Below, in pieces: positions 1 through 64,000 of a stretch of 64,000 nucleotides of DNA. The notes beneath the pieces are model-generated. The model had not been told where the DNA came from and made no database searches. It was given only the letters and a program-made list of their open reading frames with translations. The DNA comes from Gemmatimonadota bacterium. GTDB lineage: Bacteria; Gemmatimonadota; Gemmatimonadetes; Gemmatimonadales; Gemmatimonadaceae. How positions within the stretch are numbered: the stretch's first letter is position 1; each line of letters opens with the position of its first letter. The position numbers were made by a program, and so were the translations under genes. The DNA lies in NCBI GenBank assembly GCA_028287235.1, contig JAQBQB010000017.1:1-64000 (forward strand), written 5' to 3'.

Positions 1-109
1 CACGTGTTACGCACCCGTTCGCCGGTTGCCCTTGCGGGCCCCCGTGACTTGCATGTGTTAAGCACGCCGCCAGCGTTCGTCCTGAGCCAGGATCAAACTC
101 TCCAATGGA
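1..109 (-). rRNA. rrs: 16S ribosomal RNA, 5' end (partial)
   Basis: The reverse complement contains the universal 16S 5' block AGAGTTTGATCCTGGCTCAG (positions 82-101), followed by the usual GACGAACGCTGGCGGCGTGC and then GCAAGTCACGG and GGGTGCGTAACACGTG. The gene runs off the left edge, so only about the first 110 bases are present. The mature 5' end is placed near 109 from the usual distance to AGAGTTTGATC; the exact base is an estimate. Confidence 0.97.
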
Positions 110-333
110 TTGTTCGAATTAGCTCTCCGAAACGCTCGTCATCAGACGTCAGTGTCATTCAGTCCAATGACTAACGTCCGGAATCAATGTATTCGTGAAT
201 TGTTCTCTCCCCGCTACCCACGAGAGCAGCGGATCAACAAGAGCCATCGCACGATCACACACTCGATTATCAAACAGCGTCGAACCCACAACTCCAAAAA
301 CTCATTGCGTTCCCCCAGTCCGGGGGAACGCGA
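110..333 (-). other. rRNA operon leader
   Basis: This non-coding stretch lies between the predicted rRNA promoter and the 16S 5' end on the minus strand. It holds a strong GC hairpin at its start (307-331, 10-bp stem GCGTTCCCCC with its complement) and a small stem at 154-171 (GTCATT/AATGAC). It also has a BoxA-like GCTGTTTGATA (on the minus strand, within 265-278) that only loosely matches the antitermination consensus. No protein-coding signal is convincing here. The BoxA reading is tentative. Confidence 0.5.
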
Positions 334-361
334 AGTATAACTAGCGATCGAGCGAATTCAA
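334..361 (-). promoter_or_regulatory. rRNA operon promoter (sigma70-type)
   Basis: On the minus strand a -35 box TTGAAT (356-361) and a -10 box TATACT (334-339) are separated by 16 bp. A T6 run (376-381) lies upstream where an UP element would sit. Predicted transcription starts near 327, inside the arms of the GC hairpin at 307-331, giving a leader of about 220 nt before 16S. Confidence 0.7.
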
Positions 362-484
362 GGGAGAAACCGGGCAAAAAAGCAGCGTGTCAGGTCTCGG
401 CTCTGGCGTTGAGCGACGGTGTGCTGGCGCGCCAGCGGCGCGACGTACCGACCCTACACCCGATCCCGTAGCCCCAGTTCGTCG

Positions 485-805
485 CTACTCCTCGTAACGA
501 CCAGGCCGCAGGGGACGTTCCTCTTCATCGACGCCGTCGTACTCGTCGTCGAGATCCACGAGCTCGTCATCTTCGTTCTCGACGTCGTCTTCATCCTCCT
601 CGTCGTCGTCCTCGTCCTCGTCCTCATCGTCGTCGTCCTCTTCATCGTCGTCGAGATCATCATCGTCGTCGTCGAAGTCGACGTCGTCGTCGAGGTCATC
701 ATCCTCCTCGTCGTCGAGGTCCTCGTCGTCGAGAGGTTCGTCGTCGAGATCGTCATCTTCGCGCGGCGACAGCGACAGGGCCGACGACTCGAACTTGGCC
801 GACAT
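485..805 (-). CDS. hyperacidic low-complexity protein, unknown function
   Basis: 106 residues of which about 68 are Asp or Glu. A short ordinary head (MSAKFESSALSLSPRE) is followed by roughly 75 residues of Asp/Glu runs broken by Leu and Val, then a tail with three Arg (RPLRPGRYEE). The start is supported by AAGGAGAA a few bases upstream of the ATG. The gene lies downstream of bipA and upstream of the rRNA promoter, all on the minus strand. No fold or family is recognised. Such acidic proteins can mimic nucleic acid or bind basic partners, as with the acidic tail of the RNA polymerase delta subunit; that is analogy only. The frame opposite (419-835, plus strand) is a Val/Leu-rich reading of the same repeats and has no such ribosome binding site. 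Confidence 0.7.
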   Translation of the reverse strand: MSAKFESSALSLSPREDDDLDDEPLDDEDLDDEEDDDLDDDVDFDDDDDDLDDDEEDDDDEDEDEDDDEEDEDDVENEDDELVDLDDEYDGVDEEERPLRPGRYEE

Positions 806-928
806 TGCTCGGTTCTCCTTGCAGAGCTGGGGTGAGGATGGAACGAGGGACGTGCGAACCTACGCAACCGCGCAACCGCTATCTGCTACGACTACCATCA
901 CCCGGATGCGAGCGCCGCTCGCGTCGGG

Positions 929-2764
929 TCAGCCCGACGCACGCTCACGCTTGGCTTCGCGCGACAACTTCTTTCGATCCGACGAACTGAGGAAACGCTT
1001 CCGCAACCGCACCGTCACCGGCGTCACTTCGATCAGTTCATCGTCCTCGATATACTCTAGGGCGGCTTCCAGAGTCAACTCCCGCGGCGGCTCCAGCGAG
1101 ATGTTCTCGTCCGTCGACTTGGACCGCATGTTCGTCAGCTTCTTCTCGCGCGTGGGATTCACGTCCATGTCGCCCGGACGCGAATTCTCCCCGACCACCA
1201 TCCCTTCGTACACCGTTTCACCCGGTGATACGAACAACGTCGAGCGCTCCTGTAACGTTGCGAGGGCGAACGCGACGATCGTGCCACCCTCCATCGACAC
1301 CAGTGATCCACGCGTCCGGCCCGCGAGCGGTCCCGCCCACTGGCCGTAGTCCAGGAACCGGTGATGCATGATCCCGGTTCCGCGCGTGTCGGTCAGGAAC
1401 TCCGAGCGATAGCCGAACAGGCCGCGCGCCGGAATGCGATACAACAACCGCACCAATCCCTGCCCCGGGTTCTTCATTTCCAACATCTCGCCGCGGCGCG
1501 GTCCGATCTTCTCGATCACGGTGCCCAGATACTCTTCGGGCACGTCGATCGCCAGCTCCTCGTACGGCTCCAGCCGCTCACCGCTCGCGCCTTCGCGCGT
1601 GATGACACGCGGGCGCGACACCTGGAACTCATACCCCTCGCGGCGCATGGTCTCCATCAGGATCGTGAGATGCAACTCGCCGCGTCCCGACACCGTCCAC
1701 GTATCCGTCGAATCGGTGTCTTCCACCTTGAGCGCCACGTTCCGCTCGAGCTCGCGATACAACCGCTCACGCACCTGCCGCGACGTCACAAACTTTCCGT
1801 CCTGGCCGGCAAAGGGCGAGTTGTTGACGATGAAGTCCACCGAGATCGTCGGCTCCTCCACGGCAATGCCCTCGAGCCGCTCGGGATGCGCGACGTCCGT
1901 GATCGTCAGCCCGATCTCGACGCCATCGAGGCCCGCGAGCGACACGATCTCTCCCGCCTGCGCCTCCTGCACTTCCACGCGATCCAAGCCGTCGAACGTG
2001 AACAACCGCGTGATGCGCGACTGCGTCGGCTTCTGACTCTCGTCGAGCGGCAACAGCGCCACGACGTCGCCCACGTGCGCGGTGCCGCGCTCGATGCGGC
2101 CGATGCCGAGGCGTCCGAGATACGGCGAGTGATCGATCGTGGAGATCAACATCTGGAACGACCCTTCGTTGTCGACCGGCGGCGACGGCACGCGGTCGAC
2201 GATCGTCTGGAACAGCGGCACCAGATCCTGCAGCGGCTGGTCCATGTCGAGCGTCGACGTGCCGTTGCGCGCCGACACGTAGACCACCGGCGCGTCGAGC
2301 TGCGTGTCGTCGGCTTCGAGCTCGATGAAGAGATCGAGCACCTCGTCGTGCACGCGCATCGGATCGGCGCCGGGGCGGTCGATCTTGTTGATGACGATGA
2401 TCGGCGTGCGGCCGAGGGCCAACGCTTTGCGCAGCACGAAGCGCGTCTGCGGCATCGGTCCGTCGAACGCGTCGACGACGAGCAGCACACCGTCGACCAT
2501 GCGAAGGATGCGCTCCACTTCACCGCCGAAGTCGGCGTGCCCCGGCGTGTCGACGATGTTGATCTTCGTCCCATGCCAGTTGACGGCGGTGTTCTTCGCC
2601 AGGATGGTGATGCCCCGCTCGCGCTCCAACGGGTTCGAGTCCATCACCCGTTCGGCGACGACCTGATTATCTCGAAAGGCGCCGCCCTGTCGAAGCATCT
2701 TGTCGACGAGGGTGGTCTTGCCGTGATCGACGTGTGCGATGATCGCAATATTCCGGATGTCCAT
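929..2764 (-). CDS. bipA: ribosome-associated translational GTPase BipA/TypA
   Basis: 611 residues, the usual BipA length. The protein starts [18 protein letters not shown], with the P-loop at residues 10-18; the DTPGH switch and [10 protein letters not shown] base-recognition motif follow. After the GTPase come the beta-barrel, two EF-G-like alpha/beta domains and the BipA C-terminal domain ([23 protein letters not shown]). BipA binds the 70S ribosome under stress or cold and helps 50S assembly; it is cytosolic. A promoter directly abuts the start, suggesting a leaderless message. The gene is divergent from the small gene at 2939. Confidence 0.96.
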
Positions 2765-2772
2765 AGCCTTTA

Positions 2773-2802
2773 AGTATAGCGAATCGAGGCACTTACATAC
2801 AA
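2773..2802 (-). promoter_or_regulatory. bipA promoter, probably leaderless
   Basis: On the minus strand TTGTAT (2797-2802) and TATACT (2773-2778) are 18 bp apart. Only 8 bases separate the -10 box from the bipA ATG, and no Shine-Dalgarno sequence fits between them, so transcription would begin at or within a base or two of the start codon. Confidence 0.55.
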
Positions 2803-2938
2803 GCGACGGATAGCGGCCCCAGGCGTCACCCGTGTAACTCCCGCGTCACCCTTTCGCCGCGCCCCGAACGGCCATAGGATGAAGAGAGCGAGTTATTGGG
2901 TGAGATGGTCCAATACGCCAATCGCAGGAGGTGGCTCC

Positions 2939-3154
2939 ATGAACCAACCCGAAGACGCCGCGTCGGCTCACTACCCGCACGGCCGCGGATACGGGCACGA
3001 TTACATGCGCGGCGGAGAAGTGCTCGGCGGCTATGGCTACGCCGAGCGGGACGAATACTCCAAGGCCCGCGGAGAGCTCAACGGAGACGAATCGCAGCTT
3101 TCGAGCTCGAGAGAGCAATCCGACGGACTGTCCCAGAACGACACCCGAACTTAG
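2939..3154 (+). CDS. small hydrophilic protein, unknown
   Basis: 71 residues starting MNQPEDAASAHYPHGRGYGH. It is rich in Gly, Tyr, Ser, Asp and Glu, with no membrane segment or cysteine. The start is fixed by AGGAGGTG eight bases upstream; a longer in-frame reading from 2879 has no such site. A textbook intrinsic terminator follows 45 bases after the stop, so this is a monocistronic gene. No family is recognised; the composition suggests a disordered protein, perhaps stress related, but nothing in the sequence proves that. Confidence 0.7.
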   Translation: MNQPEDAASAHYPHGRGYGHDYMRGGEVLGGYGYAERDEYSKARGELNGDESQLSSSREQSDGLSQNDTRT

Positions 3155-3199
3155 AAAGAGCGAGCTCGTTGTAGGAAACTCGCTACTTCGTTGATCTCG

Positions 3200-3238
3200 C
3201 AGCGCGCCGAGTGGACCACGGCGCGCTGTTTCTATTTT
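3200..3238 (+). terminator. intrinsic terminator
   Basis: A perfect 10-bp stem CAGCGCGCCG (3200-3209) and CGGCGCGCTG (3219-3228) with a 9-base loop is followed by TTTCTATTTT. It ends the transcript of the small gene at 2939-3154. Confidence 0.88.
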
Positions 3239-3257
3239 GCGGGTTTCCCGGATGCGT

Positions 3258-3581
3258 GGCGAGGGCAGGCCGCTCTGTCGGGACGATTCCGTCGTTTTGT
3301 TCGCGGATGACGCGGAAACTGCCGCGGAAACTGCCGGATCGCTCCGTTAGGAGCGAAAATTCCTCGCGCAACGAGCCCGGACGAACTTTTTCTTTGGAAC
3401 CGACGCTCGGGACGCTACTCGTGGCATCCCGAGCGTCGGTTCCCAATAAGTTGGCCGTCCGGGCTCGTTGCGACCGGAGCCTTCAATGCACTCGGAGCGA
3501 TCCGGCTCTTTTCCGCGGCAGTTTCCGCGCGATCCGTGTGCAAACGACGGAATCATCCCGGCAGGGCAGCCTATCGACGCC
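3258..3581. repeat. 324-bp imperfect palindromic element
   Basis: The two halves are reverse complements around position 3419.5 with only small compensating indels. Examples of paired blocks are 3285-3294/3545-3554 (GATTCCGTCG), 3333-3346/3493-3506 (GCCGGATCGCTCCG), 3370-3383/3456-3469 (AACGAGCCCGGACG) and 3401-3413/3426-3438 at the tip, leaving a 12-base loop. It fills the space between a terminator and the convergent PilT-type gene. Open frames through it are by-products of the symmetry. It resembles a large MITE-like or structured repeat; no transposase is nearby. A related element is at 40719-40881. Confidence 0.85.
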
Positions 3582-3593
3582 GCCCCGAACTGT

Positions 3594-5150
3594 CTATACG
3601 ACCCGCACCGACCCCGACGCGCGCGCCGTTGTCATGTCGCTCTCCAGCGCCGAGACGTCATACCCTTTCGCACGGAGCGCAACCAGAAAGTTCGGCTTGT
3701 CCGCCGCGTGCGTAAATGCTTCCGTCAGATCGATCTGCCGCCCCTCGACCAGTTCCAGCAGCGCGTCGTTCATCGTCACCATACCGAGTCGTTTCGACGT
3801 CTGTACGATCGACTGAATCTGGAAGGTCTTTCGTTCGCGAATGAGGTTCGCGACGGGCGGCGTATTGAACAACACTTCGCGCGCCGCGACGCGCCCGCCG
3901 CCGATCTTCTTCAGCAGCGTCTGCGAGATCACACCGCGCAGCGAGTCGGCGAGCATCACGCGAATCTGCTCCTGCTGGTCGCCGGGAAACTGATCGATGA
4001 TTCGATCGATCGTCATCGCGGCGGTCGTCGTATGTAGCGTTGCGAACACGAGGTGGCCCGTCTCGGCCGTCTCCAGCGCGATGGAGACGGTCTCGAGATC
4101 GCGCATCTCGCCGATGAGCACCACGTCAGGATCCTCGCGCAGCGCGGCGCGGAGCGCGGCCTTGAACGATCGCGTGTGCATTCCCACCTGGCGCTGCGAC
4201 ACCACGCACCGCTGGCTCGGGTGCACGAACTCGATCGGGTCCTCGATCGTGATGATGTGATCGCTGCGCGTGCGGTTCACCAGGTCTACCAGCGCGCAGA
4301 GCGTCGTGGACTTCCCCGAGCCGGTCGGACCGGTCACGAGCACCAGTCCGCGCGTCAGGGCGCAGAGGCGCTGAATCTCCGTCGGGAGTCCGAGCTCCTC
4401 CACCGTCACCACCGCCGGTGGAATGCGGCGGAAAACCGCCGCCGTGCCAGTGCGGTCCTTGAACGCGTTGGCGCGAAAGCGCGCGCAGCCGGGAATCTCG
4501 TACGCGTAGTCCGTGTCGTTCAGCGCCGCCAGCTCGGCGCGATTGGTCGCCGGAATGGTCGCGTCGATCAACGCCGCGACTTCGTCGGCACGCAGCCGCG
4601 GTTCGTCGGCGAGGCGGCTGATCACGCCCTGCAGGCGAAGAATGGGCGGCTCGCCCGAGCGGAGATGCAGGTCCGACGCGCCCATCGCCACCGCGGCGCG
4701 AAGCAGCTGGTCCATACGCTCGAGCGCGGGCGAGGTGACAACGATGTCCCCGTCTATCCCGTAGGCTGCGACGGCAGGCGCCGGCATCGCGGGAGGAGCG
4801 AGTGTCGAGTCGGTCGCGTCGGTCACGAGCGACAGCGCCGGCGTCTCCGTGGCGCCGATCCGAACGCGCCAGCGGCCGTCGGTCAACTCGGCCTTCGTCG
4901 AGAATGAGCCCTCGGGCGACACGTAGACGAAGCTCGCGGACTCGGCGCGTTCGAGATGCACCGTCGAGTCGGGCGGCGCCACCTCGCGCAGGAGCGATAC
5001 GATCTGTGCGCCGGTGAGGGGCGCGCGCGTTACCGGCCGAGAGTCGCCGGCGCCCGTGAGCTGGACCCGCGCTGGGTTCCCCTCCTCCAGGGTCAGCACT
5101 CCGGCTTTGTGTCCTGCCATGACGGCGAGGAGGCGATCGAGTTGAGCCAT
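3594..5150 (-). CDS. PilT-type type IV pilus retraction ATPase with N-terminal extension
   Basis: 518 residues, against about 350 for PilT. The core from about residue 140 has the PilT N-domain signature (GASDLHLRSGEPP, 157-169), Walker A GPTGSGKS (274-281), the Asp box ITIEDPIEFVH (300-310), Walker B DVVLIGEM (342-349) and the His box TGHLVFATLH (364-373). These hexameric ATPases pull pilin out of the fibre at the inner membrane and drive twitching. The first 110 residues look like a second, degenerate N-domain, followed by a Pro/Ala linker; that is an inference. The ATG at 5150 has only a weak ribosome site and lies 16 bases after the upstream gene, so the two are probably cotranscribed. 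No other pilus gene is in the window. Confidence 0.88.
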   Translation of the reverse strand: MAQLDRLLAVMAGHKAGVLTLEEGNPARVQLTGAGDSRPVTRAPLTGAQIVSLLREVAPPDSTVHLERAESASFVYVSPEGSFSTKAELTDGRWRVRIGATETPALSLVTDATDSTLAPPAMPAPAVAAYGIDGDIVVTSPALERMDQLLRAAVAMGASDLHLRSGEPPILRLQGVISRLADEPRLRADEVAALIDATIPATNRAELAALNDTDYAYEIPGCARFRANAFKDRTGTAAVFRRIPPAVVTVEELGLPTEIQRLCALTRGLVLVTGPTGSGKSTTLCALVDLVNRTRSDHIITIEDPIEFVHPSQRCVVSQRQVGMHTRSFKAALRAALREDPDVVLIGEMRDLETVSIALETAETGHLVFATLHTTTAAMTIDRIIDQFPGDQQEQIRVMLADSLRGVISQTLLKKIGGGRVAAREVLFNTPPVANLIRERKTFQIQSIVQTSKRLGMVTMNDALLELVEGRQIDLTEAFTHAADKPNFLVALRAKGYDVSALESDMTTARASGSVRVV

Positions 5151-5166
5151 TGTCGGGATGCGGAGA

Positions 5167-5625
5167 CTACCGGCGGTGTCGGACCTGGGCGATCAACCGG
5201 CGATTCACGAGGCAGAGCGACGACGACGAGCGCAGCGTGAGGAAGCGCTGAGAATCCTCATTGAGAAAATCTAACAACCGCGGCCGGCTGGCACGGATCT
5301 CCATCCGCAGCTCGCCGGCGACGACCGAGCCGTCTGCGAGCACGACGTCGACCGCGGCACCCGCGACTTCGGCAAACGGAGTATCGGTCAAACCTGCACC
5401 GAACTCGACCGTTCTGATCTGCGCCTTGGCCAGCAGAACGAGCTCGTCACCGGTGGTCGCGAGGGGGACGAACTCGTCCTCCTCGTTGAATAGCTCCGCC
5501 GGCTCCTGAGGGCCAGTCCGATACCGCGCCGACGGCTGGAGAAAGATGTCTCCGTCGAGGGTCGCGCCGCCCACGAGAGCGACCTTGACCGGACGGCGGA
5601 GCTTTTCAATGCGGTACTCGCTCAT
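5167..5625 (-). CDS. conserved hypothetical protein linked to PilT-type gene
   Basis: 152 residues starting MSEYRIEKLRRPVKVALVGG; the start is chosen for the AGGAAT ribosome site just upstream, although the frame stays open to 5682. The pattern suggests two similar beta-rich halves: 'VKVALVGGATLDGDIFLQP' and 'VDVVLADGSVVAGELRMEI', each followed by a statement of phenotype-like residues 'FVPLATTGDE' and 'FLTLRSSSS'. This could be a duplicated small beta-barrel (Sm/PilZ-like), but I do not recognise the family with confidence. It lies 16 bases upstream of the pilus ATPase gene, which suggests a shared function in motility or surface attachment. Confidence 0.7.
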   Translation of the reverse strand: MSEYRIEKLRRPVKVALVGGATLDGDIFLQPSARYRTGPQEPAELFNEEDEFVPLATTGDELVLLAKAQIRTVEFGAGLTDTPFAEVAGAAVDVVLADGSVVAGELRMEIRASRPRLLDFLNEDSQRFLTLRSSSSLCLVNRRLIAQVRHRR

Positions 5626-5716
5626 GGGATTCCTGTGCTGGACATACGAAAGTGTCGTCACTCCCGGCTGAATCGTAAGCATCGACGCTAGCCACGAGGC
5701 CGCCTAGATTCAACGC

Positions 5717-7045
5717 GTGCTTCCCCGCTTGATCGCCATCGTCGTTCTGTTGGTCCTGAACGGATTTTTCGTCGCCGCGGAATTCGCGCTGGTTCGCTCT
5801 CGGCGAACCCGCCTCGAGTCGATGGCGCGAACCGGGGACTGGAAGGCGCGGCTCGCCCTCCGCGCGTCGGGAAACCTCGCCCGCGTCTACTCGGCGAGCC
5901 AACTCGGTGTCACGCTCGCCAGCCTCGCCCTTGGCGCGCTGGCCGAGTCGTCGCTTGGCGGATTTTTCGCCGACATGCTCACGTCGGTGCCGGTGGCGCT
6001 CGACCTGTCGGTGCGCGTCGGCATCGCGGCGGCGATCGCCTTGACCATCGTCACCTTCTTTCACGTGGTGTTCGGCGAGCTCATTCCGCGCGGCGCGGCG
6101 CTGTCGCACCCGGAGAACGTGGCGCGCTGGCTCACGCCCCCGCTCCTCGCCTTCGCGTGGCTGCTCACGCCCTTCGCGTCCTTGCTGAACAAGACGTCGG
6201 AGATCGTCCTCCGGGCCGTGGGGCAGAAGCCGGCCAACCCGGAGGAGAACGTGCACTCCCCCGAGGAGCTCCGCATGCTGGTGGAGCAGAGCCAGGAGGT
6301 GGGAGTGCTCGAGACGCAGGACGCGAACATGCTCGAGGGCGTGTTCGAGTTCTCGGAAAAGAACGCGTACGACGTCATGACGCCGCGCACCGACATCGAC
6401 GCCCTGCCCATCGACTCCTCACTCGACGACACGCTCGCGCTGGTCGAGGAGAGCGGGCGCTCGCGCTATCCGGTGTACGAGGACACGATCGACAACATCG
6501 TGGGCCTCATGCTGGCCAAGGATCTCATCCCGGTGCTGCGCGCCAAGCCGTTGGGGTTCGCGCTGTCGTCGATCATGCGTCCCGTGCACGTCGTGCCCGG
6601 CTCGCGGGAGGTGGAAGAGGTGCTCGCCGACTTCAAGCGGCAGAAGGAGCACATGGCGATCGTGCTCGACGAATACGGCGGCACCGCCGGTCTCGTGACG
6701 ATGGAAGATCTCCTCGAGGAGATCGTCGGCGAGATTCTCGACGAGTACGACGAGCCGCCCGAAGCGCCGGCGCGCGACGGCTCGGATCTCGTCATCGTGC
6801 CCGGCGGCACGAACATCGGCGAGTTGAACGAACGGTTCGGTCTCGACGTGCCCGACGAGGACTACACCACGATTGGCGGCTACATCTTCGGCGCGCTGGG
6901 ACGGCTTCCCGTGGTCGGCGACCGCGTGTCGGCCGGCGGCGCGGTGTTCACCGTGCGCGAGATGGATGGCCGCCGCATCGAGTCGCTAGCGGTAGACCTG
7001 CACTCCGCCGGCGATCGGCGGGCGAAGGAGCGCGGGGAGAAATAA
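5717..7045 (+). CDS. CNNM/CBS/CorC_HlyC membrane protein (hemolysin-C/CorB family)
   Basis: 442 residues. The N-terminal CNNM (DUF21) domain occupies about 1-200 with hydrophobic segments starting LIAIVVLLVLNGFFVAAEFA. A CBS pair spans about 205-330 (VMTPRTDIDALP; HMAIVLDEYGGTAGLVTMED), and the C-terminal CorC_HlyC domain covers about 345-430. Members are inner-membrane proteins linked to Mg/Co efflux or resistance; older 'hemolysin' names are misleading. It starts with GTG at 5717 and is divergent from the 5167-5625 gene. It ends against the repeat cluster at 7054-7246. Confidence 0.92.
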   Translation: MLPRLIAIVVLLVLNGFFVAAEFALVRSRRTRLESMARTGDWKARLALRASGNLARVYSASQLGVTLASLALGALAESSLGGFFADMLTSVPVALDLSVRVGIAAAIALTIVTFFHVVFGELIPRGAALSHPENVARWLTPPLLAFAWLLTPFASLLNKTSEIVLRAVGQKPANPEENVHSPEELRMLVEQSQEVGVLETQDANMLEGVFEFSEKNAYDVMTPRTDIDALPIDSSLDDTLALVEESGRSRYPVYEDTIDNIVGLMLAKDLIPVLRAKPLGFALSSIMRPVHVVPGSREVEEVLADFKRQKEHMAIVLDEYGGTAGLVTMEDLLEEIVGEILDEYDEPPEAPARDGSDLVIVPGGTNIGELNERFGLDVPDEDYTTIGGYIFGALGRLPVVGDRVSAGGAVFTVREMDGRRIESLAVDLHSAGDRRAKERGEK

Positions 7046-7053
7046 CAAACAGG

Positions 7054-7246
7054 GTCATCCTGAGCGAATCGCCGATGTCATCCTGAGCGAAGCGTCGATG
7101 TCATCGTGCGCGAACCGTCGATGTCATCCTGCGCGAAGCGTCGATGTCATCCTGAGCGAAGCGAGGGATCGCTGTCCTCGCGAAGCGATCCTTCGCTCGC
7201 GGTGCTCGCTCAGGATGACGTCGGCGCGGTGCTCGCTCGCAATGAC
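7054..7246. repeat. 23-bp tandem repeats plus inverted copies (GTCATCCTGAGCGAAGCG family)
   Basis: Five head-to-tail units begin GTCATCCTGAGCGAA or a variant at 7054, 7077, 7100, 7123 and 7146, spaced exactly 23 bp. They are followed by inverted copies around 7187-7219 and 7231-7246. The direct and inverted parts can pair (7160-7173 with 7184-7197), forming a large hairpin between two convergent genes where it may act as a bidirectional terminator. The same core occurs singly at 22443. This is the interspersed GTCATCCTGAGCG repeat seen in many GC-rich genomes. There are no unique spacers, so it is not CRISPR. Confidence 0.9.
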
Positions 7247-7247
7247 G

Positions 7248-8738
7248 TCAGCGCTTCGGCCCGCGCGGCAGCAACTCCTTCATGTCGGCGAGCTGCCACG
7301 CATTCACGGCCATGATCGTCGCGGCCTGCGCCACGTCGGCCGGAATGGTGTGCTTGTAGTCGTCCACCTGCGAGTGGTGCGTGTGGTTGTATCCCGAAGT
7401 GGCCTGATCGTAGTTGAAGCTCGGAATCCCGTCCTGAACGAACGACAGGTGGTCGGTCCCCGTCTTCACTCCCGTTCGCACCACGAGCTGTCCGAGCCCC
7501 GCAACGGGCTGCAGCATCGACTTCCACATGTCGCGCAGCTCCTCGTGGCCCTGGAGCGCCATGCCGGTGATTCGTCCCGTCCCGTTGTCGAGCACGAGTA
7601 CCGCCTGAACGTTGTCGGCATCCTTCTCGTGCGCGGCGGCGTAGGCCTGAGAGCCGAACAACCCTTCCTCCTCGGCGCCGAAGAGCACGAAGCGAATCGT
7701 CCGCTTGGGGCGCACGCCCGACGCTTCGAGAATGCGCGCTGCCTCGAGCACGGCCACCGCGCCCGTGCCGTTGTCCGTGCCGCCCGTGCCCAGATCCCAC
7801 GAGTCGAGATGCGCACCGAGTAACACGACCTGCTCGGGGTGGTCGCTCCCCCGAATCTCCGCGACGGTGTTGTACTGCTGCAGCGTGTCGCGCGTGAACG
7901 AGTTCGTGACGTCGGCCTCGATGCGCACCAGCTCGCCGCGGCGCAGAAGCCGCTCGAACTGCGTGTACGTCTCGTTCGGGATCACGATCTCCGGCACGGG
8001 CGAGATGGCGTCGGGCGCGCCGCTCATCGTGAGGAGGCCGAACTCCTTGCCGCCGTCGCGAATCACGCCGGCCACTTTGTCGCGCGCCGATACCCAGGCG
8101 CGAGCGGGCATGAAGCGCCGCTCTTCATCGGAGTGCGGTTGCAGCGACGCACGAAGAGAATCCAGGCGCGCGGCGTCTGCCGCCGAGGGAGTGGCGTCGG
8201 GATTCGAGACCGGATACGACGGCCCGGCCAGCACCCACTTGCCCGCGAGCTTCCCCTTGAAGCGGCGATTGAACTCCGCCTCCGTGCGCGCGTCCATCAA
8301 CACCACGTCGCCGGCGCGCGGACCGTTCGTGCCCGGCGTCCAGGCCCATGACGCGCCGATCAGCTCGCGCCGTTGCGGCGCGAGCATGCGCAGCGTCATG
8401 GGGCCGCGCGTCCAACCCACGCCGAACTTGAATCCTTCGAGCTCGCTCTTATCCAAACCGTAGTCGCGAAATTTCTTCTGCGTCCACTCATTGGCGCGGC
8501 GCATCTCCGGCGTGCCGGCGAGGCGCGGGCCGATGACGTCGAGCAGGTACTGCAGACTGGAATCGGCCTGCGAGCGTTGCGTCCCTTCGCGAATGATGCG
8601 CGCCACGATGTCGTCATTCGACGGCACGGTGACGGACGCCTGCGTGACCGAAGGCGCCGAAGGTGCCGACTGCGCGGTCGCGCTCGTCGAGGCGATTCCA
8701 GCCAGCAGCGACAGCGCGACGAGCTTCCTTCCGAGCAT
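7248..8738 (-). CDS. secreted M28-family zinc metallopeptidase
   Basis: 496 residues with a signal peptide (MLGRKLVALSLLAGIASTSATAQ). The M28 core carries the zinc ligands: LLGAHLDSWD, GGTDNGTGA, FGAEEEGLFG with the catalytic Glu pair, and the final His in NHTHHSQVDDY. A PA-like insert precedes it. It resembles the carboxypeptidase Q/aminopeptidase branch, acting in the periplasm or outside the cell on peptides. The ATG at 8738 overlaps the pdxA stop by one base (TGATG), implying translational coupling; the frame stays open far upstream but that part is the shadow of pdxA. Confidence 0.93.
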   Translation of the reverse strand: MLGRKLVALSLLAGIASTSATAQSAPSAPSVTQASVTVPSNDDIVARIIREGTQRSQADSSLQYLLDVIGPRLAGTPEMRRANEWTQKKFRDYGLDKSELEGFKFGVGWTRGPMTLRMLAPQRRELIGASWAWTPGTNGPRAGDVVLMDARTEAEFNRRFKGKLAGKWVLAGPSYPVSNPDATPSAADAARLDSLRASLQPHSDEERRFMPARAWVSARDKVAGVIRDGGKEFGLLTMSGAPDAISPVPEIVIPNETYTQFERLLRRGELVRIEADVTNSFTRDTLQQYNTVAEIRGSDHPEQVVLLGAHLDSWDLGTGGTDNGTGAVAVLEAARILEASGVRPKRTIRFVLFGAEEEGLFGSQAYAAAHEKDADNVQAVLVLDNGTGRITGMALQGHEELRDMWKSMLQPVAGLGQLVVRTGVKTGTDHLSFVQDGIPSFNYDQATSGYNHTHHSQVDDYKHTIPADVAQAATIMAVNAWQLADMKELLPRGPKR

Positions 8739-9694
8739 CAGACCTCCACTGCCCGCGCGCCCGCCGTGCGGCGCGCGATCTGCGCACAGAGTAGAATTGC
8801 CTCGATCATGCTCGACGCGTCGGCAATTCCCTGCCCGGCGATGTCGAGCGCCGTGCCATGGTCGGGCGACGTGCGTGGGAACGGCAGCCCGAGCGTGACG
8901 TTCACCGCGCCGCCGAACGACGCCACCTTGATCGCCGTCATGCCGACGTCGTGATAGGGCGCGATCACGGCGTCGAAGGCGCCGCGCATCGCGCGCACGA
9001 ACACCGTGTCGGCGGGAAAAGGCCCCGCGATTCCCGCCGCGTCGGCCGCGGGGCGCAGCAGCTCGTCGTCCTCGCGCCCGAACCGGCCGCCGTCTCCGGC
9101 GTGCGGATTGAGCGCACACAGCGCGATGCGCGGCTCGGCGATACCGAACCACTCCTGCAGCCCGGCGCGCGTGACGGCGGCCGCATCGGCGATCGCGCGA
9201 GCCGTGAGCGCCGTAGGCACGTCGCGCAGCGCGAGATGCGTCGTCGCGAGGACGACGCGCAGCGGATTGGTCGCGCCCGCGGTGGGCTTCGTCGCGGCGA
9301 GCATCATCGCCACGCGCCGGCCGGTGAGCGTCGCCAACATCTCGGTGTGGCCGGGATAGGAGTATCCACCGGCGAGCAGCGCCGCCTTGTCGAGCGGCGC
9401 CGTCACGATCCCGTCCACCGCGCCCTCGAGCGCCAACGCCACGGCGCGCTCGATCGCGCGGCCGGCGAAGCGACCGGCGTCGGCAGCGGCAGCCGTTGCG
9501 GTGCCGGCGGCGGTCCACGATCCCGTTCGCTCGTCCACGTCGACGCCGGCATTCGCCGGACCCACGAAAACGAGATCGGCGGCGGCGCGCACTTCGCGCG
9601 ACGCCGCCGTTTTCATGATGATCTCCGGCCCGATGCCGCGCACGTCCCCGAGCGTGACGGCCAGCCGCGGCCGACGACCCGAGTGGAGCGTCAC
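8738..9694 (-). CDS. pdxA: 4-hydroxythreonine-4-phosphate dehydrogenase
   Basis: 318 residues, normal PdxA length. It catalyses the NAD-dependent step of vitamin B6 (pyridoxal phosphate) synthesis. Recognisable motifs are LGDVRGIGPEI at the N-terminus (most homologues read GDPAGIGPE), YPGHTEM, and the metal-binding histidines in ATTHLALRDV, NPHAGDGG and YHDVGMTAIK (often YHDQG), plus SPDHGTALD. It lies 18 bases after the SurA-like gene and overlaps the peptidase gene, so it belongs to a minus-strand operon whose members are functionally mixed. Confidence 0.95.
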   Translation of the reverse strand: MTLHSGRRPRLAVTLGDVRGIGPEIIMKTAASREVRAAADLVFVGPANAGVDVDERTGSWTAAGTATAAAADAGRFAGRAIERAVALALEGAVDGIVTAPLDKAALLAGGYSYPGHTEMLATLTGRRVAMMLAATKPTAGATNPLRVVLATTHLALRDVPTALTARAIADAAAVTRAGLQEWFGIAEPRIALCALNPHAGDGGRFGREDDELLRPAADAAGIAGPFPADTVFVRAMRGAFDAVIAPYHDVGMTAIKVASFGGAVNVTLGLPFPRTSPDHGTALDIAGQGIADASSMIEAILLCAQIARRTAGARAVEV

Positions 9695-9712
9695 GAAACG
9701 ACGCCTCCGCCG

Positions 9713-11095
9713 TTACGGCTTCGCGCTCACCACGGTGGGATCGAGCCGCACCGTGACGTACGCCTGCTTCCGCAGTGTTTCGACGTAGCGGTGAATGCCT
9801 CCGCGCTGTGCGAGCTCCGACCGCACCGCCGCCCGCAGCTCGTCGATCGTCTGTTCGCCGCCTTCGGTCACCGTCGACAACTGCGCGACCACGAACTTCG
9901 GCACGTCGGGACGAGTCGCCGAGCCTGGGATCTGGAAGACGGAGATGTCGCCAGGCTTTCCGCCGGTGAACGCCTTCTGGTACGTGGCCGGCAGACTGTC
10001 GCGCGCATAGGGAGTGGCGATGCTCGTCTCTTCCTTGCCCGGATAGTCATGGTACTTCTTCGCCAGCGTGTCGAACGCCACGCCGCTCTTCAGCAGCTTC
10101 GACACGCTGTCGGCGAGCACTCCCGTGCGCGCGACGTCGGCCGAGTCGATCTTGGGCGCGATGAGGATCTGGTGCGCCTTCACTTCGCCCGGTTGCACGC
10201 GGTCCACACGAATGATGTGGAAGCCGTACGGCGTTTCCACGACGGGGCTCAACTGACCCGGCGCCAGTGCGGCGAGATACGGCGTGCCGAACAGCCAGCG
10301 CTCGAACTCCGGCAGGTTGTCGTTGCGCCGCGCCCAACCGAGATCGCCGCCCGTTTCCTTCGTTTTGAGATCCATCGATTCGCGCTTGGCGAGCTTCTCG
10401 AAATCGGTGCCCGACTTGAGCTGCGCGAGCAGCGACTCGGCGCGCACGCGCGCGATCTCCTTCGCCGGCGGTGACGCCTGCGGCGCCATCACGATCTGCT
10501 TGAACGTTACCGCCGCGGGCTTCTTCGGCAGAAAGTCCTTGCTCCGCGCGAACTCGGCCTTCACCTCGGCTTCGGTCACGTTGATCGGAATGATCTTGCC
10601 GTCGGTCGTCAGCTTGCGGATGGCGCGGTCGAGCGTCATCTGGCGGCGGAACTGCTCCATCAGATAGCGACGATACTCCTCGGGCGTGCCGAGCGAGGCC
10701 TTGGCCAACTTGTCGCGGAACTCGGCGTCGGTCGTGAACTGCGAGCGAACGGCGCGCACCTGACGGTCCACCTGCGGCGTGACGTCCGCGTCGGGCACGT
10801 CGATCTTCAGCTCCTTCGCCTTCTGGATGATGAGCTCCTCTTCGATCATGTCGTTGAGGACGTCACGCTCCATGGCCGACGCGGCGGCGCTGTCCGCCGG
10901 GGCGGGAGTGCCGCGCTGGATCTTCTCGTAGACCTTCTCGCGCAAGTCGTAGCGCGTGATGGGCTGGTCGCCCACGATCGCGACGATCGCATCCAGCGGA
11001 ACGGGCGAGGTCACGGCGGCCGGCTGCTGCGCGGGCAGTACGTGCAGCGCACCGGCGGCAAAGACCAGCAAGGACGAAGCGAAGATGGATTTCAT
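9713..11095 (-). CDS. SurA-like periplasmic peptidyl-prolyl isomerase/chaperone
   Basis: 460 residues from ATG 11095, chosen because it begins a signal peptide (MKSIFASSLLVFAAGALHVLPAQ); the frame is open further upstream but encodes only Arg-rich shadow sequence. A SurA N-domain (about 40-190; IVAIVGDQPITRYDLREKV) is followed by a parvulin domain (GGDLGWARRNDNLPEFE, then ETPYGFHIIRVDRV) and a second, degenerate parvulin-like part. SurA escorts outer-membrane proteins through the periplasm. The next gene upstream encodes a second parvulin protein, so the pair may share clients. Confidence 0.9.
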   Translation of the reverse strand: MKSIFASSLLVFAAGALHVLPAQQPAAVTSPVPLDAIVAIVGDQPITRYDLREKVYEKIQRGTPAPADSAAASAMERDVLNDMIEEELIIQKAKELKIDVPDADVTPQVDRQVRAVRSQFTTDAEFRDKLAKASLGTPEEYRRYLMEQFRRQMTLDRAIRKLTTDGKIIPINVTEAEVKAEFARSKDFLPKKPAAVTFKQIVMAPQASPPAKEIARVRAESLLAQLKSGTDFEKLAKRESMDLKTKETGGDLGWARRNDNLPEFERWLFGTPYLAALAPGQLSPVVETPYGFHIIRVDRVQPGEVKAHQILIAPKIDSADVARTGVLADSVSKLLKSGVAFDTLAKKYHDYPGKEETSIATPYARDSLPATYQKAFTGGKPGDISVFQIPGSATRPDVPKFVVAQLSTVTEGGEQTIDELRAAVRSELAQRGGIHRYVETLRKQAYVTVRLDPTVVSAKP

Positions 11096-11174
11096 ACGAC
11101 GGGATACCCACGGGCGAGGGCCAGGGATCCGTCCCCTTGGCGGGGGGAGCCTGGCCCTCTGATGATGAACGAGC

Positions 11175-12707
11175 TTACGGCTTCGGCGGCTTCGGAGCGG
11201 GCGCGGGAGCAGGCGTGGGCTGTGCAGCCGGCGGCTGCGCACCACCCGGCGGCGGACCGGCCGGCGCACCCATGCCGGGGAGCGGAATCTGCGACTTGGG
11301 CTGGTTCGCCGCACGAGCCGAATCGGCCGACGCGCGAACCTTCGTGGCACGCTCGAACGCGCGATCGATACCGGCCGAGTTGATCGACGACTCGTACTTG
11401 GCGTCGAGCATCTTCTTGAGCGGCGTGGGCAGCGACAGCGGCTGTGCCTGTCCGGCCATCATGCGGTCGAGATAGGCGTCGACGCGCGAGGCGGCGAGAC
11501 GCTCCTTTTCCGCGGTGCTCTTCGCGCTGTCGGCAAGCTGCTTCGGATCGACGCCGAGGGCACCCCAGACGTTCGTCACGAGGTTGCCGATCTCGTTGTA
11601 CATGTTCGTGCGCTCGGCCGCCGGGACGTCGATCTTCGCGCTGTCGGCACGCGCGAGCAACACCTGCTGCGTGGCGATCTGCTTGATGAACGGCTTGAGC
11701 ACCGAATCCGGCGCCTGCGGAATACGCTGCATGATCTGCTGCTGCGGCGGCGTGGTCTCGATCCAGTCGAGGAAGTTCTGCACCGTGAGGTTGCCGCCCT
11801 TGTAGCTGGCGAGCGTCGTGTTGTCCTTGCGGTGCTTGCCCGGATCCTTCGCCGCGCCCTTGATCGCCGCGGCCGCGTTGTCCTTCACCTGCACGTTCGC
11901 GCCCGTCTCGAGCTGCGCCATGTAGGTGCTGTCGGCGATGTGCTTGGCCGCCTGCGAGTACTGCGCGGAGAAATCCTTCTGCGCGTCGGCGTAGGGCAGC
12001 CGCTGAATGATGTGGAAGCCGAAGTTCGTCTCGATGGGCTGCGAGATCTCGCCGGGCTTGAGCGCGGCCGTCGCGGCGGAGAACGCCGGGATCATCACAC
12101 CCTTCTGGAAGACGCCGAGATTGCCGTTGTTCTGCGCCGCGCTCGGATCGCCGCTGTATTTCTTCACCAGCTCGGTGAAGTTGGCCGGTGTCACCTGCGC
12201 GCGAACCATCGCGGCTCGCTTGCGAAGCGAATCTTTCTCGGCGGCCGAGGGCGGAACGCCCTGGTTCTTGTACGCGAGCAGGATATGGCGCGCGGCGAGC
12301 AGTCCGCCCCCCGCCTGGTTGTACGCCGCTTCGCTGCCGGAGTCGACCTTGAACGTCTTGCTCGCCGAGTCCATGAAGCGCTGCAGCTTCTGCATGTTGA
12401 TGATCGGCGCGAGCGCCAGATCGATCGCCTTGGAATCCTTGAGCGAATCGCCATGCGCCGCGGCGTAGGCGATCTGCTGGTAGCCGGTCCAGATGTCGGT
12501 GAGGATCGCCGCGTTGTCGCGGGTCACGGGCACCTGGATCTTGGCGCCGCCGAGCATGTCACCGAGACGCGTGACGGAAAGTTCCTGCGAGCCGGCGCGT
12601 GCGACGACGTCCACGTGCGCGGTGAGTGCGTCCTTCAGCCCGCCACATGCCGCCACACCCAGGATGGTGCAGACAGCCGCGAAGCCAACGAGGGAACGAG
12701 AGCGCAT
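11175..12707 (-). CDS. parvulin-type PPIase lipoprotein
   Basis: 510 residues. The N-terminus MRSRSLVGFAAVCTILGVAAC is a lipoprotein signal with Cys at 21. A central parvulin domain has ARHILLAYKNQG, NGNLGVFQKGVMIPAFSAA and IETNFGFHIIQR. The C-terminus is a Pro/Ala-rich tail (from about residue 470). The layout resembles PrsA or PpiC: an N-domain, rotamase, then a helical C-domain. It probably sits on the outer face of a membrane and folds exported proteins. It lies 79 bases upstream of the SurA-like gene and 31 bases after mfd. Confidence 0.88.
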   Translation of the reverse strand: MRSRSLVGFAAVCTILGVAACGGLKDALTAHVDVVARAGSQELSVTRLGDMLGGAKIQVPVTRDNAAILTDIWTGYQQIAYAAAHGDSLKDSKAIDLALAPIINMQKLQRFMDSASKTFKVDSGSEAAYNQAGGGLLAARHILLAYKNQGVPPSAAEKDSLRKRAAMVRAQVTPANFTELVKKYSGDPSAAQNNGNLGVFQKGVMIPAFSAATAALKPGEISQPIETNFGFHIIQRLPYADAQKDFSAQYSQAAKHIADSTYMAQLETGANVQVKDNAAAAIKGAAKDPGKHRKDNTTLASYKGGNLTVQNFLDWIETTPPQQQIMQRIPQAPDSVLKPFIKQIATQQVLLARADSAKIDVPAAERTNMYNEIGNLVTNVWGALGVDPKQLADSAKSTAEKERLAASRVDAYLDRMMAGQAQPLSLPTPLKKMLDAKYESSINSAGIDRAFERATKVRASADSARAANQPKSQIPLPGMGAPAGPPPGGAQPPAAQPTPAPAPAPKPPKP

Positions 12708-12738
12708 TAAACCAGGGTCTGGGGTCGAGGGGGAGGGT

Positions 12739-15700
12739 CTAACTGACCAAACCTCGAAGCGCGCGGACGAGTCCGTCGAGCATCGGGGCGCCGCCGAGGC
12801 GGGTAAGCTTGAGTGACAGCGGAACCGCTCGGCGGACCTCCGCTTGGAACTGCACGTCGTGAAAGGCCGCCGAGAGCCCTTTGACACGGGGCGCGGCAGA
12901 ATCTCTAAAGGTAATACGAGCCTCGTCACCACGCACCAGGATTCCTTCTATCCCCATGGCACCGCCAATGATCCGCAGTTGCGCCAGCGCCAACATCGCC
13001 TCGCCGGGAGCCGGGATCGGACCGAACCGGTCGCGTAGCTCAGTCCGCAACGCTTCCACGTCCTTGGGGTCGGTGAAGCGCGCGAGTCTCTTGTAGATGT
13101 CGATCTTCGCGTCCTGAGAGACGACGTAGTCGTCGGGCAGGTAATTCGGGGTGTCGATCGTGACGTCCGACGGCACCATCTTGGGCGCCGCGTCGCCCGA
13201 CACCAGGCGGCGCACCGTCTCCTCCAGCATGCGCAGGTACATGTCGAAGCCCACGGCGTGCACGAACCCCGACTGCTCCGCGCCGAGCAGGTTGCCGGCG
13301 CCACGCATCTCGAGATCCTTGAGCGCGATTCGGTAGCCCGCGCCGAGCTCGGTGTGGTGCTCCAACACCTGCAAGCGGCGCTCGGCGTCGGGGTCGACCG
13401 AATCGGGCACGATGAGGTAGCAGTATGCGCGGCGGTGAGAGCGGCCCACGCGCCCTCGGAGTTGATACAACTGCGCCAACCCAAAATTGTCGGCGCGGTT
13501 CACGAACATCGTGTTCGCGTTCGCCACGTCGAGGCCCGATTCCACGATCATGGTGGAAACGAGCACATCGATCTCGCCGCTCACGAAGGAGTGCATGTGC
13601 GCTTCGAGCTCCTTCTCCTTCATCTGTCCGTGCGCCACCGCGATGCGCGCCCGCGGCACGATTCGCTGGATGTGGTCGGCAATCGCCTGGATGGTCTCGA
13701 TGCGGTTGTGGACGAAGAACACTTGCCCGCCGCGATCGAGCTCGCGCGAGATGCCTTCGTCGATCAAGCCGTCGTCCCACGGCTCCACGTACGTGAGCAC
13801 GGGCGAGCGGTCGCGCGGCGGCGTCTGCATCAGCGTCATGTCGCGCAAGCCGGCGAGCGACAGGTGCAGCGTGCGGGGAATGGGCGTGGCGGTGAGCGTC
13901 AGCACGTCCGTCTGCAGCTTGAGCTGCTTGAGCCGCTCCTTGTGCTTCACGCCGAAGCGATGCTCCTCGTCGACCACGATGAGCCCCAGATCCCCGAACT
14001 CGACGTCGGGGCTCAGCAGCCGATGCGTCCCGATCACGATGTCGACCTTCTTGTCCTTCAGCTCCGCGACGATCGCCGTCTGCTCTTTCGCCGTTTGGAA
14101 GCGGCTCAATGCGGCGACGCGAATCGGGAAGTCGGCGAGCCGCTCGCTGAACGTACGCGCATGCTGGTCGGCGAGAATCGTCGTCGGCACGAGCACCGCT
14201 ACCTGTCGTCCCGATTGCACCGCCTTGAATGCGGCGCGCACGGCGATCTCCGTCTTGCCGTAGCCCACGTCGCCGACGAGCAGGCGGTCCATGGGGCGCG
14301 TGCTCTCCATGTCGCCCTTCACCTGAGTCGTCGCGGTGCGCTGGTCGGGCGTGTCCTCGAACAGAAAGGCCGACTCGAGCTGCTTCTGCCACGGTGTGTC
14401 GGGCACGTGCGGTGGACGCGTCGAGATCTTCCGGCGCGCGTACAGGTCGAGCAGCTCGACCGTCATCTCCTGAATCGCGATGCGCGTGCGTTCGCGCTGC
14501 TGCCCCCACCGCTTGCCGCCGAGGCGGTGCAACCGCGGCGGAGGCGAATCTTCGGAGATGTCGTCGGACGACCGGTACTTCTCGAGCTGGTCGATGCGGT
14601 ACAGCGGCACGTTGAGCCGGTCGCCGCCCTCGTACTCCACCACCGCGACCTCGATCGTGCTCTGCCCCACGAAGATCTGTGTGATGCCGCGATAGATGCC
14701 GACGCCATGCTCGAGGTGCACGACGTAGTCGCCGTTCTTGAGCGACAGCGTGTCGAGCGCCGCCGTTCCCGAGATGTACCGGCGTGCGCGACGAATCCGC
14801 CGCTCGCGGCGGAAGATCTCGTGGTCGGTGAGAATGCGAAGCCCGAGCGAGGAGCTCGACGTCGCTCTTCCCGCGTCCCCCTTCCCGCTTCCCGGAACGA
14901 CGAATCCCCCGTCCAACACTCCGATCGACAACGCCGCCGGCGACGGACCCGAATACTCGTCGCTCAACAGCTCGTCGAGACGCTCGGCCTGCCCTTCGTT
15001 GTCACAGAGGATGACGGTGGGCAGTCCGTCGCGCACCAGGCGCTTGAGCTGCTTGATGTCGCGATCGATCGCTTCCGGCGGCCGAATCGGAAACACGATG
15101 TCGGGCTCGGCTTCGCCTTCGTCCACGGCGTTGATCGTGCCGAGGCGGCGGATCGCCTTGAGGGTGACCTCGGGGCTCTCGAACAGCTCGTCGCGCGACG
15201 GAACGTCTTCGCCGCGGCGGCGCGCGAGCTCGATGTGATGCTGCGCGTCGTCCCAGGTGCGCTTGAGCTCCGGCTCGATGTGCGACCCGCGCGGAATGAC
15301 GAGGAGCGTGTCCGGCGAAAAGAGCGACGTGATCGAGCCGCGCTCGAAGTCGCCGGCGTCCTCGCGCACGTGGCCGTCCACCGGCAGCACGAGCGCGAAG
15401 TCCACGGCGCGGCTGGAGCGCTGGGTCACGAGGTCGAAGTGGCGCAGATCCTCGATCGTATCGCCCCAGAACTCGGCGCGCACCGGCTCGGCCATTCCAA
15501 AACTGTAGACATCGAAGATGCCGCCGCGAATGCTGAACTGGGCGACGTCTTCGACCATGGGCACGCGCTCGAAGCCGATCGCCTCGAGATGCGCCGCGAG
15601 CTCGCTGAGCCGGTGCGTGCCGCCCTTGCGCAGCTCCACGCGCAGCTCGCGCAGCGCGCTCGGCATGCGCGTCTTCTCCGACAGCGCGCGCGCCGTGGTG

Positions 15701-16059
15701 AGTAGGATCTGCAGCTCGCCGCGCGTGAGCCGCTCGAGTGTCTCGACCCGCTCGCCGGCCACTTCCATGTGCGGCTCGGCTTCACCGAAACCCTCGCGCG
15801 CCGGATAGAGCGCGATCGACGTCTCGGGAATGAGCGTTTGTAGATCGGCCAGCCAGCGCTCGGCGTCGCCCACGCCTTCGGTAGCGACGACGAAGAAGCG
15901 CGTCGGCAGCCGGCGGGCGAGCGCGGCGACGAGCGCCGCGTCGGCCGATCCCGGCAGCCCGCCGGCGACCAACCGTTGGCCGGGCGCCGGAAGCGTGTTG
16001 AAAACGCGATTGAATGCCGGAAGTCGCTCGACCGCGTCGAGCAGTGCGTCGAGTGCCAT
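12739..16059 (-). CDS. mfd: transcription-repair coupling factor Mfd
   Basis: 1106 residues from ATG 16059 (family about 1150). The UvrB-like N-terminal part (about 1-330) lacks helicase motifs as expected. The RNA polymerase interaction domain follows (GDYVVHLEHGVGIYRG), then the RecG-like translocase with Walker A GDVGYGKTE, DEEH box VVDEEHRFGV, and LTATPIPRTLH and GRVGRSHRRAYCY motifs, ending in the TRCF domain. Mfd removes stalled RNA polymerase and recruits UvrA. A Ser/Gly-rich insert (GSGKGDAGRATSSSS) before the polymerase-binding domain is atypical. The start overlaps the previous stop by one base (TGATG). Confidence 0.97.
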   Translation of the reverse strand: MALDALLDAVERLPAFNRVFNTLPAPGQRLVAGGLPGSADAALVAALARRLPTRFFVVATEGVGDAERWLADLQTLIPETSIALYPAREGFGEAEPHMEVAGERVETLERLTRGELQILLTTARALSEKTRMPSALRELRVELRKGGTHRLSELAAHLEAIGFERVPMVEDVAQFSIRGGIFDVYSFGMAEPVRAEFWGDTIEDLRHFDLVTQRSSRAVDFALVLPVDGHVREDAGDFERGSITSLFSPDTLLVIPRGSHIEPELKRTWDDAQHHIELARRRGEDVPSRDELFESPEVTLKAIRRLGTINAVDEGEAEPDIVFPIRPPEAIDRDIKQLKRLVRDGLPTVILCDNEGQAERLDELLSDEYSGPSPAALSIGVLDGGFVVPGSGKGDAGRATSSSSLGLRILTDHEIFRRERRIRRARRYISGTAALDTLSLKNGDYVVHLEHGVGIYRGITQIFVGQSTIEVAVVEYEGGDRLNVPLYRIDQLEKYRSSDDISEDSPPPRLHRLGGKRWGQQRERTRIAIQEMTVELLDLYARRKISTRPPHVPDTPWQKQLESAFLFEDTPDQRTATTQVKGDMESTRPMDRLLVGDVGYGKTEIAVRAAFKAVQSGRQVAVLVPTTILADQHARTFSERLADFPIRVAALSRFQTAKEQTAIVAELKDKKVDIVIGTHRLLSPDVEFGDLGLIVVDEEHRFGVKHKERLKQLKLQTDVLTLTATPIPRTLHLSLAGLRDMTLMQTPPRDRSPVLTYVEPWDDGLIDEGISRELDRGGQVFFVHNRIETIQAIADHIQRIVPRARIAVAHGQMKEKELEAHMHSFVSGEIDVLVSTMIVESGLDVANANTMFVNRADNFGLAQLYQLRGRVGRSHRRAYCYLIVPDSVDPDAERRLQVLEHHTELGAGYRIALKDLEMRGAGNLLGAEQSGFVHAVGFDMYLRMLEETVRRLVSGDAAPKMVPSDVTIDTPNYLPDDYVVSQDAKIDIYKRLARFTDPKDVEALRTELRDRFGPIPAPGEAMLALAQLRIIGGAMGIEGILVRGDEARITFRDSAAPRVKGLSAAFHDVQFQAEVRRAVPLSLKLTRLGGAPMLDGLVRALRGLVS

Positions 16060-17861
16060 CAGGCCACGCGACGGCTGCGGGCGCCGATCGCCAATGCTTC
16101 GATGAGCAGCATGAGCAGCGCGAAGATCAGCGCCGGTTCCACGAGCGAGCGGCGCGCCGCGGCGCGAAACGCCATCGACGCCCACGCGGCCACGTCGGGC
16201 GCGACGAGCGTGCGGTCGGCGTGCATGCGGCCGCGCAACTCGTCGGCGGAATAGCGATCGAGCACCGATTCCTCGGGGGGTGGATTGACGACGATCGCGC
16301 CCACGCGGCGGTTGGCGCGCGTCAGAAAATAGGTGCCGGCGCGCGGCGGCACGTCGACCGCGTCGCCGAGCGGCACGCGCTGCCCGTCGGGCATCTCGAG
16401 TGCGTCGGCCCAGCGCGGTCGAGGAAGGTGCGCCCCCGGCTCGGCGGCGATCGCCTGCCCCGGCTCGCCGACGAGTCGCTCGGTGAGCACGCTGCCGAGC
16501 CACGGAACGAACGACGCGCGCACCGGGAGGTTCGTCGCGTCCGGTGTGAGTGGCGATCCGGCGATCACGTAGCGCGGTCCCGCGACGATCCACGCGTCGC
16601 GGCCGACCACGGCGAGCGTATCCGCCGCCGCGCCCGCCTGCGCGATGAGATCGTAGTGCGACGACACCGTGACGCCGTCGAAGCCCGTGCCGCGCGCCGT
16701 GCTCTCTCCGGGCCGACGCGTGCCGAATCGCCAGGGAACGCCCGCACGCTCGAGCGCGCGGTTGGCGGCACCGAGCTTCACCGGATCGGTTGGCGCGGCG
16801 ATGAGCGCGGGCAGCGACGTCAGCTCGTCGGCCGGCACCACGGTGATGTCGTGTCCGTCGACGACGCGCTCCGTGCTGCGCAGCACGTCGATGGCATTCT
16901 TGACGAACGGTCCCGCCGACGGCGCGATGGCGACGCCCGGCGCCGGTCCGATCCACACGGCGAAGTGCCGCACGTTGTCGCCGGCCAGCTCGTCGGGCTC
17001 GAGCTCCACGGTACCCGAGATCCATCCGCGCTCGGGTGGCGACGCGCGGACCACGACTTCTTCGTTCGGCGCCGCGGTACCGCGCGCGAACGTGCGGCCA
17101 CTGAGCGTGATGCGGTAGGTCGTGGAATCGCGCGACAGAAAGCGCGTCGCGACGGCGCCGCGCGGCGTCCAGCGCACCGGCCGCGCTTCGGCGAGCGTGA
17201 CGGCGCGGTTCACCGGCGGCGCGATCTGCGGCGTGTAGAGCAGCACCTGCGCGTCGGCGATCGACGGCATGCGCTGCCACTCCGTGCGCTGGCCGTCGGT
17301 GAGCAGCGCGATCTGCCGCGCCTCGAGTCCCGCGCCGCGCACTACGCTCGCCGCGCGCGTCAGCGCGCCGCCGGGATCGCCCGCGCCGGCGATGGGTTCC
17401 ACGCGGTTGATCTCGTCGCGCAGGACGCTGGCACTTCCTCCCGACACCCGCCCATCGATCGTCACGAGCCACAGCCGGTCCGCCGACGTCGCGTTCGCCA
17501 CCACGTCGCGCGCCATGCTCTTGAACTGGTCGAGCACCGGCTTGCCGTTCACTACGCTCGACGAGCTGAGCGAGTTGTCGATGACGATGGCGATCGCCGT
17601 GGGCGCGTGCCCCGACCCGACCCACCGGGCCACGGGCCGCGCGGCGGCAATCGCGATCGCCAACAGCGCGAGGACGCGCAGGAGCATCAATAAGAGATTT
17701 CTAATACGAAGCGTGCGGCTGTGCTCCTTCTCGGCGCGCGCCAGGTACCGCGCGGCGGGAAAGTCCACCCGCGCGCCGATGCGCCGGCGCATGAGATGGA
17801 TGAGCAGCGGCACGGCGACGGCGCCGGTGAGCAGCAAATAGAACGGCGCGAGAAAGCTCAT
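16059..17861 (-). CDS. BatA/VWA-domain membrane protein
   Basis: 600 residues. The N-terminal BatA-type segment (MSFLAPFYLLLTGAVAVPLLIHLMRRR) plus a second hydrophobic segment at about 55-75 anchors a VWA domain beginning AIAIVIDNSLSSS, where the MIDAS pattern DxSxS is kept. A final hydrophobic stretch (LIFALLMLLIEALAIG) is near the C-terminus. In other bacteria such proteins work with a MoxR ATPase and a DUF58 protein; the DUF58 gene is directly upstream here (14 bases apart), but the MoxR gene is not in the window. Function is probably envelope stress or metal-dependent complex assembly. Confidence 0.87.
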   Translation of the reverse strand: MSFLAPFYLLLTGAVAVPLLIHLMRRRIGARVDFPAARYLARAEKEHSRTLRIRNLLLMLLRVLALLAIAIAAARPVARWVGSGHAPTAIAIVIDNSLSSSSVVNGKPVLDQFKSMARDVVANATSADRLWLVTIDGRVSGGSASVLRDEINRVEPIAGAGDPGGALTRAASVVRGAGLEARQIALLTDGQRTEWQRMPSIADAQVLLYTPQIAPPVNRAVTLAEARPVRWTPRGAVATRFLSRDSTTYRITLSGRTFARGTAAPNEEVVVRASPPERGWISGTVELEPDELAGDNVRHFAVWIGPAPGVAIAPSAGPFVKNAIDVLRSTERVVDGHDITVVPADELTSLPALIAAPTDPVKLGAANRALERAGVPWRFGTRRPGESTARGTGFDGVTVSSHYDLIAQAGAAADTLAVVGRDAWIVAGPRYVIAGSPLTPDATNLPVRASFVPWLGSVLTERLVGEPGQAIAAEPGAHLPRPRWADALEMPDGQRVPLGDAVDVPPRAGTYFLTRANRRVGAIVVNPPPEESVLDRYSADELRGRMHADRTLVAPDVAAWASMAFRAAARRSLVEPALIFALLMLLIEALAIGARSRRVA

Positions 17862-17874
17862 GGCTCGGAGGGCC

Positions 17875-18819
17875 TTAGGGCTGGTGCTGGCGCGCCGCGA
17901 AGGCGCGGCGGAGCGGCACGCCGAAGGGGGCGTCGGTCGACACCACCTCGTACCCGATCCCCAGCGACCCGAACATCGTTCGCCACTCGCCGATCACCTC
18001 TTCCACGGTGTTGCGGTAGGCCACGCGGACGTCGGCCACGCTCGCCGGCACGGTGAGGTCGCTCTCCGGATCGACGAACAGCGCTTCCCCGCTCGACGGC
18101 AGCTCGCGCTCGGCGGGATCCATGATGTGCAACACCGTGACGTCGTGCCCCGCGGCGCGCAGCCCGCGCATCGCCGATTCCACGTCGGCCACGTCCATGA
18201 GCAGATCGGAGATCAACACGATGAGCCCGCGCCGGTTGATCAGCCGCGCCGCCTGGTGCAGCGCCTGCGGCGCGCTCGACGCGCGGCCGGTTCCCGGCTC
18301 CTCGAGCGCCGCGACGATGCGCCGCCATTGCCCGTTCCGCGTGCGCGGCGGAACCGACGAGCGAATGTGATCGTCGAAGCGCACGAGCCCCACGGCGTCG
18401 CGCTGGCGCAAGAACAGAAGTGCGAGCGCCGCGGTCAACCGTTCGGCGTACGCGAGCTTGGTGAGCCGGTCGACCGCCACGACGTCGCGCGCCACGGCGC
18501 GCATGTCGTTCCCACTCCAGGCCATCGACCGGCTGACGTCGAGCACGATGCTGGCGCGGAGGTTCGTCTCCTCCTCGTACTGCCGCACCACCCACCGATC
18601 GGAGCGCGCCGCGATCTTCCAGTCGATGTAGCGCAGATCGTCGCCAGGTTGATAGGGGCGATACTCCGCGAACTCCACCGAGAACCCCTTGCGAGGCGAC
18701 CGGTGGAGACCGGACATGAAACCATCGACGATCCAACGGGCGACAATCTCGATCCGACCGAGCGCTGCGAGGCTCGCGGGGTCGAAGAGGTCGGCGCGGG
18801 GGGCGCGGGTGCTTTCCAT
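17875..18819 (-). CDS. DUF58 domain protein (MoxR-associated)
   Basis: 314 residues from ATG 18819; a GTG at 18870 would add 17 residues. ATG is preferred because the family normally begins close to 'DLFDPASLAALGRIEI'. The DUF58 signature is clear: SGLHRSPRKGFSVEFAEYR and PGDDLRYIDWK. It is followed by a VWA-like fold with VLDVSRSMAW (MIDAS-like DxSxS: DVSRS). It pairs with the following BatA-like gene. The 172-bp gap to the divergent lipoprotein gene must hold both promoters. Confidence 0.9.
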   Translation of the reverse strand: MESTRAPRADLFDPASLAALGRIEIVARWIVDGFMSGLHRSPRKGFSVEFAEYRPYQPGDDLRYIDWKIAARSDRWVVRQYEEETNLRASIVLDVSRSMAWSGNDMRAVARDVVAVDRLTKLAYAERLTAALALLFLRQRDAVGLVRFDDHIRSSVPPRTRNGQWRRIVAALEEPGTGRASSAPQALHQAARLINRRGLIVLISDLLMDVADVESAMRGLRAAGHDVTVLHIMDPAERELPSSGEALFVDPESDLTVPASVADVRVAYRNTVEEVIGEWRTMFGSLGIGYEVVSTDAPFGVPLRRAFAARQHQP

Positions 18820-18991
18820 AGGGAACGGCCAAAGATAATCTGACACCACGCGTGCTGGTGGCTCAATCACGATTGCCGATGCGCCACGCGCCGTACCGTA
18901 ATAGCGAGTTTACGCCCGGCCCCACTAAGGGATCTTGACAGGATTGCTTCTGTCCACCAATTTGTATACACACACTCTTCGGAGACGCTGT

Positions 18992-20422
18992 ATGCAGCGG
19001 ATTCGGGTTCTCGGGTTCGGTGCTCTCGTTGTTGCTGGCGCCTGCGCGACCATGCCGCAGGGAACGACTGGCTCGTCTCGATACGACGCAGCGTCGCCGC
19101 GCTCTCCGTCCCGCGCGCAGTCCCGAACGCTCAGCGCCACGGAGCGTGATTCCGTGATCGCGCAGATGCTCGCCGATCGCGAAGGGCCGGGCCTGTCGAT
19201 CAGGGCGGACTTCACCAGCTTCGCCGGCAGCCGCCGCGTGCGCGGCAACTTCCATCTCGACGACGACGCCTACGTCCTGATCGGCCAGATCGACGCCGAC
19301 GGCGTGCTCCGAATCGTCTTCCCCGCGAGCCCCGGCGACGACGGCTTCGTGAAGGGAGACAAGTCGTACCAGACCGGCGAATTCTTCGCCGGCTTCACCG
19401 ATCAGTATCGCTATCGCGCGCAGAACCAGCTGCTGTATCGCGGCGCGGACGTCGCGCGCGACTCATATGATGGTGGACTCGGCGTGCTCTTCGCGATCGC
19501 GTCGTGGCGGCCCATGCGCTTCGATCGCTTCACGAACGACGGACGGTGGGATTCCTTCGAGCTCGCCGACCAGGATTTCCTCCGCGATCCGCGTCCCGCG
19601 GTTCACGAGCTGGCGTCGCTGCTCGCCGGCGATAACCGCGAAGCGTACACGGTGAAGTTCGCGCGCTACTACTCGACGATGTCGACCGCCGGCACCTACA
19701 GCTCGCAGAACGCGTACGGATATGGCTACTGCCTCGGGGCGGCGCCGTTTGGCTTCGCAGCTTCGCCGTTCGCGTTGGGCTTGGGCTACGGCTCGGCGAG
19801 CTACTACGACTCGTTCTACCGGTTTGGACACGACTTCACGTCGCGCGGGACGAATTACTACTACGACGCGGGCGGCGACTGCTATCGCCAGGGCGGCGCG
19901 TTCAGCGGCTTCGGTTCCACGTTCGGCGGCTATCGTATCGCCGAAGGGCCCGGCCTTCCGCAGGGCCGCCCCCACGCGTTCGACGCGATCAATCGTCGTC
20001 CGCCCAGCGTGCCGGCACCGGTGCCGACGCTCCGGATGCCGACGCCGGGCACCAACAGCGACGCGTCCGCCGAGACTGCACGGCCCAAGCGCGGGAATTT
20101 CTCGCCCGAATATCGCCAGCGTGGCTTGATCACGAACGACGAGGCGAGCACGGGTCCAGTGCGCCGTTCGCCCCGCCTCGAGGCGCAGTTCCCCGCGAAC
20201 TCACCGCGCTCGCGTCCGTCGATCCAGGAGACGGCCGGACGCCACCTCGAGAATGGGAACGACGGTTCGATGACGTCACGTGCTCGCCCGACTCCTCGAA
20301 GCGAGCCGGCACCGCGCGCCACGCCGCAGGCTCCGCCGGCGGCCGCAGTCGCTCCGCGAAGCGCACCGGCACCGACGCCAAGCGCTCCGACCAAGGCGTC
20401 GCATCACGAGGCGCGTCACTAA
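18992..20422 (+). CDS. lipoprotein with DUF4384-like domain
   Basis: 476 residues from ATG 18992, chosen for the GGAG ribosome site and because it starts a lipoprotein-type signal (MQRIRVLGFGALVVAGACA). A DUF4384-like beta domain lies at about 70-140 (LDDDAYVLIGQIDADGVLRIVFP). A Gly/Tyr-rich middle and a long Pro/Arg/Ser/Ala-rich tail follow, probably disordered. The lipobox has Ala at -3, which is acceptable but not ideal. DUF4384 is often seen in surface or secreted proteins with unknown roles. A hairpin terminator follows the stop. Confidence 0.78.
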   Translation: MQRIRVLGFGALVVAGACATMPQGTTGSSRYDAASPRSPSRAQSRTLSATERDSVIAQMLADREGPGLSIRADFTSFAGSRRVRGNFHLDDDAYVLIGQIDADGVLRIVFPASPGDDGFVKGDKSYQTGEFFAGFTDQYRYRAQNQLLYRGADVARDSYDGGLGVLFAIASWRPMRFDRFTNDGRWDSFELADQDFLRDPRPAVHELASLLAGDNREAYTVKFARYYSTMSTAGTYSSQNAYGYGYCLGAAPFGFAASPFALGLGYGSASYYDSFYRFGHDFTSRGTNYYYDAGGDCYRQGGAFSGFGSTFGGYRIAEGPGLPQGRPHAFDAINRRPPSVPAPVPTLRMPTPGTNSDASAETARPKRGNFSPEYRQRGLITNDEASTGPVRRSPRLEAQFPANSPRSRPSIQETAGRHLENGNDGSMTSRARPTPRSEPAPRATPQAPPAAAVAPRSAPAPTPSAPTKASHHEARH

Positions 20423-20478
20423 CGCGCTGAGCGCGCCACTAAGCGCTTCGCGCCAATGACGTTGTGCTCATGTCGTAC

Positions 20479-20508
20479 GAAGGCCGCGCACCCCGGTGCG
20501 CGGCCTTC
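20479..20508 (+). terminator. hairpin terminator after the DUF4384 lipoprotein gene
   Basis: GAAGGCCGCGCA (20479-20490) pairs perfectly with TGCGCGGCCTTC (20497-20508) around a 6-base loop. The following GCCGTTCTG is only weakly T-rich, so release may be inefficient. Confidence 0.65.
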
Positions 20509-20632
20509 GCCGTTCTGCCCAGGTCTCCATTCGTGCTCGCGGCGGTCGACGGTCGCTATATTCCGATGGCACAAGTAGTTCCCGAGTTGTTCCCGAGTTG
20601 TTCCTGTCGTCATCGTCTGCGCTGAGTCTGCT

Positions 20633-22432
<1,800 letters not shown>

Positions 22433-22442
22433 CGCGCGCCGT

Positions 22443-22472
22443 GTCATCCTGAGCGCAGCGAAGGATCTCTCT
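22443..22472 (+). repeat. single copy of the GTCATCCTGAGCG repeat
   Basis: GTCATCCTGAGCGCAGCGAA followed by GGATCTCTCT matches the repeat family at 7054-7246. It occupies the gap between lepA and the heptosyltransferase gene. Confidence 0.85.
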
Positions 22473-22488
22473 GAATTCGCACGGAGTC

Positions 22489-23487
22489 ATGCCTTCACTC
22501 GTCGTCCAGACGTCCTTCCTCGGCGACATGGTGCTCACCACACCGCTGATCGCCCATCTCGCCCGCGCCGGACCGGTGGACGTGCTCGCGACGAAGGCGG
22601 GGGCGACGTTGCTTGCGAACAACCCGGCGGTGCGCGAGATCATCGTGTACGACAAGCGCGGCGCCGATCGCGGCGTGGGCGGGTTCCGGCGCATCGCGTC
22701 CAGGCTGCGGGCTCGCACGTACGACAGCGCGTATCTCGCCCAGGGCTCCGTGCGAAGCGGCGCGCTCACGCTGGCGGCAGGCATTCGCGAGCGCGTGGGC
22801 TTCGCGTCGTCGGCCGGACGGTTGTTCTACACGACGCGCATTCCGCCGATCGAGGGAACGCACCACGCGGCGAAGCTCCTGTCGCTCGCCACGCGCGACC
22901 CGCTGGCCGAGGCGCCGCGCGCGCAGATTCGGCCGCACCTGTACCCGGGCATGATCGAGCGCGCACAGGTCGACGAGGTGCTCGGTCCGTCATCGGCGGG
23001 CGCGCAGCTCGTGGCGCTCGCGCCCGGTAGCGTGTGGGCCACGAAGCGGTGGCCCTATTTCGCCGAGCTGGCGCACGAGCTCAGTGCTCTCGGACAGGTC
23101 GTCGTCGTGGGTGGAGCGGCCGACCGCGAGCTGGCGCGCGAGATCGTCGGCGCAACCAAGGGTCAGGCGATCGACGCCACGGGGCGTCTTCCGCTGCTCG
23201 CGTCGGCGGAGCTCATCGGACGGTCGGCGCTGCTCGTGACCAACGATTCGGCGCCGCTGCATCTCGCGTCGGCGATGAATACGCCCACGGTCGCCGTCTT
23301 TGGGCCGACCGTACCTGAATTCGGCTTCGGACCCCTCGCCGAACGAGCGGCGGTGGCCGGGAACGACGCGCTCACGTGCCGCCCGTGCGACCGGCACGGT
23401 CCGCAGCGCTGCCCCTTGGGACATTGGCGTTGCATGCGCGAGATTACACCGGACGTCGTCGCGCGAATGGCTCGCGAGCTCCTCTAG
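22489..23487 (+). CDS. waaF: glycosyltransferase family 9, heptosyltransferase II-like
   Basis: 332 residues, typical for GT9. The N-terminal SFLGDMVLTTPLI loop, the central LVALAPGSVWATKRWP nucleotide-sugar binding stretch and the C-terminal LLVTNDSAPLHLASAMNTPTVAVFGPT motif are all present. Heptosyltransferases add heptose to the lipopolysaccharide inner core at the cytosolic face of the inner membrane; this supports a diderm cell. GGAG lies just before the ATG. It is followed closely by the ROK kinase gene and may be cotranscribed with it. Assignment as WaaF rather than another GT9 is likely but not certain. Confidence 0.85.
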   Translation: MPSLVVQTSFLGDMVLTTPLIAHLARAGPVDVLATKAGATLLANNPAVREIIVYDKRGADRGVGGFRRIASRLRARTYDSAYLAQGSVRSGALTLAAGIRERVGFASSAGRLFYTTRIPPIEGTHHAAKLLSLATRDPLAEAPRAQIRPHLYPGMIERAQVDEVLGPSSAGAQLVALAPGSVWATKRWPYFAELAHELSALGQVVVVGGAADRELAREIVGATKGQAIDATGRLPLLASAELIGRSALLVTNDSAPLHLASAMNTPTVAVFGPTVPEFGFGPLAERAAVAGNDALTCRPCDRHGPQRCPLGHWRCMREITPDVVARMARELL

Positions 23488-23538
23488 CGTCAGCCCGCGA
23501 ACGGGATGACGAGGGATCCCTTTCCAAGGACCTGCTGA

Positions 23539-24543
23539 ATGGCCGCGAAAAAACGGCAACAGTACATCATCGGCGTCGACCTTGGCGGAACGAACATCGT
23601 CGTGGGGGCGATGTCGGCCGACGGCGAGCAGCATCTCGCCGTGCGCTCGGCGCCGACGAGCGCCGAGTTGGGCGCCGAGGGCGTGGCGGATCGCATCGTG
23701 GGGCTGATCGAGGAAGTGATTCTCGACACCATGGAGATCAAGCGCGCGTCGCGAAAGGATTTCCTCGGTGTGGGCATCGGCGCTCCGGGACCGTTGGATC
23801 GCGAGAACGGGCTGGTGATCGTCGCGCCGAATCTGGGGTGGCGGAACTTTCCGCTGCGCGATCGCATCGGCGAGCGGCTGGATCTGCCGGCCACCTTGGA
23901 CAACGACGCGAACTGCGCCACGGTGGGCGAGTGGTGGCAGGGCGCGGCGCGTGGCGGCACGAACGTCATCGGCATGACGATCGGCACGGGGATCGGCGGC
24001 GGCTTGATCCTTGATGGGAAGCTGTTCCACGGCTCGTCCGACGTTGCCGGCGAGATTGGGCATACGACCATCGATCTCAACGGCCGCCACTGCAAGTGCG
24101 GCAACTACGGCTGTCTCGAGGCGTACGCGTCCGGACCGGCGATCGCCACGCGCGCGCGCGAGGTGCTCGTGCGCGAGGAGACCGCGTCGCTCCTCCCGTC
24201 GATGGTCGGGGGGAAGCTCGACTCGATCACCGCCGAAACGGTGTACAAGGCCGCGCAGCAGGGCGACGCCGTGGCCAACGAGATCGTGCGTGACACCGCG
24301 CGCTACCTCGGCGCCGGCATTGCCAATTTGCTCAACATCATCAACGCCGACGTGGTGGTCGTGGCCGGCGGCGTGACCCAGGCGGGCGACGCGCTGTTCA
24401 CGCCGCTGAACGCCGAGGTCCGCCGCCGCGCTTTCCGGCGGGCGGTCGACAGCACGCGCATCGTGCCGGGAGAGCTGCCGGGCACCGCGGGCGTGGTCGG
24501 CGCCGTCGCGACGTTCAAGATGCAGCATCTCGGGGCGCTCTGA
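23539..24543 (+). CDS. ROK family sugar kinase (glucokinase-like)
   Basis: 334 residues. ATP-binding GVDLGGTNIVVGA is at residues 12-24; the catalytic Asp lies in DNDANCATVGEWW. The ROK zinc motif appears as GHTTIDLNGRHCKCGNYGCLE. A C-terminal VVVAGGVTQAG phosphate loop is also seen. It is a cytosolic kinase, most like glucokinases that feed glycolysis. AAGGA lies about nine bases before the ATG. The short distances to the genes on either side suggest one transcript. Confidence 0.92.
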   Translation: MAAKKRQQYIIGVDLGGTNIVVGAMSADGEQHLAVRSAPTSAELGAEGVADRIVGLIEEVILDTMEIKRASRKDFLGVGIGAPGPLDRENGLVIVAPNLGWRNFPLRDRIGERLDLPATLDNDANCATVGEWWQGAARGGTNVIGMTIGTGIGGGLILDGKLFHGSSDVAGEIGHTTIDLNGRHCKCGNYGCLEAYASGPAIATRAREVLVREETASLLPSMVGGKLDSITAETVYKAAQQGDAVANEIVRDTARYLGAGIANLLNIINADVVVVAGGVTQAGDALFTPLNAEVRRRAFRRAVDSTRIVPGELPGTAGVVGAVATFKMQHLGAL

Positions 24544-24586
24544 GACATCGGCGGTGGGGGCTTCGACAGCGGTCGCAGGTGCCGTC

Positions 24587-25561
24587 ATGACCAAGAAACG
24601 CATCGGCGTCATCGGCTCCTTCGTCTGGGACGTGATCTACGGCCGCGACCCGCTGTCTCCCGCGGTCGAGGAGTGGGGCGGCATCGCCTACGCGTTGAGT
24701 GGTCTCGACGCCGCACTGTCCGACGAGTGGGAGATCGTGCCGATCATCAAGGTGGGCGACGATCTCGCGGTGCGCGCCGCGCACTTCCTTTCGACGCTCG
24801 AGCATCTCGCGCCCGACGCCGCGGCGATCGAGGTGCCCTATCCCAACAGCCGCGTCGAGCTGCGCTACTACGACGACGAGCGTCGGAGCGAGATTCTCAC
24901 CGGAGGCGTGCCCGGATGGAACTGGTCCGGCCTCAAGCCAGTGCTCGACGCGGCGAAGCTCGACGCGCTGTATGTCAACTTCCTCAGCGGCTGGGAGCTC
25001 GACCTGGACACGACGATGCTCATCCGGCAGCACTTCTCCGGCCCGATCTACTGCGACCTGCACATGCTCGCCTGGGCCGTCCAACCCACCGGACTGCGGA
25101 CGCTGCGGCCCATCGCGAACGTTCGCGAATGGTGCGGCTGCTTCGACCTCTTGCAGGTGAACGAGGACGAGATGACGATGCTGGCGCCCGACCCCATGGC
25201 GCTCGCCGCCACCGCGCTGCACGCCGGCGTGCGCAGCCTCGTCGTCACGCTGGGCAAGCGAGGCGCGGTGTACTTCGCCGCGCCCGACTTCGATCGCATC
25301 GACGATCTTCGCGAAGCCCGTCCGCTCGGCGCATCGTTCGGGCCGGTGCGCACCTCCCTCGTGCCCGCCGAGTCGCTCGGCAGCACCGATCCCACCGGAT
25401 GCGGCGACGTCTGGGGCGCAACCTATTTCTCCCGGCTGCTCGCCGGTGATAACTTGAACGCCGCCATCCTCGCCGCGCATCGCGCCGCGGCGCGCAACGT
25501 CGACCATCGCGGCGCGACTGGTCTGGCCAATCATCTTCGCGGAAAGATCAGCCTCACGTGA
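24587..25561 (+). CDS. PfkB/ribokinase-family carbohydrate kinase
   Basis: 324 residues from ATG 24587, preferred to the upstream start at 24554 because AGGTG lies seven bases before it. The N-terminal GVIGSFVWDVIYG matches the family start, and the C-terminal signature reads STDPTGCGDVWGATYF, with the catalytic Asp in GCGD (most members GAGD). The substrate cannot be told from the sequence; a sugar or nucleoside is likely. Its stop overlaps the GTG of the next gene (GTGA), so the regulators downstream are coupled to it. Confidence 0.88.
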   Translation: MTKKRIGVIGSFVWDVIYGRDPLSPAVEEWGGIAYALSGLDAALSDEWEIVPIIKVGDDLAVRAAHFLSTLEHLAPDAAAIEVPYPNSRVELRYYDDERRSEILTGGVPGWNWSGLKPVLDAAKLDALYVNFLSGWELDLDTTMLIRQHFSGPIYCDLHMLAWAVQPTGLRTLRPIANVREWCGCFDLLQVNEDEMTMLAPDPMALAATALHAGVRSLVVTLGKRGAVYFAAPDFDRIDDLREARPLGASFGPVRTSLVPAESLGSTDPTGCGDVWGATYFSRLLAGDNLNAAILAAHRAAARNVDHRGATGLANHLRGKISLT

Positions 25562-26463
25562 CGACCGTCATCACTGTTCCACCCTCGCTCGACGACCACT
25601 CCTTCGAACAGGTGCTGGAGCAGTTGGCGCCCCTGGCGCCCGACGCGAAAATTCTCGTCGACGCACGCCACACGCGCTGGTCGTCGCCGTACGGGCTCAC
25701 CGCCCTGCTGACGCTCGCGCAGACGCGCACCGAGCGGCCCGCCTTCGCCGTTCCCGAGCTCGACGACACCGCCTCCTATTGGGCGCGCGCGTCGTTCTTC
25801 CATCACGCCGAGTCGTTGTACGACCTGCACGGGAGCTATCCCAAGCAGCGCGACGCCGGCGAGTCGAACGCCCTGCTCGAGATCACGCCGATCGCCAGGA
25901 CCGACGACATCCACAAGCTCGTCGGACGCGTGCAGGAGCGGGCGAAGCAGATCATCCAGGCCGAGCTGAAGCTCGAGACGAAGGCGATCATCGGCTTCAC
26001 GATGACGCTCTCGGAGGTGTGCCAGAACATTCTCGAGCACGCCGGCCAGGGCGGCTGGGTCGCCGTGCAGAGCTACCGGTGGACCAAGCGGCTGGGCCGG
26101 CGCGTCGTCGTGATCGCCGTGTCCGACGCCGGCCTCGGCTTTCGCAAGTCGCTCGAGAGCTCGCCCGGTCACCTGCCCAGCGCGCGGTGGGACGACGCCG
26201 CCGCGCTCGAGGAGGCGGTCATTCGCGGCGTGAGCCGCTTTCGTGACCGGAGTCGCGGACAGGGGCTCGCCGGAGCGAGAAGTTACGTGGGCCGGTGGAA
26301 TGGCAAGCTCTCGGTCCGCAGCGGCACGGCACGCATCTCGATCGTTCCCGGCTGGGACGACGACGTTCCGCTCGCCGAAGGGCTCGCGCCATTCCCAGGG
26401 GCCCAGGTTCAGGTCATCATTCCTGAAGCCGTAACCGCTGGGGGGGCGCCGTCGGAGCGATGA
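25558..26463 (+). CDS. STAS-like/HATPase anti-sigma-type regulator
   Basis: 301 residues from GTG 25558. Residues 1-125 form a STAS-like part (KILVDARHTRWSSPYGLTAL). From about 145 a GHKL ATPase fold follows, with the N-box LSEVCQNILEHAG, G1 VSDAGLGF and a G2-like RGQGLAGAR. There is no phospho-acceptor His domain, so it resembles the Ser/Thr-type kinases of partner-switching modules rather than a two-component kinase. The start overlaps the PfkB stop and its own stop overlaps the next start (ATGA). The next gene encodes a second STAS-like protein, a likely partner. Confidence 0.78.
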   Translation: MTTVITVPPSLDDHSFEQVLEQLAPLAPDAKILVDARHTRWSSPYGLTALLTLAQTRTERPAFAVPELDDTASYWARASFFHHAESLYDLHGSYPKQRDAGESNALLEITPIARTDDIHKLVGRVQERAKQIIQAELKLETKAIIGFTMTLSEVCQNILEHAGQGGWVAVQSYRWTKRLGRRVVVIAVSDAGLGFRKSLESSPGHLPSARWDDAAALEEAVIRGVSRFRDRSRGQGLAGARSYVGRWNGKLSVRSGTARISIVPGWDDDVPLAEGLAPFPGAQVQVIIPEAVTAGGAPSER

Positions 26464-27017
26464 TGAACCACATCGACATCAGCAGCGTGCTGCGCCAGAC
26501 GCTCGCGTGCGACCTCTACTCGAACCTCGTGACGCGCAGCACCGGCGCCGCGGTGCGCGGGCAGATCGAGCAGCTCCTCAGCGAGTCGGGCGCGCGCGCG
26601 CTGACGATCATCGATTTCTCGCAGGTGTCGATGATAGATTTCTCATGCGCCGATGAAGTGGTCGCCAAGCTGCTGCTGCGCTACGCGGCCGACGATCCGC
26701 CGCAGGATGCGTACTTCCTCTTTCGCGGCGTCACCGAGCACCACTCGGACGCGATCGAAGCGGTGCTCGAGCGGCACGGCCTCGCGCTCGCGCTCGAGGC
26801 GGACGGCGAAGTGAGCGTGATCGGCGTGCTCAGCGACGACGAGCGCCGCACTTGGAATGCCGCGTACCGGCTCGGCCGCGTCGACGCGGCCGACGTCGCG
26901 ACGGAGCTCGACATCGCCCCCGACGACGCGCAGCGCGCGCTCGGCGCGCTCTGTCGCCTGCGTGTCCTCATGCCGGTGGACGGCCAGTACGTAGCCGTCG
27001 GCAGTCCGCGTGGCTAA
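26460..27017 (+). CDS. STAS-like (DUF4325-type) protein with C-terminal winged helix
   Basis: 185 residues from ATG 26460; a second ATG at 26463 would shorten it by one. Residues 35-110 resemble the DUF4325 STAS-like domain (IIDFSQVSMIDFSCADEVV). Residues about 125-180 look like a small winged helix (ADVATELDIAPDDAQRALGA). The pattern suggests it is the switch partner of the preceding HATPase protein and may carry the signal to DNA itself. No kinase target Ser can be assigned with confidence. Confidence 0.72.
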   Translation: MMNHIDISSVLRQTLACDLYSNLVTRSTGAAVRGQIEQLLSESGARALTIIDFSQVSMIDFSCADEVVAKLLLRYAADDPPQDAYFLFRGVTEHHSDAIEAVLERHGLALALEADGEVSVIGVLSDDERRTWNAAYRLGRVDAADVATELDIAPDDAQRALGALCRLRVLMPVDGQYVAVGSPRG

Positions 27018-27324
27018 GGAGGAGGGCATTCAGCGCCCGCTGCGCGTGGCGGCGCTCATCGCGACGAAGCGCGACGATCCGGAGCGCGGCCCCATGGTCG
27101 TCATGAATCCCGACGACGCACGCTCGCGGCTCCTCACCGACGGGGAGCTGGCCTGGGTGTACGGACCGAAGCGCCACGAGCTGGCGACGGTCCGCATCGA
27201 CCCCGGCATGCGGCTCGGCGACGTGTTCCTGCGCGACATCACCGGCGCGCGGCCCTCGGAGATCGTGAAGGTGATCAAGCCCGATCTCGACACTCGCGCG
27301 CGCCGCCCCACGGCGCTCGGCTGA
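27010..27324 (+). CDS. small protein with possible double-psi beta-barrel fold
   Basis: 104 residues from GTG 27010, overlapping the previous gene by 8 bases. The middle (MVVMNPDDARSRLLTDGELA; VRIDPGMRLGDVFLRD) resembles the dinucleotide-binding barrel found at the C-terminus of molybdopterin enzymes, where 'NPxDAxxLGIxDGDxV' is typical. Nothing else of such an enzyme is present, so the barrel may bind a different ligand or a protein. This fold reading is an inference. It is 11 bases before the next gene. Confidence 0.6.
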   Translation: MAKEEGIQRPLRVAALIATKRDDPERGPMVVMNPDDARSRLLTDGELAWVYGPKRHELATVRIDPGMRLGDVFLRDITGARPSEIVKVIKPDLDTRARRPTALG

Positions 27325-27335
27325 GAGGAGCACAC

Positions 27336-28499
27336 GTGACCGCACGCACCCATCGACCGGCCGATCTCGCCACGATCGCCGTGCATGCGGGCAGCGAAGC
27401 GCGCGAGTCCGATTCACCGGTGGTCCACCCGCTTTTTCAATCGGTGAATTTCCTTCAGGAGATCGGCACCGCGGACGGCCTGCGCTACCCGCGCTTCGGC
27501 AACTCGCCGAATGCGGAGTTGGTGCAGCGCAGGCTCGCCGCGCTCGAGGGGTCCGAAGCGGCGGTGCTCCTGTCGAGCGGCATGGGCGCGACCGCGTGCG
27601 CGCTGCTCGCCCTGCTCCGCCCCGGCGACCATGTCATCGCGAGCGCCTGGATCTACGGCGGCGCCGCGGCGCTGCTCACGAAAGAGTTCACTTCGCTCGG
27701 CATCGAGGTGTCGCTCGTGGATCCGCTCGAGACGCGCATCTGGCGCAAGGAGATGCGGAAGGAGACGCGCGCCATCTTCCTCGAGTCGCCGGTGAATCCC
27801 ACCTGCCGCGTGCTCGACTTGCAGCCGGTGAGCTACATCACCAAGGAGTGCGGCATCGCGCTCGTCGTCGACTCGACGTTCGCCAGTCCGATCAACCTCC
27901 GTCCGCTCGAGCATGGCGCCGACGTCGTCATTCACTCGGCCACGAAATATCTGAACGGCCATCACGACGTGTTGGGCGGCGTCGTCTGCGGCACGAGCCC
28001 GTACATCGAGGAAGTGCGCCAGAAGATGATGCTCTGGGGCCAGGCCCCCGATCCCTTCGGTGCGTGGCTGTTGGAGCGCGGCCTCAAGACGCTCGACGTT
28101 CGCATCAAGCGGCACAATGAGAACGCCATGGCGGTGGCCGAGTGGTGCGCGGAGCAGCAGGAGGAGATTGGGCGGGTGCACTACCCCGGCCTCACCAGCC
28201 ACCCGGATCACGAGATCGCCAAGGCGATGATGGATGGCTTCGGCGGAATGATGGCGATCGAGCTGGCGGGGGGCGCCCGGGCGGCGGAGAGGTTCCTGCG
28301 CAAGCTCAAGATCATCCGCCACGCGCCCAGCCTCGGAGGCGTCGATTCACTTGTTTCCGAGCCCCGGTTCACCTCGCACGCCCATCTCTCGGCCAGCGAT
28401 CGGGCGGATGCCGGCATCCCCGACGGATTCCTACGGCTGAGCATCGGCATCGAAAGTGCTCAGGACTTGATCCGAGATCTCGAACAGGCACTCCACTAG
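27336..28499 (+). CDS. trans-sulfuration PLP enzyme (cystathionine gamma-synthase/lyase family)
   Basis: 387 residues from GTG 27336, with GAGAGGAG just upstream. The PLP lysine lies in HSATKYLNGHHDVLGG; the family signature and the YPRFGNSPNAELVQRRL, SSGMGATACALLALL and SPVNPTCRV motifs are clear. Members make or break cystathionine, or cleave methionine, in sulfur amino acid metabolism. Which reaction it catalyses cannot be told from these residues. It lies in the same operon as the STAS-like pair and directly abuts the AI-2E family gene. Confidence 0.92.
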   Translation: MTARTHRPADLATIAVHAGSEARESDSPVVHPLFQSVNFLQEIGTADGLRYPRFGNSPNAELVQRRLAALEGSEAAVLLSSGMGATACALLALLRPGDHVIASAWIYGGAAALLTKEFTSLGIEVSLVDPLETRIWRKEMRKETRAIFLESPVNPTCRVLDLQPVSYITKECGIALVVDSTFASPINLRPLEHGADVVIHSATKYLNGHHDVLGGVVCGTSPYIEEVRQKMMLWGQAPDPFGAWLLERGLKTLDVRIKRHNENAMAVAEWCAEQQEEIGRVHYPGLTSHPDHEIAKAMMDGFGGMMAIELAGGARAAERFLRKLKIIRHAPSLGGVDSLVSEPRFTSHAHLSASDRADAGIPDGFLRLSIGIESAQDLIRDLEQALH

Positions 28500-29627
28500 A
28501 TGACCGAGCCGATCGCGGTCGCGCCGGAACGACGCCGCCTCGAGCGGCGCGTCAATCCGACGCTGGCCGAGCTTACCCTGCCCGAAGTTCGCCGCATGAT
28601 GGTCACGAGCGTCCTGTTCGTGGTCATCGTCGTGTTGTTCCTGTGGATGGTGCGCACGGTGATCATCGCCGCCATCCTCGGGGTCATCGTCGCGACCTTC
28701 ATGCGCCCCGTGTTCCTCTGGCTGCAGCGAAAGGTCGGCAGCAACATCGTCGCGTCCACGCTCACGCTGCTGCTGCTCATCGTGCCGATCGCCGCGCTCA
28801 CGGTGTACAGCTACGAGCAGATCGCCGACGTCGCCACCTACGTCAGCACCCACCAGGACCAGATCGCGGACAAGATCGACTCGTCGCTGCACAAGCTGCC
28901 GTTCGCCCAGTCGGTGAACACCGGCGCCGCGGTCAAGCACTACGTGCTCGTCGCGTCGAACTACGGAACGAACATCCTGAGCGGACTGCGGGCGACGCTG
29001 GCCAGCATCGCCATTGCGGCGACGATCTTCGTCTTTACCGCCTACTACGTGATGGGCGACGCCGACAACATCATGGAGTACCTGCGGGGCCGAATACCTC
29101 CGCGGTATGGCGAGCTGTCCACCGCGCTCGAGTCCAACGTGCGCGGCGTGCTGTACGGCGCCATTTACTCCACAGTGCTCACCCAGACGGTCAAGTCGCT
29201 GATCATTCTCGGCATGAACTTGATCTTCGGCGTACCGCTCTCGGGCGTGCTCGCGATCATCTCGTTCATCATCGGCTTCTTCCCGATCGTGGGATCGTGG
29301 AGCGTGTACGTGCCCGTGGCGGCCTGGCTCGCGATCTTCGCCAACTCGCCGGGCAAGGCGGTCGCCATGGTGGTCATCGGCTTCTTCTTCAACACGATCT
29401 ACATCTCGACGTTCTTGCGGCCGAAGATCGCCGCGCAAAAGTCGAACGTGCTCAACTTCTACTGGATGCTGGTCGCGCTCGTGACGGGCGTCTACACGTT
29501 CGGGTTGGTGGGCATCCTGCTCGGGCCCATGCTCATCGGGTTGCTCAAGGCGATCCTCGACACCATCATGTCACAGCCGGCGTGGCACTGGGCTGATGCT
29601 CCGTCCGACGCGTCGCCGGCCGACTGA
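28500..29627 (+). CDS. AI-2E family transporter (permease)
   Basis: 375 residues. Hydrophobic segments include VTSVLFVVIVVLFLWMV, TVIIAAILGVIVATFM and STLTLLLLIVPIAALTVYS near the N-terminus. The C-terminal half holds the family hallmarks FGVPLSGVLAIISFIIGFFP and GFFFNTIYISTFLRPKI. It is an inner-membrane protein of the PF01594 superfamily, whose members include Na/H antiporters and putative autoinducer exporters. The substrate is unknown. The ATG follows the previous stop without a gap, so translation is probably coupled. Confidence 0.9.
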   Translation: MTEPIAVAPERRRLERRVNPTLAELTLPEVRRMMVTSVLFVVIVVLFLWMVRTVIIAAILGVIVATFMRPVFLWLQRKVGSNIVASTLTLLLLIVPIAALTVYSYEQIADVATYVSTHQDQIADKIDSSLHKLPFAQSVNTGAAVKHYVLVASNYGTNILSGLRATLASIAIAATIFVFTAYYVMGDADNIMEYLRGRIPPRYGELSTALESNVRGVLYGAIYSTVLTQTVKSLIILGMNLIFGVPLSGVLAIISFIIGFFPIVGSWSVYVPVAAWLAIFANSPGKAVAMVVIGFFFNTIYISTFLRPKIAAQKSNVLNFYWMLVALVTGVYTFGLVGILLGPMLIGLLKAILDTIMSQPAWHWADAPSDASPAD

Positions 29628-29637
29628 CGAGCGAATA

Positions 29638-29958
29638 ATGGCGCATCGAGAATTCCGCGACGGCAGCGGCCGGCAGTGGGCCGTATGGTCCGTGCAGCCC
29701 GAGTATGCGGAGCGACGAGCGGACCCAACCGCCCCCACGACGGCACAACCCGATGTCGAGCGCCGGGGGCGAAAGGAGTTTCGCGTCCCCCTCGCCGGAA
29801 GCTTTTCGCACGGCTGGCTCTGCTTCGAGACGACGGGAGAGAAGCGACGGCTCGCTCCCTTTCCGGAAGGCTGGTCCGAGATGACCGACGAAGGCCTCGA
29901 GGAGCTGTGTGGCACGGCGGCGAAGGTGGAGCACGTCCCCAGGCGCCTCATCGAGTAG
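29638..29958 (+). CDS. small hypothetical protein, paralogue of the 49149-49376 product
   Basis: 106 residues from ATG 29638. The N-terminal REFRDGSGRQWAVWSVQP and later WLCFETTGEKRRLAPFPEGW and MTDEGLEELC resemble the smaller protein at 49149-49376 (RELYDDENRRWVV, SLYYAGEGVMRRVWTYPSDW, LSDAELYEV). This points to a compact family with a beta-strand core. No function is known to me. It lies 10 bases after the AI-2E gene and may end that operon; an imperfect GC stem (29965-29986) follows the stop. Confidence 0.68.
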   Translation: MAHREFRDGSGRQWAVWSVQPEYAERRADPTAPTTAQPDVERRGRKEFRVPLAGSFSHGWLCFETTGEKRRLAPFPEGWSEMTDEGLEELCGTAAKVEHVPRRLIE

Positions 29959-30072
29959 CCTGCCCCGGCCGCGCCAGTCCGGCCGGCGGTTTGGCCGTGA
30001 CGATCCACCTCGTTCGGCCGTCCGCAGTGATGGACCGCAGCATCTCCCAACCGGTCCATCTTCAGAGCACAC

Positions 30073-30774
30073 ATGATTCGCTTCAACAACGTCACGAAGA
30101 GCTACCCGCGGGCGGCGGCCGGCCAGTCCGCGCTGAGCAACGTCAGCTTTCGCATCGCCAAGGGTGAGTTCGTTTTTCTTACCGGTCCCAGCGGCGCGGG
30201 CAAGAGCACCATTCTCAAGCTGCTGTACATGGACGAGCGCCCCACGAGCGGTGAGGTGCGCGTCAGCGGCTACAGCTCCTTGGAGATCAAGCGTCGCGAC
30301 GTCGCCAAGCTGCGCCGCCGCCTGGGCATCGTCTTCCAGGACTTCCAGCTTCTCGAGGATCGCACGGCCGAAGCCAACGTCGGCTTTGCGCTCGAGGTGA
30401 TCGGCACGCCCGCGGCGAACATTCCGAACAAGGTGGCGCGCGCCCTCACCCAGGTCGGCCTCGCCTCGAAGGCGACCGCCTTTCCCAAGGAGCTCTCCGG
30501 CGGCGAGCAGCAGCGCGTGGCCTTCGCGCGCGCGCTCGTGAACGATCCATTCGTCCTCATCGCCGACGAGCCCACCGGCAACCTCGACGAGCGCGCCACC
30601 CGCGGCATCTTCCAGCTCCTGCGCGAGATCAACGCCTCGGGCACCGCCGTGATGATGGCGACACACGATCTCCAGCTCGTACGCAGCACGGATTATCGCT
30701 GCATCGAGCTGAATCACGGCGAGATCGTGTTCGACTCCGCCGACGCGCCCAAGATCGAAGTCGAGGCCGACTGA
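30073..30774 (+). CDS. ftsE: cell division ATP-binding protein FtsE
   Basis: 233 residues. Walker A GPSGAGKST is at residues 38-46; the Q-loop is VFQDFQLLED, the signature LSGGEQQRVAFARAL, Walker B VLIADEPTGNLD and the H-loop MATHDLQ. FtsE pairs with FtsX at the division site and transmits ATP hydrolysis to periplasmic peptidoglycan hydrolase activators. Its stop overlaps the ftsX start (TGATG). The promoter probably lies in the 114-bp gap upstream. Confidence 0.96.
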   Translation: MIRFNNVTKSYPRAAAGQSALSNVSFRIAKGEFVFLTGPSGAGKSTILKLLYMDERPTSGEVRVSGYSSLEIKRRDVAKLRRRLGIVFQDFQLLEDRTAEANVGFALEVIGTPAANIPNKVARALTQVGLASKATAFPKELSGGEQQRVAFARALVNDPFVLIADEPTGNLDERATRGIFQLLREINASGTAVMMATHDLQLVRSTDYRCIELNHGEIVFDSADAPKIEVEAD

Positions 30775-31622
30775 TGCTCGCCCTCCGCACCGCGCTCACG
30801 GCCTTCCGCCGGGCGCCGCTGCTCAGCGTCTTGAGCATCACGACGATCGCGTTCTCGCTCTTCGCCTTCGGCCTCTTCGGGCTCGTGGCGCTCAACATCA
30901 GGAACGCACTGCAACAGGTGGAAGAGCGCGTCGAGATCCGCGCCTTCGTCGCCGAGGGCACGACCGTGGAGCGCATCACGGCGACGGGCGACGAGATCGC
31001 GAAGTTTCCCGAGGTCGCGCGGGTGGACGTCGTCACGCAGGAGCAGGCGCTCGACCGGGCGCGCAAGGAGCTCGGTGAGTTCAAGGACGTGTTCGAGTCC
31101 CAGTTCCTTCCCGCCTCGCTCGACGTGCATCTCAAGCAGGGCTTCCGCGATCCCGCCACCGTGCGCACGGTGGCCGACCGCATTCGCGGCTACGACTTCG
31201 TGGACGACGTTCGCTTCGGTGAGGAGTGGATCACGCAGCTCTATCGCCTGCGCAACATCGCCGGCGTCGCGGGCCTCACCCTCGGCCTCGCCTTCGCCGC
31301 GGTCGCGATCATCATCATCGGCGCCACGATCCGCATGGCGGTGCTGGCGCGCAGCCGCGAGATCTCGATCATGCGTCTCGTCGGCGCGACCGACGGTTTC
31401 ATTCGGCGGCCGTTCCTCATCGAGGGCTCGATCAAGGGTGTCCTCGGAGGGTTCCTGGCCCTCGTGATGACGTACCTCGCCATGCGCGTCCTCGAGCAAT
31501 ACCTCCACTTCGAGACTGCCTTCTTCGACCGCCGCCTCGCCACCCTCGGCGTCATCTTCGGCGCGCTCATGGGATTGATGGGCAGCGCCGTGTCGGTCGG
31601 ACGGCATCTGCGACGGGTATGA
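30774..31622 (+). CDS. ftsX: cell division protein FtsX
   Basis: 282 residues. An N-terminal membrane segment (LLSVLSITTIAFSLFAFGLFGL) is followed by a periplasmic domain (about 45-160). The FtsX permease domain has three further membrane spans, including VAGLTLGLAFAAVAIIIIGAT and EISIMRLVGATDGFIRRPF. It relays FtsE ATPase activity to EnvC across the inner membrane. The stop overlaps the envC start (ATGA), giving a coupled ftsE-ftsX-envC unit. Confidence 0.95.
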   Translation: MLALRTALTAFRRAPLLSVLSITTIAFSLFAFGLFGLVALNIRNALQQVEERVEIRAFVAEGTTVERITATGDEIAKFPEVARVDVVTQEQALDRARKELGEFKDVFESQFLPASLDVHLKQGFRDPATVRTVADRIRGYDFVDDVRFGEEWITQLYRLRNIAGVAGLTLGLAFAAVAIIIIGATIRMAVLARSREISIMRLVGATDGFIRRPFLIEGSIKGVLGGFLALVMTYLAMRVLEQYLHFETAFFDRRLATLGVIFGALMGLMGSAVSVGRHLRRV

Positions 31623-32818
31623 GCGTGGGGCGCCGGTGGATGCTTCTGGCGTCTGTCATTCTCGTCGCGCACGCGGCACCGGTGCGCGCGCAAGACGCGC
31701 GCATCCGGGCCCAGCGTGACACGCTCGAGCGCATTCGCCGCGAGCGCGAAGAGCTCGAGAAGCGCGCGCTGGATCTGCAGACCAGTGTCCACGACCTGAA
31801 CGAAGAAGTCACCAACCTCGATCGTCGCGCCGACGCCACGGCGCGCATCGTCAAGACGCTCGAGTCGCAGCTCGTGGCCATCACGGCCGAAGTCGACGAC
31901 GCGTCGGCAAAGGTCACTCACACCGAGACCGAGCTCGCGGCGAAGAAGACTTCCCTGCACCGCCGCCTCGCGGACATCTACAAGCGCGGGGCGCTCTACT
32001 CCACCGAAGCCATGCTTTCGGCGCGGTCGTTCGGCGAGCTCGTGGCGCGCTACAAGTATCTGCACCTGCTCGCGCTGCGCGACCGTTCGCTCGTCAACCG
32101 CGTGGAGCAGCTCCGCGACCAGGTGACGCGCGACCACGACCGCCTCGTGACGCTGCAGAACGTGCTCGTGGAAAACCGCGGCGACAAGCAGCGCGAAGAG
32201 GAGCGGTTACGCGCGCTCGAGCGCGAGCAGCAGTCGAGTCTCGCGCGCACGAAGCAGCAGGCGAAGCAGACCGAAGACCGCCTGGCGAAGCTCAAGAAGA
32301 CCGAGGCGCAGCTCACCGGCGCGATCGCGTCGCTCGAGGCCGAGCGCCGCAAGGCGGAGAGCGCGCGTCCCGCTACCGCGCGTGCGGCCAGCACGATCAA
32401 GACGAGCGACTACGGCAAGCTCGATTGGCCGGTCGACGGATCGCTTCTCTACACCTTCGGCAAGGCGCAGACCGCGAGCAACACGACCATTCGCTGGAAC
32501 GGCGTCGGGATCAAGGCGCCGGCGAACACCGGCGTGCGGTCCGTGGCCGCGGGCAAAGTGGTGAGCGTCGGCCAGCTCGGCACCTACGGGCTCACGGTGA
32601 TCGTCGATCATGGCGGCGGCGACTACTCGATCTACGGCTCCCTCTCGCGGTCCGACGTGAAGCAGGCGCAGACGGTGGCGAAGGGCCAGGTCATCGGCGG
32701 CGTCGGCATCTCGGATCCCGACTATCCGCCGCATCTGCATTTCGAGATCCGGCATGGCGGCGGCGACGGCCGAACGCCTGCGGTGGATCCGGCCGTGTGG
32801 CTGCGGGACCAGCGCTAG
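31619..32818 (+). CDS. envC: EnvC-like amidase activator with degenerate LytM (M23) domain
   Basis: 399 residues from ATG 31619 (the longer reading upstream is a shadow of ftsX). A signal peptide (ending APVRAQ) precedes a long coiled coil (about 27-260), then the LytM domain from about 275. The first zinc ligands are lost: RWNGVGIKAP replaces the HxGxD motif of active M23 enzymes, just as in E. coli EnvC. The later HLHFEIR motif keeps both His residues. It therefore probably activates amidases at the septum rather than cutting peptidoglycan itself. The genetic link to ftsEX fits this role. Confidence 0.92.
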   Translation: MSVGRRWMLLASVILVAHAAPVRAQDARIRAQRDTLERIRREREELEKRALDLQTSVHDLNEEVTNLDRRADATARIVKTLESQLVAITAEVDDASAKVTHTETELAAKKTSLHRRLADIYKRGALYSTEAMLSARSFGELVARYKYLHLLALRDRSLVNRVEQLRDQVTRDHDRLVTLQNVLVENRGDKQREEERLRALEREQQSSLARTKQQAKQTEDRLAKLKKTEAQLTGAIASLEAERRKAESARPATARAASTIKTSDYGKLDWPVDGSLLYTFGKAQTASNTTIRWNGVGIKAPANTGVRSVAAGKVVSVGQLGTYGLTVIVDHGGGDYSIYGSLSRSDVKQAQTVAKGQVIGGVGISDPDYPPHLHFEIRHGGGDGRTPAVDPAVWLRDQR

Positions 32819-32862
32819 TCTCGCGTCGACGGCGCCGCGATGACATCCGGTTTTGAGACTGG

Positions 32863-32890
32863 TTGTAGGCGCTGCCGATCGCGTTAGCTT
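32863..32890 (+). promoter_or_regulatory. promoter of the zinc-ribbon/nfo genes, probably leaderless
   Basis: TTGTAG (32863-32868) and TAGCTT (32885-32890) are 16 bp apart. The ATG at 32898 lies seven bases after the -10 box, about where transcription should start, and no Shine-Dalgarno sequence is visible. Confidence 0.45.
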
Positions 32891-32897
32891 TTGTCGT

Positions 32898-33110
32898 ATG
32901 ACACCGCAGGTCACCAAACGCTGCACCGTGTGCGGGCGCTTCCGAGCGTACGAGCCGGAGGACGCGTTCTGCGTCATCTGCGGACACGAGACGCTCGACG
33001 CCGAGTGCTCGTGCGGGCGCGACTTCGAGTACGCGCTCCAGGAGACCGGCCCCATTCATTGTCCGCGTTGCGGAAAGGCATTCCATGGCAAGTCGGCGGA
33101 GTTCGACTAA
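32898..33110 (+). CDS. small zinc-ribbon protein
   Basis: 70 residues from ATG 32898. Four CxxC-type pairs are seen: CTVCGRF, CVICGHE, CSCGRD and CPRCGK, so it should bind two zinc ions. An alternative start at 32853 adds 15 residues without a ribosome site. It is cytosolic with no recognised role; the ribbon could bind nucleic acid or protein. Its end overlaps the endonuclease IV start by 26 bases in another frame, so the two are cotranscribed and perhaps work together. Confidence 0.72.
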   Translation: MTPQVTKRCTVCGRFRAYEPEDAFCVICGHETLDAECSCGRDFEYALQETGPIHCPRCGKAFHGKSAEFD

Positions 33111-34200
33111 GCGCGGGAACGCAGGACGCGGGAAGAACGAGAAACCGTCTGCCGCGAAGAAGAAGGCGCCGGCGAAGAAAGCACCGGTGAAGAAATCGGC
33201 GGCGAAAAAGGCGCCGCTGAAGAAGCGCGCCCCCAAGAAGCCCTCCCTTCCCGCTTCCACGGTCACCCGTCCGCCCAAGAAGCCCGCCTTCAACGCCAAG
33301 ACCGACAGCGCCAACGATCCAAACTGGGTCGCGCCGGTGTGGGACGACGACGTGCTGCTCGGCGCGCACGTGTCGATCGCCGGCGGAACGCATGCGGCGC
33401 CCGCGCGCGGCCGTGCGATCGGTGCCACGGCGATGCAGATCTTCACGAAGATGGCGAACCGCTGGGCCGAGCGTGACTGCGAGGACGCGGAATGTGGCGC
33501 CTTCCGCGCGGCGATGGGCGAAACGCGCATTCGCGACACCATCGCGCACGATTCGTATTTGATCAATCTCGCCAGCCCGAACGAAACGTTGCGACGCCAG
33601 TCGATCGAGTCGTTCGTCGGCGAGCTGAAACGGTGCGAGGCGCTGGGACTCACCTATCTCGTGTCGCACCCGGGCAACTACATCGACGATCGCGCGAGCG
33701 GCATTCAGCGAAACGCCGAGGGCATCACCGAGGCGCTGTCGCGCGCGCCGGGCAACACGATTCTCTGCATGGAGACCACGGCGGGATCGGGCACCGCGAT
33801 CGGCGCAACGTTCGAGGACCTCGCGCAGTTGATCGACGCGATTCCGGAGCCGTACCGTGCACGCGTCGCCGTGTGCGTCGACACCTGTCACGCCTATTCG
33901 GCCGGCTACGACCTTGTCAACGCGTACGAGGACGTGATGCGCCAGTTCGACGACGTGCTCGGCCTCGCGCGGCTGCGCGTGATGCACCTGAACGATTCCA
34001 AGACACCGTTCAACTCGCGGCGCGACCGGCACGAGCTGATTGGCGAAGGGTCGCTTGGCGACGTCGCGTTTCGAAATGTGATGAACGATGCGCGGCTGGC
34101 GCGCGTGCCCAAAGTCATCGAGACGCCGAAAGGCACCGATCCAACGGCGACGGACGCGCGGATGCTGGCACGACTACGGGGCTACATCGCAGCGATGTAA
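33085..34200 (+). CDS. nfo: endonuclease IV with histone-H1-like N-terminal tail
   Basis: 371 residues against about 280 for Nfo. Residues 1-70 are Lys/Ala/Pro-rich with repeated KKAP units (KKAPAKKAPVKKSAAKKAP), like histone H1 tails. The AP-endonuclease TIM barrel follows: GAHVSIAGGTHAAPARG, YLINLASPN, HPGNYIDDRAS, CMETTAGSG, CVDTCHAYSAGYD, HLNDSKTPFNSRRDRHELIGEG and PKVIETPKG supply the three-zinc site. The enzyme cuts DNA 5' of abasic sites in base excision repair. GGAAAGG lies before the ATG. The tail probably tethers the enzyme to DNA. Confidence 0.95.
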   Translation: MASRRSSTKRGNAGRGKNEKPSAAKKKAPAKKAPVKKSAAKKAPLKKRAPKKPSLPASTVTRPPKKPAFNAKTDSANDPNWVAPVWDDDVLLGAHVSIAGGTHAAPARGRAIGATAMQIFTKMANRWAERDCEDAECGAFRAAMGETRIRDTIAHDSYLINLASPNETLRRQSIESFVGELKRCEALGLTYLVSHPGNYIDDRASGIQRNAEGITEALSRAPGNTILCMETTAGSGTAIGATFEDLAQLIDAIPEPYRARVAVCVDTCHAYSAGYDLVNAYEDVMRQFDDVLGLARLRVMHLNDSKTPFNSRRDRHELIGEGSLGDVAFRNVMNDARLARVPKVIETPKGTDPTATDARMLARLRGYIAAM

Positions 34201-34208
34201 CCCCGTAG
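34174..34208. terminator. long hairpin at the end of nfo, likely bidirectional terminator
   Basis: CTACGGGGCTACATCGC (34174-34190) pairs with GCGATGTAACCCCGTAG (34192-34208) with one C/A mismatch and a minimal loop. It contains the nfo stop codon and lies between two convergent genes. There is no T-run on either side. Confidence 0.55.
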
Positions 34209-34241
34209 CATGCAGCCGAGCACGATCACGTCCGACGAGCG

Positions 34242-35009
34242 TTACCGGATCGTCTGCAATCCGAGAATCGTCGACAAGATGTTGCCGAGGATCGACCCGT
34301 TGCCGTTGGAGTAGCTCCCGTACTGCGAGCGGCTGTTGTAGCCGTCCTGGTAGCCGCGCTGGAAGCCCTGGCGGAAGTAGTAGTTGTAGTCCGAGCGGTC
34401 GACGTAGTTGCCGTTGTAGCCGTAGTCGGCGTTGCGGTACGCCGGAGAGTTCTGGAAGTTCGCCGGCCACCGATCCTGACGGTCGGCTTGGCCGGCGCGA
34501 ACGCCCTCCACGTAGCCGTTGTTCACCGCCTGCCGCAGCACCTCGACGCCGTATTGGTTCGTCTGGTGATACGTGCCGCCGACGTTGTAGCGGTAGTTGT
34601 GCGGCGTGTTGACGTACGGATCGTTCGCGTAGTTGCGGTCTCTCTGGATTTGCGCCTGCTGGCGTTGCTGCTGCTGGATCCGCGCCGCGTACTCCTGCTG
34701 CGCGCGGAATTGCGCCGCGCGCTTTTCCTGCTGGAGCTGATCCGTCTGCTGGCGAACGACCTGCGCCTGCTGATCGAGCCGCTGGCGGTATTGATTGTTC
34801 CGCTGCTGCTCTTCCTGGATACGGCGCTGTTGCTCCTGCGGCGGCACGCGGTTCTGCTGGCCGTGCTGGTCCTGCTGAGCATGCTGATCCTGCTGGCCGT
34901 GCTTGTCCTGTTGATCGGGCCGCTTTCCTCTGTCTTGCGCGTGAGCGGCGGTCGATCCGCCAACAGCGAGAACGATCAGCGCCGTACTCAACACCCGGAT
35001 GCGTTTCAT
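34242..35009 (-). CDS. exported Gln/Asn/Tyr-rich protein, unknown
   Basis: 255 residues from ATG 35009, which has GGAGG about eight bases upstream. A signal peptide (MKRIRVLSTALIVLAVGGSTAAHAQ) is followed by a Gln-rich region (residues about 27-130, many QQ pairs interrupted by Asp, His, Arg) and a Tyr/Asn/Gly-rich C-terminal half (YRNADYGYNGNYVDRSDYNY). It looks like a low-complexity periplasmic or surface protein, with the Gln-rich segment probably helical. No family is recognised with confidence. Confidence 0.75.
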   Translation of the reverse strand: MKRIRVLSTALIVLAVGGSTAAHAQDRGKRPDQQDKHGQQDQHAQQDQHGQQNRVPPQEQQRRIQEEQQRNNQYRQRLDQQAQVVRQQTDQLQQEKRAAQFRAQQEYAARIQQQQRQQAQIQRDRNYANDPYVNTPHNYRYNVGGTYHQTNQYGVEVLRQAVNNGYVEGVRAGQADRQDRWPANFQNSPAYRNADYGYNGNYVDRSDYNYYFRQGFQRGYQDGYNSRSQYGSYSNGNGSILGNILSTILGLQTIR

Positions 35010-35254
35010 TGGTCGATCCTCCATGCGATATGCGAACACGTTGCCGCGACTGCACGTCATTCACGGCGCTGCCTTCGCTCACATGGCAATTGGCGCACCG
35101 CCCGCGCGGCTCACTGCTTCTCTTAGTCATACCCGTTCGCGGCGGCGACGGTCCGCGCATTCGGCGCGCGCGCGGAGGAACATTTTGAGAATGCTCATGG
35201 CGCCGCGTGTCAGTTTGGCGTCAGGTTGAATCGCCGGCTGTCGACGGGAGTCGC

Positions 35255-36592
35255 CTACGACAGCGCCAACGCGGCGAGTGCCGCCTGACCAGTCGCCGGC
35301 GCGGTCGCGATCGCGGGCGGCCTGTCCATCTGTCTCGCCGCCTGAGCGGCAACGCGCTCCAGAAGCACCGCCGCGATTCGATCCCAACTGTATTCGCGAG
35401 CGGTGCTGCGCGCCGCGCGGCGAATGCGCGACGCGCGTTGCGGCATGCTGTTCAGCTCTTCCCATCGAGCGGCTATCTCGACGGGATCGAGCGTCTGAAG
35501 GACAACCGCGTTGCGACCATCCACAGCGTAGTCCTCTCCCGTTCCGCCCGTGAAGATCATACCGCCCGCCGCCATCGCCTCGAGTCCAACCAAGCCGAAT
35601 GGCTCGTACACCGAGTTCGCGAGCACTCCGTCGGACGCCGCGAACAGATTTCGCGCGAGCGGCGTCGTCACCGCGAACTTGAGACTGACGACCTGCACGC
35701 CCGCCTGCGGCGCGGCGATGAGCTGTCCTGCCAGCGCCGCCTCCTCGCGAATCTCCACGACGCGAAGCCCGCGGGCGGTCGCCGCCTCGAGCAAGCCGTC
35801 GGCGCTCGCACTCGGCCCACCACTGCGGGCCACGAGCAATGGCGTACGGCCACGCCGCCGCAGTTCGGCCACGGCGCCGAGCGCTTGGGTCCATCCCTTC
35901 TCGCGCTCCCAGCGGGCCATCTTGAAGAAGAGGCTCACCGAGGCGTCCCGCGCGCCGAACCGGCTGAACGAATTCTCGCCGCCGCGCGCCACCCGCTCGA
36001 GCAGCTCCGGCGGAATGCCGTTCGGAATCACCTGCGCGTCGACGCCCTGCGAGCGGATGATGCTCCGCATGTAGCGGCTGATCGTCGTGACCGTGGTGCT
36101 CGCGGCGAGCCGCTGCCAATCGATGCGCTCGAAGCCGTACGAGTTGTTCGCCGTCCAGAAGATCACGGCACGGTCTCGAATGCCCTCCGCCGCGAGGAGG
36201 TCGCTCAATGCACAAGCGCACTCGGCCGTCTGCCACTCTTCGAGGAGAACGACGGGCAGGTGCCCTGCCGTAAGCGCGGGGCGAATGACCCGATCGAGCA
36301 GGTACTGCGGCAGAGACCGGGTGAAATCGCGAACCTTCTCTTCTTCGGCGTCGTACACGCCTCCGGTGCAGTGCGCGCTGATCCACTGCGCCCAGCGATG
36401 GAGCGTGAGCCGGCCGCCGTCGGTGTGCTCTTCGCCTGGCAGCGACGGATCGCCGACGAAGAAGAGATGAGTTTGGTAGTCCATGCGGACGAGCGTTCGG
36501 GCCAATCCGGATACGCGAACGCCGAGCCCGCCGGCCTGCGAGTATGGATCGGTTCCTTCGAACGACACGAGGGTGAAAACAATCTGCTGCAC
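35255..36592 (-). CDS. GT-B glycosyltransferase (family 4/5-like)
   Basis: 445 residues from GTG 36592. The N-terminal SQAGGLGVRVSGLARTL loop resembles glycogen/starch synthases and GT4 enzymes (KTGGLGDV type). The C-terminal domain has MARWEREKGW and the ANSVYEPFGLVGLEAMAAGG retaining motif with its catalytic Glu. It transfers a nucleotide-activated sugar in the cytosol; the acceptor may be a polysaccharide or glycolipid but cannot be specified. The last 30 residues are Ala-rich. No other sugar gene is adjacent. Confidence 0.85.
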   Translation of the reverse strand: MQQIVFTLVSFEGTDPYSQAGGLGVRVSGLARTLVRMDYQTHLFFVGDPSLPGEEHTDGGRLTLHRWAQWISAHCTGGVYDAEEEKVRDFTRSLPQYLLDRVIRPALTAGHLPVVLLEEWQTAECACALSDLLAAEGIRDRAVIFWTANNSYGFERIDWQRLAASTTVTTISRYMRSIIRSQGVDAQVIPNGIPPELLERVARGGENSFSRFGARDASVSLFFKMARWEREKGWTQALGAVAELRRRGRTPLLVARSGGPSASADGLLEAATARGLRVVEIREEAALAGQLIAAPQAGVQVVSLKFAVTTPLARNLFAASDGVLANSVYEPFGLVGLEAMAAGGMIFTGGTGEDYAVDGRNAVVLQTLDPVEIAARWEELNSMPQRASRIRRAARSTAREYSWDRIAAVLLERVAAQAARQMDRPPAIATAPATGQAALAALALS

Positions 36593-36644
36593 GTCTGGTG
36601 AGGAAAAAGACGCCCCTCACGACTGCTAGACTCATACCACGTTT

Positions 36645-36672
36645 CGCGCACGTGAAAACGCTGACGTGCGCG
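36645..36672. other. inverted repeat between hydrolase and glycosyltransferase genes
   Basis: CGCGCACGT (36645-36653) and ACGTGCGCG (36664-36672) form a 9-bp perfect stem around 10 bases. It lies upstream of the glycosyltransferase gene. No T-run follows, so it may be an operator or a weak transcription end for the genes upstream. Confidence 0.35.
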
Positions 36673-36741
36673 TCAGGCAGGTTTGGACTTACATCACAAT
36701 GCTCGCGTGGATGCGGCGCTTCATGCCTGCCGACCGCATCG

Positions 36742-37635
36742 CTACGCGAATCGCTTGACGAACGCCAGCGCGGTATCGGCGACCTCGCGCCACCCGCTGT
36801 CGATCGTCAATGCGTGCCCGCGGTTCGGCATCTCGACGATCTCCGTCACACCGCGGTTCTTCTGCTGCTGCTTGAACGACGCGTTCGCGATCGCCCACGG
36901 CACGGTGTGATCCTTCTCGCCCGAGACGATCAAGAGCGGGCCGCGCTCGGGATTCTCGTGGTCCACCTTTGCCTCGGTCCACGGATTGAGGTTCGCCGTC
37001 GCGGCCTGAAAGAGCGGCGCACCCGACGCCGGTACGGCGAACGTCGCGTACAGCTCTTTCGCCTCATCTTCGCTCACGGCGTTGGCAAACCCAAAGCGAA
37101 ACTGCTCGTACGTCAGCGGCACGGCGCGATTTCGATTCGCCGGGTTGCCGAGCACCGGCCACGCCGACTTGAGCGCGGAGAGTGGGAGTGGCAACACGCC
37201 GCGAAATGGCGCGGGGTCGATCGCGACAGTTGCCGACGCCAGCCCGCGCCCCGCGAGGATCTGCGCAAGCAGGCCGCCGAACGAATGCCCGATGACGGCA
37301 GGCTTGCGCTTCAACCGGCCGATGATCACGCCGAAGTGATCGGCCACCTGGCCCACCGTCTTGTGCGCCATCACTTCCGGATGCGCGTTCGCCGCTTCGA
37401 CGGTTTCGGGATCGTCGGGCCAGCCGGGCGTCAGCGCCGTGTAGCCCGCAGTCTCGAACACCGCCGCCCATCGGTCCCAACTGCTTGGCAGCAGCCACAG
37501 ACCATGGACGAAGACGACGGGCTGCAGCCCGGTCTCGTTTGCCCGGTCGACTTGCCGCGCCTCGTGATCGGTGATGGTCGTCGCAGGCGTGAACGGAGCG
37601 GTCGGAGACCCGGTGTTCGATGGCGTGGTCGGCAT
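36742..37635 (-). CDS. alpha/beta hydrolase
   Basis: 297 residues from ATG 37635; the frame is open further but the family start is at about VVFVHGLWLLPSSWDRW. The nucleophile elbow is GHSFGG (Ser), followed by an acid in SGEKDHTVPW and the His in NRGHALTID. Members are cytosolic esterases, lipases or dehalogenase-like enzymes; substrate is unknown. It lies 49 bases after the zinc-finger gene, on the same strand. A signal peptide is not visible. Confidence 0.85.
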   Translation of the reverse strand: MPTTPSNTGSPTAPFTPATTITDHEARQVDRANETGLQPVVFVHGLWLLPSSWDRWAAVFETAGYTALTPGWPDDPETVEAANAHPEVMAHKTVGQVADHFGVIIGRLKRKPAVIGHSFGGLLAQILAGRGLASATVAIDPAPFRGVLPLPLSALKSAWPVLGNPANRNRAVPLTYEQFRFGFANAVSEDEAKELYATFAVPASGAPLFQAATANLNPWTEAKVDHENPERGPLLIVSGEKDHTVPWAIANASFKQQQKNRGVTEIVEMPNRGHALTIDSGWREVADTALAFVKRFA

Positions 37636-37684
37636 GATCAGTCTCGGTTGGAGCCGGAATCGGATCGCTGCACCTTGTCTCGCG

Positions 37685-37990
37685 CTACGGGTGCGCCAGC
37701 GTCTCGAGGCCGAACGTCGGCATCGGCTCGAAAAACTGTTGGTCGACATAGCACCAGCCCCAATCTTCACCCGGCTCGAAGCTGTGAATGATCGGGTGAT
37801 GCGTGCCATGGAAATGCGCCGTTGCGTGCTTGCTCGGCGAATTGTCGCAGCAGCCCACATGGCCACAGCTGAGGCACAGCCGAAGGTGCACCCACTGGCC
37901 GCCCGTCTTCAGGCACTCCTCGCACCCGGTGGGGGTGCGCGGCTCGGTCGGGTGGATTTGATCGAAGTGCTTGCACTGGTTCATCGTCAT
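37685..37990 (-). CDS. UBP-type zinc finger protein
   Basis: 101 residues. The UBP (ZnF-ubiquitin hydrolase type) pattern is visible: CKHFDQI, TGCEECLKTGGQWVHLRLC, SCGHVGCCDNSPSKHATAHF, THHPIIHSFEPGEDWGWCYVD. In eukaryotes this fold binds the free C-terminus of ubiquitin. Bacterial stand-alone copies are widespread with no defined role. ATG 37990 is chosen; an ATG two codons later is possible. It may be cotranscribed with the hydrolase. Confidence 0.9.
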   Translation of the reverse strand: MTMNQCKHFDQIHPTEPRTPTGCEECLKTGGQWVHLRLCLSCGHVGCCDNSPSKHATAHFHGTHHPIIHSFEPGEDWGWCYVDQQFFEPMPTFGLETLAHP

Positions 37991-38293
37991 CGCGTCCCCG
38001 CCTGTGGATTCGTGTCCCGTATCATATCACTTCTGTGGTCGCCGGAGCGGATCAGAGGAATAGAGAGTCTGGGCACCGCCGGCCGCAAATGGAAGCGATG
38101 CGCGCCGGACCAAGAAAGACATAGTCGTCGAGCTTCTTGCCCTGGGTCAGAACGCCGAGAGACGGCATCGAGGCTAGCCCCGGGGGCATGGACGCCCATC
38201 ACATCTTTCTATTAGCGCACGGCGGCGAGACTTCTCGCCGGTCCGAGTCGCCACAGTTGTACGGCAATCCGAACAGGACAGGGGGAACGACCA
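37991..38293. other. divergent intergenic region
   Basis: No gene is convincing here. It must hold the promoters of the zinc finger/hydrolase genes (minus) and the flavin-dependent enzyme gene (plus). A perfect stem CGGCGAGA/TCTCGCCG (38223-38230 and 38233-38240) with a 2-base loop is visible; no T-run follows it. Part of the region is lower in GC than its surroundings (TATCATATCAC at about 38022). Confidence 0.5.
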
Positions 38294-39355
38294 GTGGAAA
38301 TCGGCATTGATAGCTTCGCGGCTGCCTACGACGAGACGAGTCGGTCGGTCAGCCCATCGGACCGTCTTCGCGACCTGATCGAGCAGATCGAGCATGCCGA
38401 CCAGGTCGGGCTCGACGTCTTTGGAATCGGCGAACACCATCGCAAGGAGTACCTCGACTCCGCGCCGGTCGTCATTCTCGCGGCAGCGGCGGCGCGAACG
38501 ACGCGAATACGCCTGACGAGCGCGGTCACCGTGCTGAGCGCGGCCGATCCCGTCAGGGTTTTTCAAAGCTTTGCCACGCTCGATCTGCTTTCGCGGGGCC
38601 GTGCCGAGATGGTCGTCGGCCGCGGGTCGTCCATCGAGGCCTTTCCGCTGTTCGGCTTTCGCCTCGACGACTACGACGCGCTGTTCGCCGAGAAGCTCGG
38701 TTTGCTTTTGGAGATTCGCGACAACGAGCGCGTGCACTGGTCAGGAAGATATCGGCCGGCACTCACGGGTCAGGGGATCTATCCGCGGCCGATGCAAAAT
38801 CCGTTGCCGATCTGGTTGGGCGTCGGCGGAACGCCGGAGTCATTCGCTCGCGCCGGAACGCTGGGACTTCCGTTGATGGTCGCGATCATCGGCGGCGACA
38901 CGCGGCGCTTCCGCCGGCTCGTGGACCTCTATTGGGAAGCGGGCGAACGAGCCGGCCATCCGCGCGATCGGCTCAAGGTTGGCATGCACTCGCTCGGCTA
39001 CGTCGCGGCTACGACACAGGAAGCCGCCGACGACTTCTATCCCGGCTATGCGCGTGCCCTCACGGACGTGGGAAAGGAGCGCGGCTGGCCGCCGGTCACC
39101 CGCGCAGGGTTCGACGCGCAGCGCGGTACTGACGGCGCGCTGCTCATCGGCAACGCCGAAGAGGTCGCCGAGAAGATCGTTCGCCATAGCGAGGCGCTCG
39201 GCGGCATCTCGCGCGTCACGTTCCAGATGAACGCGGCCTCCCTCCCTCAGGCGAAGCTCTTGCGCGCCATCGAGCTGCTCGGCACCCGCGTCGCGCCGGC
39301 GGTGCGCGAAGCGCTCGCGAGCGCTTCGAATCAGGGACTGGGCGGCTTGGGCTGA
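38294..39355 (+). CDS. LLM-class flavin-dependent oxidoreductase
   Basis: 353 residues from GTG 38294, with GGGGGA upstream. It is a luciferase-like monooxygenase TIM barrel: DVFGIGEHHRKEY, RTTRIRLTSAVTVLSAADP, ATLDLLSRGRAEMVVGRGS and PLPIWLGVGGTPESFARA are typical of the FMN-dependent alkanal monooxygenase-like branch. The substrate is unknown. Its 3' end overlaps the convergent cytochrome peroxidase gene by 25 bases. Confidence 0.9.
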   Translation: MEIGIDSFAAAYDETSRSVSPSDRLRDLIEQIEHADQVGLDVFGIGEHHRKEYLDSAPVVILAAAAARTTRIRLTSAVTVLSAADPVRVFQSFATLDLLSRGRAEMVVGRGSSIEAFPLFGFRLDDYDALFAEKLGLLLEIRDNERVHWSGRYRPALTGQGIYPRPMQNPLPIWLGVGGTPESFARAGTLGLPLMVAIIGGDTRRFRRLVDLYWEAGERAGHPRDRLKVGMHSLGYVAATTQEAADDFYPGYARALTDVGKERGWPPVTRAGFDAQRGTDGALLIGNAEEVAEKIVRHSEALGGISRVTFQMNAASLPQAKLLRAIELLGTRVAPAVREALASASNQGLGGLG

Positions 39356-40683
39356 ACGGCCTTCGGACCAAAGGCTCGCACCGTGTCGCGCTGCGTTCGC
39401 GACGTGCGTGAGAGTCGGCGTTGGCGGGCCAGCTCCTTTGCCGCGAGATCCTTGTAGGCCGGACTCGTGAGCGATGCCATCAGGGCGACGAGGTCGTCGA
39501 GGTCCCGTTCGTGGAGCGCCAGCGGCTGAATGTCCACGTCGAGCCAGGGGTCCGCTATTCCATCACCCTTGTTGTAATGATCGAGCACGTCCCAGAGTGT
39601 GGCGAACGATCCGTCGTGAAAGTACGGCGCGGTCACCATCACGTTGCGGAGGTCCGGCGACTTGAACGACGCGATGTCGGAATCCTTTCTCGTCACGAGG
39701 TAGCGTCCGAGGACGGACATCGGCGAGAGGATGGCGGCCTGGTCGATGGCGAGCGTGTCGCCCTGCTTCACGAGCTGCTGGGCTTGGCGCGCCAGCGGAA
39801 CGACACGGTTTCGCAGGATGCCCACGCCGATGTTGTGAAAGGTGTCGTCGCTGAAAGTCGTGGGTCGGCTCGTCGTGTCGGTGAACGCGTGGCATTTGTT
39901 GCAGCGCCCCCGCGTGTTGAACAGCACCCAGCCGCGCTTGGCCGAGGCGTCGATGGCGTTCGAGTCCCCCGCGATGAAATGGTCGAACGGTGAATCGAAG
40001 CTGATCTGCGACCGTTCGTAGGAGGCGATGGCGCGCACCAGATCGACTCCGTTCGGCTCACGGTGAAAAACGCGGCGGAACTGATCCCGGTACGCCGTCA
40101 CCGCCGCGACGCGCGCGACGGCCGAGTCGAGCACCGGCTGCCCCATCTCGACGGGATTGACGATCGGCAGAGCCGCCTGCGCCTCGAGCGTCGGCGCGCG
40201 GCCGTCCCAGAACTGAAACTTGTTGTAGAGCGCGTTCAGCACCGTTGGCGCATTGCGCTGGCCGAGACGGTTGCCGATGCCGACGGAGACGGGCCGGCCG
40301 TCGGTGAACGCGAGTCGCGGGTCGTGGCAGCTTGCGCACGCCACCGTTCCATTCGCGGAGAGCCGGCCGTCGAAGAAGAGCTCCTCGCCGAGCGCGATCT
40401 TCTCGGGCGTCTGGGGATTGTCGCTCGGTATCGCCGCGCGCGTGAGCGCCGCGGGAAACCCGACTTGGTGAACCGGCTTCGGCCGAGCGAGCGAGTCGTC
40501 AGGCGGAATGGGGGCGAGTGGCTGCGCGCTCACCCGGAACACTGTCCCGCTTGCGGCGGCCGTCGCCGTGTCCGCTCGCGCGCGCGAATCGCCGCCTTCG
40601 CTACCGCGCCCACCGCATGCGAGAACGATCGCGCCGGTTCCCGCCACCACGAGCGTGATGCGCGCCTGGCTCACGAGTCGCAT
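39331..40683 (-). CDS. di-haem cytochrome c peroxidase (MauG/CcpA family) lipoprotein
   Basis: 450 residues from ATG 40683, chosen because it starts a lipoprotein signal (ending GAIVLAC). Two haem c sites are seen: CASCH in the N-terminal half and CNKCH later. FFDGRLSANGTVACASCHDP and PYFHDGSFATLWDVLDHYN are family motifs. Enzymes of this family reduce hydrogen peroxide with electrons from small cytochromes, or modify proteins (MauG). It would act in the periplasm. It follows a palindromic element that lies between it and the quinone oxidoreductase gene. Confidence 0.92.
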   Translation of the reverse strand: MRLVSQARITLVVAGTGAIVLACGGRGSEGGDSRARADTATAAASGTVFRVSAQPLAPIPPDDSLARPKPVHQVGFPAALTRAAIPSDNPQTPEKIALGEELFFDGRLSANGTVACASCHDPRLAFTDGRPVSVGIGNRLGQRNAPTVLNALYNKFQFWDGRAPTLEAQAALPIVNPVEMGQPVLDSAVARVAAVTAYRDQFRRVFHREPNGVDLVRAIASYERSQISFDSPFDHFIAGDSNAIDASAKRGWVLFNTRGRCNKCHAFTDTTSRPTTFSDDTFHNIGVGILRNRVVPLARQAQQLVKQGDTLAIDQAAILSPMSVLGRYLVTRKDSDIASFKSPDLRNVMVTAPYFHDGSFATLWDVLDHYNKGDGIADPWLDVDIQPLALHERDLDDLVALMASLTSPAYKDLAAKELARQRRLSRTSRTQRDTVRAFGPKAVQPKPPSP

Positions 40684-40718
40684 GTTACGGTACTCCGTCG
40701 TCAGATGGTTGAACGGCA

Positions 40719-40881
40719 TTAGCACGGACTGCACGGGCACTGCACGGACACGACACCGACAACCACCGCTCGGGATGCGCAGTGTCCTATCCCGAGCGGT
40801 CGTATCCAAGAAAGATTCACGGCTCGTTGCGCGACGTGGCACGGTGTTGTGTCGGTGCCGTATCCGTGCACTCCGTGCTAA
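40719..40881. repeat. second palindromic element, related to 3258-3581
   Basis: The ends TTAGCACGGACTGCACGG (40719-40736) and CCGTGCACTCCGTGCTAA (40864-40881) pair at 17 of 18 positions. The tip pairs 40766-40776 with 40789-40799 (CCGCTCGGGAT). The right arm contains, on the minus strand, TCGCGCAACGAGCC then TTTCTTGGA and GCTCGGGAT, the same series as in the left arm of the first element (3365-3413). The left arm lacks about 35 bases that the right arm has, so it appears deleted. No transposase is near. Confidence 0.75.
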
Positions 40882-40910
40882 GGCTGTTCGCGTTTCCCGG
40901 AAATTGAGCT

Positions 40911-41879
40911 CTAATCAAAGCTGAGCACCTGCTTCGCTTTCGCCTCGCCGGCCGCTACCCGGCTATAGGCATCCACCGCTCTCTCGAACGGAACGATCTC
41001 GATCGGCGGCGGAGTCAATGCCCGCACCTCGAAGCCGAGACGGAGCTGGTCGGTGATCTCGCCGACCTGTCGCGGCGTCAGCCCATTGCTGTCGACGCCG
41101 AGCAGGCGCGAGCGATTGTGATAGAAGTCGATCAGGTTGAAGCTGACGCGCGGATCTCCCGCGCTCGCGATGGCGACCTGGCGGCCCGCGTACCGCAGCG
41201 ATCGCAACGCCGGCTCGAACATCGGACCGCCGACGGCGTCGAGTACGACATCGACTCCTCTCCCCGCCGTTAGCTGCATGATTCTCTCACGAAGATCTTC
41301 GGTCGCGGTATTGATCACCGACTCCGTACCGGGCATCGGAACGGATATGATGTCCGCGCCGATGACGCGCGCCTGTTTCCACGCGGCGATCTGCGTAGCC
41401 GCCTGTCCCACGGCGCCCGCGGCACCAACGATCAACACGGTTTCGCCTGGTTGGATTTGGGCGGCATCCACCACCGATGCCCAGGCCGTCACGAACGGAA
41501 GCCCGATCGCCGCCGCCTGCGCCATGCTCAACGAGCTCGGTCTGAGCGACACCGTCGCCGCCGGGACGACGACATATTCCGCGTGTGACCCGTCACGAGC
41601 AACGCCGAGTTTTGGCGGACTGCCCCAAACTTCTTCACCTTCGCCGTGCTTCCCTTTCACGACGATACCCGCGAAATCCTTGCCGGGCGTTCGCGGCAGC
41701 GTCGTGTTCTTGAAGTGTCCGGCCACGTTCTTGTAGTCGCTCGGATTGATCGCCGCGGCTTTCACGCGGATGAGCACTTCCCCGGCAGCCGGCTCCGGAA
41801 TCGCGATCTCTTCGATCCGCAACACCGACGGCGCTCCAAAGCTGGCAAACCGCAGCGCCTTCATCACGCCCGTGCTCAT
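40911..41879 (-). CDS. NADPH:quinone oxidoreductase-like MDR enzyme
   Basis: 322 residues. It belongs to the zinc-free medium-chain dehydrogenase branch: INPSDYKNVAGHF near the N-terminus and the cofactor loop LIVGAAGAVGQAATQIA (AxxGxxG type, NADPH preference expected). The cysteine and histidine zinc ligands of alcohol dehydrogenases are missing. It reduces quinones or enones in the cytosol. The gene starts 20 bases after the CydX-like stop and so closes the cyd operon. Confidence 0.9.
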   Translation of the reverse strand: MSTGVMKALRFASFGAPSVLRIEEIAIPEPAAGEVLIRVKAAAINPSDYKNVAGHFKNTTLPRTPGKDFAGIVVKGKHGEGEEVWGSPPKLGVARDGSHAEYVVVPAATVSLRPSSLSMAQAAAIGLPFVTAWASVVDAAQIQPGETVLIVGAAGAVGQAATQIAAWKQARVIGADIISVPMPGTESVINTATEDLRERIMQLTAGRGVDVVLDAVGGPMFEPALRSLRYAGRQVAIASAGDPRVSFNLIDFYHNRSRLLGVDSNGLTPRQVGEITDQLRLGFEVRALTPPPIEIVPFERAVDAYSRVAAGEAKAKQVLSFD

Positions 41880-41898
41880 CGCGCACTACTCCCCGTTC

Positions 41899-42027
41899 TC
41901 ATTCGAACACCTTCAGCAGCGCATGAACGCCGCCCGCCACCACGGCCAACGTGCCGACCCCCGCCGCGTACAAGGCCGCGAACCAGAGCCAACGATTGAG
42001 CGAATCCCCGGATCTCACGCGCCGCAT
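41899..42027 (-). CDS. CydX-like small subunit of cytochrome bd (42 aa)
   Basis: A 42-residue peptide with one membrane span (WLWFAALYAAGVGTLAVVAG), preceded by a basic head (MRRVRSGDS) and followed by HALLKVFE. Its ATG overlaps the cydB stop by one base (TGATG). Small single-span proteins in this position (CydX, CydS, DUF2474) stabilise the cytochrome bd haems. The sequence match to a specific family is not certain, but position and topology fit well. Confidence 0.8.
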   Translation of the reverse strand: MRRVRSGDSLNRWLWFAALYAAGVGTLAVVAGGVHALLKVFE

Positions 42028-43022
42028 CAGTACCATCCCGCGGCCGGCGTCCTGCCTCGAAAAACCCGGTAGGCGTACGCGGTGTACGCGAGAATGACCG
42101 GGGTCACCACGAGAGCGCCGACGAGCAGGAACTCCTGGGTAGAGGGCGGCGAGGCCGCCTGCCAGAGTGTGAGTCTGAACGGCACGACGTTCGGGAAGAA
42201 TGAAAGACCGAGCGCCGCGACCGCGCTGAACATCATCGCGAGCGACAACCCGAATCCGCGCCCCGCATCGCCGTCGTCACGACGGGCAAACCACGCGACG
42301 CCCAGCGCGCATCCAGCGAAGGCGAGAAGACAGAGCGACAGCGCGATTCGGCGAGCGTGCCATGCGGCAGCCAGGTTGGGCTGCGTGGTGGCCGCGATCG
42401 CGCCGGCGACGATCGCCAGTCCGAGAAACGCCAGCGGAAGCCACCGCTGATGCCTCCTCGCGAACGCTCGCGTCGCATCGTCGCCCTTGAGCCGAAGCCA
42501 GCCGACGCCGAGCGTGGCGTAGCCCGCGACGACCGTCAGTCCGGCGAGGAGACAGAAGGGGCTGAACGTGTCGAGCGGACTTCCGCCGAACGAGTCGAGA
42601 TCGGTGTCCACGCCCTGGATGAGTCCTCCGATGACGAGACCCTGCGCCAACCCGGCGACGAGCGAGCCGCCGGCGAACACGGCGTCCCACCGCCGGCGGG
42701 CGGTCGTGCTGTTGTGACGAAACTCGAAAGACACTCCCCTGAGCCCGAGCGAGAGCAACATGAGGAGGACCGGGATGGAGAACGCGGGAATGAGAATGCC
42801 GTAGGCCCGCGGGAATCCCGCCAGGAGCGTCAGGGCCGCCATGATCAGCCACGTCTCGTTGCCGTCCCACGTCGGCGCGATCGCATCGACCATCCGGTCG
42901 CGCACTCGCTGATCGCCTTGTGCGAGCAGGAGCGCGCCGACGCCGAGATCGAAGCCGTCGAGCATGACGTACATCGTGAGGGCGAACCAGAGGAAAAGGC
43001 CCGACAGCAGCGGCAAGTCCAT
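42027..43022 (-). CDS. cydB: cytochrome bd quinol oxidase subunit II
   Basis: 331 residues from ATG 43022; the frame stays open upstream but that part overlaps cydA. It has the family start FLWFALTMYVMLDGFDLGVGALL and WDGNETWLIMAALTLLAGFP, with about eight membrane spans. With CydA it forms the terminal oxidase that reduces oxygen to water using quinol at high affinity. It lies four bases after cydA. Confidence 0.96.
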   Translation of the reverse strand: MDLPLLSGLFLWFALTMYVMLDGFDLGVGALLLAQGDQRVRDRMVDAIAPTWDGNETWLIMAALTLLAGFPRAYGILIPAFSIPVLLMLLSLGLRGVSFEFRHNSTTARRRWDAVFAGGSLVAGLAQGLVIGGLIQGVDTDLDSFGGSPLDTFSPFCLLAGLTVVAGYATLGVGWLRLKGDDATRAFARRHQRWLPLAFLGLAIVAGAIAATTQPNLAAAWHARRIALSLCLLAFAGCALGVAWFARRDDGDAGRGFGLSLAMMFSAVAALGLSFFPNVVPFRLTLWQAASPPSTQEFLLVGALVVTPVILAYTAYAYRVFRGRTPAAGWY

Positions 43023-43026
43023 TGAG

Positions 43027-44436
43027 CTACTCCGCGCCGGAGAGGTACGGCTGCACACCCGCGATCTCGGGCCGAAGGTCACGCTTCAGTGAGCCGGAGG
43101 GTAACGCGTGAGCCGGTAAGCCCACCGGACCGCGATGGATGAGGCGCAATGTGAAGATGAGAAACGCGAGGAAGAAGACCGCGTAGACGCAGACGAACGC
43201 GATCAGCGTGCCGAACAGCGTTCCGGCCGGCACCGGAGAAACGGCGTCTGCAGTGCGCATCATTCCGTTGATCACGTACGGCTGCCGGCCGATTTCGGCC
43301 GTGTACCAGCCGCCGAGCGTCGCGATGACACCCGACGGCGTCATCACCACCAGTGCGCGCAGGAACCACCGCGCGGAATAGAGCCGGCCGTGCCACCGCA
43401 GCCACAGCGAGATGACCGCGAGCGTGAACATCGTCATCCCGAGCGCGAGCATGAGCTTGAAGCTGTAGAAGACGAGCACCATCCTGGGCTGATCGGCAAC
43501 CGGCGTGTTCCTCAAGCCGCCGATGGTGCCCGTCAAACTTTTCGTGAGCCACACGGAGGCCATGTAGGGGGTGCCCATCTGAAACCGATTGCGCTGGTGC
43601 GCCTGATCCGGCACGATCACCCAGAGATAGGGCGTCGGCGAAGGCGTCTGCTTGTCCCACCACCCCTCGGCGGCCTCCAGCTTGGCGGGCTGATACTTCA
43701 CGAGCACGGTGCCCACGCGATCTCCCACGAACACCTGCACCGCGATGAGAATGCAGGCGGCGCCCATTCCGAGCGACAGCGTTCGCCGCGCAAAGGCGGT
43801 CTCGCGCCGGCGCAAGAGATACCACGCACTGACGCCGGAGACGAGGAACGCGGCCGTCAGATAGGCCGCCAACAGCATGTGTGGCAGCCGCACCGGCCAC
43901 GACGGATTGACGACGACCCTCCACCAGTCGGTGACGACGAGTCTCCCCTGGTCCCAGGCGACGCCGTCGGGCGTCTGCATCCAGCTGTTCGCCGACATGA
44001 TCCACGCGGTCGAGAGCGTGGTACCCAGCGCGACCATGCACGTCGCGAAGAAATGCAGCTTCGGTCCCACACGGCTCTCGCCGAACAGCATGATCCCGAG
44101 GAATCCCGCCTCGAGGAAGAACGACGTGAGCGTCTCGTAGCCGATCAGCGGCCCAATGACCGGCCCGGCGAGCTGCGCGAACTTCGCAAAGGTCAGCCCG
44201 AATTGGAACGACATCACGACCCCGGTAACGACGCCGATCGCGAAGCTCATGGCGAAGATGTTCAGCCAGAACCGGTAGATCTGCCGATAGACCAGGTCGC
44301 CCGTCCGGAGCCATTGCGCTTCCACGATCACGAGGAACAGCGCCAGGCCAATGGAGATCGTCGGGAAGATGATGTGAAAGCTCACCGTGAACGCGAACTG
44401 CATTCGCGCCAGGATCAGCGGATCGAGACTACGCAT
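43027..44436 (-). CDS. cydA: cytochrome bd quinol oxidase subunit I (short Q-loop)
   Basis: 469 residues, shorter than the 522 of E. coli, as in the CIO-type enzymes with a short Q-loop. The haem ligands are visible: His21 in FTVSFHIIF, a second His in VRLPHMLLAAY and a Met in YSFKLMLALGM. The quinol site motif KYQPAKLEAAEG is kept, as is GWYTAEIGRQPYV. It is the quinol-oxidising, proton-motive subunit of cytochrome bd in the inner membrane. The start overlaps the 63-aa gene by 8 bases. Confidence 0.96.
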   Translation of the reverse strand: MRSLDPLILARMQFAFTVSFHIIFPTISIGLALFLVIVEAQWLRTGDLVYRQIYRFWLNIFAMSFAIGVVTGVVMSFQFGLTFAKFAQLAGPVIGPLIGYETLTSFFLEAGFLGIMLFGESRVGPKLHFFATCMVALGTTLSTAWIMSANSWMQTPDGVAWDQGRLVVTDWWRVVVNPSWPVRLPHMLLAAYLTAAFLVSGVSAWYLLRRRETAFARRTLSLGMGAACILIAVQVFVGDRVGTVLVKYQPAKLEAAEGWWDKQTPSPTPYLWVIVPDQAHQRNRFQMGTPYMASVWLTKSLTGTIGGLRNTPVADQPRMVLVFYSFKLMLALGMTMFTLAVISLWLRWHGRLYSARWFLRALVVMTPSGVIATLGGWYTAEIGRQPYVINGMMRTADAVSPVPAGTLFGTLIAFVCVYAVFFLAFLIFTLRLIHRGPVGLPAHALPSGSLKRDLRPEIAGVQPYLSGAE

Positions 44437-44620
44437 CGGGTTCCTCCTCCGCCGGCGGTGAGCGCCGGAACACGAACACCGTCAGCGCGATCCACGCCGT
44501 GAGACCGACGATCGCTTCGGGAACACCAAAGACCGTGTCGAACACGTTGAACGCCATGAATCCCGCGAGGCCGGTGAGCAGCGCGGCGAGAACGCGCAAC
44601 GTTCGGCGAGCCCCGGTCAT
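44429..44620 (-). CDS. 63-aa two-span membrane protein of the cyd operon
   Basis: 63 residues from ATG 44620. Two hydrophobic segments (LRVLAALLTGLAGFMAFNVF and AIVGLTAWIALTVFVF) are followed by an acidic tail (PPAEEEPDA). It overlaps the cydA start by 8 bases and lies 14 bases after the dehydrogenase gene. It may help assemble the oxidase or anchor the dehydrogenase, but no family is recognised. The small size and overlap argue that it is translated with cydA. Confidence 0.7.
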   Translation of the reverse strand: MTGARRTLRVLAALLTGLAGFMAFNVFDTVFGVPEAIVGLTAWIALTVFVFRRSPPAEEEPDA

Positions 44621-44634
44621 CCGTCGGCTCTCCC

Positions 44635-46029
44635 TCAGCGCGAGCGACCGCCGCCTCGATAGCTGACGCGCCAGATCGTGCCGTTGCCGTCTTCGCTCAC
44701 GTACAGCGACCCATCCTGCGCTACGGCCACGCCGACCGGCCGCCCCCACACCGCGGAGTCGGAGACCACGAAGCCTGTCATGAAATCCTCATACTCGCCG
44801 GTGGGCTTGCCGGCCGCGTCGAATATCAAGCGCACCACTTTGTAGCCCGTTGGGTTCGCGCGATTCCACGACCCGTGCATCGTGGCGAAGGCACTTCCCT
44901 TGTAGTCGGCGGGAAAGTTGCCGCCCTGGTAGAAGACGATCTGCAAGGGCGCCGAGTGGGCCTGCATGAAGACGTCGGGAACGGTGATCTTGCCCTTGAG
45001 GTCGGGCCGCTTCCCTGCCTGCCGCGGATCCTGGTGTGCGCCGATGTAGTACCAGGGCCATCCATAGAAGGCGCCGTCGACGACGTGCGTGGCGTAGTCG
45101 AACGGCGTGTTGTTGCCGAGCGAGTCGCGCTCGTTGACGATGCACCATAGCTGTTGGGTGGCCGGCTGGATCGTTAGCCCCGAGCAATTGCGCAGGCCCG
45201 TCGCCACGATCTTCATGTCCTTGCCGTTGGGATCGAACGACAGGACGTTCGCGCGCAGCTCTTCCGTGTCCCAGGCGGAGCCGGCCGGCCTGATCTTCAA
45301 CCACTCGGCCAGGCTGTCGATCGTGCGCGGCTCCGGCGTCATGACCAGGTGCGGAACGGGAAACATGTCCTGCGCGGCGTTCGAGCCGGAGCCGACGGAG
45401 AAGTACACCCGGTTCCCGTCCGGCGAGAAGACGATGTCGCGCGCCCAGTGATGCGCGCTCGGAATTCCCGAGACGAGGCGTTCCGCCGGTCCGGTGGCGA
45501 CGAGATCGCCATTCTTGTAGGGGAAGCGAACCAGTCCGTCGCTGTTGGCGACGTACACCCAGCGGGGGTTCGGCCCCGCGGGATAGAACGCGATGCCGAA
45601 CGGCTGCCGCAGTCCGCTGGCGAACACCGTGTGCCTCTGCGGCGTGGCGGTGCCCGGAGGGATGCGATATACGTTGACGGTATTGGACATGCTGCTGGCG
45701 ATGAACAGGTCGCCGTTCGGTGCGACGCGAATCACTCGGGCGTTTGGCAAATCGGGCGTCACCCGCTCCACCACGAAACCGGCCGGTACCTGTGGCTGTC
45801 CACCTGCGGGAATTCGCACGACCTGCGCGGTGCCGAAGGTGGCGGCGGAGATGCCCGGCAAATCCTGCGGCGTGAGCAGGCGCCTCACTCCGGGCTTGTC
45901 GCTCTGCCAACCGCCAAAGGCCGCCTGGCCCCGTAATGTTTGGCCGAGCGCCCGGTTGCCCGCGACCGCGCAGAGACAACAGGCGGCGATGGCGACGACT
46001 CTACGCGAATACCCGGCTATGGCACGCAT
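44635..46029 (-). CDS. PQQ-type sorbosone dehydrogenase-family protein
   Basis: 464 residues with a signal peptide (MRAIAGYSRRVVAIAACCLC...ALGQ). It is a six-bladed propeller resembling soluble sugar dehydrogenases of the L-sorbosone/aldose family: VIRVAPNGDLFIASS, QPFGIAFYP, HHWARDIVFSPDGNRVYF and GLTIQPATQQLWCIVNERD are typical. The enzyme oxidises a sugar or sugar alcohol in the periplasm and passes electrons on. AAGGAGATGAG lies before the ATG. No pqq biosynthesis gene is in the window, so the cofactor must be made elsewhere or taken up. Confidence 0.88.
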   Translation of the reverse strand: MRAIAGYSRRVVAIAACCLCAVAGNRALGQTLRGQAAFGGWQSDKPGVRRLLTPQDLPGISAATFGTAQVVRIPAGGQPQVPAGFVVERVTPDLPNARVIRVAPNGDLFIASSMSNTVNVYRIPPGTATPQRHTVFASGLRQPFGIAFYPAGPNPRWVYVANSDGLVRFPYKNGDLVATGPAERLVSGIPSAHHWARDIVFSPDGNRVYFSVGSGSNAAQDMFPVPHLVMTPEPRTIDSLAEWLKIRPAGSAWDTEELRANVLSFDPNGKDMKIVATGLRNCSGLTIQPATQQLWCIVNERDSLGNNTPFDYATHVVDGAFYGWPWYYIGAHQDPRQAGKRPDLKGKITVPDVFMQAHSAPLQIVFYQGGNFPADYKGSAFATMHGSWNRANPTGYKVVRLIFDAAGKPTGEYEDFMTGFVVSDSAVWGRPVGVAVAQDGSLYVSEDGNGTIWRVSYRGGGRSR

Positions 46030-46285
46030 GACTCATCTCCTTGGCGAGGTCCTTCTCGCGCAGGAGTCTACGTGCGCCGGGCGCGCTGCAACGTTCCCCG
46101 ACCGAGCACTTCTTTCGTACCACTTTCGAGGAAAGCGCTGCCGGCGATCGGCCTTCGTCCGTGCGCGTCACTGCTCGATGCAGTTCGAGCCCCGGGACGA
46201 CGGCGATCTGGTGCTCGTGGCACGAAGTTCGAACTGACGTTCGAGCTGATGGAGTCGCGGCGAACTTGGAGCCGAGGTGACGCGC

Positions 46286-46675
46286 ATGACGCTCGAGCGG
46301 ACGGCGGTGCTGCTCGTGGATGACGACGAAGACACTCGCGTGATCTACTCGACGCTCTTCAAGCACGCCGGCATCGACGTCATCACGGCGCGCGATGGCG
46401 CCGAAGGGCTGCGCCTCGCGACGGAGAGCCGGCCGCGAGTGATCCTCATGGACATCGGCCTGCCGATCTTGGACGGCGTCGAAGCCGTGAAGCGAATTCG
46501 CGCCACGCCGGCCTCGCCGCAAGTCACGATCATCGCGCTCACCGGCCTGTTCATCACGAATCGACAACAGGAATTGCTGGAATCCGGCTTCGACGACGTG
46601 ATACTCAAACCCGCATCGCCGCACGCGGTGCTCGACGTCGTGCAATCGATCCTGCGCAACTCCGGTTCGACGTAG
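46286..46675 (+). CDS. stand-alone response regulator receiver (CheY-like)
   Basis: 129 residues from ATG 46286; a GTG at 46277 would add three. Receiver residues are all present: the acidic pair in LLVDDDED, phospho-acceptor Asp56 in VILMDIGLP, Thr in IIALTG and Lys in VILKPASP. There is no output domain. Its kinase is unknown; the nearest kinase gene in the window is at 54862, too far to assume a link. It is divergent from the sorbosone dehydrogenase gene across a 256-bp gap in which no further gene is seen. Confidence 0.92.
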   Translation: MTLERTAVLLVDDDEDTRVIYSTLFKHAGIDVITARDGAEGLRLATESRPRVILMDIGLPILDGVEAVKRIRATPASPQVTIIALTGLFITNRQQELLESGFDDVILKPASPHAVLDVVQSILRNSGST

Positions 46676-46681
46676 CCGCGG

Positions 46682-47824
46682 CTAGGACTTCGTCAACGTC
46701 ACTCCGGCCACCGTCTGGGTGGCGAATATCTGCGTCGCCGTGCGCGGAGGCGTGTACGTCAGCGTTCCCGTCATCGTCGTCGCGCTCGTCACGGTGCCGG
46801 TGAACGACAGGCTTCCGACGAATGTGCCGCCATGTCCATCCGGATTGCTCCCCAGCGACGCCGTGAACGTCACGCTGGGATTTGTGAACGATCCGGACGT
46901 GATGACGAACGCATCTCCGGTGTAGCTCGGGATGCTCACGGTGATCGCCCCGGAGCCGCTGATCGCCGTGCCCGTCACGAGCAGCGCCTCCTGCATCGCC
47001 GCCGGCTGGGAGCCCGAGGCTCCCCACCGTCCCGCGACGGTGAGCGCCGTGGACCCTCCGCCGCTCGTACCAGTTGCACCGGTTGCACCCGTTGGACCCG
47101 TCGCGCCGCCGCATTCGCTGGTGTTTCCCTGGAACGTTCCGCTCCCGCCGCCACTCTGCGCGAACGTGCCCGCCAGTGACGAGCCGTCGGCCGATCGCGT
47201 GCCGGTCGCCGTCGCGCCGTCGCTCGACGTAAAGGTCAGCGTGGTGGCGGATGCGGTGCCCGTCAACGTCACGCTGCTTTTGCTCGGCGCGTTGATCGAG
47301 TGCGCCACCCCGCTCATCGTCCCCGCCGCGGTCGTCACGATATTGAACCATCCTACGTCGTTGCCGGGAGCGGAATAGGTGCCGCAGTAGACCATGGGCG
47401 CCGTGCCGCTCGATGTCGGCGCGGCGGCGAACGCGCCGGTGCCGTGCGTGCCGGTGAACGTTCCCGAGAGCACACTTCCCTGCGCCGTTCCCGCGAGCGT
47501 GAACGCGCCGCCCGACACGCTGAGCGCACCCGTCGCCGCGTCGTACGTGCCGCTCAACGTGACGGTGCTTCCGTCGACGGTGCTCAGCGTGCCCGTCGCT
47601 GTTGTCGGCGCCATCGACGTGCTCGCGCCGGCCAGCGACGACAGATTGCTCGACGACGACGCAAGTCTGAGCGTGAAGCTCCCGCTCTGGGCCGCGTCGA
47701 CGAACGTTCCCGCGTAGACGGTGGTTGTCGTTGGCGTCGGAGCGGTCGCATCGCTCCCGCAGGCGAGGAGCAGCGGCACCACGGCGGGCGCGAACGTTCG
47801 AAGGGCGCGGCAGCGGACGAGCAT
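46682..47824 (-). CDS. Thr/Ser/Gly-rich lipoprotein with collagen-like segment
   Basis: 380 residues from ATG 47824 with CTGGAG before it. The lipobox is PLLLACG. The rest is beta-rich, Ser/Thr/Gly-rich repeats (VYAGTFVDAAQSGSFTL; SGTFTGTHGTGAF; GTFQGNTSECGG), with a short collagen-like GPTGATGATGTSGGG stretch near the middle. It is probably exposed on the outer surface. The rest looks like a series of repeated small sheet domains. No enzymatic motif is visible. Confidence 0.8.
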   Translation of the reverse strand: MLVRCRALRTFAPAVVPLLLACGSDATAPTPTTTTVYAGTFVDAAQSGSFTLRLASSSSNLSSLAGASTSMAPTTATGTLSTVDGSTVTLSGTYDAATGALSVSGGAFTLAGTAQGSVLSGTFTGTHGTGAFAAAPTSSGTAPMVYCGTYSAPGNDVGWFNIVTTAAGTMSGVAHSINAPSKSSVTLTGTASATTLTFTSSDGATATGTRSADGSSLAGTFAQSGGGSGTFQGNTSECGGATGPTGATGATGTSGGGSTALTVAGRWGASGSQPAAMQEALLVTGTAISGSGAITVSIPSYTGDAFVITSGSFTNPSVTFTASLGSNPDGHGGTFVGSLSFTGTVTSATTMTGTLTYTPPRTATQIFATQTVAGVTLTKS

Positions 47825-47892
47825 CCAGTCTCCAGGGGCTCGGGACAACAGAATATATCGCGGCCGGTCCGCCGCTGTCTCTGACGAGTTTC

Positions 47893-48444
47893 TTAGCGGT
47901 CGCGTGACGCGGCCTCTCGGTTCCGGCGCCACTCGTCGCGGGTCTGGCCCCAGACGTCGATCATCTCCTGGTCGAGCGGCGGCGGCATCTTCGCCTGCCG
48001 CTGAATCGCCGACCCAAGTCGCCGCGCGAGCGCCTGCGACCGAAGGTTCTCCGGATTGATGCAGTGGACGACCTCCGGCCAGCCAAGTGTATCGAACGCG
48101 TAGTCCATCGTCGCGACGGCGGCTTCGAGCGCGTAGCCGTTTCCCCACGCGTCGCGGTGGAGGGCCCAGCCCACTTCGGGTCCGGGCCACGCATACGGCT
48201 GCCACGGCCCAACGCGGCCGATCCATGTGTTCCGCGCCTTCTCGATCACGGAGAACATCGAGATGCCGGTGAGCGCCCACGCGCCGCGCACCTGCGCGAC
48301 CACGCGCCACGCGACCGGTTTCGGCAGCACGCCGCCGATGAAGCGCGCGGCGTCGGCGTCGGCCATCATCTCCGCCCACCGCTCGAAATCCTCGATGAGC
48401 GGCGGACGTAGAAGGAGTCGTTCGGTTTCGATGACCGGCGCCAT
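47893..48444 (-). CDS. GNAT-family N-acetyltransferase (RimJ/RimL type)
   Basis: 183 residues. The fold starts IETERLLLRPPLIEDFERW, and the acetyl-CoA region appears as EVGWALHRDAWGNGYALEAA followed by HCINPENLRSQALARRLG. Members acetylate ribosomal protein N-termini or small molecules. The substrate is unknown. It is 10 bases after the YCII gene and coupled to it. Confidence 0.9.
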   Translation of the reverse strand: MAPVIETERLLLRPPLIEDFERWAEMMADADAARFIGGVLPKPVAWRVVAQVRGAWALTGISMFSVIEKARNTWIGRVGPWQPYAWPGPEVGWALHRDAWGNGYALEAAVATMDYAFDTLGWPEVVHCINPENLRSQALARRLGSAIQRQAKMPPPLDQEMIDVWGQTRDEWRRNREAASRDR

Positions 48445-48454
48445 GTCGTACCGC

Positions 48455-48817
48455 TCAGCCGCCGTCTTCCAGGGGACGGAGCTCGGATTCGCCCCTGAAC
48501 TCCGGCCAGTGAATCCGATGGAGCTCCATGAACTTCGTCGCGAGATCGACGGCTTCTTCGTGCGACTTGACCTCGCACAACGCGTAGCCGCCCACGACCT
48601 CCTTGGCCTCGGGGAACGGGCCGTCGGTCACCTTGAGCTTCCCGCCGGCAATCCGGACGCGAGTGCCCTTCGCGAGCGGCTTCAACCCTGCCCCGTCGAC
48701 GAACACCCCTTTCTTCGTGTACTCTTCGACGAACGCCCCCATTGGGCCGAAGAGCGCCGGAGGGACCTGGCTGATGTCGTAGTCTTCAGGGTGCTTGATG
48801 AACATCATGTACCGCAT
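48455..48817 (-). CDS. YCII-family protein
   Basis: 120 residues with AAGGAG before the ATG. It starts MRYMMFIKHPEDYD and has the YCII hallmarks VDGAGLKP, VTDGPFPEAKEVVGGYALCEV, and ELHRIHWPEF. The family is a small ferredoxin-like fold often fused to or next to sigma factors of the ECF type; none is near here. Its biochemical role is unknown. Confidence 0.93.
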   Translation of the reverse strand: MRYMMFIKHPEDYDISQVPPALFGPMGAFVEEYTKKGVFVDGAGLKPLAKGTRVRIAGGKLKVTDGPFPEAKEVVGGYALCEVKSHEEAVDLATKFMELHRIHWPEFRGESELRPLEDGG

Positions 48818-48898
48818 GGTGGTGTCTCCTTGATCGTTGACTGACTCCGGCGCAGCCGATGCATCCGCTTGCCGGTGAGCTGCCCGTCTTGGGCTGCT

Positions 48899-49084
48899 CT
48901 ACCTTCGCGTCGAACGACGCGCGCCAAAATCGACATTTGGCATCGGCGGCTTCGGCGCGCTCGGCGGCATGGGCGGCACGGGTGGGGGCGGTGGACCGCG
49001 ACGGGGATCGCCGTCCGGTTGCTGCGGACCCGGCGGAATGGGCGGTGGTTCGGGCGTCGGAGGTTTCAGCGGAGGAATCGTCAT
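48899..49084 (-). CDS. 61-aa proline-rich peptide, possible
   Basis: 61 residues from ATG 49084, dominated by Pro (PPLKPPTPEPPPIPPGP; PPPPPVPPMPP) with a basic end (RRSTRR). GGAGAGG sits directly upstream of the ATG, which is the main argument for a real gene. A Gly-rich frame on the other strand (48969-49211) is an equal-length alternative with no such site. Proline-rich peptides of this kind can be disordered linkers; no function is assigned. Confidence 0.45.
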   Translation of the reverse strand: MTIPPLKPPTPEPPPIPPGPQQPDGDPRRGPPPPPVPPMPPSAPKPPMPNVDFGARRSTRR

Positions 49085-49148
49085 GCGCCTCTCCGGACTG
49101 TGTGTGCTGGACGCGCGACGCACCGTCGCCGTGCCCGCGATTGCGCTT

Positions 49149-49376
49149 CTACTCGCGAGATCGCCTGGGCGTGTGCCGAAGGCTGACCTCGTAGAGCTCA
49201 GCATCGGATAATTTCATCCAGTCGGATGGATAGGTCCAGACGCGACGCATGACACCTTCGCCGGCATAGTAGAGCGACTTGCCGGCGCCGGGGTTGTCAG
49301 GGGGCGCGTCGAGCTCGCGAACGACCCAGCGCCGGTTTTCGTCGTCGTAGAGCTCCCGACTCTCGCTCTCGCTCAC
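49149..49376 (-). CDS. small hypothetical protein, paralogue of the 29638-29958 product
   Basis: 75 residues from GTG 49376, with GGAG about ten bases upstream. The pattern RELYDDENRRWVVRELD, SLYYAGEGVMRRVWTYPSDW, KLSDAELYEV matches the larger protein at 29638. It appears to be a small, compact domain seen twice in this window. No function is known. Confidence 0.7.
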   Translation of the reverse strand: MSESESRELYDDENRRWVVRELDAPPDNPGAGKSLYYAGEGVMRRVWTYPSDWMKLSDAELYEVSLRHTPRRSRE

Positions 49377-49406
49377 GGGACACGCTCCATTTCTCTGGTC
49401 ATCGAC

Positions 49407-49784
49407 CTACGAGCTCACCACATTCGCCTCGTGGCACCACTGCTGGAGCGCGGAAACGATCGACGCATGCAGCTCGAACGGCGCCGCCGCGTCCTTGGCA
49501 GCCGCGACGATCAGCCGGGCCGCTCCGTCGGGCCCCTGGCCGAGGTCGAAGAGAGCCCGCGCATAGCCCTGGGCACACAGGTGGAGCTCCCGAAATACGG
49601 CGTCCGAGGCGTGCAGCTCATGCGGGCTCACCTCCATGCTCAGCGACGAATAGATCGCGTGCGACATGCATTTGCGCACCGACTCGAACACGGATTCCCG
49701 GGTTGTTCGCTCCCACTCCCCGGCATCCCCGACGGGATACCAGCGTCGATCAACGAGCAGTCGTTCGGCGTGCGGTTCGACCAT
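49407..49784 (-). CDS. hypothetical protein, unknown
   Basis: 125 residues from ATG 49784, chosen for AGGAG about eight bases before it; the longer frame from 49877 has none. It is a mixed soluble sequence (HAERLLVDRRWYPVGDAGEW; HELHASDAVFRELHLCAQGY) without a signal peptide, membrane span or known motif. Helical content is probably high. It lies 31 bases upstream of the GTG-started small gene. Confidence 0.65.
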   Translation of the reverse strand: MVEPHAERLLVDRRWYPVGDAGEWERTTRESVFESVRKCMSHAIYSSLSMEVSPHELHASDAVFRELHLCAQGYARALFDLGQGPDGAARLIVAAAKDAAAPFELHASIVSALQQWCHEANVVSS

Positions 49785-49964
49785 CGAGTACTCCTGGGGG
49801 TGCACGCGGCGCGCACGAACGCGCGGGCCGAACGAAAGGCCGGGCAGGGCTCTAGAGAACTCTAGAGAGTGTCTCATGAAAGAATGAGTGCAAGCATCCG
49901 CAATTGCTAGTGCTGCGCGGCCCGCGAACGACCGCGTCTCCGTTGCGACGGCGCACGGGCCAGC

Positions 49965-51860
49965 TCATTGCGCCCACCGGGGATCGCGTTCGAGAACGGC
50001 CGCCATGTCGGCCGCGGGCATCGGCCTCCCGATGAAGTATCCCTGGCCAAGGTCGTAGCCGAGCGCGCGAAGCACCGTCAATTGCGCGTCGGACTCGATG
50101 CCCTCGGCAATCGCCCGCACGCCGATGTCGCGAGCGAGCTCGCGAACCGTGCGGACGATCGGCGCCTCGAGCTGCCGGCTCGAGATGCCTTCGATGAAGT
50201 CGCGATCGAGCTTCACTCCGTCGAGCGGTAGACCGCTCAAGTAGCGCAGCGACGAGTAGCCGGATCCAAAATCGTCGAGGTAGACCGAGAACCCGGAGCG
50301 ACGCAACTCTGAAAGTTTCGCGCGTGCCGCTTCCGGATCGCCGATCAGCACGGATTCGGTGATCTCGAGGCGCAGCGACCGCGGATCGAGCCCGGCGGCT
50401 GCAACGATCCCTCCAATTCTGGCCACGAAATCCGCGAGCCCAAGGTGCCGCGCCGAGACGTTGACGGTGAGCGCGAGCGGAACCTCGCGCGGAAAGCGCT
50501 GCTGCCACTCGCGCATCTGCGGGCAGGCGTTCGCGATCACCCACCAGCCCAGCGGCAGAATCACCTCGGTCTCCTCCGCGAGCGGGATGAACTCGGCCCC
50601 ACTGAGCCGTCCACGCTGCGGATGATTCCACCGGACGAGCGCCTCGATCTCCGTGATGCGGCCGGTTTTCAGGCAGATGAGCGGCTGATAGAAGACCTCG
50701 AACTCCTGCCGTTCCACCGCGCGGCGCAGCTCGGTCTCGCGATCGAGCCGCCGCCGCACGCGCTCCTGCATCGCGGGTTGGAAGATCTGGAATTCGCCCA
50801 TGCCGATTTCCTGGGCCCGCGCTCTCGCGACGCCCGCCAACGCAATCAGACGGTCGGGCGAGTCGAGTCCTCCCGAGCTGAGCATGACACCGATGCTCGC
50901 CGAGACGCTGACCTCCGTGTCGCCGGCAATCAGCGGGGTCGAAAGCGCATCCTGAACGCGAAGCGCCACACGACCGGCGGCCGTGTCGTCGTCCACGTGC
51001 TCGAGCAGGATGAGAAAGCCCTCCGACGTCGACCGCGCCAGCAGGTCCTCGGCCCGCACGAGAGGCTTGAGCCGCTCGGCGATTGCCCGGACCAACTCGT
51101 CGCCGACGTCGCGGCCGAGACCGTGGTAGATCGCCTCGAGCTGATCGATGTCGAGAAACAGCACCGCGAAGTGAAAGTCCGTGTGTCGAGACGCGCGGCG
51201 GACGGCCTGCTCGAGCCGTTCCACGAACAGCTCTCGGTGCGGAAGGCCGGTCACCGCATCGTACAGGCGCCGAGCCTGCCACTGGCCCATGTCGCGGCAC
51301 ACTGCCGCGAGCTCGCCACGGACCTGAAGCTCGCGGGCGAGCACCCCCGCCACCGTACGCAGCCCGGCCAGTTCTTCGTGCGACCATTCGTGAACGCCAT
51401 CCAATTCCACCGCCAGCACCAGGCCGCCAGCCTCCTCGTCCGCGCGCGCCGTTGCGTCGTCGCGGCTCGAGTCAGCGACGGGAAGCACAACATATGCGCC
51501 GCGCCGCGGTTCGTTCGATAGCGGCGCTTCGTCTTCCGATGTGGTCGGCTCACCGGCAAAAACGATCTCCTCCCTCCGCCGATGCGCCTGAAATACGCGG
51601 ATTCGCGGAGCGCCCGCCGATTTCCGAGACTCGTCCGTCGGCAGAGTGGGCGCACCGGCCGTTCGAACCACTAGCCCGACGAGTGTCGCGAAGTCCTCGA
51701 GTGTCTTGGCCGGAACCACGATCGACGCGGAGTGGTCGGGAATCGTGAAATGTTCCGAGGGCCGTAGGCCGGCTAGGCGCGCGCTCTCGTTCGTCGGGGC
51801 GCTGGGTCCATCGGAGTGCGTGAGAGGGTCGGCTTGCTCGTCGGTCACAGTTATCGGCAT
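49965..51860 (-). CDS. c-di-GMP phosphodiesterase: GAF-like, degenerate GGDEF, EAL
   Basis: 631 residues. The N-terminal 200 residues form an undefined sensory region, perhaps GAF-like. The GGDEF domain (about 205-370) has the active-site motif changed to TSEGF, so cyclase activity is unlikely. The EAL domain (about 380-620) keeps EALVRWNHP, NVSARHL, LRLEITESVL, YLDDFGSGYSSL, KLDRDFI and AEGIES, so it should cleave c-di-GMP. The degenerate GGDEF may bind GTP as an activator. Protein is cytosolic. It is read from a poor ribosome site at ATG 51860. Confidence 0.93.
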   Translation of the reverse strand: MPITVTDEQADPLTHSDGPSAPTNESARLAGLRPSEHFTIPDHSASIVVPAKTLEDFATLVGLVVRTAGAPTLPTDESRKSAGAPRIRVFQAHRRREEIVFAGEPTTSEDEAPLSNEPRRGAYVVLPVADSSRDDATARADEEAGGLVLAVELDGVHEWSHEELAGLRTVAGVLARELQVRGELAAVCRDMGQWQARRLYDAVTGLPHRELFVERLEQAVRRASRHTDFHFAVLFLDIDQLEAIYHGLGRDVGDELVRAIAERLKPLVRAEDLLARSTSEGFLILLEHVDDDTAAGRVALRVQDALSTPLIAGDTEVSVSASIGVMLSSGGLDSPDRLIALAGVARARAQEIGMGEFQIFQPAMQERVRRRLDRETELRRAVERQEFEVFYQPLICLKTGRITEIEALVRWNHPQRGRLSGAEFIPLAEETEVILPLGWWVIANACPQMREWQQRFPREVPLALTVNVSARHLGLADFVARIGGIVAAAGLDPRSLRLEITESVLIGDPEAARAKLSELRRSGFSVYLDDFGSGYSSLRYLSGLPLDGVKLDRDFIEGISSRQLEAPIVRTVRELARDIGVRAIAEGIESDAQLTVLRALGYDLGQGYFIGRPMPAADMAAVLERDPRWAQ

Positions 51861-52403
51861 CGATAAGAGAGTCGGAAGTTCAATTCGGAAACGGCGCGAC
51901 CCGGCTAGCGTTCAGCCGTGGGCGCGAGTGTTCGAAAACGGTTTTGGGTGGCGGGGTGTGCGGCTCGCGTCACGCGGAGCCCGCGATCGATGCGGGCCGG
52001 CCATGCGTGGGTGACCGCGACGGCGACGGTAAATTCGTCGGCTTCGTCGAGTCGGCGTCGGCTCGCGAGGGAGGTCATGTTGCGGTTCGTTCCTGCGAGT
52101 TGCGGGCCAGGGGTGGACGGTTCGTTCAGATCGCTGCGTTGACGGCGCCGCCCGCCCGTCGTACCCGGACGCTCACGTCTGCTTACATATCGTATGGGGC
52201 GCTACAGGTCCGAAGCTACACGCACTGGCCCGCAGCCGTTGTGACGCTGATCACAGTCGGGCCCGGTTAATGAAAGAATTGGTATCGCGGTCAGCTGTCG
52301 TGGAGGCCCGTGCCGGTTCGTCATCGAGGGGGGCATACCGATTGCGGCGCGGCATATCTAGTTTCGTGGCAGCCCGATAGCCCTCTTCCAATGCCGCCGA
52401 CGC
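51861..52403. other. divergent intergenic region without a gene
   Basis: About 540 bp. Short open frames on both strands have no ribosome site and no recognisable sequence. It must contain the promoters for the EAL gene (minus) and the HTH gene (plus). AT-rich spots lie near 52184 (TTACATATCG) and 52264 (GTTAATGAAAG). Confidence 0.5.
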
Positions 52404-52766
52404 ATGGTTGAATTCGATCGATTCGAGGTTGCGGCTCGCATCCGCGGGCTCGTGGCCGGACAAGATGCCGGGGTAGTGGGACTGACGGCCAATCGCCTCG
52501 GTGTGAGCGAGCTGGCGCTTCGCATGTCGATCGACGAGCGCGACCCACATCCAGCGTTTGAAGTGCTCGAGGTAATCGTGCAGCACTATGGCGTGGACCC
52601 GACGTGGCTCATCACCGGAGTCTATGACGCGGAGAAGCACCGCACCGCGCTCGAGGACGATGCGGCGATCGCGCGAGTGCTCTCTGGGTTGCCTCACAAA
52701 GGGCGCCCCACTCCGTCGTCCGTGCAGCGTCCTGCCGCGCCGTTGGACAAAGAACGCACGGAGTGA
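52404..52766 (+). CDS. XRE-like helix-turn-helix protein
   Basis: 120 residues. The core resembles a lambda-repressor-like HTH: TANRLGVSELALRMSI then DPHPAFEVLEVIVQHYGVDPTWLITG. The C-terminus is short and polar (about 30 residues). It lies 131 bp upstream of kaiB, on the same strand. It could control the kai genes, but the sequence alone does not show that. There is no sign of a phage around it. Confidence 0.72.
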   Translation: MVEFDRFEVAARIRGLVAGQDAGVVGLTANRLGVSELALRMSIDERDPHPAFEVLEVIVQHYGVDPTWLITGVYDAEKHRTALEDDAAIARVLSGLPHKGRPTPSSVQRPAAPLDKERTE

Positions 52767-52802
52767 TGACTGAGTCCGGATTTTCCCGCCGCCGCGCCCG
52801 AC

Positions 52803-52830
52803 TTGCCCGGAATGCGCACCCTCGCATTAT
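52803..52830 (+). promoter_or_regulatory. candidate kaiBC promoter
   Basis: TTGCCC (52803-52808) and CATTAT (52825-52830), 16 bp apart, match the sigma70 consensus at four of six positions each. It lies in the HTH-kaiB gap and would give a leader of about 60 bases. Confidence 0.35.
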
Positions 52831-52897
52831 TGCATGACCGCCCGCGGCGCTGCGTGCCAGCAGATGCGCGACGCGGCGAGCGCCACGAGGAGGAACC

Positions 52898-53200
52898 CTG
52901 TCGAACTTCGTTCTGAAATTGTTCGTGGCCGGCTCGAGCCCCCGCGCCACGGCCGCCGTCGAGAACCTTCGACGTATCTGTGAGCAAGAGCTGCACGGTC
53001 AGTACGAGCTCGAGGTCATCGACGTCATGCTCCATCCCGAGCTGGCCGAGCAGGAAAAGGTTCTTGCGACGCCCACCCTCATCAAGCAGTTGCCGCCGCC
53101 CCTTCGCCGTGTCATCGGCGATCTATCCGACTCGGAGCAAGTGCTCTTGGGGCTCGAGCTGCGGCAGGTCATCCAGCCACCCCTCCCAACGGAGAACTGA
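52898..53200 (+). CDS. kaiB: KaiB-family circadian clock protein
   Basis: 100 residues if read from CTG 52898, which has AGGAGG four bases upstream. Only that start keeps the first beta strand (SNFVLKLFVAG); the next possible start, TTG 52919, would remove it and is 25 bases from the ribosome site. The rest matches KaiB closely: IDVMLHPELAEQEKVLATPT, LIKQLPPPLRRVIGDLS and VLLGLEL. The C-terminal Gly is present where the fold-switch region of KaiB has it. In cyanobacteria KaiB binds KaiC at night by switching fold. The gene is three bases before kaiC. Confidence 0.9.
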   Translation: MSNFVLKLFVAGSSPRATAAVENLRRICEQELHGQYELEVIDVMLHPELAEQEKVLATPTLIKQLPPPLRRVIGDLSDSEQVLLGLELRQVIQPPLPTEN

Positions 53201-53203
53201 CGC

Positions 53204-54802
53204 GTGATGCTCGAACTCGACGATGACGATGCCGCCGTTGAAAAGCTGCCAACGGGTATGCCGAGCTTTGACATCATCGCCAAGGGCGGCCTGCCCAAGA
53301 ACCGCACGACCCTCGTGTCGGGCACGGCGGGGAGCGGAAAGACCGTGTTCGCGATGCAGTTCCTCGCGGCCGGAATCCGCGATTCGGGCGAGCGCGGCGT
53401 GTTCGTCACGTTCGAGGAATCGGCGCGGGACATCCGTAAGAACATGCGCAGCTTCGGCTGGGATCTGGCACAGTGGGAGCGCGACGGACTCCTCGCCTTC
53501 GTCGACGCCTCGCCCGACCCGCACATCGAGACGGTGGTTTCGGGCTCGTTCGATCTCGGCGCGCTGCTGGCACGGGTTGAATACGCGGTGAAAAAGGTTG
53601 GTGCCACGCGCGTCGCGGTCGATTCGATCGGAGCGATCTTCTCGCAGTTCGCCGACCAATCGGTGGTTCGCCGCGAGTTGTTCCGCATTGCGGCCGGCTT
53701 GAAGGAGCTCGGAACGACCGCCGTGTTGACGGCGGAACGCGTGGATGACTACGGCCCCATCGCGCGATTCGGCGTGGAAGAGTTCATCGCCGACAACGTC
53801 ATGATTCTCCGCAATGCGCTCGGCGACGAGACTCGGCGGCGGACGCTGGAGATCGTGAAGTTCCGAGGCACCGACCATCAGAAGGGAGAATTTCCGTTCA
53901 CAATCGCGACCGACGGCGGCGTCGTCGCGATCCCGCTCTCGGCGATGCAGCTCAGTCAGAAATCGTCGAACGTGCGTGTCTCGTCCGGAAACAAGGAGCT
54001 CGACGCCATGTGTGGCGGAGGGTTTTTTCAGGATTCCGTCACGCTCATCTCCGGCGCAACGGGTACCGGCAAGACGCTCAGCGTCGCGCAGTTTCTGAAT
54101 GGCGCGGGCGAGGGAGAGCGCTGCCTGCTGCTGGCGTTCGAGGAGAGCCGGGAGCAGCTCTTCCGCAACGCAATCGGCTGGGGGGTCGACTTCGAGCAGC
54201 TCGAGCGCGACGGCCGCCTGAAAGTGGTGTGCGACTATCCGGACATCGCGGGCCTCGAGGATTGGCTCGTCAACATCCAGGCGATCATCCGCGAGTTCAA
54301 GCCCAAGCGCGTGGCGCTCGACAGCTTGTCGGCCCTCGAGCGAATCGGCACGGTCAAGGCGTTTCGGGAATTCGTCCTCGGAATGACCTCGTTCATCAAG
54401 CATCAGGAGATTACCGGGTTGTTCACGGCGACGACTGCCTCCCTCATGGGTGGCACGTCGATTACCGAAACGCATATCTCGACGCTGACCGATTCCATCA
54501 TTCTGCTGCGGTACGTCGAGATGTTTGGCGAGATGAAGCGCGGTCTCACGGTGCTCAAGATGCGCGGATCGATTCACGACAAAGGCATCCGAGAGTTTGA
54601 GATCGACGGCACCGGCATGCATCTGGGCGGACGGTTCAAGAACGTGAGCGGCATTCTGTCGGGACACCCGGTGCACCTGTCGCCGGCCGATCTGGAGCGC
54701 GCGTGGAGCGAGTTCGACACCCAGATGGGCCGCCGCGAAACGGCGGCGTCGGCGCCGGGCTCGGAACGGCGGACCGGCGGCGAGCGGCGCAGACCGACCT
54801 GA
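53204..54802 (+). CDS. kaiC: KaiC double-domain circadian clock ATPase/kinase
   Basis: 532 residues from GTG 53204 (an ATG at 53207 is equally possible). CI has Walker A GTAGSGKT at 40-47 and the Glu pair in FVTFEES; CII has GATGTGKT and LLLAFEES. The autophosphorylation segment reads ITETHISTLTDS, so the Ser-Thr dyad (426-427 from GTG) is kept, with Glu in place of the Asp at the preceding cyanobacterial 427 position. Other conserved parts are VKFRGTDHQKGEFPFTI and LKMRGSIHDKGIREFEI. The tail after the last CII strand is long and polar, with an Arg-rich end. KaiC is a hexamer whose phosphorylation keeps time. No kaiA is in the window. Confidence 0.96.
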   Translation: MMLELDDDDAAVEKLPTGMPSFDIIAKGGLPKNRTTLVSGTAGSGKTVFAMQFLAAGIRDSGERGVFVTFEESARDIRKNMRSFGWDLAQWERDGLLAFVDASPDPHIETVVSGSFDLGALLARVEYAVKKVGATRVAVDSIGAIFSQFADQSVVRRELFRIAAGLKELGTTAVLTAERVDDYGPIARFGVEEFIADNVMILRNALGDETRRRTLEIVKFRGTDHQKGEFPFTIATDGGVVAIPLSAMQLSQKSSNVRVSSGNKELDAMCGGGFFQDSVTLISGATGTGKTLSVAQFLNGAGEGERCLLLAFEESREQLFRNAIGWGVDFEQLERDGRLKVVCDYPDIAGLEDWLVNIQAIIREFKPKRVALDSLSALERIGTVKAFREFVLGMTSFIKHQEITGLFTATTASLMGGTSITETHISTLTDSIILLRYVEMFGEMKRGLTVLKMRGSIHDKGIREFEIDGTGMHLGGRFKNVSGILSGHPVHLSPADLERAWSEFDTQMGRRETAASAPGSERRTGGERRRPT

Positions 54803-54861
54803 AAACGGGAACGGCCTTTGCTTTATCACCTCGGGGGACGCAACCCTTCCCACTCTCCGAG

Positions 54862-56514
54862 ATGACCAACGATTTCGCTCTCCGACTGCGGCTCGAGGCG
54901 TGCGACGCGGCGTTGGCCGAGAGCGAGGCGCGGTTTCGAAACGTCATCGACCGAAACGCGGACGCGATCGTCGTGGTCGGCCTCGATGGCGTGGTCCAGT
55001 ACGCGAACGACATGGCCGATCGCCTGTTCGGCGTGGAGCCAGGCCAGCTCAACGGAACACCGTTCGGGTTTCCGCTCATTGCCGGCGACACCGCCGTGGT
55101 CGATTTGATCGTCCATGGCGCCGCACGCGTCGCCGAAATGCGTTTGGTGGCATCGACGTGGAACGGATCGCCGGTGCACCTCGCGTCGCTCCGCGACGTC
55201 ACCGATCTCGAGACGCTTCGCCGCGAGCGCACGGCGCAGCTAGCCGAGACCATGGCCGCGGCTCGGCTCCGGGAGGTGTTCAGCCAAGCACCGGTGGCCA
55301 TCGCGGTCCTCCGCGGAAAGGAACATCGGTACGAGAGCGCCAATGCCCGCTATTGCCAGCTGATCGGCAATCGGAATGTCGTCGGGCAGCCGATTCGCGA
55401 CGCGCTGCCGGAGCTCGCGGGCCAAGGCATCTTCGAGTTGCTCGACCAGGTGTATTCCACCGGGGTGCCCTATGTCGGCACCGACGTGCGGATGTTGATG
55501 CGACGCGGCGACGATGGCCCGGAGGAAGGCTTTTTCACGTTCGTGTATCATCCGCTTCGCGAAGCCGACGGCGCGGTGTCCGGCGTCGCGGTCGTGGCCA
55601 CCGACGTCACGGTGTCCGTTCGCGCGCGGATCGAGCTGGAAGCCATCAATCAACAACTGCACCGTCAGGCCACGCAGCTCGAACAACAGGCCACGGAGCT
55701 CGAGGCACAGTTCGAGGAGGCGCAAACCCTCGCCGACCAATTAGAGTACTCTAATCAACGGCTCGAGAAGGCGATCGTGGCCGCGGAGGCGGCGCGCGCC
55801 GACGCCGAGAAGGCCAACCGGGCGAAGTCCGATTTCCTGGCCACCATGTCGCACGAGCTGCGGACGCCGCTGAACGCCGTCGGCGGCTACGCCGATCTCC
55901 TGCTGGCCGGCATCCGCGGACCGGTGACAGAAGCGCAATCGTCCGATCTCGAGCGCATCAAGCGGAATCAGAGACATCTGCTCTCCGTGATCAACGACAT
56001 CTTGAACTTCGCCAAGGTCGAAGCCGGACGGGTACGGTTCGAGCTTCGCCACGTCTCGATGAACGCGGCGCTTGGCGAGCTGGAATCGCTCGTTGCCCCG
56101 CTCCTGCTGCAAAAGCAGATCGCGTACGAGTACTACTGCTGCGATCCGGAGTATACCGCGTACGTCGATCCGGAACGGCTGCAACAGATTCTGCTCAACC
56201 TCCTGTCGAACGCGGTGAAGTTCACGCCGTCGCGTGGGCGCATCACCGTACAATGCGCGGCAACGAAAGACGCGATGCGGGTGAGCGTTCGTGATTCGGG
56301 AGTCGGAATCCCGGCGGAAAAGCTTCAGCAGATTTTCGAGCCGTTCGTGCAATTGGAACGCGGGCAAGGGCCGGCGCTGGGTGGCACCGGCCTAGGCCTC
56401 GCGATCAGCCGCGACCTCGCCAGGGCAATGGGCGGCGAATTGACGGCGGAGAGCAAGCTGGATGAAGGATCGACTTTTACGTTGACTCTCCCGCGACGAG
56501 CGCCAGAAGATTGA
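54862..56514 (+). CDS. PAS-PAS histidine kinase, likely output of KaiC
   Basis: 550 residues from ATG 54862, 59 bases after kaiC. PAS domains lie at about 18-125 (FRNVIDRNADAIVVVGLDG) and 135-255. A coiled coil (about 255-320, Gln/Glu-rich) follows. HisKA has MSHELRTPLNAVGGYADLL with His331, and HATPase has NLLSNAVKFTP, VRDSGVGIP and GGTGLGLAISRDLA. It is cytosolic, without membrane spans. Its position suggests that KaiC controls it, as in KaiBC-kinase loci of other bacteria; unlike SasA it has no KaiB-like domain. No cognate response regulator is adjacent. Confidence 0.93.
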   Translation: MTNDFALRLRLEACDAALAESEARFRNVIDRNADAIVVVGLDGVVQYANDMADRLFGVEPGQLNGTPFGFPLIAGDTAVVDLIVHGAARVAEMRLVASTWNGSPVHLASLRDVTDLETLRRERTAQLAETMAAARLREVFSQAPVAIAVLRGKEHRYESANARYCQLIGNRNVVGQPIRDALPELAGQGIFELLDQVYSTGVPYVGTDVRMLMRRGDDGPEEGFFTFVYHPLREADGAVSGVAVVATDVTVSVRARIELEAINQQLHRQATQLEQQATELEAQFEEAQTLADQLEYSNQRLEKAIVAAEAARADAEKANRAKSDFLATMSHELRTPLNAVGGYADLLLAGIRGPVTEAQSSDLERIKRNQRHLLSVINDILNFAKVEAGRVRFELRHVSMNAALGELESLVAPLLLQKQIAYEYYCCDPEYTAYVDPERLQQILLNLLSNAVKFTPSRGRITVQCAATKDAMRVSVRDSGVGIPAEKLQQIFEPFVQLERGQGPALGGTGLGLAISRDLARAMGGELTAESKLDEGSTFTLTLPRRAPED

Positions 56515-57749
56515 CCAGGTCGAGTGTTCTCTTGATGCTGGCCGCAGCCGCGTGCCGCACCGCGCCCGTGCCCGTGCCCATGCCTGTCTCCGCGCCGGCA
56601 GCGGCGGTGCCGCGCCCCGTCGGGATGGACTCGCGTCTCGGGTCGACGCTCGACTCGCTCGCCGCCGACGGTATCCGTGAGGGTGCCGCGCCGGGCATGT
56701 CGATCGCCGTGGCGCGCTACGGCCGACTCGTGCATCTGCGCGGTTATGGCGCAACGGACTGGGATCCAAGCTCCGACGCCGTCACCGACTCGACGCTGTA
56801 CGATCTCGCGTCGCTCACCAAGGTCATCGCGACGACGACCGCCGCGATGATCCTCGAGGAAGAGGGGCGTCTCGACATCGCGCGGCCGGTGCACGACTAC
56901 GTACCGGACTTCAACGCACCCGACAAGGCGCCGATCACCGTGCGCATGCTGCTCACGCACTCAGGTGGGTTCGAGGCGGGCGCCAGTCTCTACACGCGCG
57001 CGCGCGGCCGCGCGGAGTATCTCGCGCTGATCAATGCGCGCCCGCTGCGGTACGCGCCGGGCACACAGACGGTCTACAGCGATTGGGACATGGTGATCCT
57101 GCAGGCGGTCATCGAGCGCATCGCGGGACAGACACTCGACCAATTCGTCGCCGCGCGCGTCTTCGCGCCGCTTGGGCTCCGAGACACGCGATTCAATCCC
57201 GACACGGCCGACGCCGCCCTGCGCCGCCGCATTGCCGCGACGGCCATCGACACGTCGCGCGGCGGCCTGCTGCGCGGCGTCGTGCACGACGGCAACGCAT
57301 GGGCGCTCGGCGGCGTCTCCGGTCACGCCGGACTGTTTTCGTCGGCGCGCGACCTCGCGGTGTTCGCGGGCATGCTGCTCGACGGCGGCTCGTATGGCGG
57401 CGTGCGCATTCTTCGACCGGAAACGATCGCGCGCTGGACGGCGCGACAATCGCCGATGTCGAGCCGCGCGCTCGGCTGGGATACGCCTGCGCCGGCGGCG
57501 AGCTCGGGTCACTACTTCTCGCCCCGCAGCTTCGGACATACGGGGTTCACCGGTACGTCGCTCTGGATCGATCCCGAGCGCGGCGTGTTCGTGGTGCTCC
57601 TGATGAATCGCGTCAATTCGCACGGCGTGAGCGAGCGGCACACGCAGCTGCGGCGCGATGTGTCGGACGCCGTGCAGTCGGCGATTCTCGACGCGCCGTT
57701 GATCGACTGGGAGGCGAGGCTGCATCCGTCGACGAACCGCGTGCCGTAA
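56511..57749 (+). CDS. serine hydrolase lipoprotein (beta-lactamase class C family)
   Basis: 412 residues from TTG 56511, overlapping the kinase stop. The lipobox is LAAAAC with Cys15. The active-site motif SLTK is at 101-104, a Tyr lies in VYSDWD, and HTGFTG replaces the KTG-type motif. Such proteins include D-aminopeptidases, esterases and penicillin-binding-like enzymes; actual beta-lactamase activity is not implied. Overlap with the histidine kinase gene puts it in the kai operon or at least in a coupled unit. Confidence 0.85.
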   Translation: MTRSSVLLMLAAAACRTAPVPVPMPVSAPAAAVPRPVGMDSRLGSTLDSLAADGIREGAAPGMSIAVARYGRLVHLRGYGATDWDPSSDAVTDSTLYDLASLTKVIATTTAAMILEEEGRLDIARPVHDYVPDFNAPDKAPITVRMLLTHSGGFEAGASLYTRARGRAEYLALINARPLRYAPGTQTVYSDWDMVILQAVIERIAGQTLDQFVAARVFAPLGLRDTRFNPDTADAALRRRIAATAIDTSRGGLLRGVVHDGNAWALGGVSGHAGLFSSARDLAVFAGMLLDGGSYGGVRILRPETIARWTARQSPMSSRALGWDTPAPAASSGHYFSPRSFGHTGFTGTSLWIDPERGVFVVLLMNRVNSHGVSERHTQLRRDVSDAVQSAILDAPLIDWEARLHPSTNRVP

Positions 57750-57809
57750 GGGCTGGTGAATACGCGGACGACGCTTGCTCGGACGCGCTCCGCCCGCCAT
57801 ATAGGGCGC

Positions 57810-59381
57810 ATGCATACTCCGCCCATCGCCCGTTTCGTTCGCGCGGCCGCCGTGTCGCTCTCCCTTGCCGGCTCGCTCTCCGCGCAGCGGCCCACGCAAG
57901 CCACGCCGCCCACACGCGCGCCGTCGCCGTCCGAAATCCCAAAGGCGTACTCTGCCATCCGCGAAACCGACATTCGCCGCGACGTCACGGAGATGGCGTC
58001 GCCCGGCATGCGCGGCCGCGAAGGCGGCACGATCGACGAGATGCGCGCGTCGATCTGGGTCGCCGAGCAGTATCGCAAGATCGGGCTCGCGCCGAAGGGC
58101 GATGATGGCACGTACTTTCAGTGGTTCGACATGACGCACACCCGCGTCTCGCTCGCCGGCAGCCGCGCGACCATCGGCGGCCAGACGCTCAATCTGTTCC
58201 ACGACTTCATCCCGCTCGGCGTGGTTCCCGCCGAGGCGAGCGGCGCGATTCTCTGGGTGGCCGACGCGCGCGACACCACCGTGGATGTACGCGGGCGCAT
58301 CGTCGCCACGCCGCTGCTCGCGCCGGCGCCGTCGACGATCCGCGTCACCAGCTATCCATTCCCGGTGCGTTACGCCGACGCCGCGATCAATGGCACCGCG
58401 GCTCACTTCGCCCGCCGCGGCGCGGCGGCGATCATCCTCGTCGCGAATCCGCCGGTGGACAGCGCCTTCGCCGCGGTCTCGGACATGCGCGTGCGCGGCA
58501 CCTACGACGTGGACCGCGCGATTCCTCGCGCCGCGAACGGATCCGATCGCATCGCACCGCCGCCCGCGCTCGGCACCGGCCCCACGCCGAGCTTCCTGGC
58601 GCCCGCGTCGATGCGCGACGTGCTCGCGCGCCAGCCGCAAGCCGAGCTGTCGATTCGGCTGGAGCGATTCACGTATCCGTCGGTGAACGTGATCGGTGTC
58701 GTGCCCGGCACCGATCCCACGCTGCGCAACGAATTCGTGTTGTTCAGCTCACACCAGGACGCGAACGGCGTGCGCGCCACGATCGAAGGCGACTCGGTGC
58801 ACGCGGGCGCCGACGACAATGCGTCGGTGACGGCGGCGGGGCTCGCCGCCGCCCGCGCGTTCGTGAAGCAGCCGGCCAAGCGCTCGGTGCTCTTCATCAA
58901 TCACGGCTCCGAGGAGCGGGGGCTGATCGGATCGCGCTATCATGCGGCGCATCCCGTGGTGCCGCTCGCGCAGATCGTGGCCGTGATCAACGGGGACATG
59001 ATCGGCCGCAACAATCCCGACTCCGCGTCGCTGCTCGGCTCACAGCCGCCGCACCGCAACTCGAGCGATCTCGTGGCGATGGCGCTGCGCGCGAACGCGC
59101 TCACCGGCAAATTCATTCTCGACACGCTGTGGGATCGTCCAACGCATCCGGAAGGCTGGTACTTCCGCAGCGATCACGTTCCGTACGCGCGTTTGAACGT
59201 GCCGGCGCTGATGTATTCCACGAATCTGCACGACGACTATCACACGCCGCGCGACCGGCCGGACCGCATCGAGTATCCCAAGCTCACACGCATGGCGCAG
59301 TGGATGTATCTCACCGGGTGGTTTGCGGCGAACGCAACCCAGCGGCCACGAATCGATCAAGGGTTCAAGCTGGAGCGGTGA
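57810..59381 (+). CDS. secreted M28-family peptidase with PA-like insert
   Basis: 523 residues from ATG 57810 with a signal peptide ending near SLSAQ. A PA-like insert precedes the M28 core (from about 310). Zinc and catalytic residues appear in FSSHQDANG, AGADDNASVTAAG, INHGSEERGLIG, INGDMIGRNN and the final DDYHTPRDRPDRI. It resembles the enzyme at 7248-8738 in type but not closely in sequence. It is periplasmic or secreted and probably degrades peptides. It lies 60 bases after the serine hydrolase. Confidence 0.92.
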   Translation: MHTPPIARFVRAAAVSLSLAGSLSAQRPTQATPPTRAPSPSEIPKAYSAIRETDIRRDVTEMASPGMRGREGGTIDEMRASIWVAEQYRKIGLAPKGDDGTYFQWFDMTHTRVSLAGSRATIGGQTLNLFHDFIPLGVVPAEASGAILWVADARDTTVDVRGRIVATPLLAPAPSTIRVTSYPFPVRYADAAINGTAAHFARRGAAAIILVANPPVDSAFAAVSDMRVRGTYDVDRAIPRAANGSDRIAPPPALGTGPTPSFLAPASMRDVLARQPQAELSIRLERFTYPSVNVIGVVPGTDPTLRNEFVLFSSHQDANGVRATIEGDSVHAGADDNASVTAAGLAAARAFVKQPAKRSVLFINHGSEERGLIGSRYHAAHPVVPLAQIVAVINGDMIGRNNPDSASLLGSQPPHRNSSDLVAMALRANALTGKFILDTLWDRPTHPEGWYFRSDHVPYARLNVPALMYSTNLHDDYHTPRDRPDRIEYPKLTRMAQWMYLTGWFAANATQRPRIDQGFKLER

Positions 59382-59401
59382 AGCCGGCGCGCGGAGTTAG
59401 T

Positions 59402-60205
59402 TCAAGTGCCCTTCCCCGCCGTTCCCTTGGAGTGCACCGCGAAGGCCGCCCCCTGCGGATCGCTCAGCATCGCGACGCGGTCGCCTCCCGGCACGTCCAT
59501 GGGACCAAGCACCACCGTGCCGCCGGCCTTCTGCGCGCGACCGGCCGCCGCGTCCGCGCTGTCGGCCACGCTGACATAATGCAACCAGCGTGAGGTGGAG
59601 ACCTCCGGCGGTCGCTTCATGATTCCGCCGTAGGTGAATCGGTCGCGGCCGAACATGTAATAGCTGCCCATCGCGCCCATGTCGAACTCACTCTTCTTCT
59701 CCCACCCGAAGATCTGCTGGTAGAAGCTGATGGCCGCGGGCTGGTCGCTGGTCGCGAGCTCGTGCCAGGAAAATTGGCGCGGCGCCGGATCGGTCTCGGG
59801 CGCGAGCGGTTGCGCGCTCGTGATGATCGCGAACACGGCGCCCTGCGGATCCTGCAGCACCGCAAACCGGCCCGCTTGTTCCATGGTCTTCGCGGGCACC
59901 AGTACCTTGGCACCGAGCTTGATGGCTTGGGTGATGGTGGCGTCGGCGTCGGGCACCTCGATGTACGCGAGCCAGCTCGGCGCGGAACCCATCGCGGCCG
60001 CGTCGGGCGGCGGAGTCGTCAGGCCGCCAACCATCGTGTCGGGCGTGTCGCCCGCAAGCCAAAACGTGTAATCGAAGTCGCCCATCTTACTGGTCTTCCA
60101 TCCGACGATCTCTTTATAGAAGGCCTCGGCGGCTCTCGTATCGTTGGTCAGGAGCTCGTGCCATACGAAGCGCCCACGTGTTTCGGCGGCCGTGCTGCTC
60201 GACAT
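59402..60205 (-). CDS. two-domain VOC family protein (glyoxalase-like)
   Basis: 267 residues from ATG 60205, with AAAGGAG close upstream. Two glyoxalase-like halves each start FVWHELLTNDTRAAEAFYKE and FSWHELATSDQPAAISFYQQ, and each ends with DPQGAVFAI or DPQGAAFAV. The family covers dioxygenases, glyoxalases and antibiotic-binding proteins; this branch (27 kDa antigen-like) has no known substrate. It converges with the M28 peptidase gene. Confidence 0.92.
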   Translation of the reverse strand: MSSSTAAETRGRFVWHELLTNDTRAAEAFYKEIVGWKTSKMGDFDYTFWLAGDTPDTMVGGLTTPPPDAAAMGSAPSWLAYIEVPDADATITQAIKLGAKVLVPAKTMEQAGRFAVLQDPQGAVFAIITSAQPLAPETDPAPRQFSWHELATSDQPAAISFYQQIFGWEKKSEFDMGAMGSYYMFGRDRFTYGGIMKRPPEVSTSRWLHYVSVADSADAAAGRAQKAGGTVVLGPMDVPGGDRVAMLSDPQGAAFAVHSKGTAGKGT

Positions 60206-60304
60206 TGTTTCTCCTTTCATCAAGTCGTGACGGTGGAACGGCGTTGCGATCCGCAGCGGATGGGACGAGCTAGGGTTGCAACATTTGCCCGGACCGCATC
60301 GGTG

Positions 60305-60955
60305 TCAACCTTCGACGCCGAACGCTCGCGCGATCAGAAGCACCCCGCCTGCGATGAGCACGAATCCGGTTGCTCGTGCGACACGGTCACCCGCCGGGGC
60401 GAAACGTTCCACGGTGATGACCGACCCTATTGCCGCCATCGCGCGAACGTCCATGACTCCCATCACGAGGGGAACGACCATCAGATTGGCGCAACACCGG
60501 CTGCAGTGAAGCCCATAGTGCAGGCCGAGCCGCCACGCCGCGCCGGCGTCGCCCGGGAGCGCACGGGCATGCCTTGCCAGCTGCCGGCAGCACGCCAGGT
60601 GGCGCGCCTTTCGCGCGGTGAGCTGCCAGGCGCCCGCGGCCACGACGACCACGCCGACCGCAATCGGTCCGATGCGCACCGATACCGACGGGTCCATCTG
60701 CATGGGCGACAACGCCGCGCTCACCGGAAACGCGGCAATGCCGAGCACCGTCCAGACGAACAGGTATCCGGCGGTCACCAGCACCGCTAGCACGCCGCGC
60801 GGAGTATCCCCCGCGCCAACCGCTCCGCGGCCGTAGTGCCACAATACGGGGGGAAACGACGGTAGCATCATCGCTACCGTCATCACCATCCACATGCCGA
60901 GGAACGCCGCAGCCGCGCCTGACCACGTCTGGCTGAACATCGGCATGCCGCTCAT
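60305..60955 (-). CDS. DUF2182 membrane protein
   Basis: 216 residues from ATG 60955; a GTG at 60964 overlapping the upstream stop (GTGA) is a good alternative. The family core is seen: WMVMTVAMMLPSFPPVLWHY, then LHYGLHCSRCCANLMVVPLVMG, with membrane spans throughout. The CSRCC and histidine residues suggest metal binding. DUF2182 proteins are integral inner-membrane proteins of unknown role, often near small copper-related genes. It is coupled to the DUF899 gene. Confidence 0.85.
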   Translation of the reverse strand: MSGMPMFSQTWSGAAAAFLGMWMVMTVAMMLPSFPPVLWHYGRGAVGAGDTPRGVLAVLVTAGYLFVWTVLGIAAFPVSAALSPMQMDPSVSVRIGPIAVGVVVVAAGAWQLTARKARHLACCRQLARHARALPGDAGAAWRLGLHYGLHCSRCCANLMVVPLVMGVMDVRAMAAIGSVITVERFAPAGDRVARATGFVLIAGGVLLIARAFGVEG

Positions 60956-60960
60956 CCCAG

Positions 60961-61758
60961 TCACGAACCGGGGTATTCGTCGTGCCGGCGCCACCAGATG
61001 CCCGCTTCGTTGCGTCCCTTGGGCGCACGGTCCAGCCACTGATACATGCCCCACACAGCATCCAATCCGCGCGAATAAGCGGAATACGTGTGGTAGACCA
61101 CACCGTCCTCGAGCACGAACGCACTCACACCCGGCCGCTCGCGCGTGTACGTGGCAGCGTCGGTTCCGGTCGCCGCCGCAAGCTGTGCAACGGGCGTCTC
61201 ACTGCCGCGCAGCGGCCGATCCTGAACGTTCTTCTCTGCGACGGGCGCTCCGACCGGGGGCTCGCGCCGGAAGTTGTATTCGATCCCCTCTTCGCGCTGT
61301 TGTTTCTGCGTGAACCCCACGCTGAAATCGGCGTTGAAGTCGCTGTCGAGCGACGACGCCCACGGGAAGGTCCATCCCATCCGCGCCTTGTACGCCTGCA
61401 GCTTCTCGAGTGGAGCACGAGACACCGCGCCGAACGCAACGTCGTGATTCGCCAGGTGCACCGCGATCCCGTTGAAGCCGTCGGCGATGCTCGAGCAGGA
61501 CGGGCAGCCGGCCTTGTAATCGGGGCCGAACATGAAGTGGTACACGAGGAGCTGCGAGCGCCCACGGAAGAGATCCGCCAGCGAGGCGCTCCCCTCGTCG
61601 GTGGTGAGGCGATACTCCTTGTCGATCCGAACCCAGGGCAGCTCCTGTCGCCTCTGCGTCAGCTCATCGCTCCGCCGCGTGAGCTCCTTCTCATCCTTCA
61701 GCAGCTCGAGCCGAGCGGCAATCCACTCGTCACGTGTTCCGATGGTGTGCGTCGTCAT
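60961..61758 (-). CDS. DUF899 thioredoxin-like protein
   Basis: 265 residues from ATG 61758, with AAGGAG about nine bases upstream; earlier ATGs are less well spaced. It starts WIAARLELLKDEKELTRRSD and has LPWVRIDKEY, YHFMFGPDYKAGCPSCSSIAD (CPSC pair) and VYHTYSAYSRGLD. This is the DUF899 family, a thioredoxin-fold relative without a defined substrate. The CxxC suggests redox activity. It lies five bases upstream of the DUF2182 gene. Confidence 0.92.
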   Translation of the reverse strand: MTTHTIGTRDEWIAARLELLKDEKELTRRSDELTQRRQELPWVRIDKEYRLTTDEGSASLADLFRGRSQLLVYHFMFGPDYKAGCPSCSSIADGFNGIAVHLANHDVAFGAVSRAPLEKLQAYKARMGWTFPWASSLDSDFNADFSVGFTQKQQREEGIEYNFRREPPVGAPVAEKNVQDRPLRGSETPVAQLAAATGTDAATYTRERPGVSAFVLEDGVVYHTYSAYSRGLDAVWGMYQWLDRAPKGRNEAGIWWRRHDEYPGS

Positions 61759-61904
61759 CGTGCCAGTCTCCTTCATTCGGGTGTCGTTGCTCGGGACGAC
61801 TCGCTCGTCGTCAGTCACGACATAGACTTAGCAGCGCGTATGGGCACGATGAGAGTGACAAGTGTGGCGCGATTCCGATGGACGTCGCGGCGCGGTAAAC
61901 CCCG

Positions 61905-62231
61905 TCAGCGATAGTCGTCGCGCGCGGGCGAGAAGACGTCGATGACTCGGCAGGCCGTGAGCGTTTTGCCGCCGTGCAGCGCACCGCCTGGAATCAACGC
62001 GACCATCCCTGCCTCGAGGACCGTCGTCTCGTCGCCGACGGTGAACTCGAATCGGCCGTCGATCACGTAGGTCACCTGTTCGTGCGGATGCGTGTGCATC
62101 GGCACGTTGGTTCCGGCGTCGAGGTGCACCTCGCCCACGGTCACGCCGGCAAGGTGGGCGTAGTGTCCGCGTATGGATCCGTCGAGAATGGCGCGTTGCG
62201 GGAGCGAAGTGAGTTTCGTGAATGTCGCCAT
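61905..62231 (-). CDS. cupin-domain protein
   Basis: 108 residues. A single cupin barrel is clear: VGEVHLDAGTNVPMHTHPHEQVTYVIDG (metal ligands His, His, Glu) and the second motif near GALHGGKTL. Members are small metal-binding enzymes or sensors. The start ATG 62231 has GAGG upstream; the frame stays open beyond it but carries no cupin sequence. Confidence 0.87.
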   Translation of the reverse strand: MATFTKLTSLPQRAILDGSIRGHYAHLAGVTVGEVHLDAGTNVPMHTHPHEQVTYVIDGRFEFTVGDETTVLEAGMVALIPGGALHGGKTLTACRVIDVFSPARDDYR

Positions 62232-62280
62232 GGTCGAAGCCTCGAGGATTGTAGGACGTCCCGGAGATTTCCCGTCTGTA

Positions 62281-62913
62281 TTAGTTTCGCGGCCGGCGCA
62301 CGGCTCGCACCACGCCGCTCTTCCCACCGCCGCAGTAGAATCGATCCTGCCCATCCGACTCGAGTCCCGAGACCTTGACGCCGGCGGGCATCTCCAGCGT
62401 TTCGAGAACCGCACCGGTGCCCGGGTCGATTCGCCGAAGCTCGCTGTCGTCGCCCTCCAAGATGCCGTGCCACAGCTCGCCGTCGACCCACGTGACACCC
62501 GTGACGAAGCGGTTCGACTCGATCGTGCGAAGAATGGCGCCGGTCTGCGGATCGATCTGATGAATCTTTCGCGCGCGATACTCCCCCACCCAGAGCGTTC
62601 CTTCAGCCCACGCCAGTCCCGAGTCGCCGCCGCCGCTGGGTGCGGGAATGGTCGACACCACGCGCCGAGTCGTTGGATCGATCTTCTGAATTCGCGCCTC
62701 GGCGATCTGATAGAGGAATTCCCCGTCGAACGCCGTACCGGCGTGTGCCGGCACATCGATCGCGCCAGTCTCCTCGCCCGACGCGGGGTCGAACGCGCGC
62801 AGCGAATCTCCGGCGGCGAACCAGACTGACTGACCGTCGTACGTGACGCCGCCTACGTTCGCCTGCGGAAACGGACCGTACTCGCGAATGACTTCGGCAG
62901 TGGATTGGCTCAT
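62281..62913 (-). CDS. beta-propeller protein, glutamine cyclotransferase-like
   Basis: 210 residues. Propeller repeats are visible: VTYDGQSVWFAAGDSLRAFD, AGTAFDGEFLYQIAE, SGLAWAEGTLWVGEYR and VTWVDGELWHG. Each blade contains a DPxxG-type turn, with WFAAG-like strands. It looks like the bacterial glutamine cyclotransferase or YVTN/PQQ-like group but lacks a signal peptide. The catalytic residues are not clear. It lies 9 bases before the regulator gene stop. Confidence 0.75.
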   Translation of the reverse strand: MSQSTAEVIREYGPFPQANVGGVTYDGQSVWFAAGDSLRAFDPASGEETGAIDVPAHAGTAFDGEFLYQIAEARIQKIDPTTRRVVSTIPAPSGGGDSGLAWAEGTLWVGEYRARKIHQIDPQTGAILRTIESNRFVTGVTWVDGELWHGILEGDDSELRRIDPGTGAVLETLEMPAGVKVSGLESDGQDRFYCGGGKSGVVRAVRRPRN

Positions 62914-62922
62914 GACGTGAGC

Positions 62923-64000
62923 TTACTCGATCGGCAACGCGGACGGGAGTAACAACACTGTCGTGAATCCCGAGATGGGCGGCATGATCCAGCGGCGCGC
63001 CCGACCGCGGCCAAACGGCTGCACCTTGCCTTCCCGGGCGAGCGACTCCAGCGCGCGCTGCAAGGTGCGTTGACTCGCTCCCAGCGCGAGCGCCAGCGCC
63101 GAGGTGGACCACGCCTCGCCGTCGTCGAGCAGCGCGAGCAACGAGGCATGCTCTTCCTCGACGGGCCGCGCCAGCACGAGCACCTCGTCCGCGCGGCATG
63201 GCACGAGCGCGAACCCTCGCTTCGTGGCGCGGATGTCGGCGGTATGGCGCAGGGCGACTCGAAGCCGCCCGATCTCGACCCGCAACCGCGCGCGGTGCGA
63301 GTCATCGGCGTATTTCGCGCCGAACGCGCGTGCGAGCAGCACCTCGCGCGCGACGTCGTCGGGCCATGCTTCGCCGAGCGCGCGCGCGAGGGCGAAGAGC
63401 ACCGGACGCGTCGCGAGCGATGTCGACGCGCCCGACCGCCGAATGGCATTGCGGCACGCATCCACGATCAGCGCCTCCGACGCCAGGACGGCTTCGACCT
63501 CTTCGAGCAGGAGCGGCCGTTCGGTGCCGCCACGAATGACTCGTGCCGCCGGCGTATCCAGAGCGAGCGACGCCCGTTCCACCTCGGCCAGGAGCGACGG
63601 GATTCCGGCGGCCTTCGCCGCGATCGCGGCACGTGCGAGTGCGTCTCGCGCCGCGCGCGTGCGCAGCCGGCGGAGCGCGATGCCGGCGACGACGAGCTCG
63701 AACGCGGCTCTCGACGCAGGCGGAAACGCCGACACGTCGAGGTCGGCGATGGCGCGCTCCGCATCGTCCAGGTGTCCGGTGAGAAGGAGCCGGCGCGCCA
63801 CGAGGTGTCGCGCGTGCGCGGCATTCACGCTGTCGCCGTGTTGCGACAGCGTCGCATGCGCCGCCTCGAGCGCCTCGACAGGCCAGCCGAGGTCGCGCGT
63901 GACCAGCGCGATCTCCGCCTCGGCGACAATGCACCGCGCGCGGGCCATGGCCTCTCGTGGACCGAAGGCTTTCGCCGCGCGCCGCAGAAGCACGCGCGCG
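62923..64000 (-). CDS. transcriptional regulator with helical and winged-helix parts (partial)
   Basis: At least 356 residues; the 5' part is beyond the right edge. The visible N-terminal portion is Ala/Leu-rich helical repeats (TPR-like), about 1-200. A winged-helix-like region follows, with RLRVEIGRLRVALRHTADI and TKRGFALVP similar to OmpR/SARP DNA-binding domains. A second HTH appears at about 305-335 (SALALALGASQRTLQRALES). The nearest downstream gene is the propeller protein. The regulated genes are not known. Confidence 0.72.
   Translation of the reverse strand, partial: ARVLLRRAAKAFGPREAMARARCIVAEAEIALVTRDLGWPVEALEAAHATLSQHGDSVNAAHARHLVARRLLLTGHLDDAERAIADLDVSAFPPASRAAFELVVAGIALRRLRTRAARDALARAAIAAKAAGIPSLLAEVERASLALDTPAARVIRGGTERPLLLEEVEAVLASEALIVDACRNAIRRSGASTSLATRPVLFALARALGEAWPDDVAREVLLARAFGAKYADDSHRARLRVEIGRLRVALRHTADIRATKRGFALVPCRADEVLVLARPVEEEHASLLALLDDGEAWSTSALALALGASQRTLQRALESLAREGKVQPFGRGRARRWIMPPISGFTTVLLLPSALPIE

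Follow-up and report, generated by a model that had tools for sequence, protein, structure and literature searches.

Among the Kai homologues that occur outside cyanobacteria, those resembling KaiC3 are the most frequent (PMC5520375), and a 2020 study reported that KaiC3 shows no interaction with SasA and described its output pathway as unknown (PMC6989803). The Rhodopseudomonas-type system has the gene order kaiC-kaiB-PAS/HK and T-S-S phosphorylation sites (PMC4794148), while in KaiA3-KaiB3-KaiC3, known from Synechocystis and others, the kaiC3 gene may stand apart from kaiA3-kaiB3, as it does in Microcystis (PMC11372060). In Prochlorococcus KaiA has been lost, and an hourglass has been proposed for the KaiBC system. 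A term search of the open literature, with subscription papers outside its scope, returned no article joining Gemmatimonadota and a kai system.

The window considered here, i.e., the whole stretch of 64,000 nucleotides that was analysed, derives from a Gemmatimonadota bacterium, and an ORF reading places kaiB, kaiC and a PAS-PAS-HisKA-HATPase histidine kinase in tandem on its + strand. An earlier note on this DNA likened the locus to the Rhodopseudomonas timers, a likeness that does not extend to KaiC clade, gene order or phosphosites. Rhodopseudomonas palustris and Rhodobacter (PMC4794148; 8dba) share with it the lack of KaiA and the PAS histidine kinase within the cluster, whereas their KaiC belongs to the KaiC2-type clade, has T-S-S sites and a longer C-terminus and is encoded first; in the window kaiB comes first and the sites are T-S-T. 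The KaiA3-KaiB3-KaiC3 system (PMC11372060) resembles the window in its kaiB-kaiC order and S-T phosphosites, but in the source genome no KaiA3-type protein is detectable, the KaiC tail motif is altered and a kinase with a particular N-terminal PAS domain, here named KaiPAS, adjoins kaiBC, a kinase that the cyanobacterial loci do not have. With the cyanobacterial KaiABC system and its SasA/CikA output the window shares the core residues of KaiC and, D91 of the fold-switch set excepted, of KaiB, but it has neither KaiA nor, in its kinase, the KaiB-like N-domain of SasA. Prochlorococcus likewise keeps KaiBC without KaiA, in another phylum, with a KaiC of another clade and with no counterpart of the KaiPAS kinase encoded together with kaiBC in the window.

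The kaiBC genes and their products

All four same-strand ORFs listed in the earlier note are present on the + strand, and its spacings of three bases (kaiB stop to GTG 53204) and 59 bases (between the kaiC stop and ATG 54862 of the kinase) hold, as do its identifications of KaiB, a double-domain KaiC and a PAS-PAS histidine kinase, with which the Pfam and NCBIfam matches agree. The kaiB gene (52898..53200, + strand; 100 aa; PF07689, E 7e-28) probably starts at CTG 52898, reading SNFVLKLFVAG, because a start at TTG 52919, which was considered and rejected, would cost the protein its first beta strand, and because an AGGAGG ribosome-binding site (52888..52893, + strand) lies just ahead of the CTG; nearby upstream, the sequence holds no in-frame ATG, GTG or TTG. 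A close relative has a TTG near the position that matches this CTG. The product aligns with a solved KaiB at 105 bits and scores 108 bits on TIGR02654, below the cut-off of 145. The fold-switch residues K58, G89 and D91 of Thermosynechococcus KaiB correspond to K54, G85 and E87, i.e., the Lys and Gly are kept and D91 is replaced by Glu. Matches to PF07689 occur at two places only in the source genome, both of them kaiB.

The kaiC gene (53207..54802, + strand) encodes 531 aa from ATG 53207, with two KaiC domains scoring 652 bits on NCBIfam circ_KaiC TIGR02655 (cut-off 546) and 698 bits on PRK09302 (cut-off 408). Walker A motifs, catalytic Glu pairs and Lys/Arg fingers are all conserved in CI and CII. 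Alignment to known KaiC places the CI Walker A GTAGSGKT at 53321..53344, where K45 equals Se K52, and the catalytic pair E70/E71 at 53414-53419; the CII counterparts are GATGTGKT at 54053..54076 and E312/E313 at 54140-54145 (all + strand). The phosphorylation motif T420-E-T-H-I-S425-T426 (54464..54484, + strand) aligns with Se T426, S431 and T432, giving T-S-T sites in which the S-T pair is joined by a Thr at the position of Se T426. Against cyanobacterial-type KaiC proteins of the PDB the protein scores 598-705 bits, versus 319 for Rhodobacter KaiC (8dba), and in the tree it falls in a clade termed here type A; judged by its sequence, it is of the KaiC1/KaiC3 type and not of the Rhodopseudomonas/Rhodobacter type. 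For the cyanobacterial entries among its relatives in the tree, either kaiB is preceded by a KaiA3-like gene or the organism is Microcystis. Rhodobacter-type KaiC is also found in Gemmatimonadota, as a separate clade (type C; 649 bits), and its loci are without KaiPAS in all but one case.

No detectable KaiA, and a changed KaiC tail

The earlier description of the cluster as KaiA-less is borne out, no KaiA-family or KaiA3-type sequence being detected in Kai-bearing Gemmatimonadota. The KaiA profile PF07688 found nothing in 40 Kai-bearing genomes, with a positive S. elongatus control. Since it gives a KaiA3-type protein only 18 bits and is too weak alone to argue for absence, a KaiA3-type profile of 42 members was built; it recovered each of three positive controls, with values between 1e-41 and 1e-47, and had no significant match in the same 40 genomes. 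Outside types A and B, a KaiA-like C-terminal domain is encoded directly upstream of kaiB at 66 loci in many phyla. Type A KaiC has another sequence in place of the tail E..RL..LF that accompanies such KaiA-like genes, and in type B this tail is unconserved. The Gemmatimonadota clusters form a natural set of apparent KaiA losses, with a tail altered in type A and decayed in type B, in which to study what KaiA contributes to a KaiBC timer.

Conservation of the cluster

A profile search detected KaiB in 40 of 395 Gemmatimonadota genomes, and given this number and the recurrence of conserved kaiB-kaiC-kinase neighbourhoods the cluster is far beyond chance. The earlier note implied a single kai cluster; the source genome holds a second kaiBC-kinase cluster elsewhere, paralogous and built alike (type B). 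A KaiPAS kinase adjoins kaiBC at every locus examined of type A (16/16) and type B (13/13), in line with the idea of a cluster that carries its own kinase and is conserved among relatives. The gene order by which the earlier note proposed to judge its reading is mainly retained in relatives, the exact position of the kinase excepted: in type A it is divergent and upstream of kaiBC at 14 of 16 loci, in type B downstream.

The kinase and its KaiPAS domain

The kinase (54862..56514, + strand; 550 aa) comprises, according to Pfam, KaiPAS, PAS_4, HisKA and HATPase domains; its N-terminus is a PAS domain, and the KaiB-like N-terminal domain of SasA is absent. KaiPAS (54928..55251, + strand), with its FGFP loop, is followed by the second PAS domain (55279..55617, + strand; residues 140-252; PF08448, E 4e-21) and by HisKA (residues 321-389; PF00512, 3e-18) and HATPase_c (436-546; PF02518, 1e-31) at 55822..56499 (+ strand), with the phospho-acceptor H331 in SHELRTP. 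There is no response regulator beside the kinase at the locus.

What is new here is that profile comparison assigns this N-terminal PAS to a subfamily tied to kaiBC. The KaiPAS profile matches positions 54928-55242 with E 3e-38, the window sequence itself being part of the seed, and 33 of 36 strong matches in the 395 Gemmatimonadota genomes lie at kai loci. Out-of-sample support comes from Nitrospirota and from genomes of other phyla. Among 148 Nitrospirota all eight strong matches fall within about 7 kb of kaiB, with none in genomes lacking kaiB; of 42 genomes from further phyla, 34 have their top match beside kaiC. The association is not exclusive: KaiPAS occurs in 25 of 146 cyanobacterial genomes, among the matches listed mostly within large proteins, and genomes of other phyla in some cases carry it at sites not next to kaiBC. 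Its partner modules (n = 60) include HATPase (34), GGDEF (13) and EAL (5), GGDEF replacing the kinase at some loci elsewhere, and at 13 loci it is joined to KaiA-like domains. In the PDB the KaiPAS profile finds only distant PAS domains (WalK, 36 bits).

These fusions bear on a reading, in our judgement rather doubtful, by which KaiPAS would be an environmental sensor and not a reader of KaiC, setting or resetting the KaiBC timer or acting beside it. KaiA-like domains act on KaiC as input; on this reading, proteins joining them to KaiPAS would perceive the same stimulus as the KaiPAS kinases, and the second PAS of the window kinase fits such a role. The nearest folds in Foldseek are also sensor PAS domains (FixL, DosP, WalK). 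However, in the AF2 model (pLDDT 93.7) KaiPAS is a short PAS domain in which the stretch from residue 45 to residue 66 forms no helix, so that the usual heme-PAS helix is missing, and its invariant residues include no His or Cys that could bind a cofactor. A shared sensor alone, moreover, fails to explain why KaiPAS stays next to kaiBC whether the output module is a kinase, GGDEF or EAL.

A role of KaiPAS as a dedicated docking domain is a tentative but possible reading. In many phyla it would carry time information from KaiC1/KaiC3-type KaiBC, with or without KaiA-like proteins, to effectors that can stand in for one another (histidine kinases, diguanylate cyclases, phosphodiesterases), by an output route separate from SasA/CikA that Gemmatimonadota kept after the loss of KaiA. 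Proteins in which KaiPAS is joined to kinases, cyclases or KaiA-like domains are encoded next to kaiBC genes of this kind in phyla ranging from Gemmatimonadota to Chloroflexota, which makes the domain a concrete, testable candidate for the missing output link of KaiC3.

A mirror-tree comparison of KaiPAS with KaiC gives a weak signal (r 0.30, partial 0.21) and serves here as secondary evidence; r is 0.22 (partial 0.08) for the kinase core and 0.68 for KaiB. So weak a signal would also suit a mobile kaiBC-kinase cassette whose adjacency reflects shared descent, the kinase being independent and KaiBC a switch that responds to stress or energy state and has no bearing on daily time. The stress-response role of a KaiC2-type protein in Legionella (reported in PMC5520375) points the same way, as does the failure to detect a photosynthetic reaction centre in the source genome, but KaiPAS stays while position, strand and effector vary, a pattern not expected if a fixed cassette were simply inherited, and we regard this explanation as unlikely.

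Proposed mechanism

The reading we prefer, with a probability of roughly 0.45, is a KaiA-independent KaiBC timer of the KaiC1/KaiC3 type, probably damped or hourglass-like, that is read by the kinase through KaiPAS. KaiC would act as the usual double-ring ATPase and autophosphorylate at S425/T426; fold-switched KaiB would bind the CI ring of phosphorylated KaiC and help it return to the dephosphorylated state. Given that the genome yielded no KaiA-like protein, the cycle would most likely not sustain itself as an oscillator but be damped or resemble an hourglass. The kinase would sense the state of KaiC/KaiB via its N-terminal KaiPAS and, through a phospho-relay, signal to a response regulator encoded at an unlinked site.

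Neighbouring gene and kinase variants

The ORF upstream of kaiB (52404..52766, + strand; 120 aa) has a sub-threshold Pfam match (HTH_19, E 0.075) and is probably a real small gene, as its product and relatives share the XRE-like ending 'YGVDPTWLxTG'. Its XRE-like sequence and its position, on the same strand and 131 bases ahead of the kaiB start, had suggested a regulator of the kai operon; but the other kai loci fetched all lack a homologue, and the few genomes of its genus and family that encode relatives have them at non-kai sites. Membership in the module as its transcription regulator is accordingly very improbable, and the gene appears to be a lineage-specific neighbour.

Some relatives have longer kinases, for which an identity as receiver-domain hybrids was rejected, their tail of ~190 aa giving no receiver match; this tail is all-helical, with globin-fold neighbours.

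Results and Discussion

The four same-strand genes described in the earlier note are present as claimed in the 5.73 Mb host genome, which its named relatives place in Gemmatimonadota: a small XRE-like HTH gene (52404-52766, +), kaiB (ending at 53200), kaiC (53207-54802, +) and a histidine kinase gene (54862-56514, +). KaiB, KaiC and the kinase passed their Pfam models; KaiC also passed the circ_KaiC equivalog cut-off, and the narrower cyanobacterial KaiB cut-off was not reached by KaiB. Judging from the sequence, the most likely start of kaiB is CTG 52898, preceded by AGGAGG, since TTG 52919, the sole other nearby in-frame start, would lose the first strand. The two Walker A motifs of KaiC, its two catalytic Glu pairs and the KFRG/KMRG fingers are all conserved, and its T420-E-T-H-I-S425-T426 aligns with Synechococcus T426, S431 and T432. 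In the A-loop, Synechococcus R488 is replaced by Gly (alignment read by eye), which fits the argument that KaiC2 and KaiC3 autophosphorylate without needing KaiA (PMC5520375). A basic motif, ERRxGxxxRRR, ends several KaiC proteins of the type A clade described below (window 54757-54799; also fetched loci L033, L035, L036 and L038), and similar ERRxGxxRR stretches begin some kinases (L051, L060, L065).

KaiB was found in 40 of 395 Gemmatimonadota genomes, at loci of three types, with KaiC 73-80% (type A), 58-64% (type B) and 33-38% (type C) identical to that of the window. Types A and B, separate KaiC clades with full support in the tree, share the order kaiB-kaiC and the S-T sites; type C has the order kaiC-kaiB, at times with tandem kaiB, and a Rhodobacter-like KaiC (649 bits to 8dba). 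The window cluster (contig C20) belongs to type A. The likeness to Rhodopseudomonas previously proposed for it was not borne out. Its genome also holds a type B kaiB-kaiC-kinase cluster (L060, contig C23:118600-132800, kai genes on the - strand at about 4.4-7.3 kb of the locus; KaiB 52% and KaiC 58% identical to the window's). The usual type A kinase is divergent and upstream of kaiB (14/16 loci), and type B has one kinase downstream (13/13). The window has the downstream kinase only, without a divergent one; the same or a near architecture (KaiPAS-PAS_4-HisKA-HATPase, see below for KaiPAS) occurs downstream in L034, L037 and L038, and partly in L033 (and L077). Kinase-linked KaiBC lacking KaiA is an established arrangement, and the cluster is a novel variant of it. 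For Gemmatimonadota, a search of openly available literature found no kai paper.

The KaiA model PF07688 had no match in the 40 Kai-bearing genomes, a result insufficient alone because KaiA3, which combines a receiver with a KaiA-like domain, is encoded upstream of kaiB3 (PMC11372060). A KaiA-like profile was therefore built. A survey of the gene directly upstream of kaiB at 80 named KaiC loci found a KaiA-like domain in most of them, at 66 loci belonging to neither type A nor type B; no type A or B locus had one. The profile, made from 42 of these domains, gave no convincing match in the 40 genomes, where short fragments at 8e-4 were the best result, compared with 1e-41 to 1e-47 in three control genomes. 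The KaiC tails agree with KaiA absence in types A and B: E..RL..LF where a KaiA-like gene is present, SP.D.ER.WS in type A, not conserved in type B. The KaiA-like C-terminal domains of the 66 loci (many phyla; L078-L151) are joined to receivers, MASE3-PAS or KaiPAS; KaiA3 was listed in only five non-cyanobacterial genera in 2024 (PMC11372060). One Gemmatimonadaceae MAG, Prado131 (L145), has a locus that is neither type A nor type B and looks like a separate acquisition: its kaiB is preceded by a KaiA-like gene, and KaiPAS lies within a 1253-aa ORF.

The wider finding, and the part deserving work, is the PAS domain with which the window kinase begins, here named KaiPAS, which is 34-58% identical to the PAS of other Kai-linked kinases in Gemmatimonadota. 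Its profile gave 36 matches below 1e-25 in 32 of the 395 genomes, the next following after a gap at 1e-17, and all but three lay at kaiBC; these counts are in-sample, the profile having been built from these kinases. The three, all kinases (G363:C278, G226:C63 and G220:C252; L162-L164), lack KaiB and KaiC within the fetched 6-11 kb and are either orphans or on broken contigs. KaiPAS occurs in all type A and B loci (in G095 only a partial copy, where the contig stops) and at one type C locus (G262), and is lacking in ten genomes with type C loci only. Out of sample, 148 Nitrospirota genomes gave eight matches in five genomes, each no more than about 7 kb from kaiB, and none in kaiB-less genomes (co-occurrence by genome alone: hypergeometric p ~5e-6, calculated by hand). 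Among 46 further non-cyanobacterial KaiC genomes, 42 had a match of at least 70 bits, and in 34 of the 42 the best match of the entire genome adjoined kaiC. Matches are mostly on the same strand, immediately following kaiC or preceding kaiB. The link to kaiBC is limited by copies in 25 of 146 cyanobacterial genomes, among the matches listed mostly inside proteins of 800-2000 aa, and by extra copies away from kaiC in some other genomes.

The module would act as a KaiA-less KaiBC timer with a rhythm that is most likely damped, as is reported for S. elongatus without KaiA (PMC7205874), and the kinase may read this timer through KaiPAS. Such a readout is suggested because KaiPAS stays while the effector changes (among 60 Kai-linked proteins, HATPase in 34, HisKA in 29, receiver in 17, GGDEF in 13, EAL in 5), because it is common to output enzymes and KaiA-like proteins (13 loci with a KaiA-like domain at the end of the KaiPAS protein), and because KaiC3 reportedly does not use SasA (PMC6989803). 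The chief alternative casts KaiPAS as a shared input sensor. The AlphaFold2 model (78 sequences, pLDDT 93.7) has a PAS fold, closest among solved structures to the PAS domains of FixL, DosP and WalK, with helices at 2-19, 39-45 and 103-117 only. A classical heme or LOV sensor appears unlikely, because the FixL heme-helix region is modelled as a 20-residue loop with an FGFP motif and the aligned sequences hold no invariant His or Cys. A mirror-tree comparison leaned slightly, and weakly, to KaiPAS over the kinase core.

At the other end of the divergent type A and several type B kinases lies an all-helical domain of about 190 aa (e.g., L060:3804-4367, -; pLDDT 90) with two invariant His. It had no confident Pfam match (RsbRD_N weakly in 2/17), and its Foldseek neighbors were globin-coupled sensors (TM ~0.5-0.6; E 0.07, not significant alone), so that it is possibly a globin-like sensor.

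Regarding the window's neighboring genes, the proposal that the HTH protein regulates the cluster did not hold. Divergent from it, in the place of the divergent kinase of type A relatives, is a GGDEF-EAL gene (49965-51860, -) whose product has no PAS by Pfam, though Kai-linked KaiPAS proteins elsewhere often carry GGDEF or EAL. A single-domain CheY-like response regulator (46277-46675, +), 6 kb upstream of kaiB, is the only receiver protein noticed near the kinase, and a serine hydrolase gene of the beta-lactamase/PBP4B family (56511-57749, +) overlaps the kinase stop with its TTG start.
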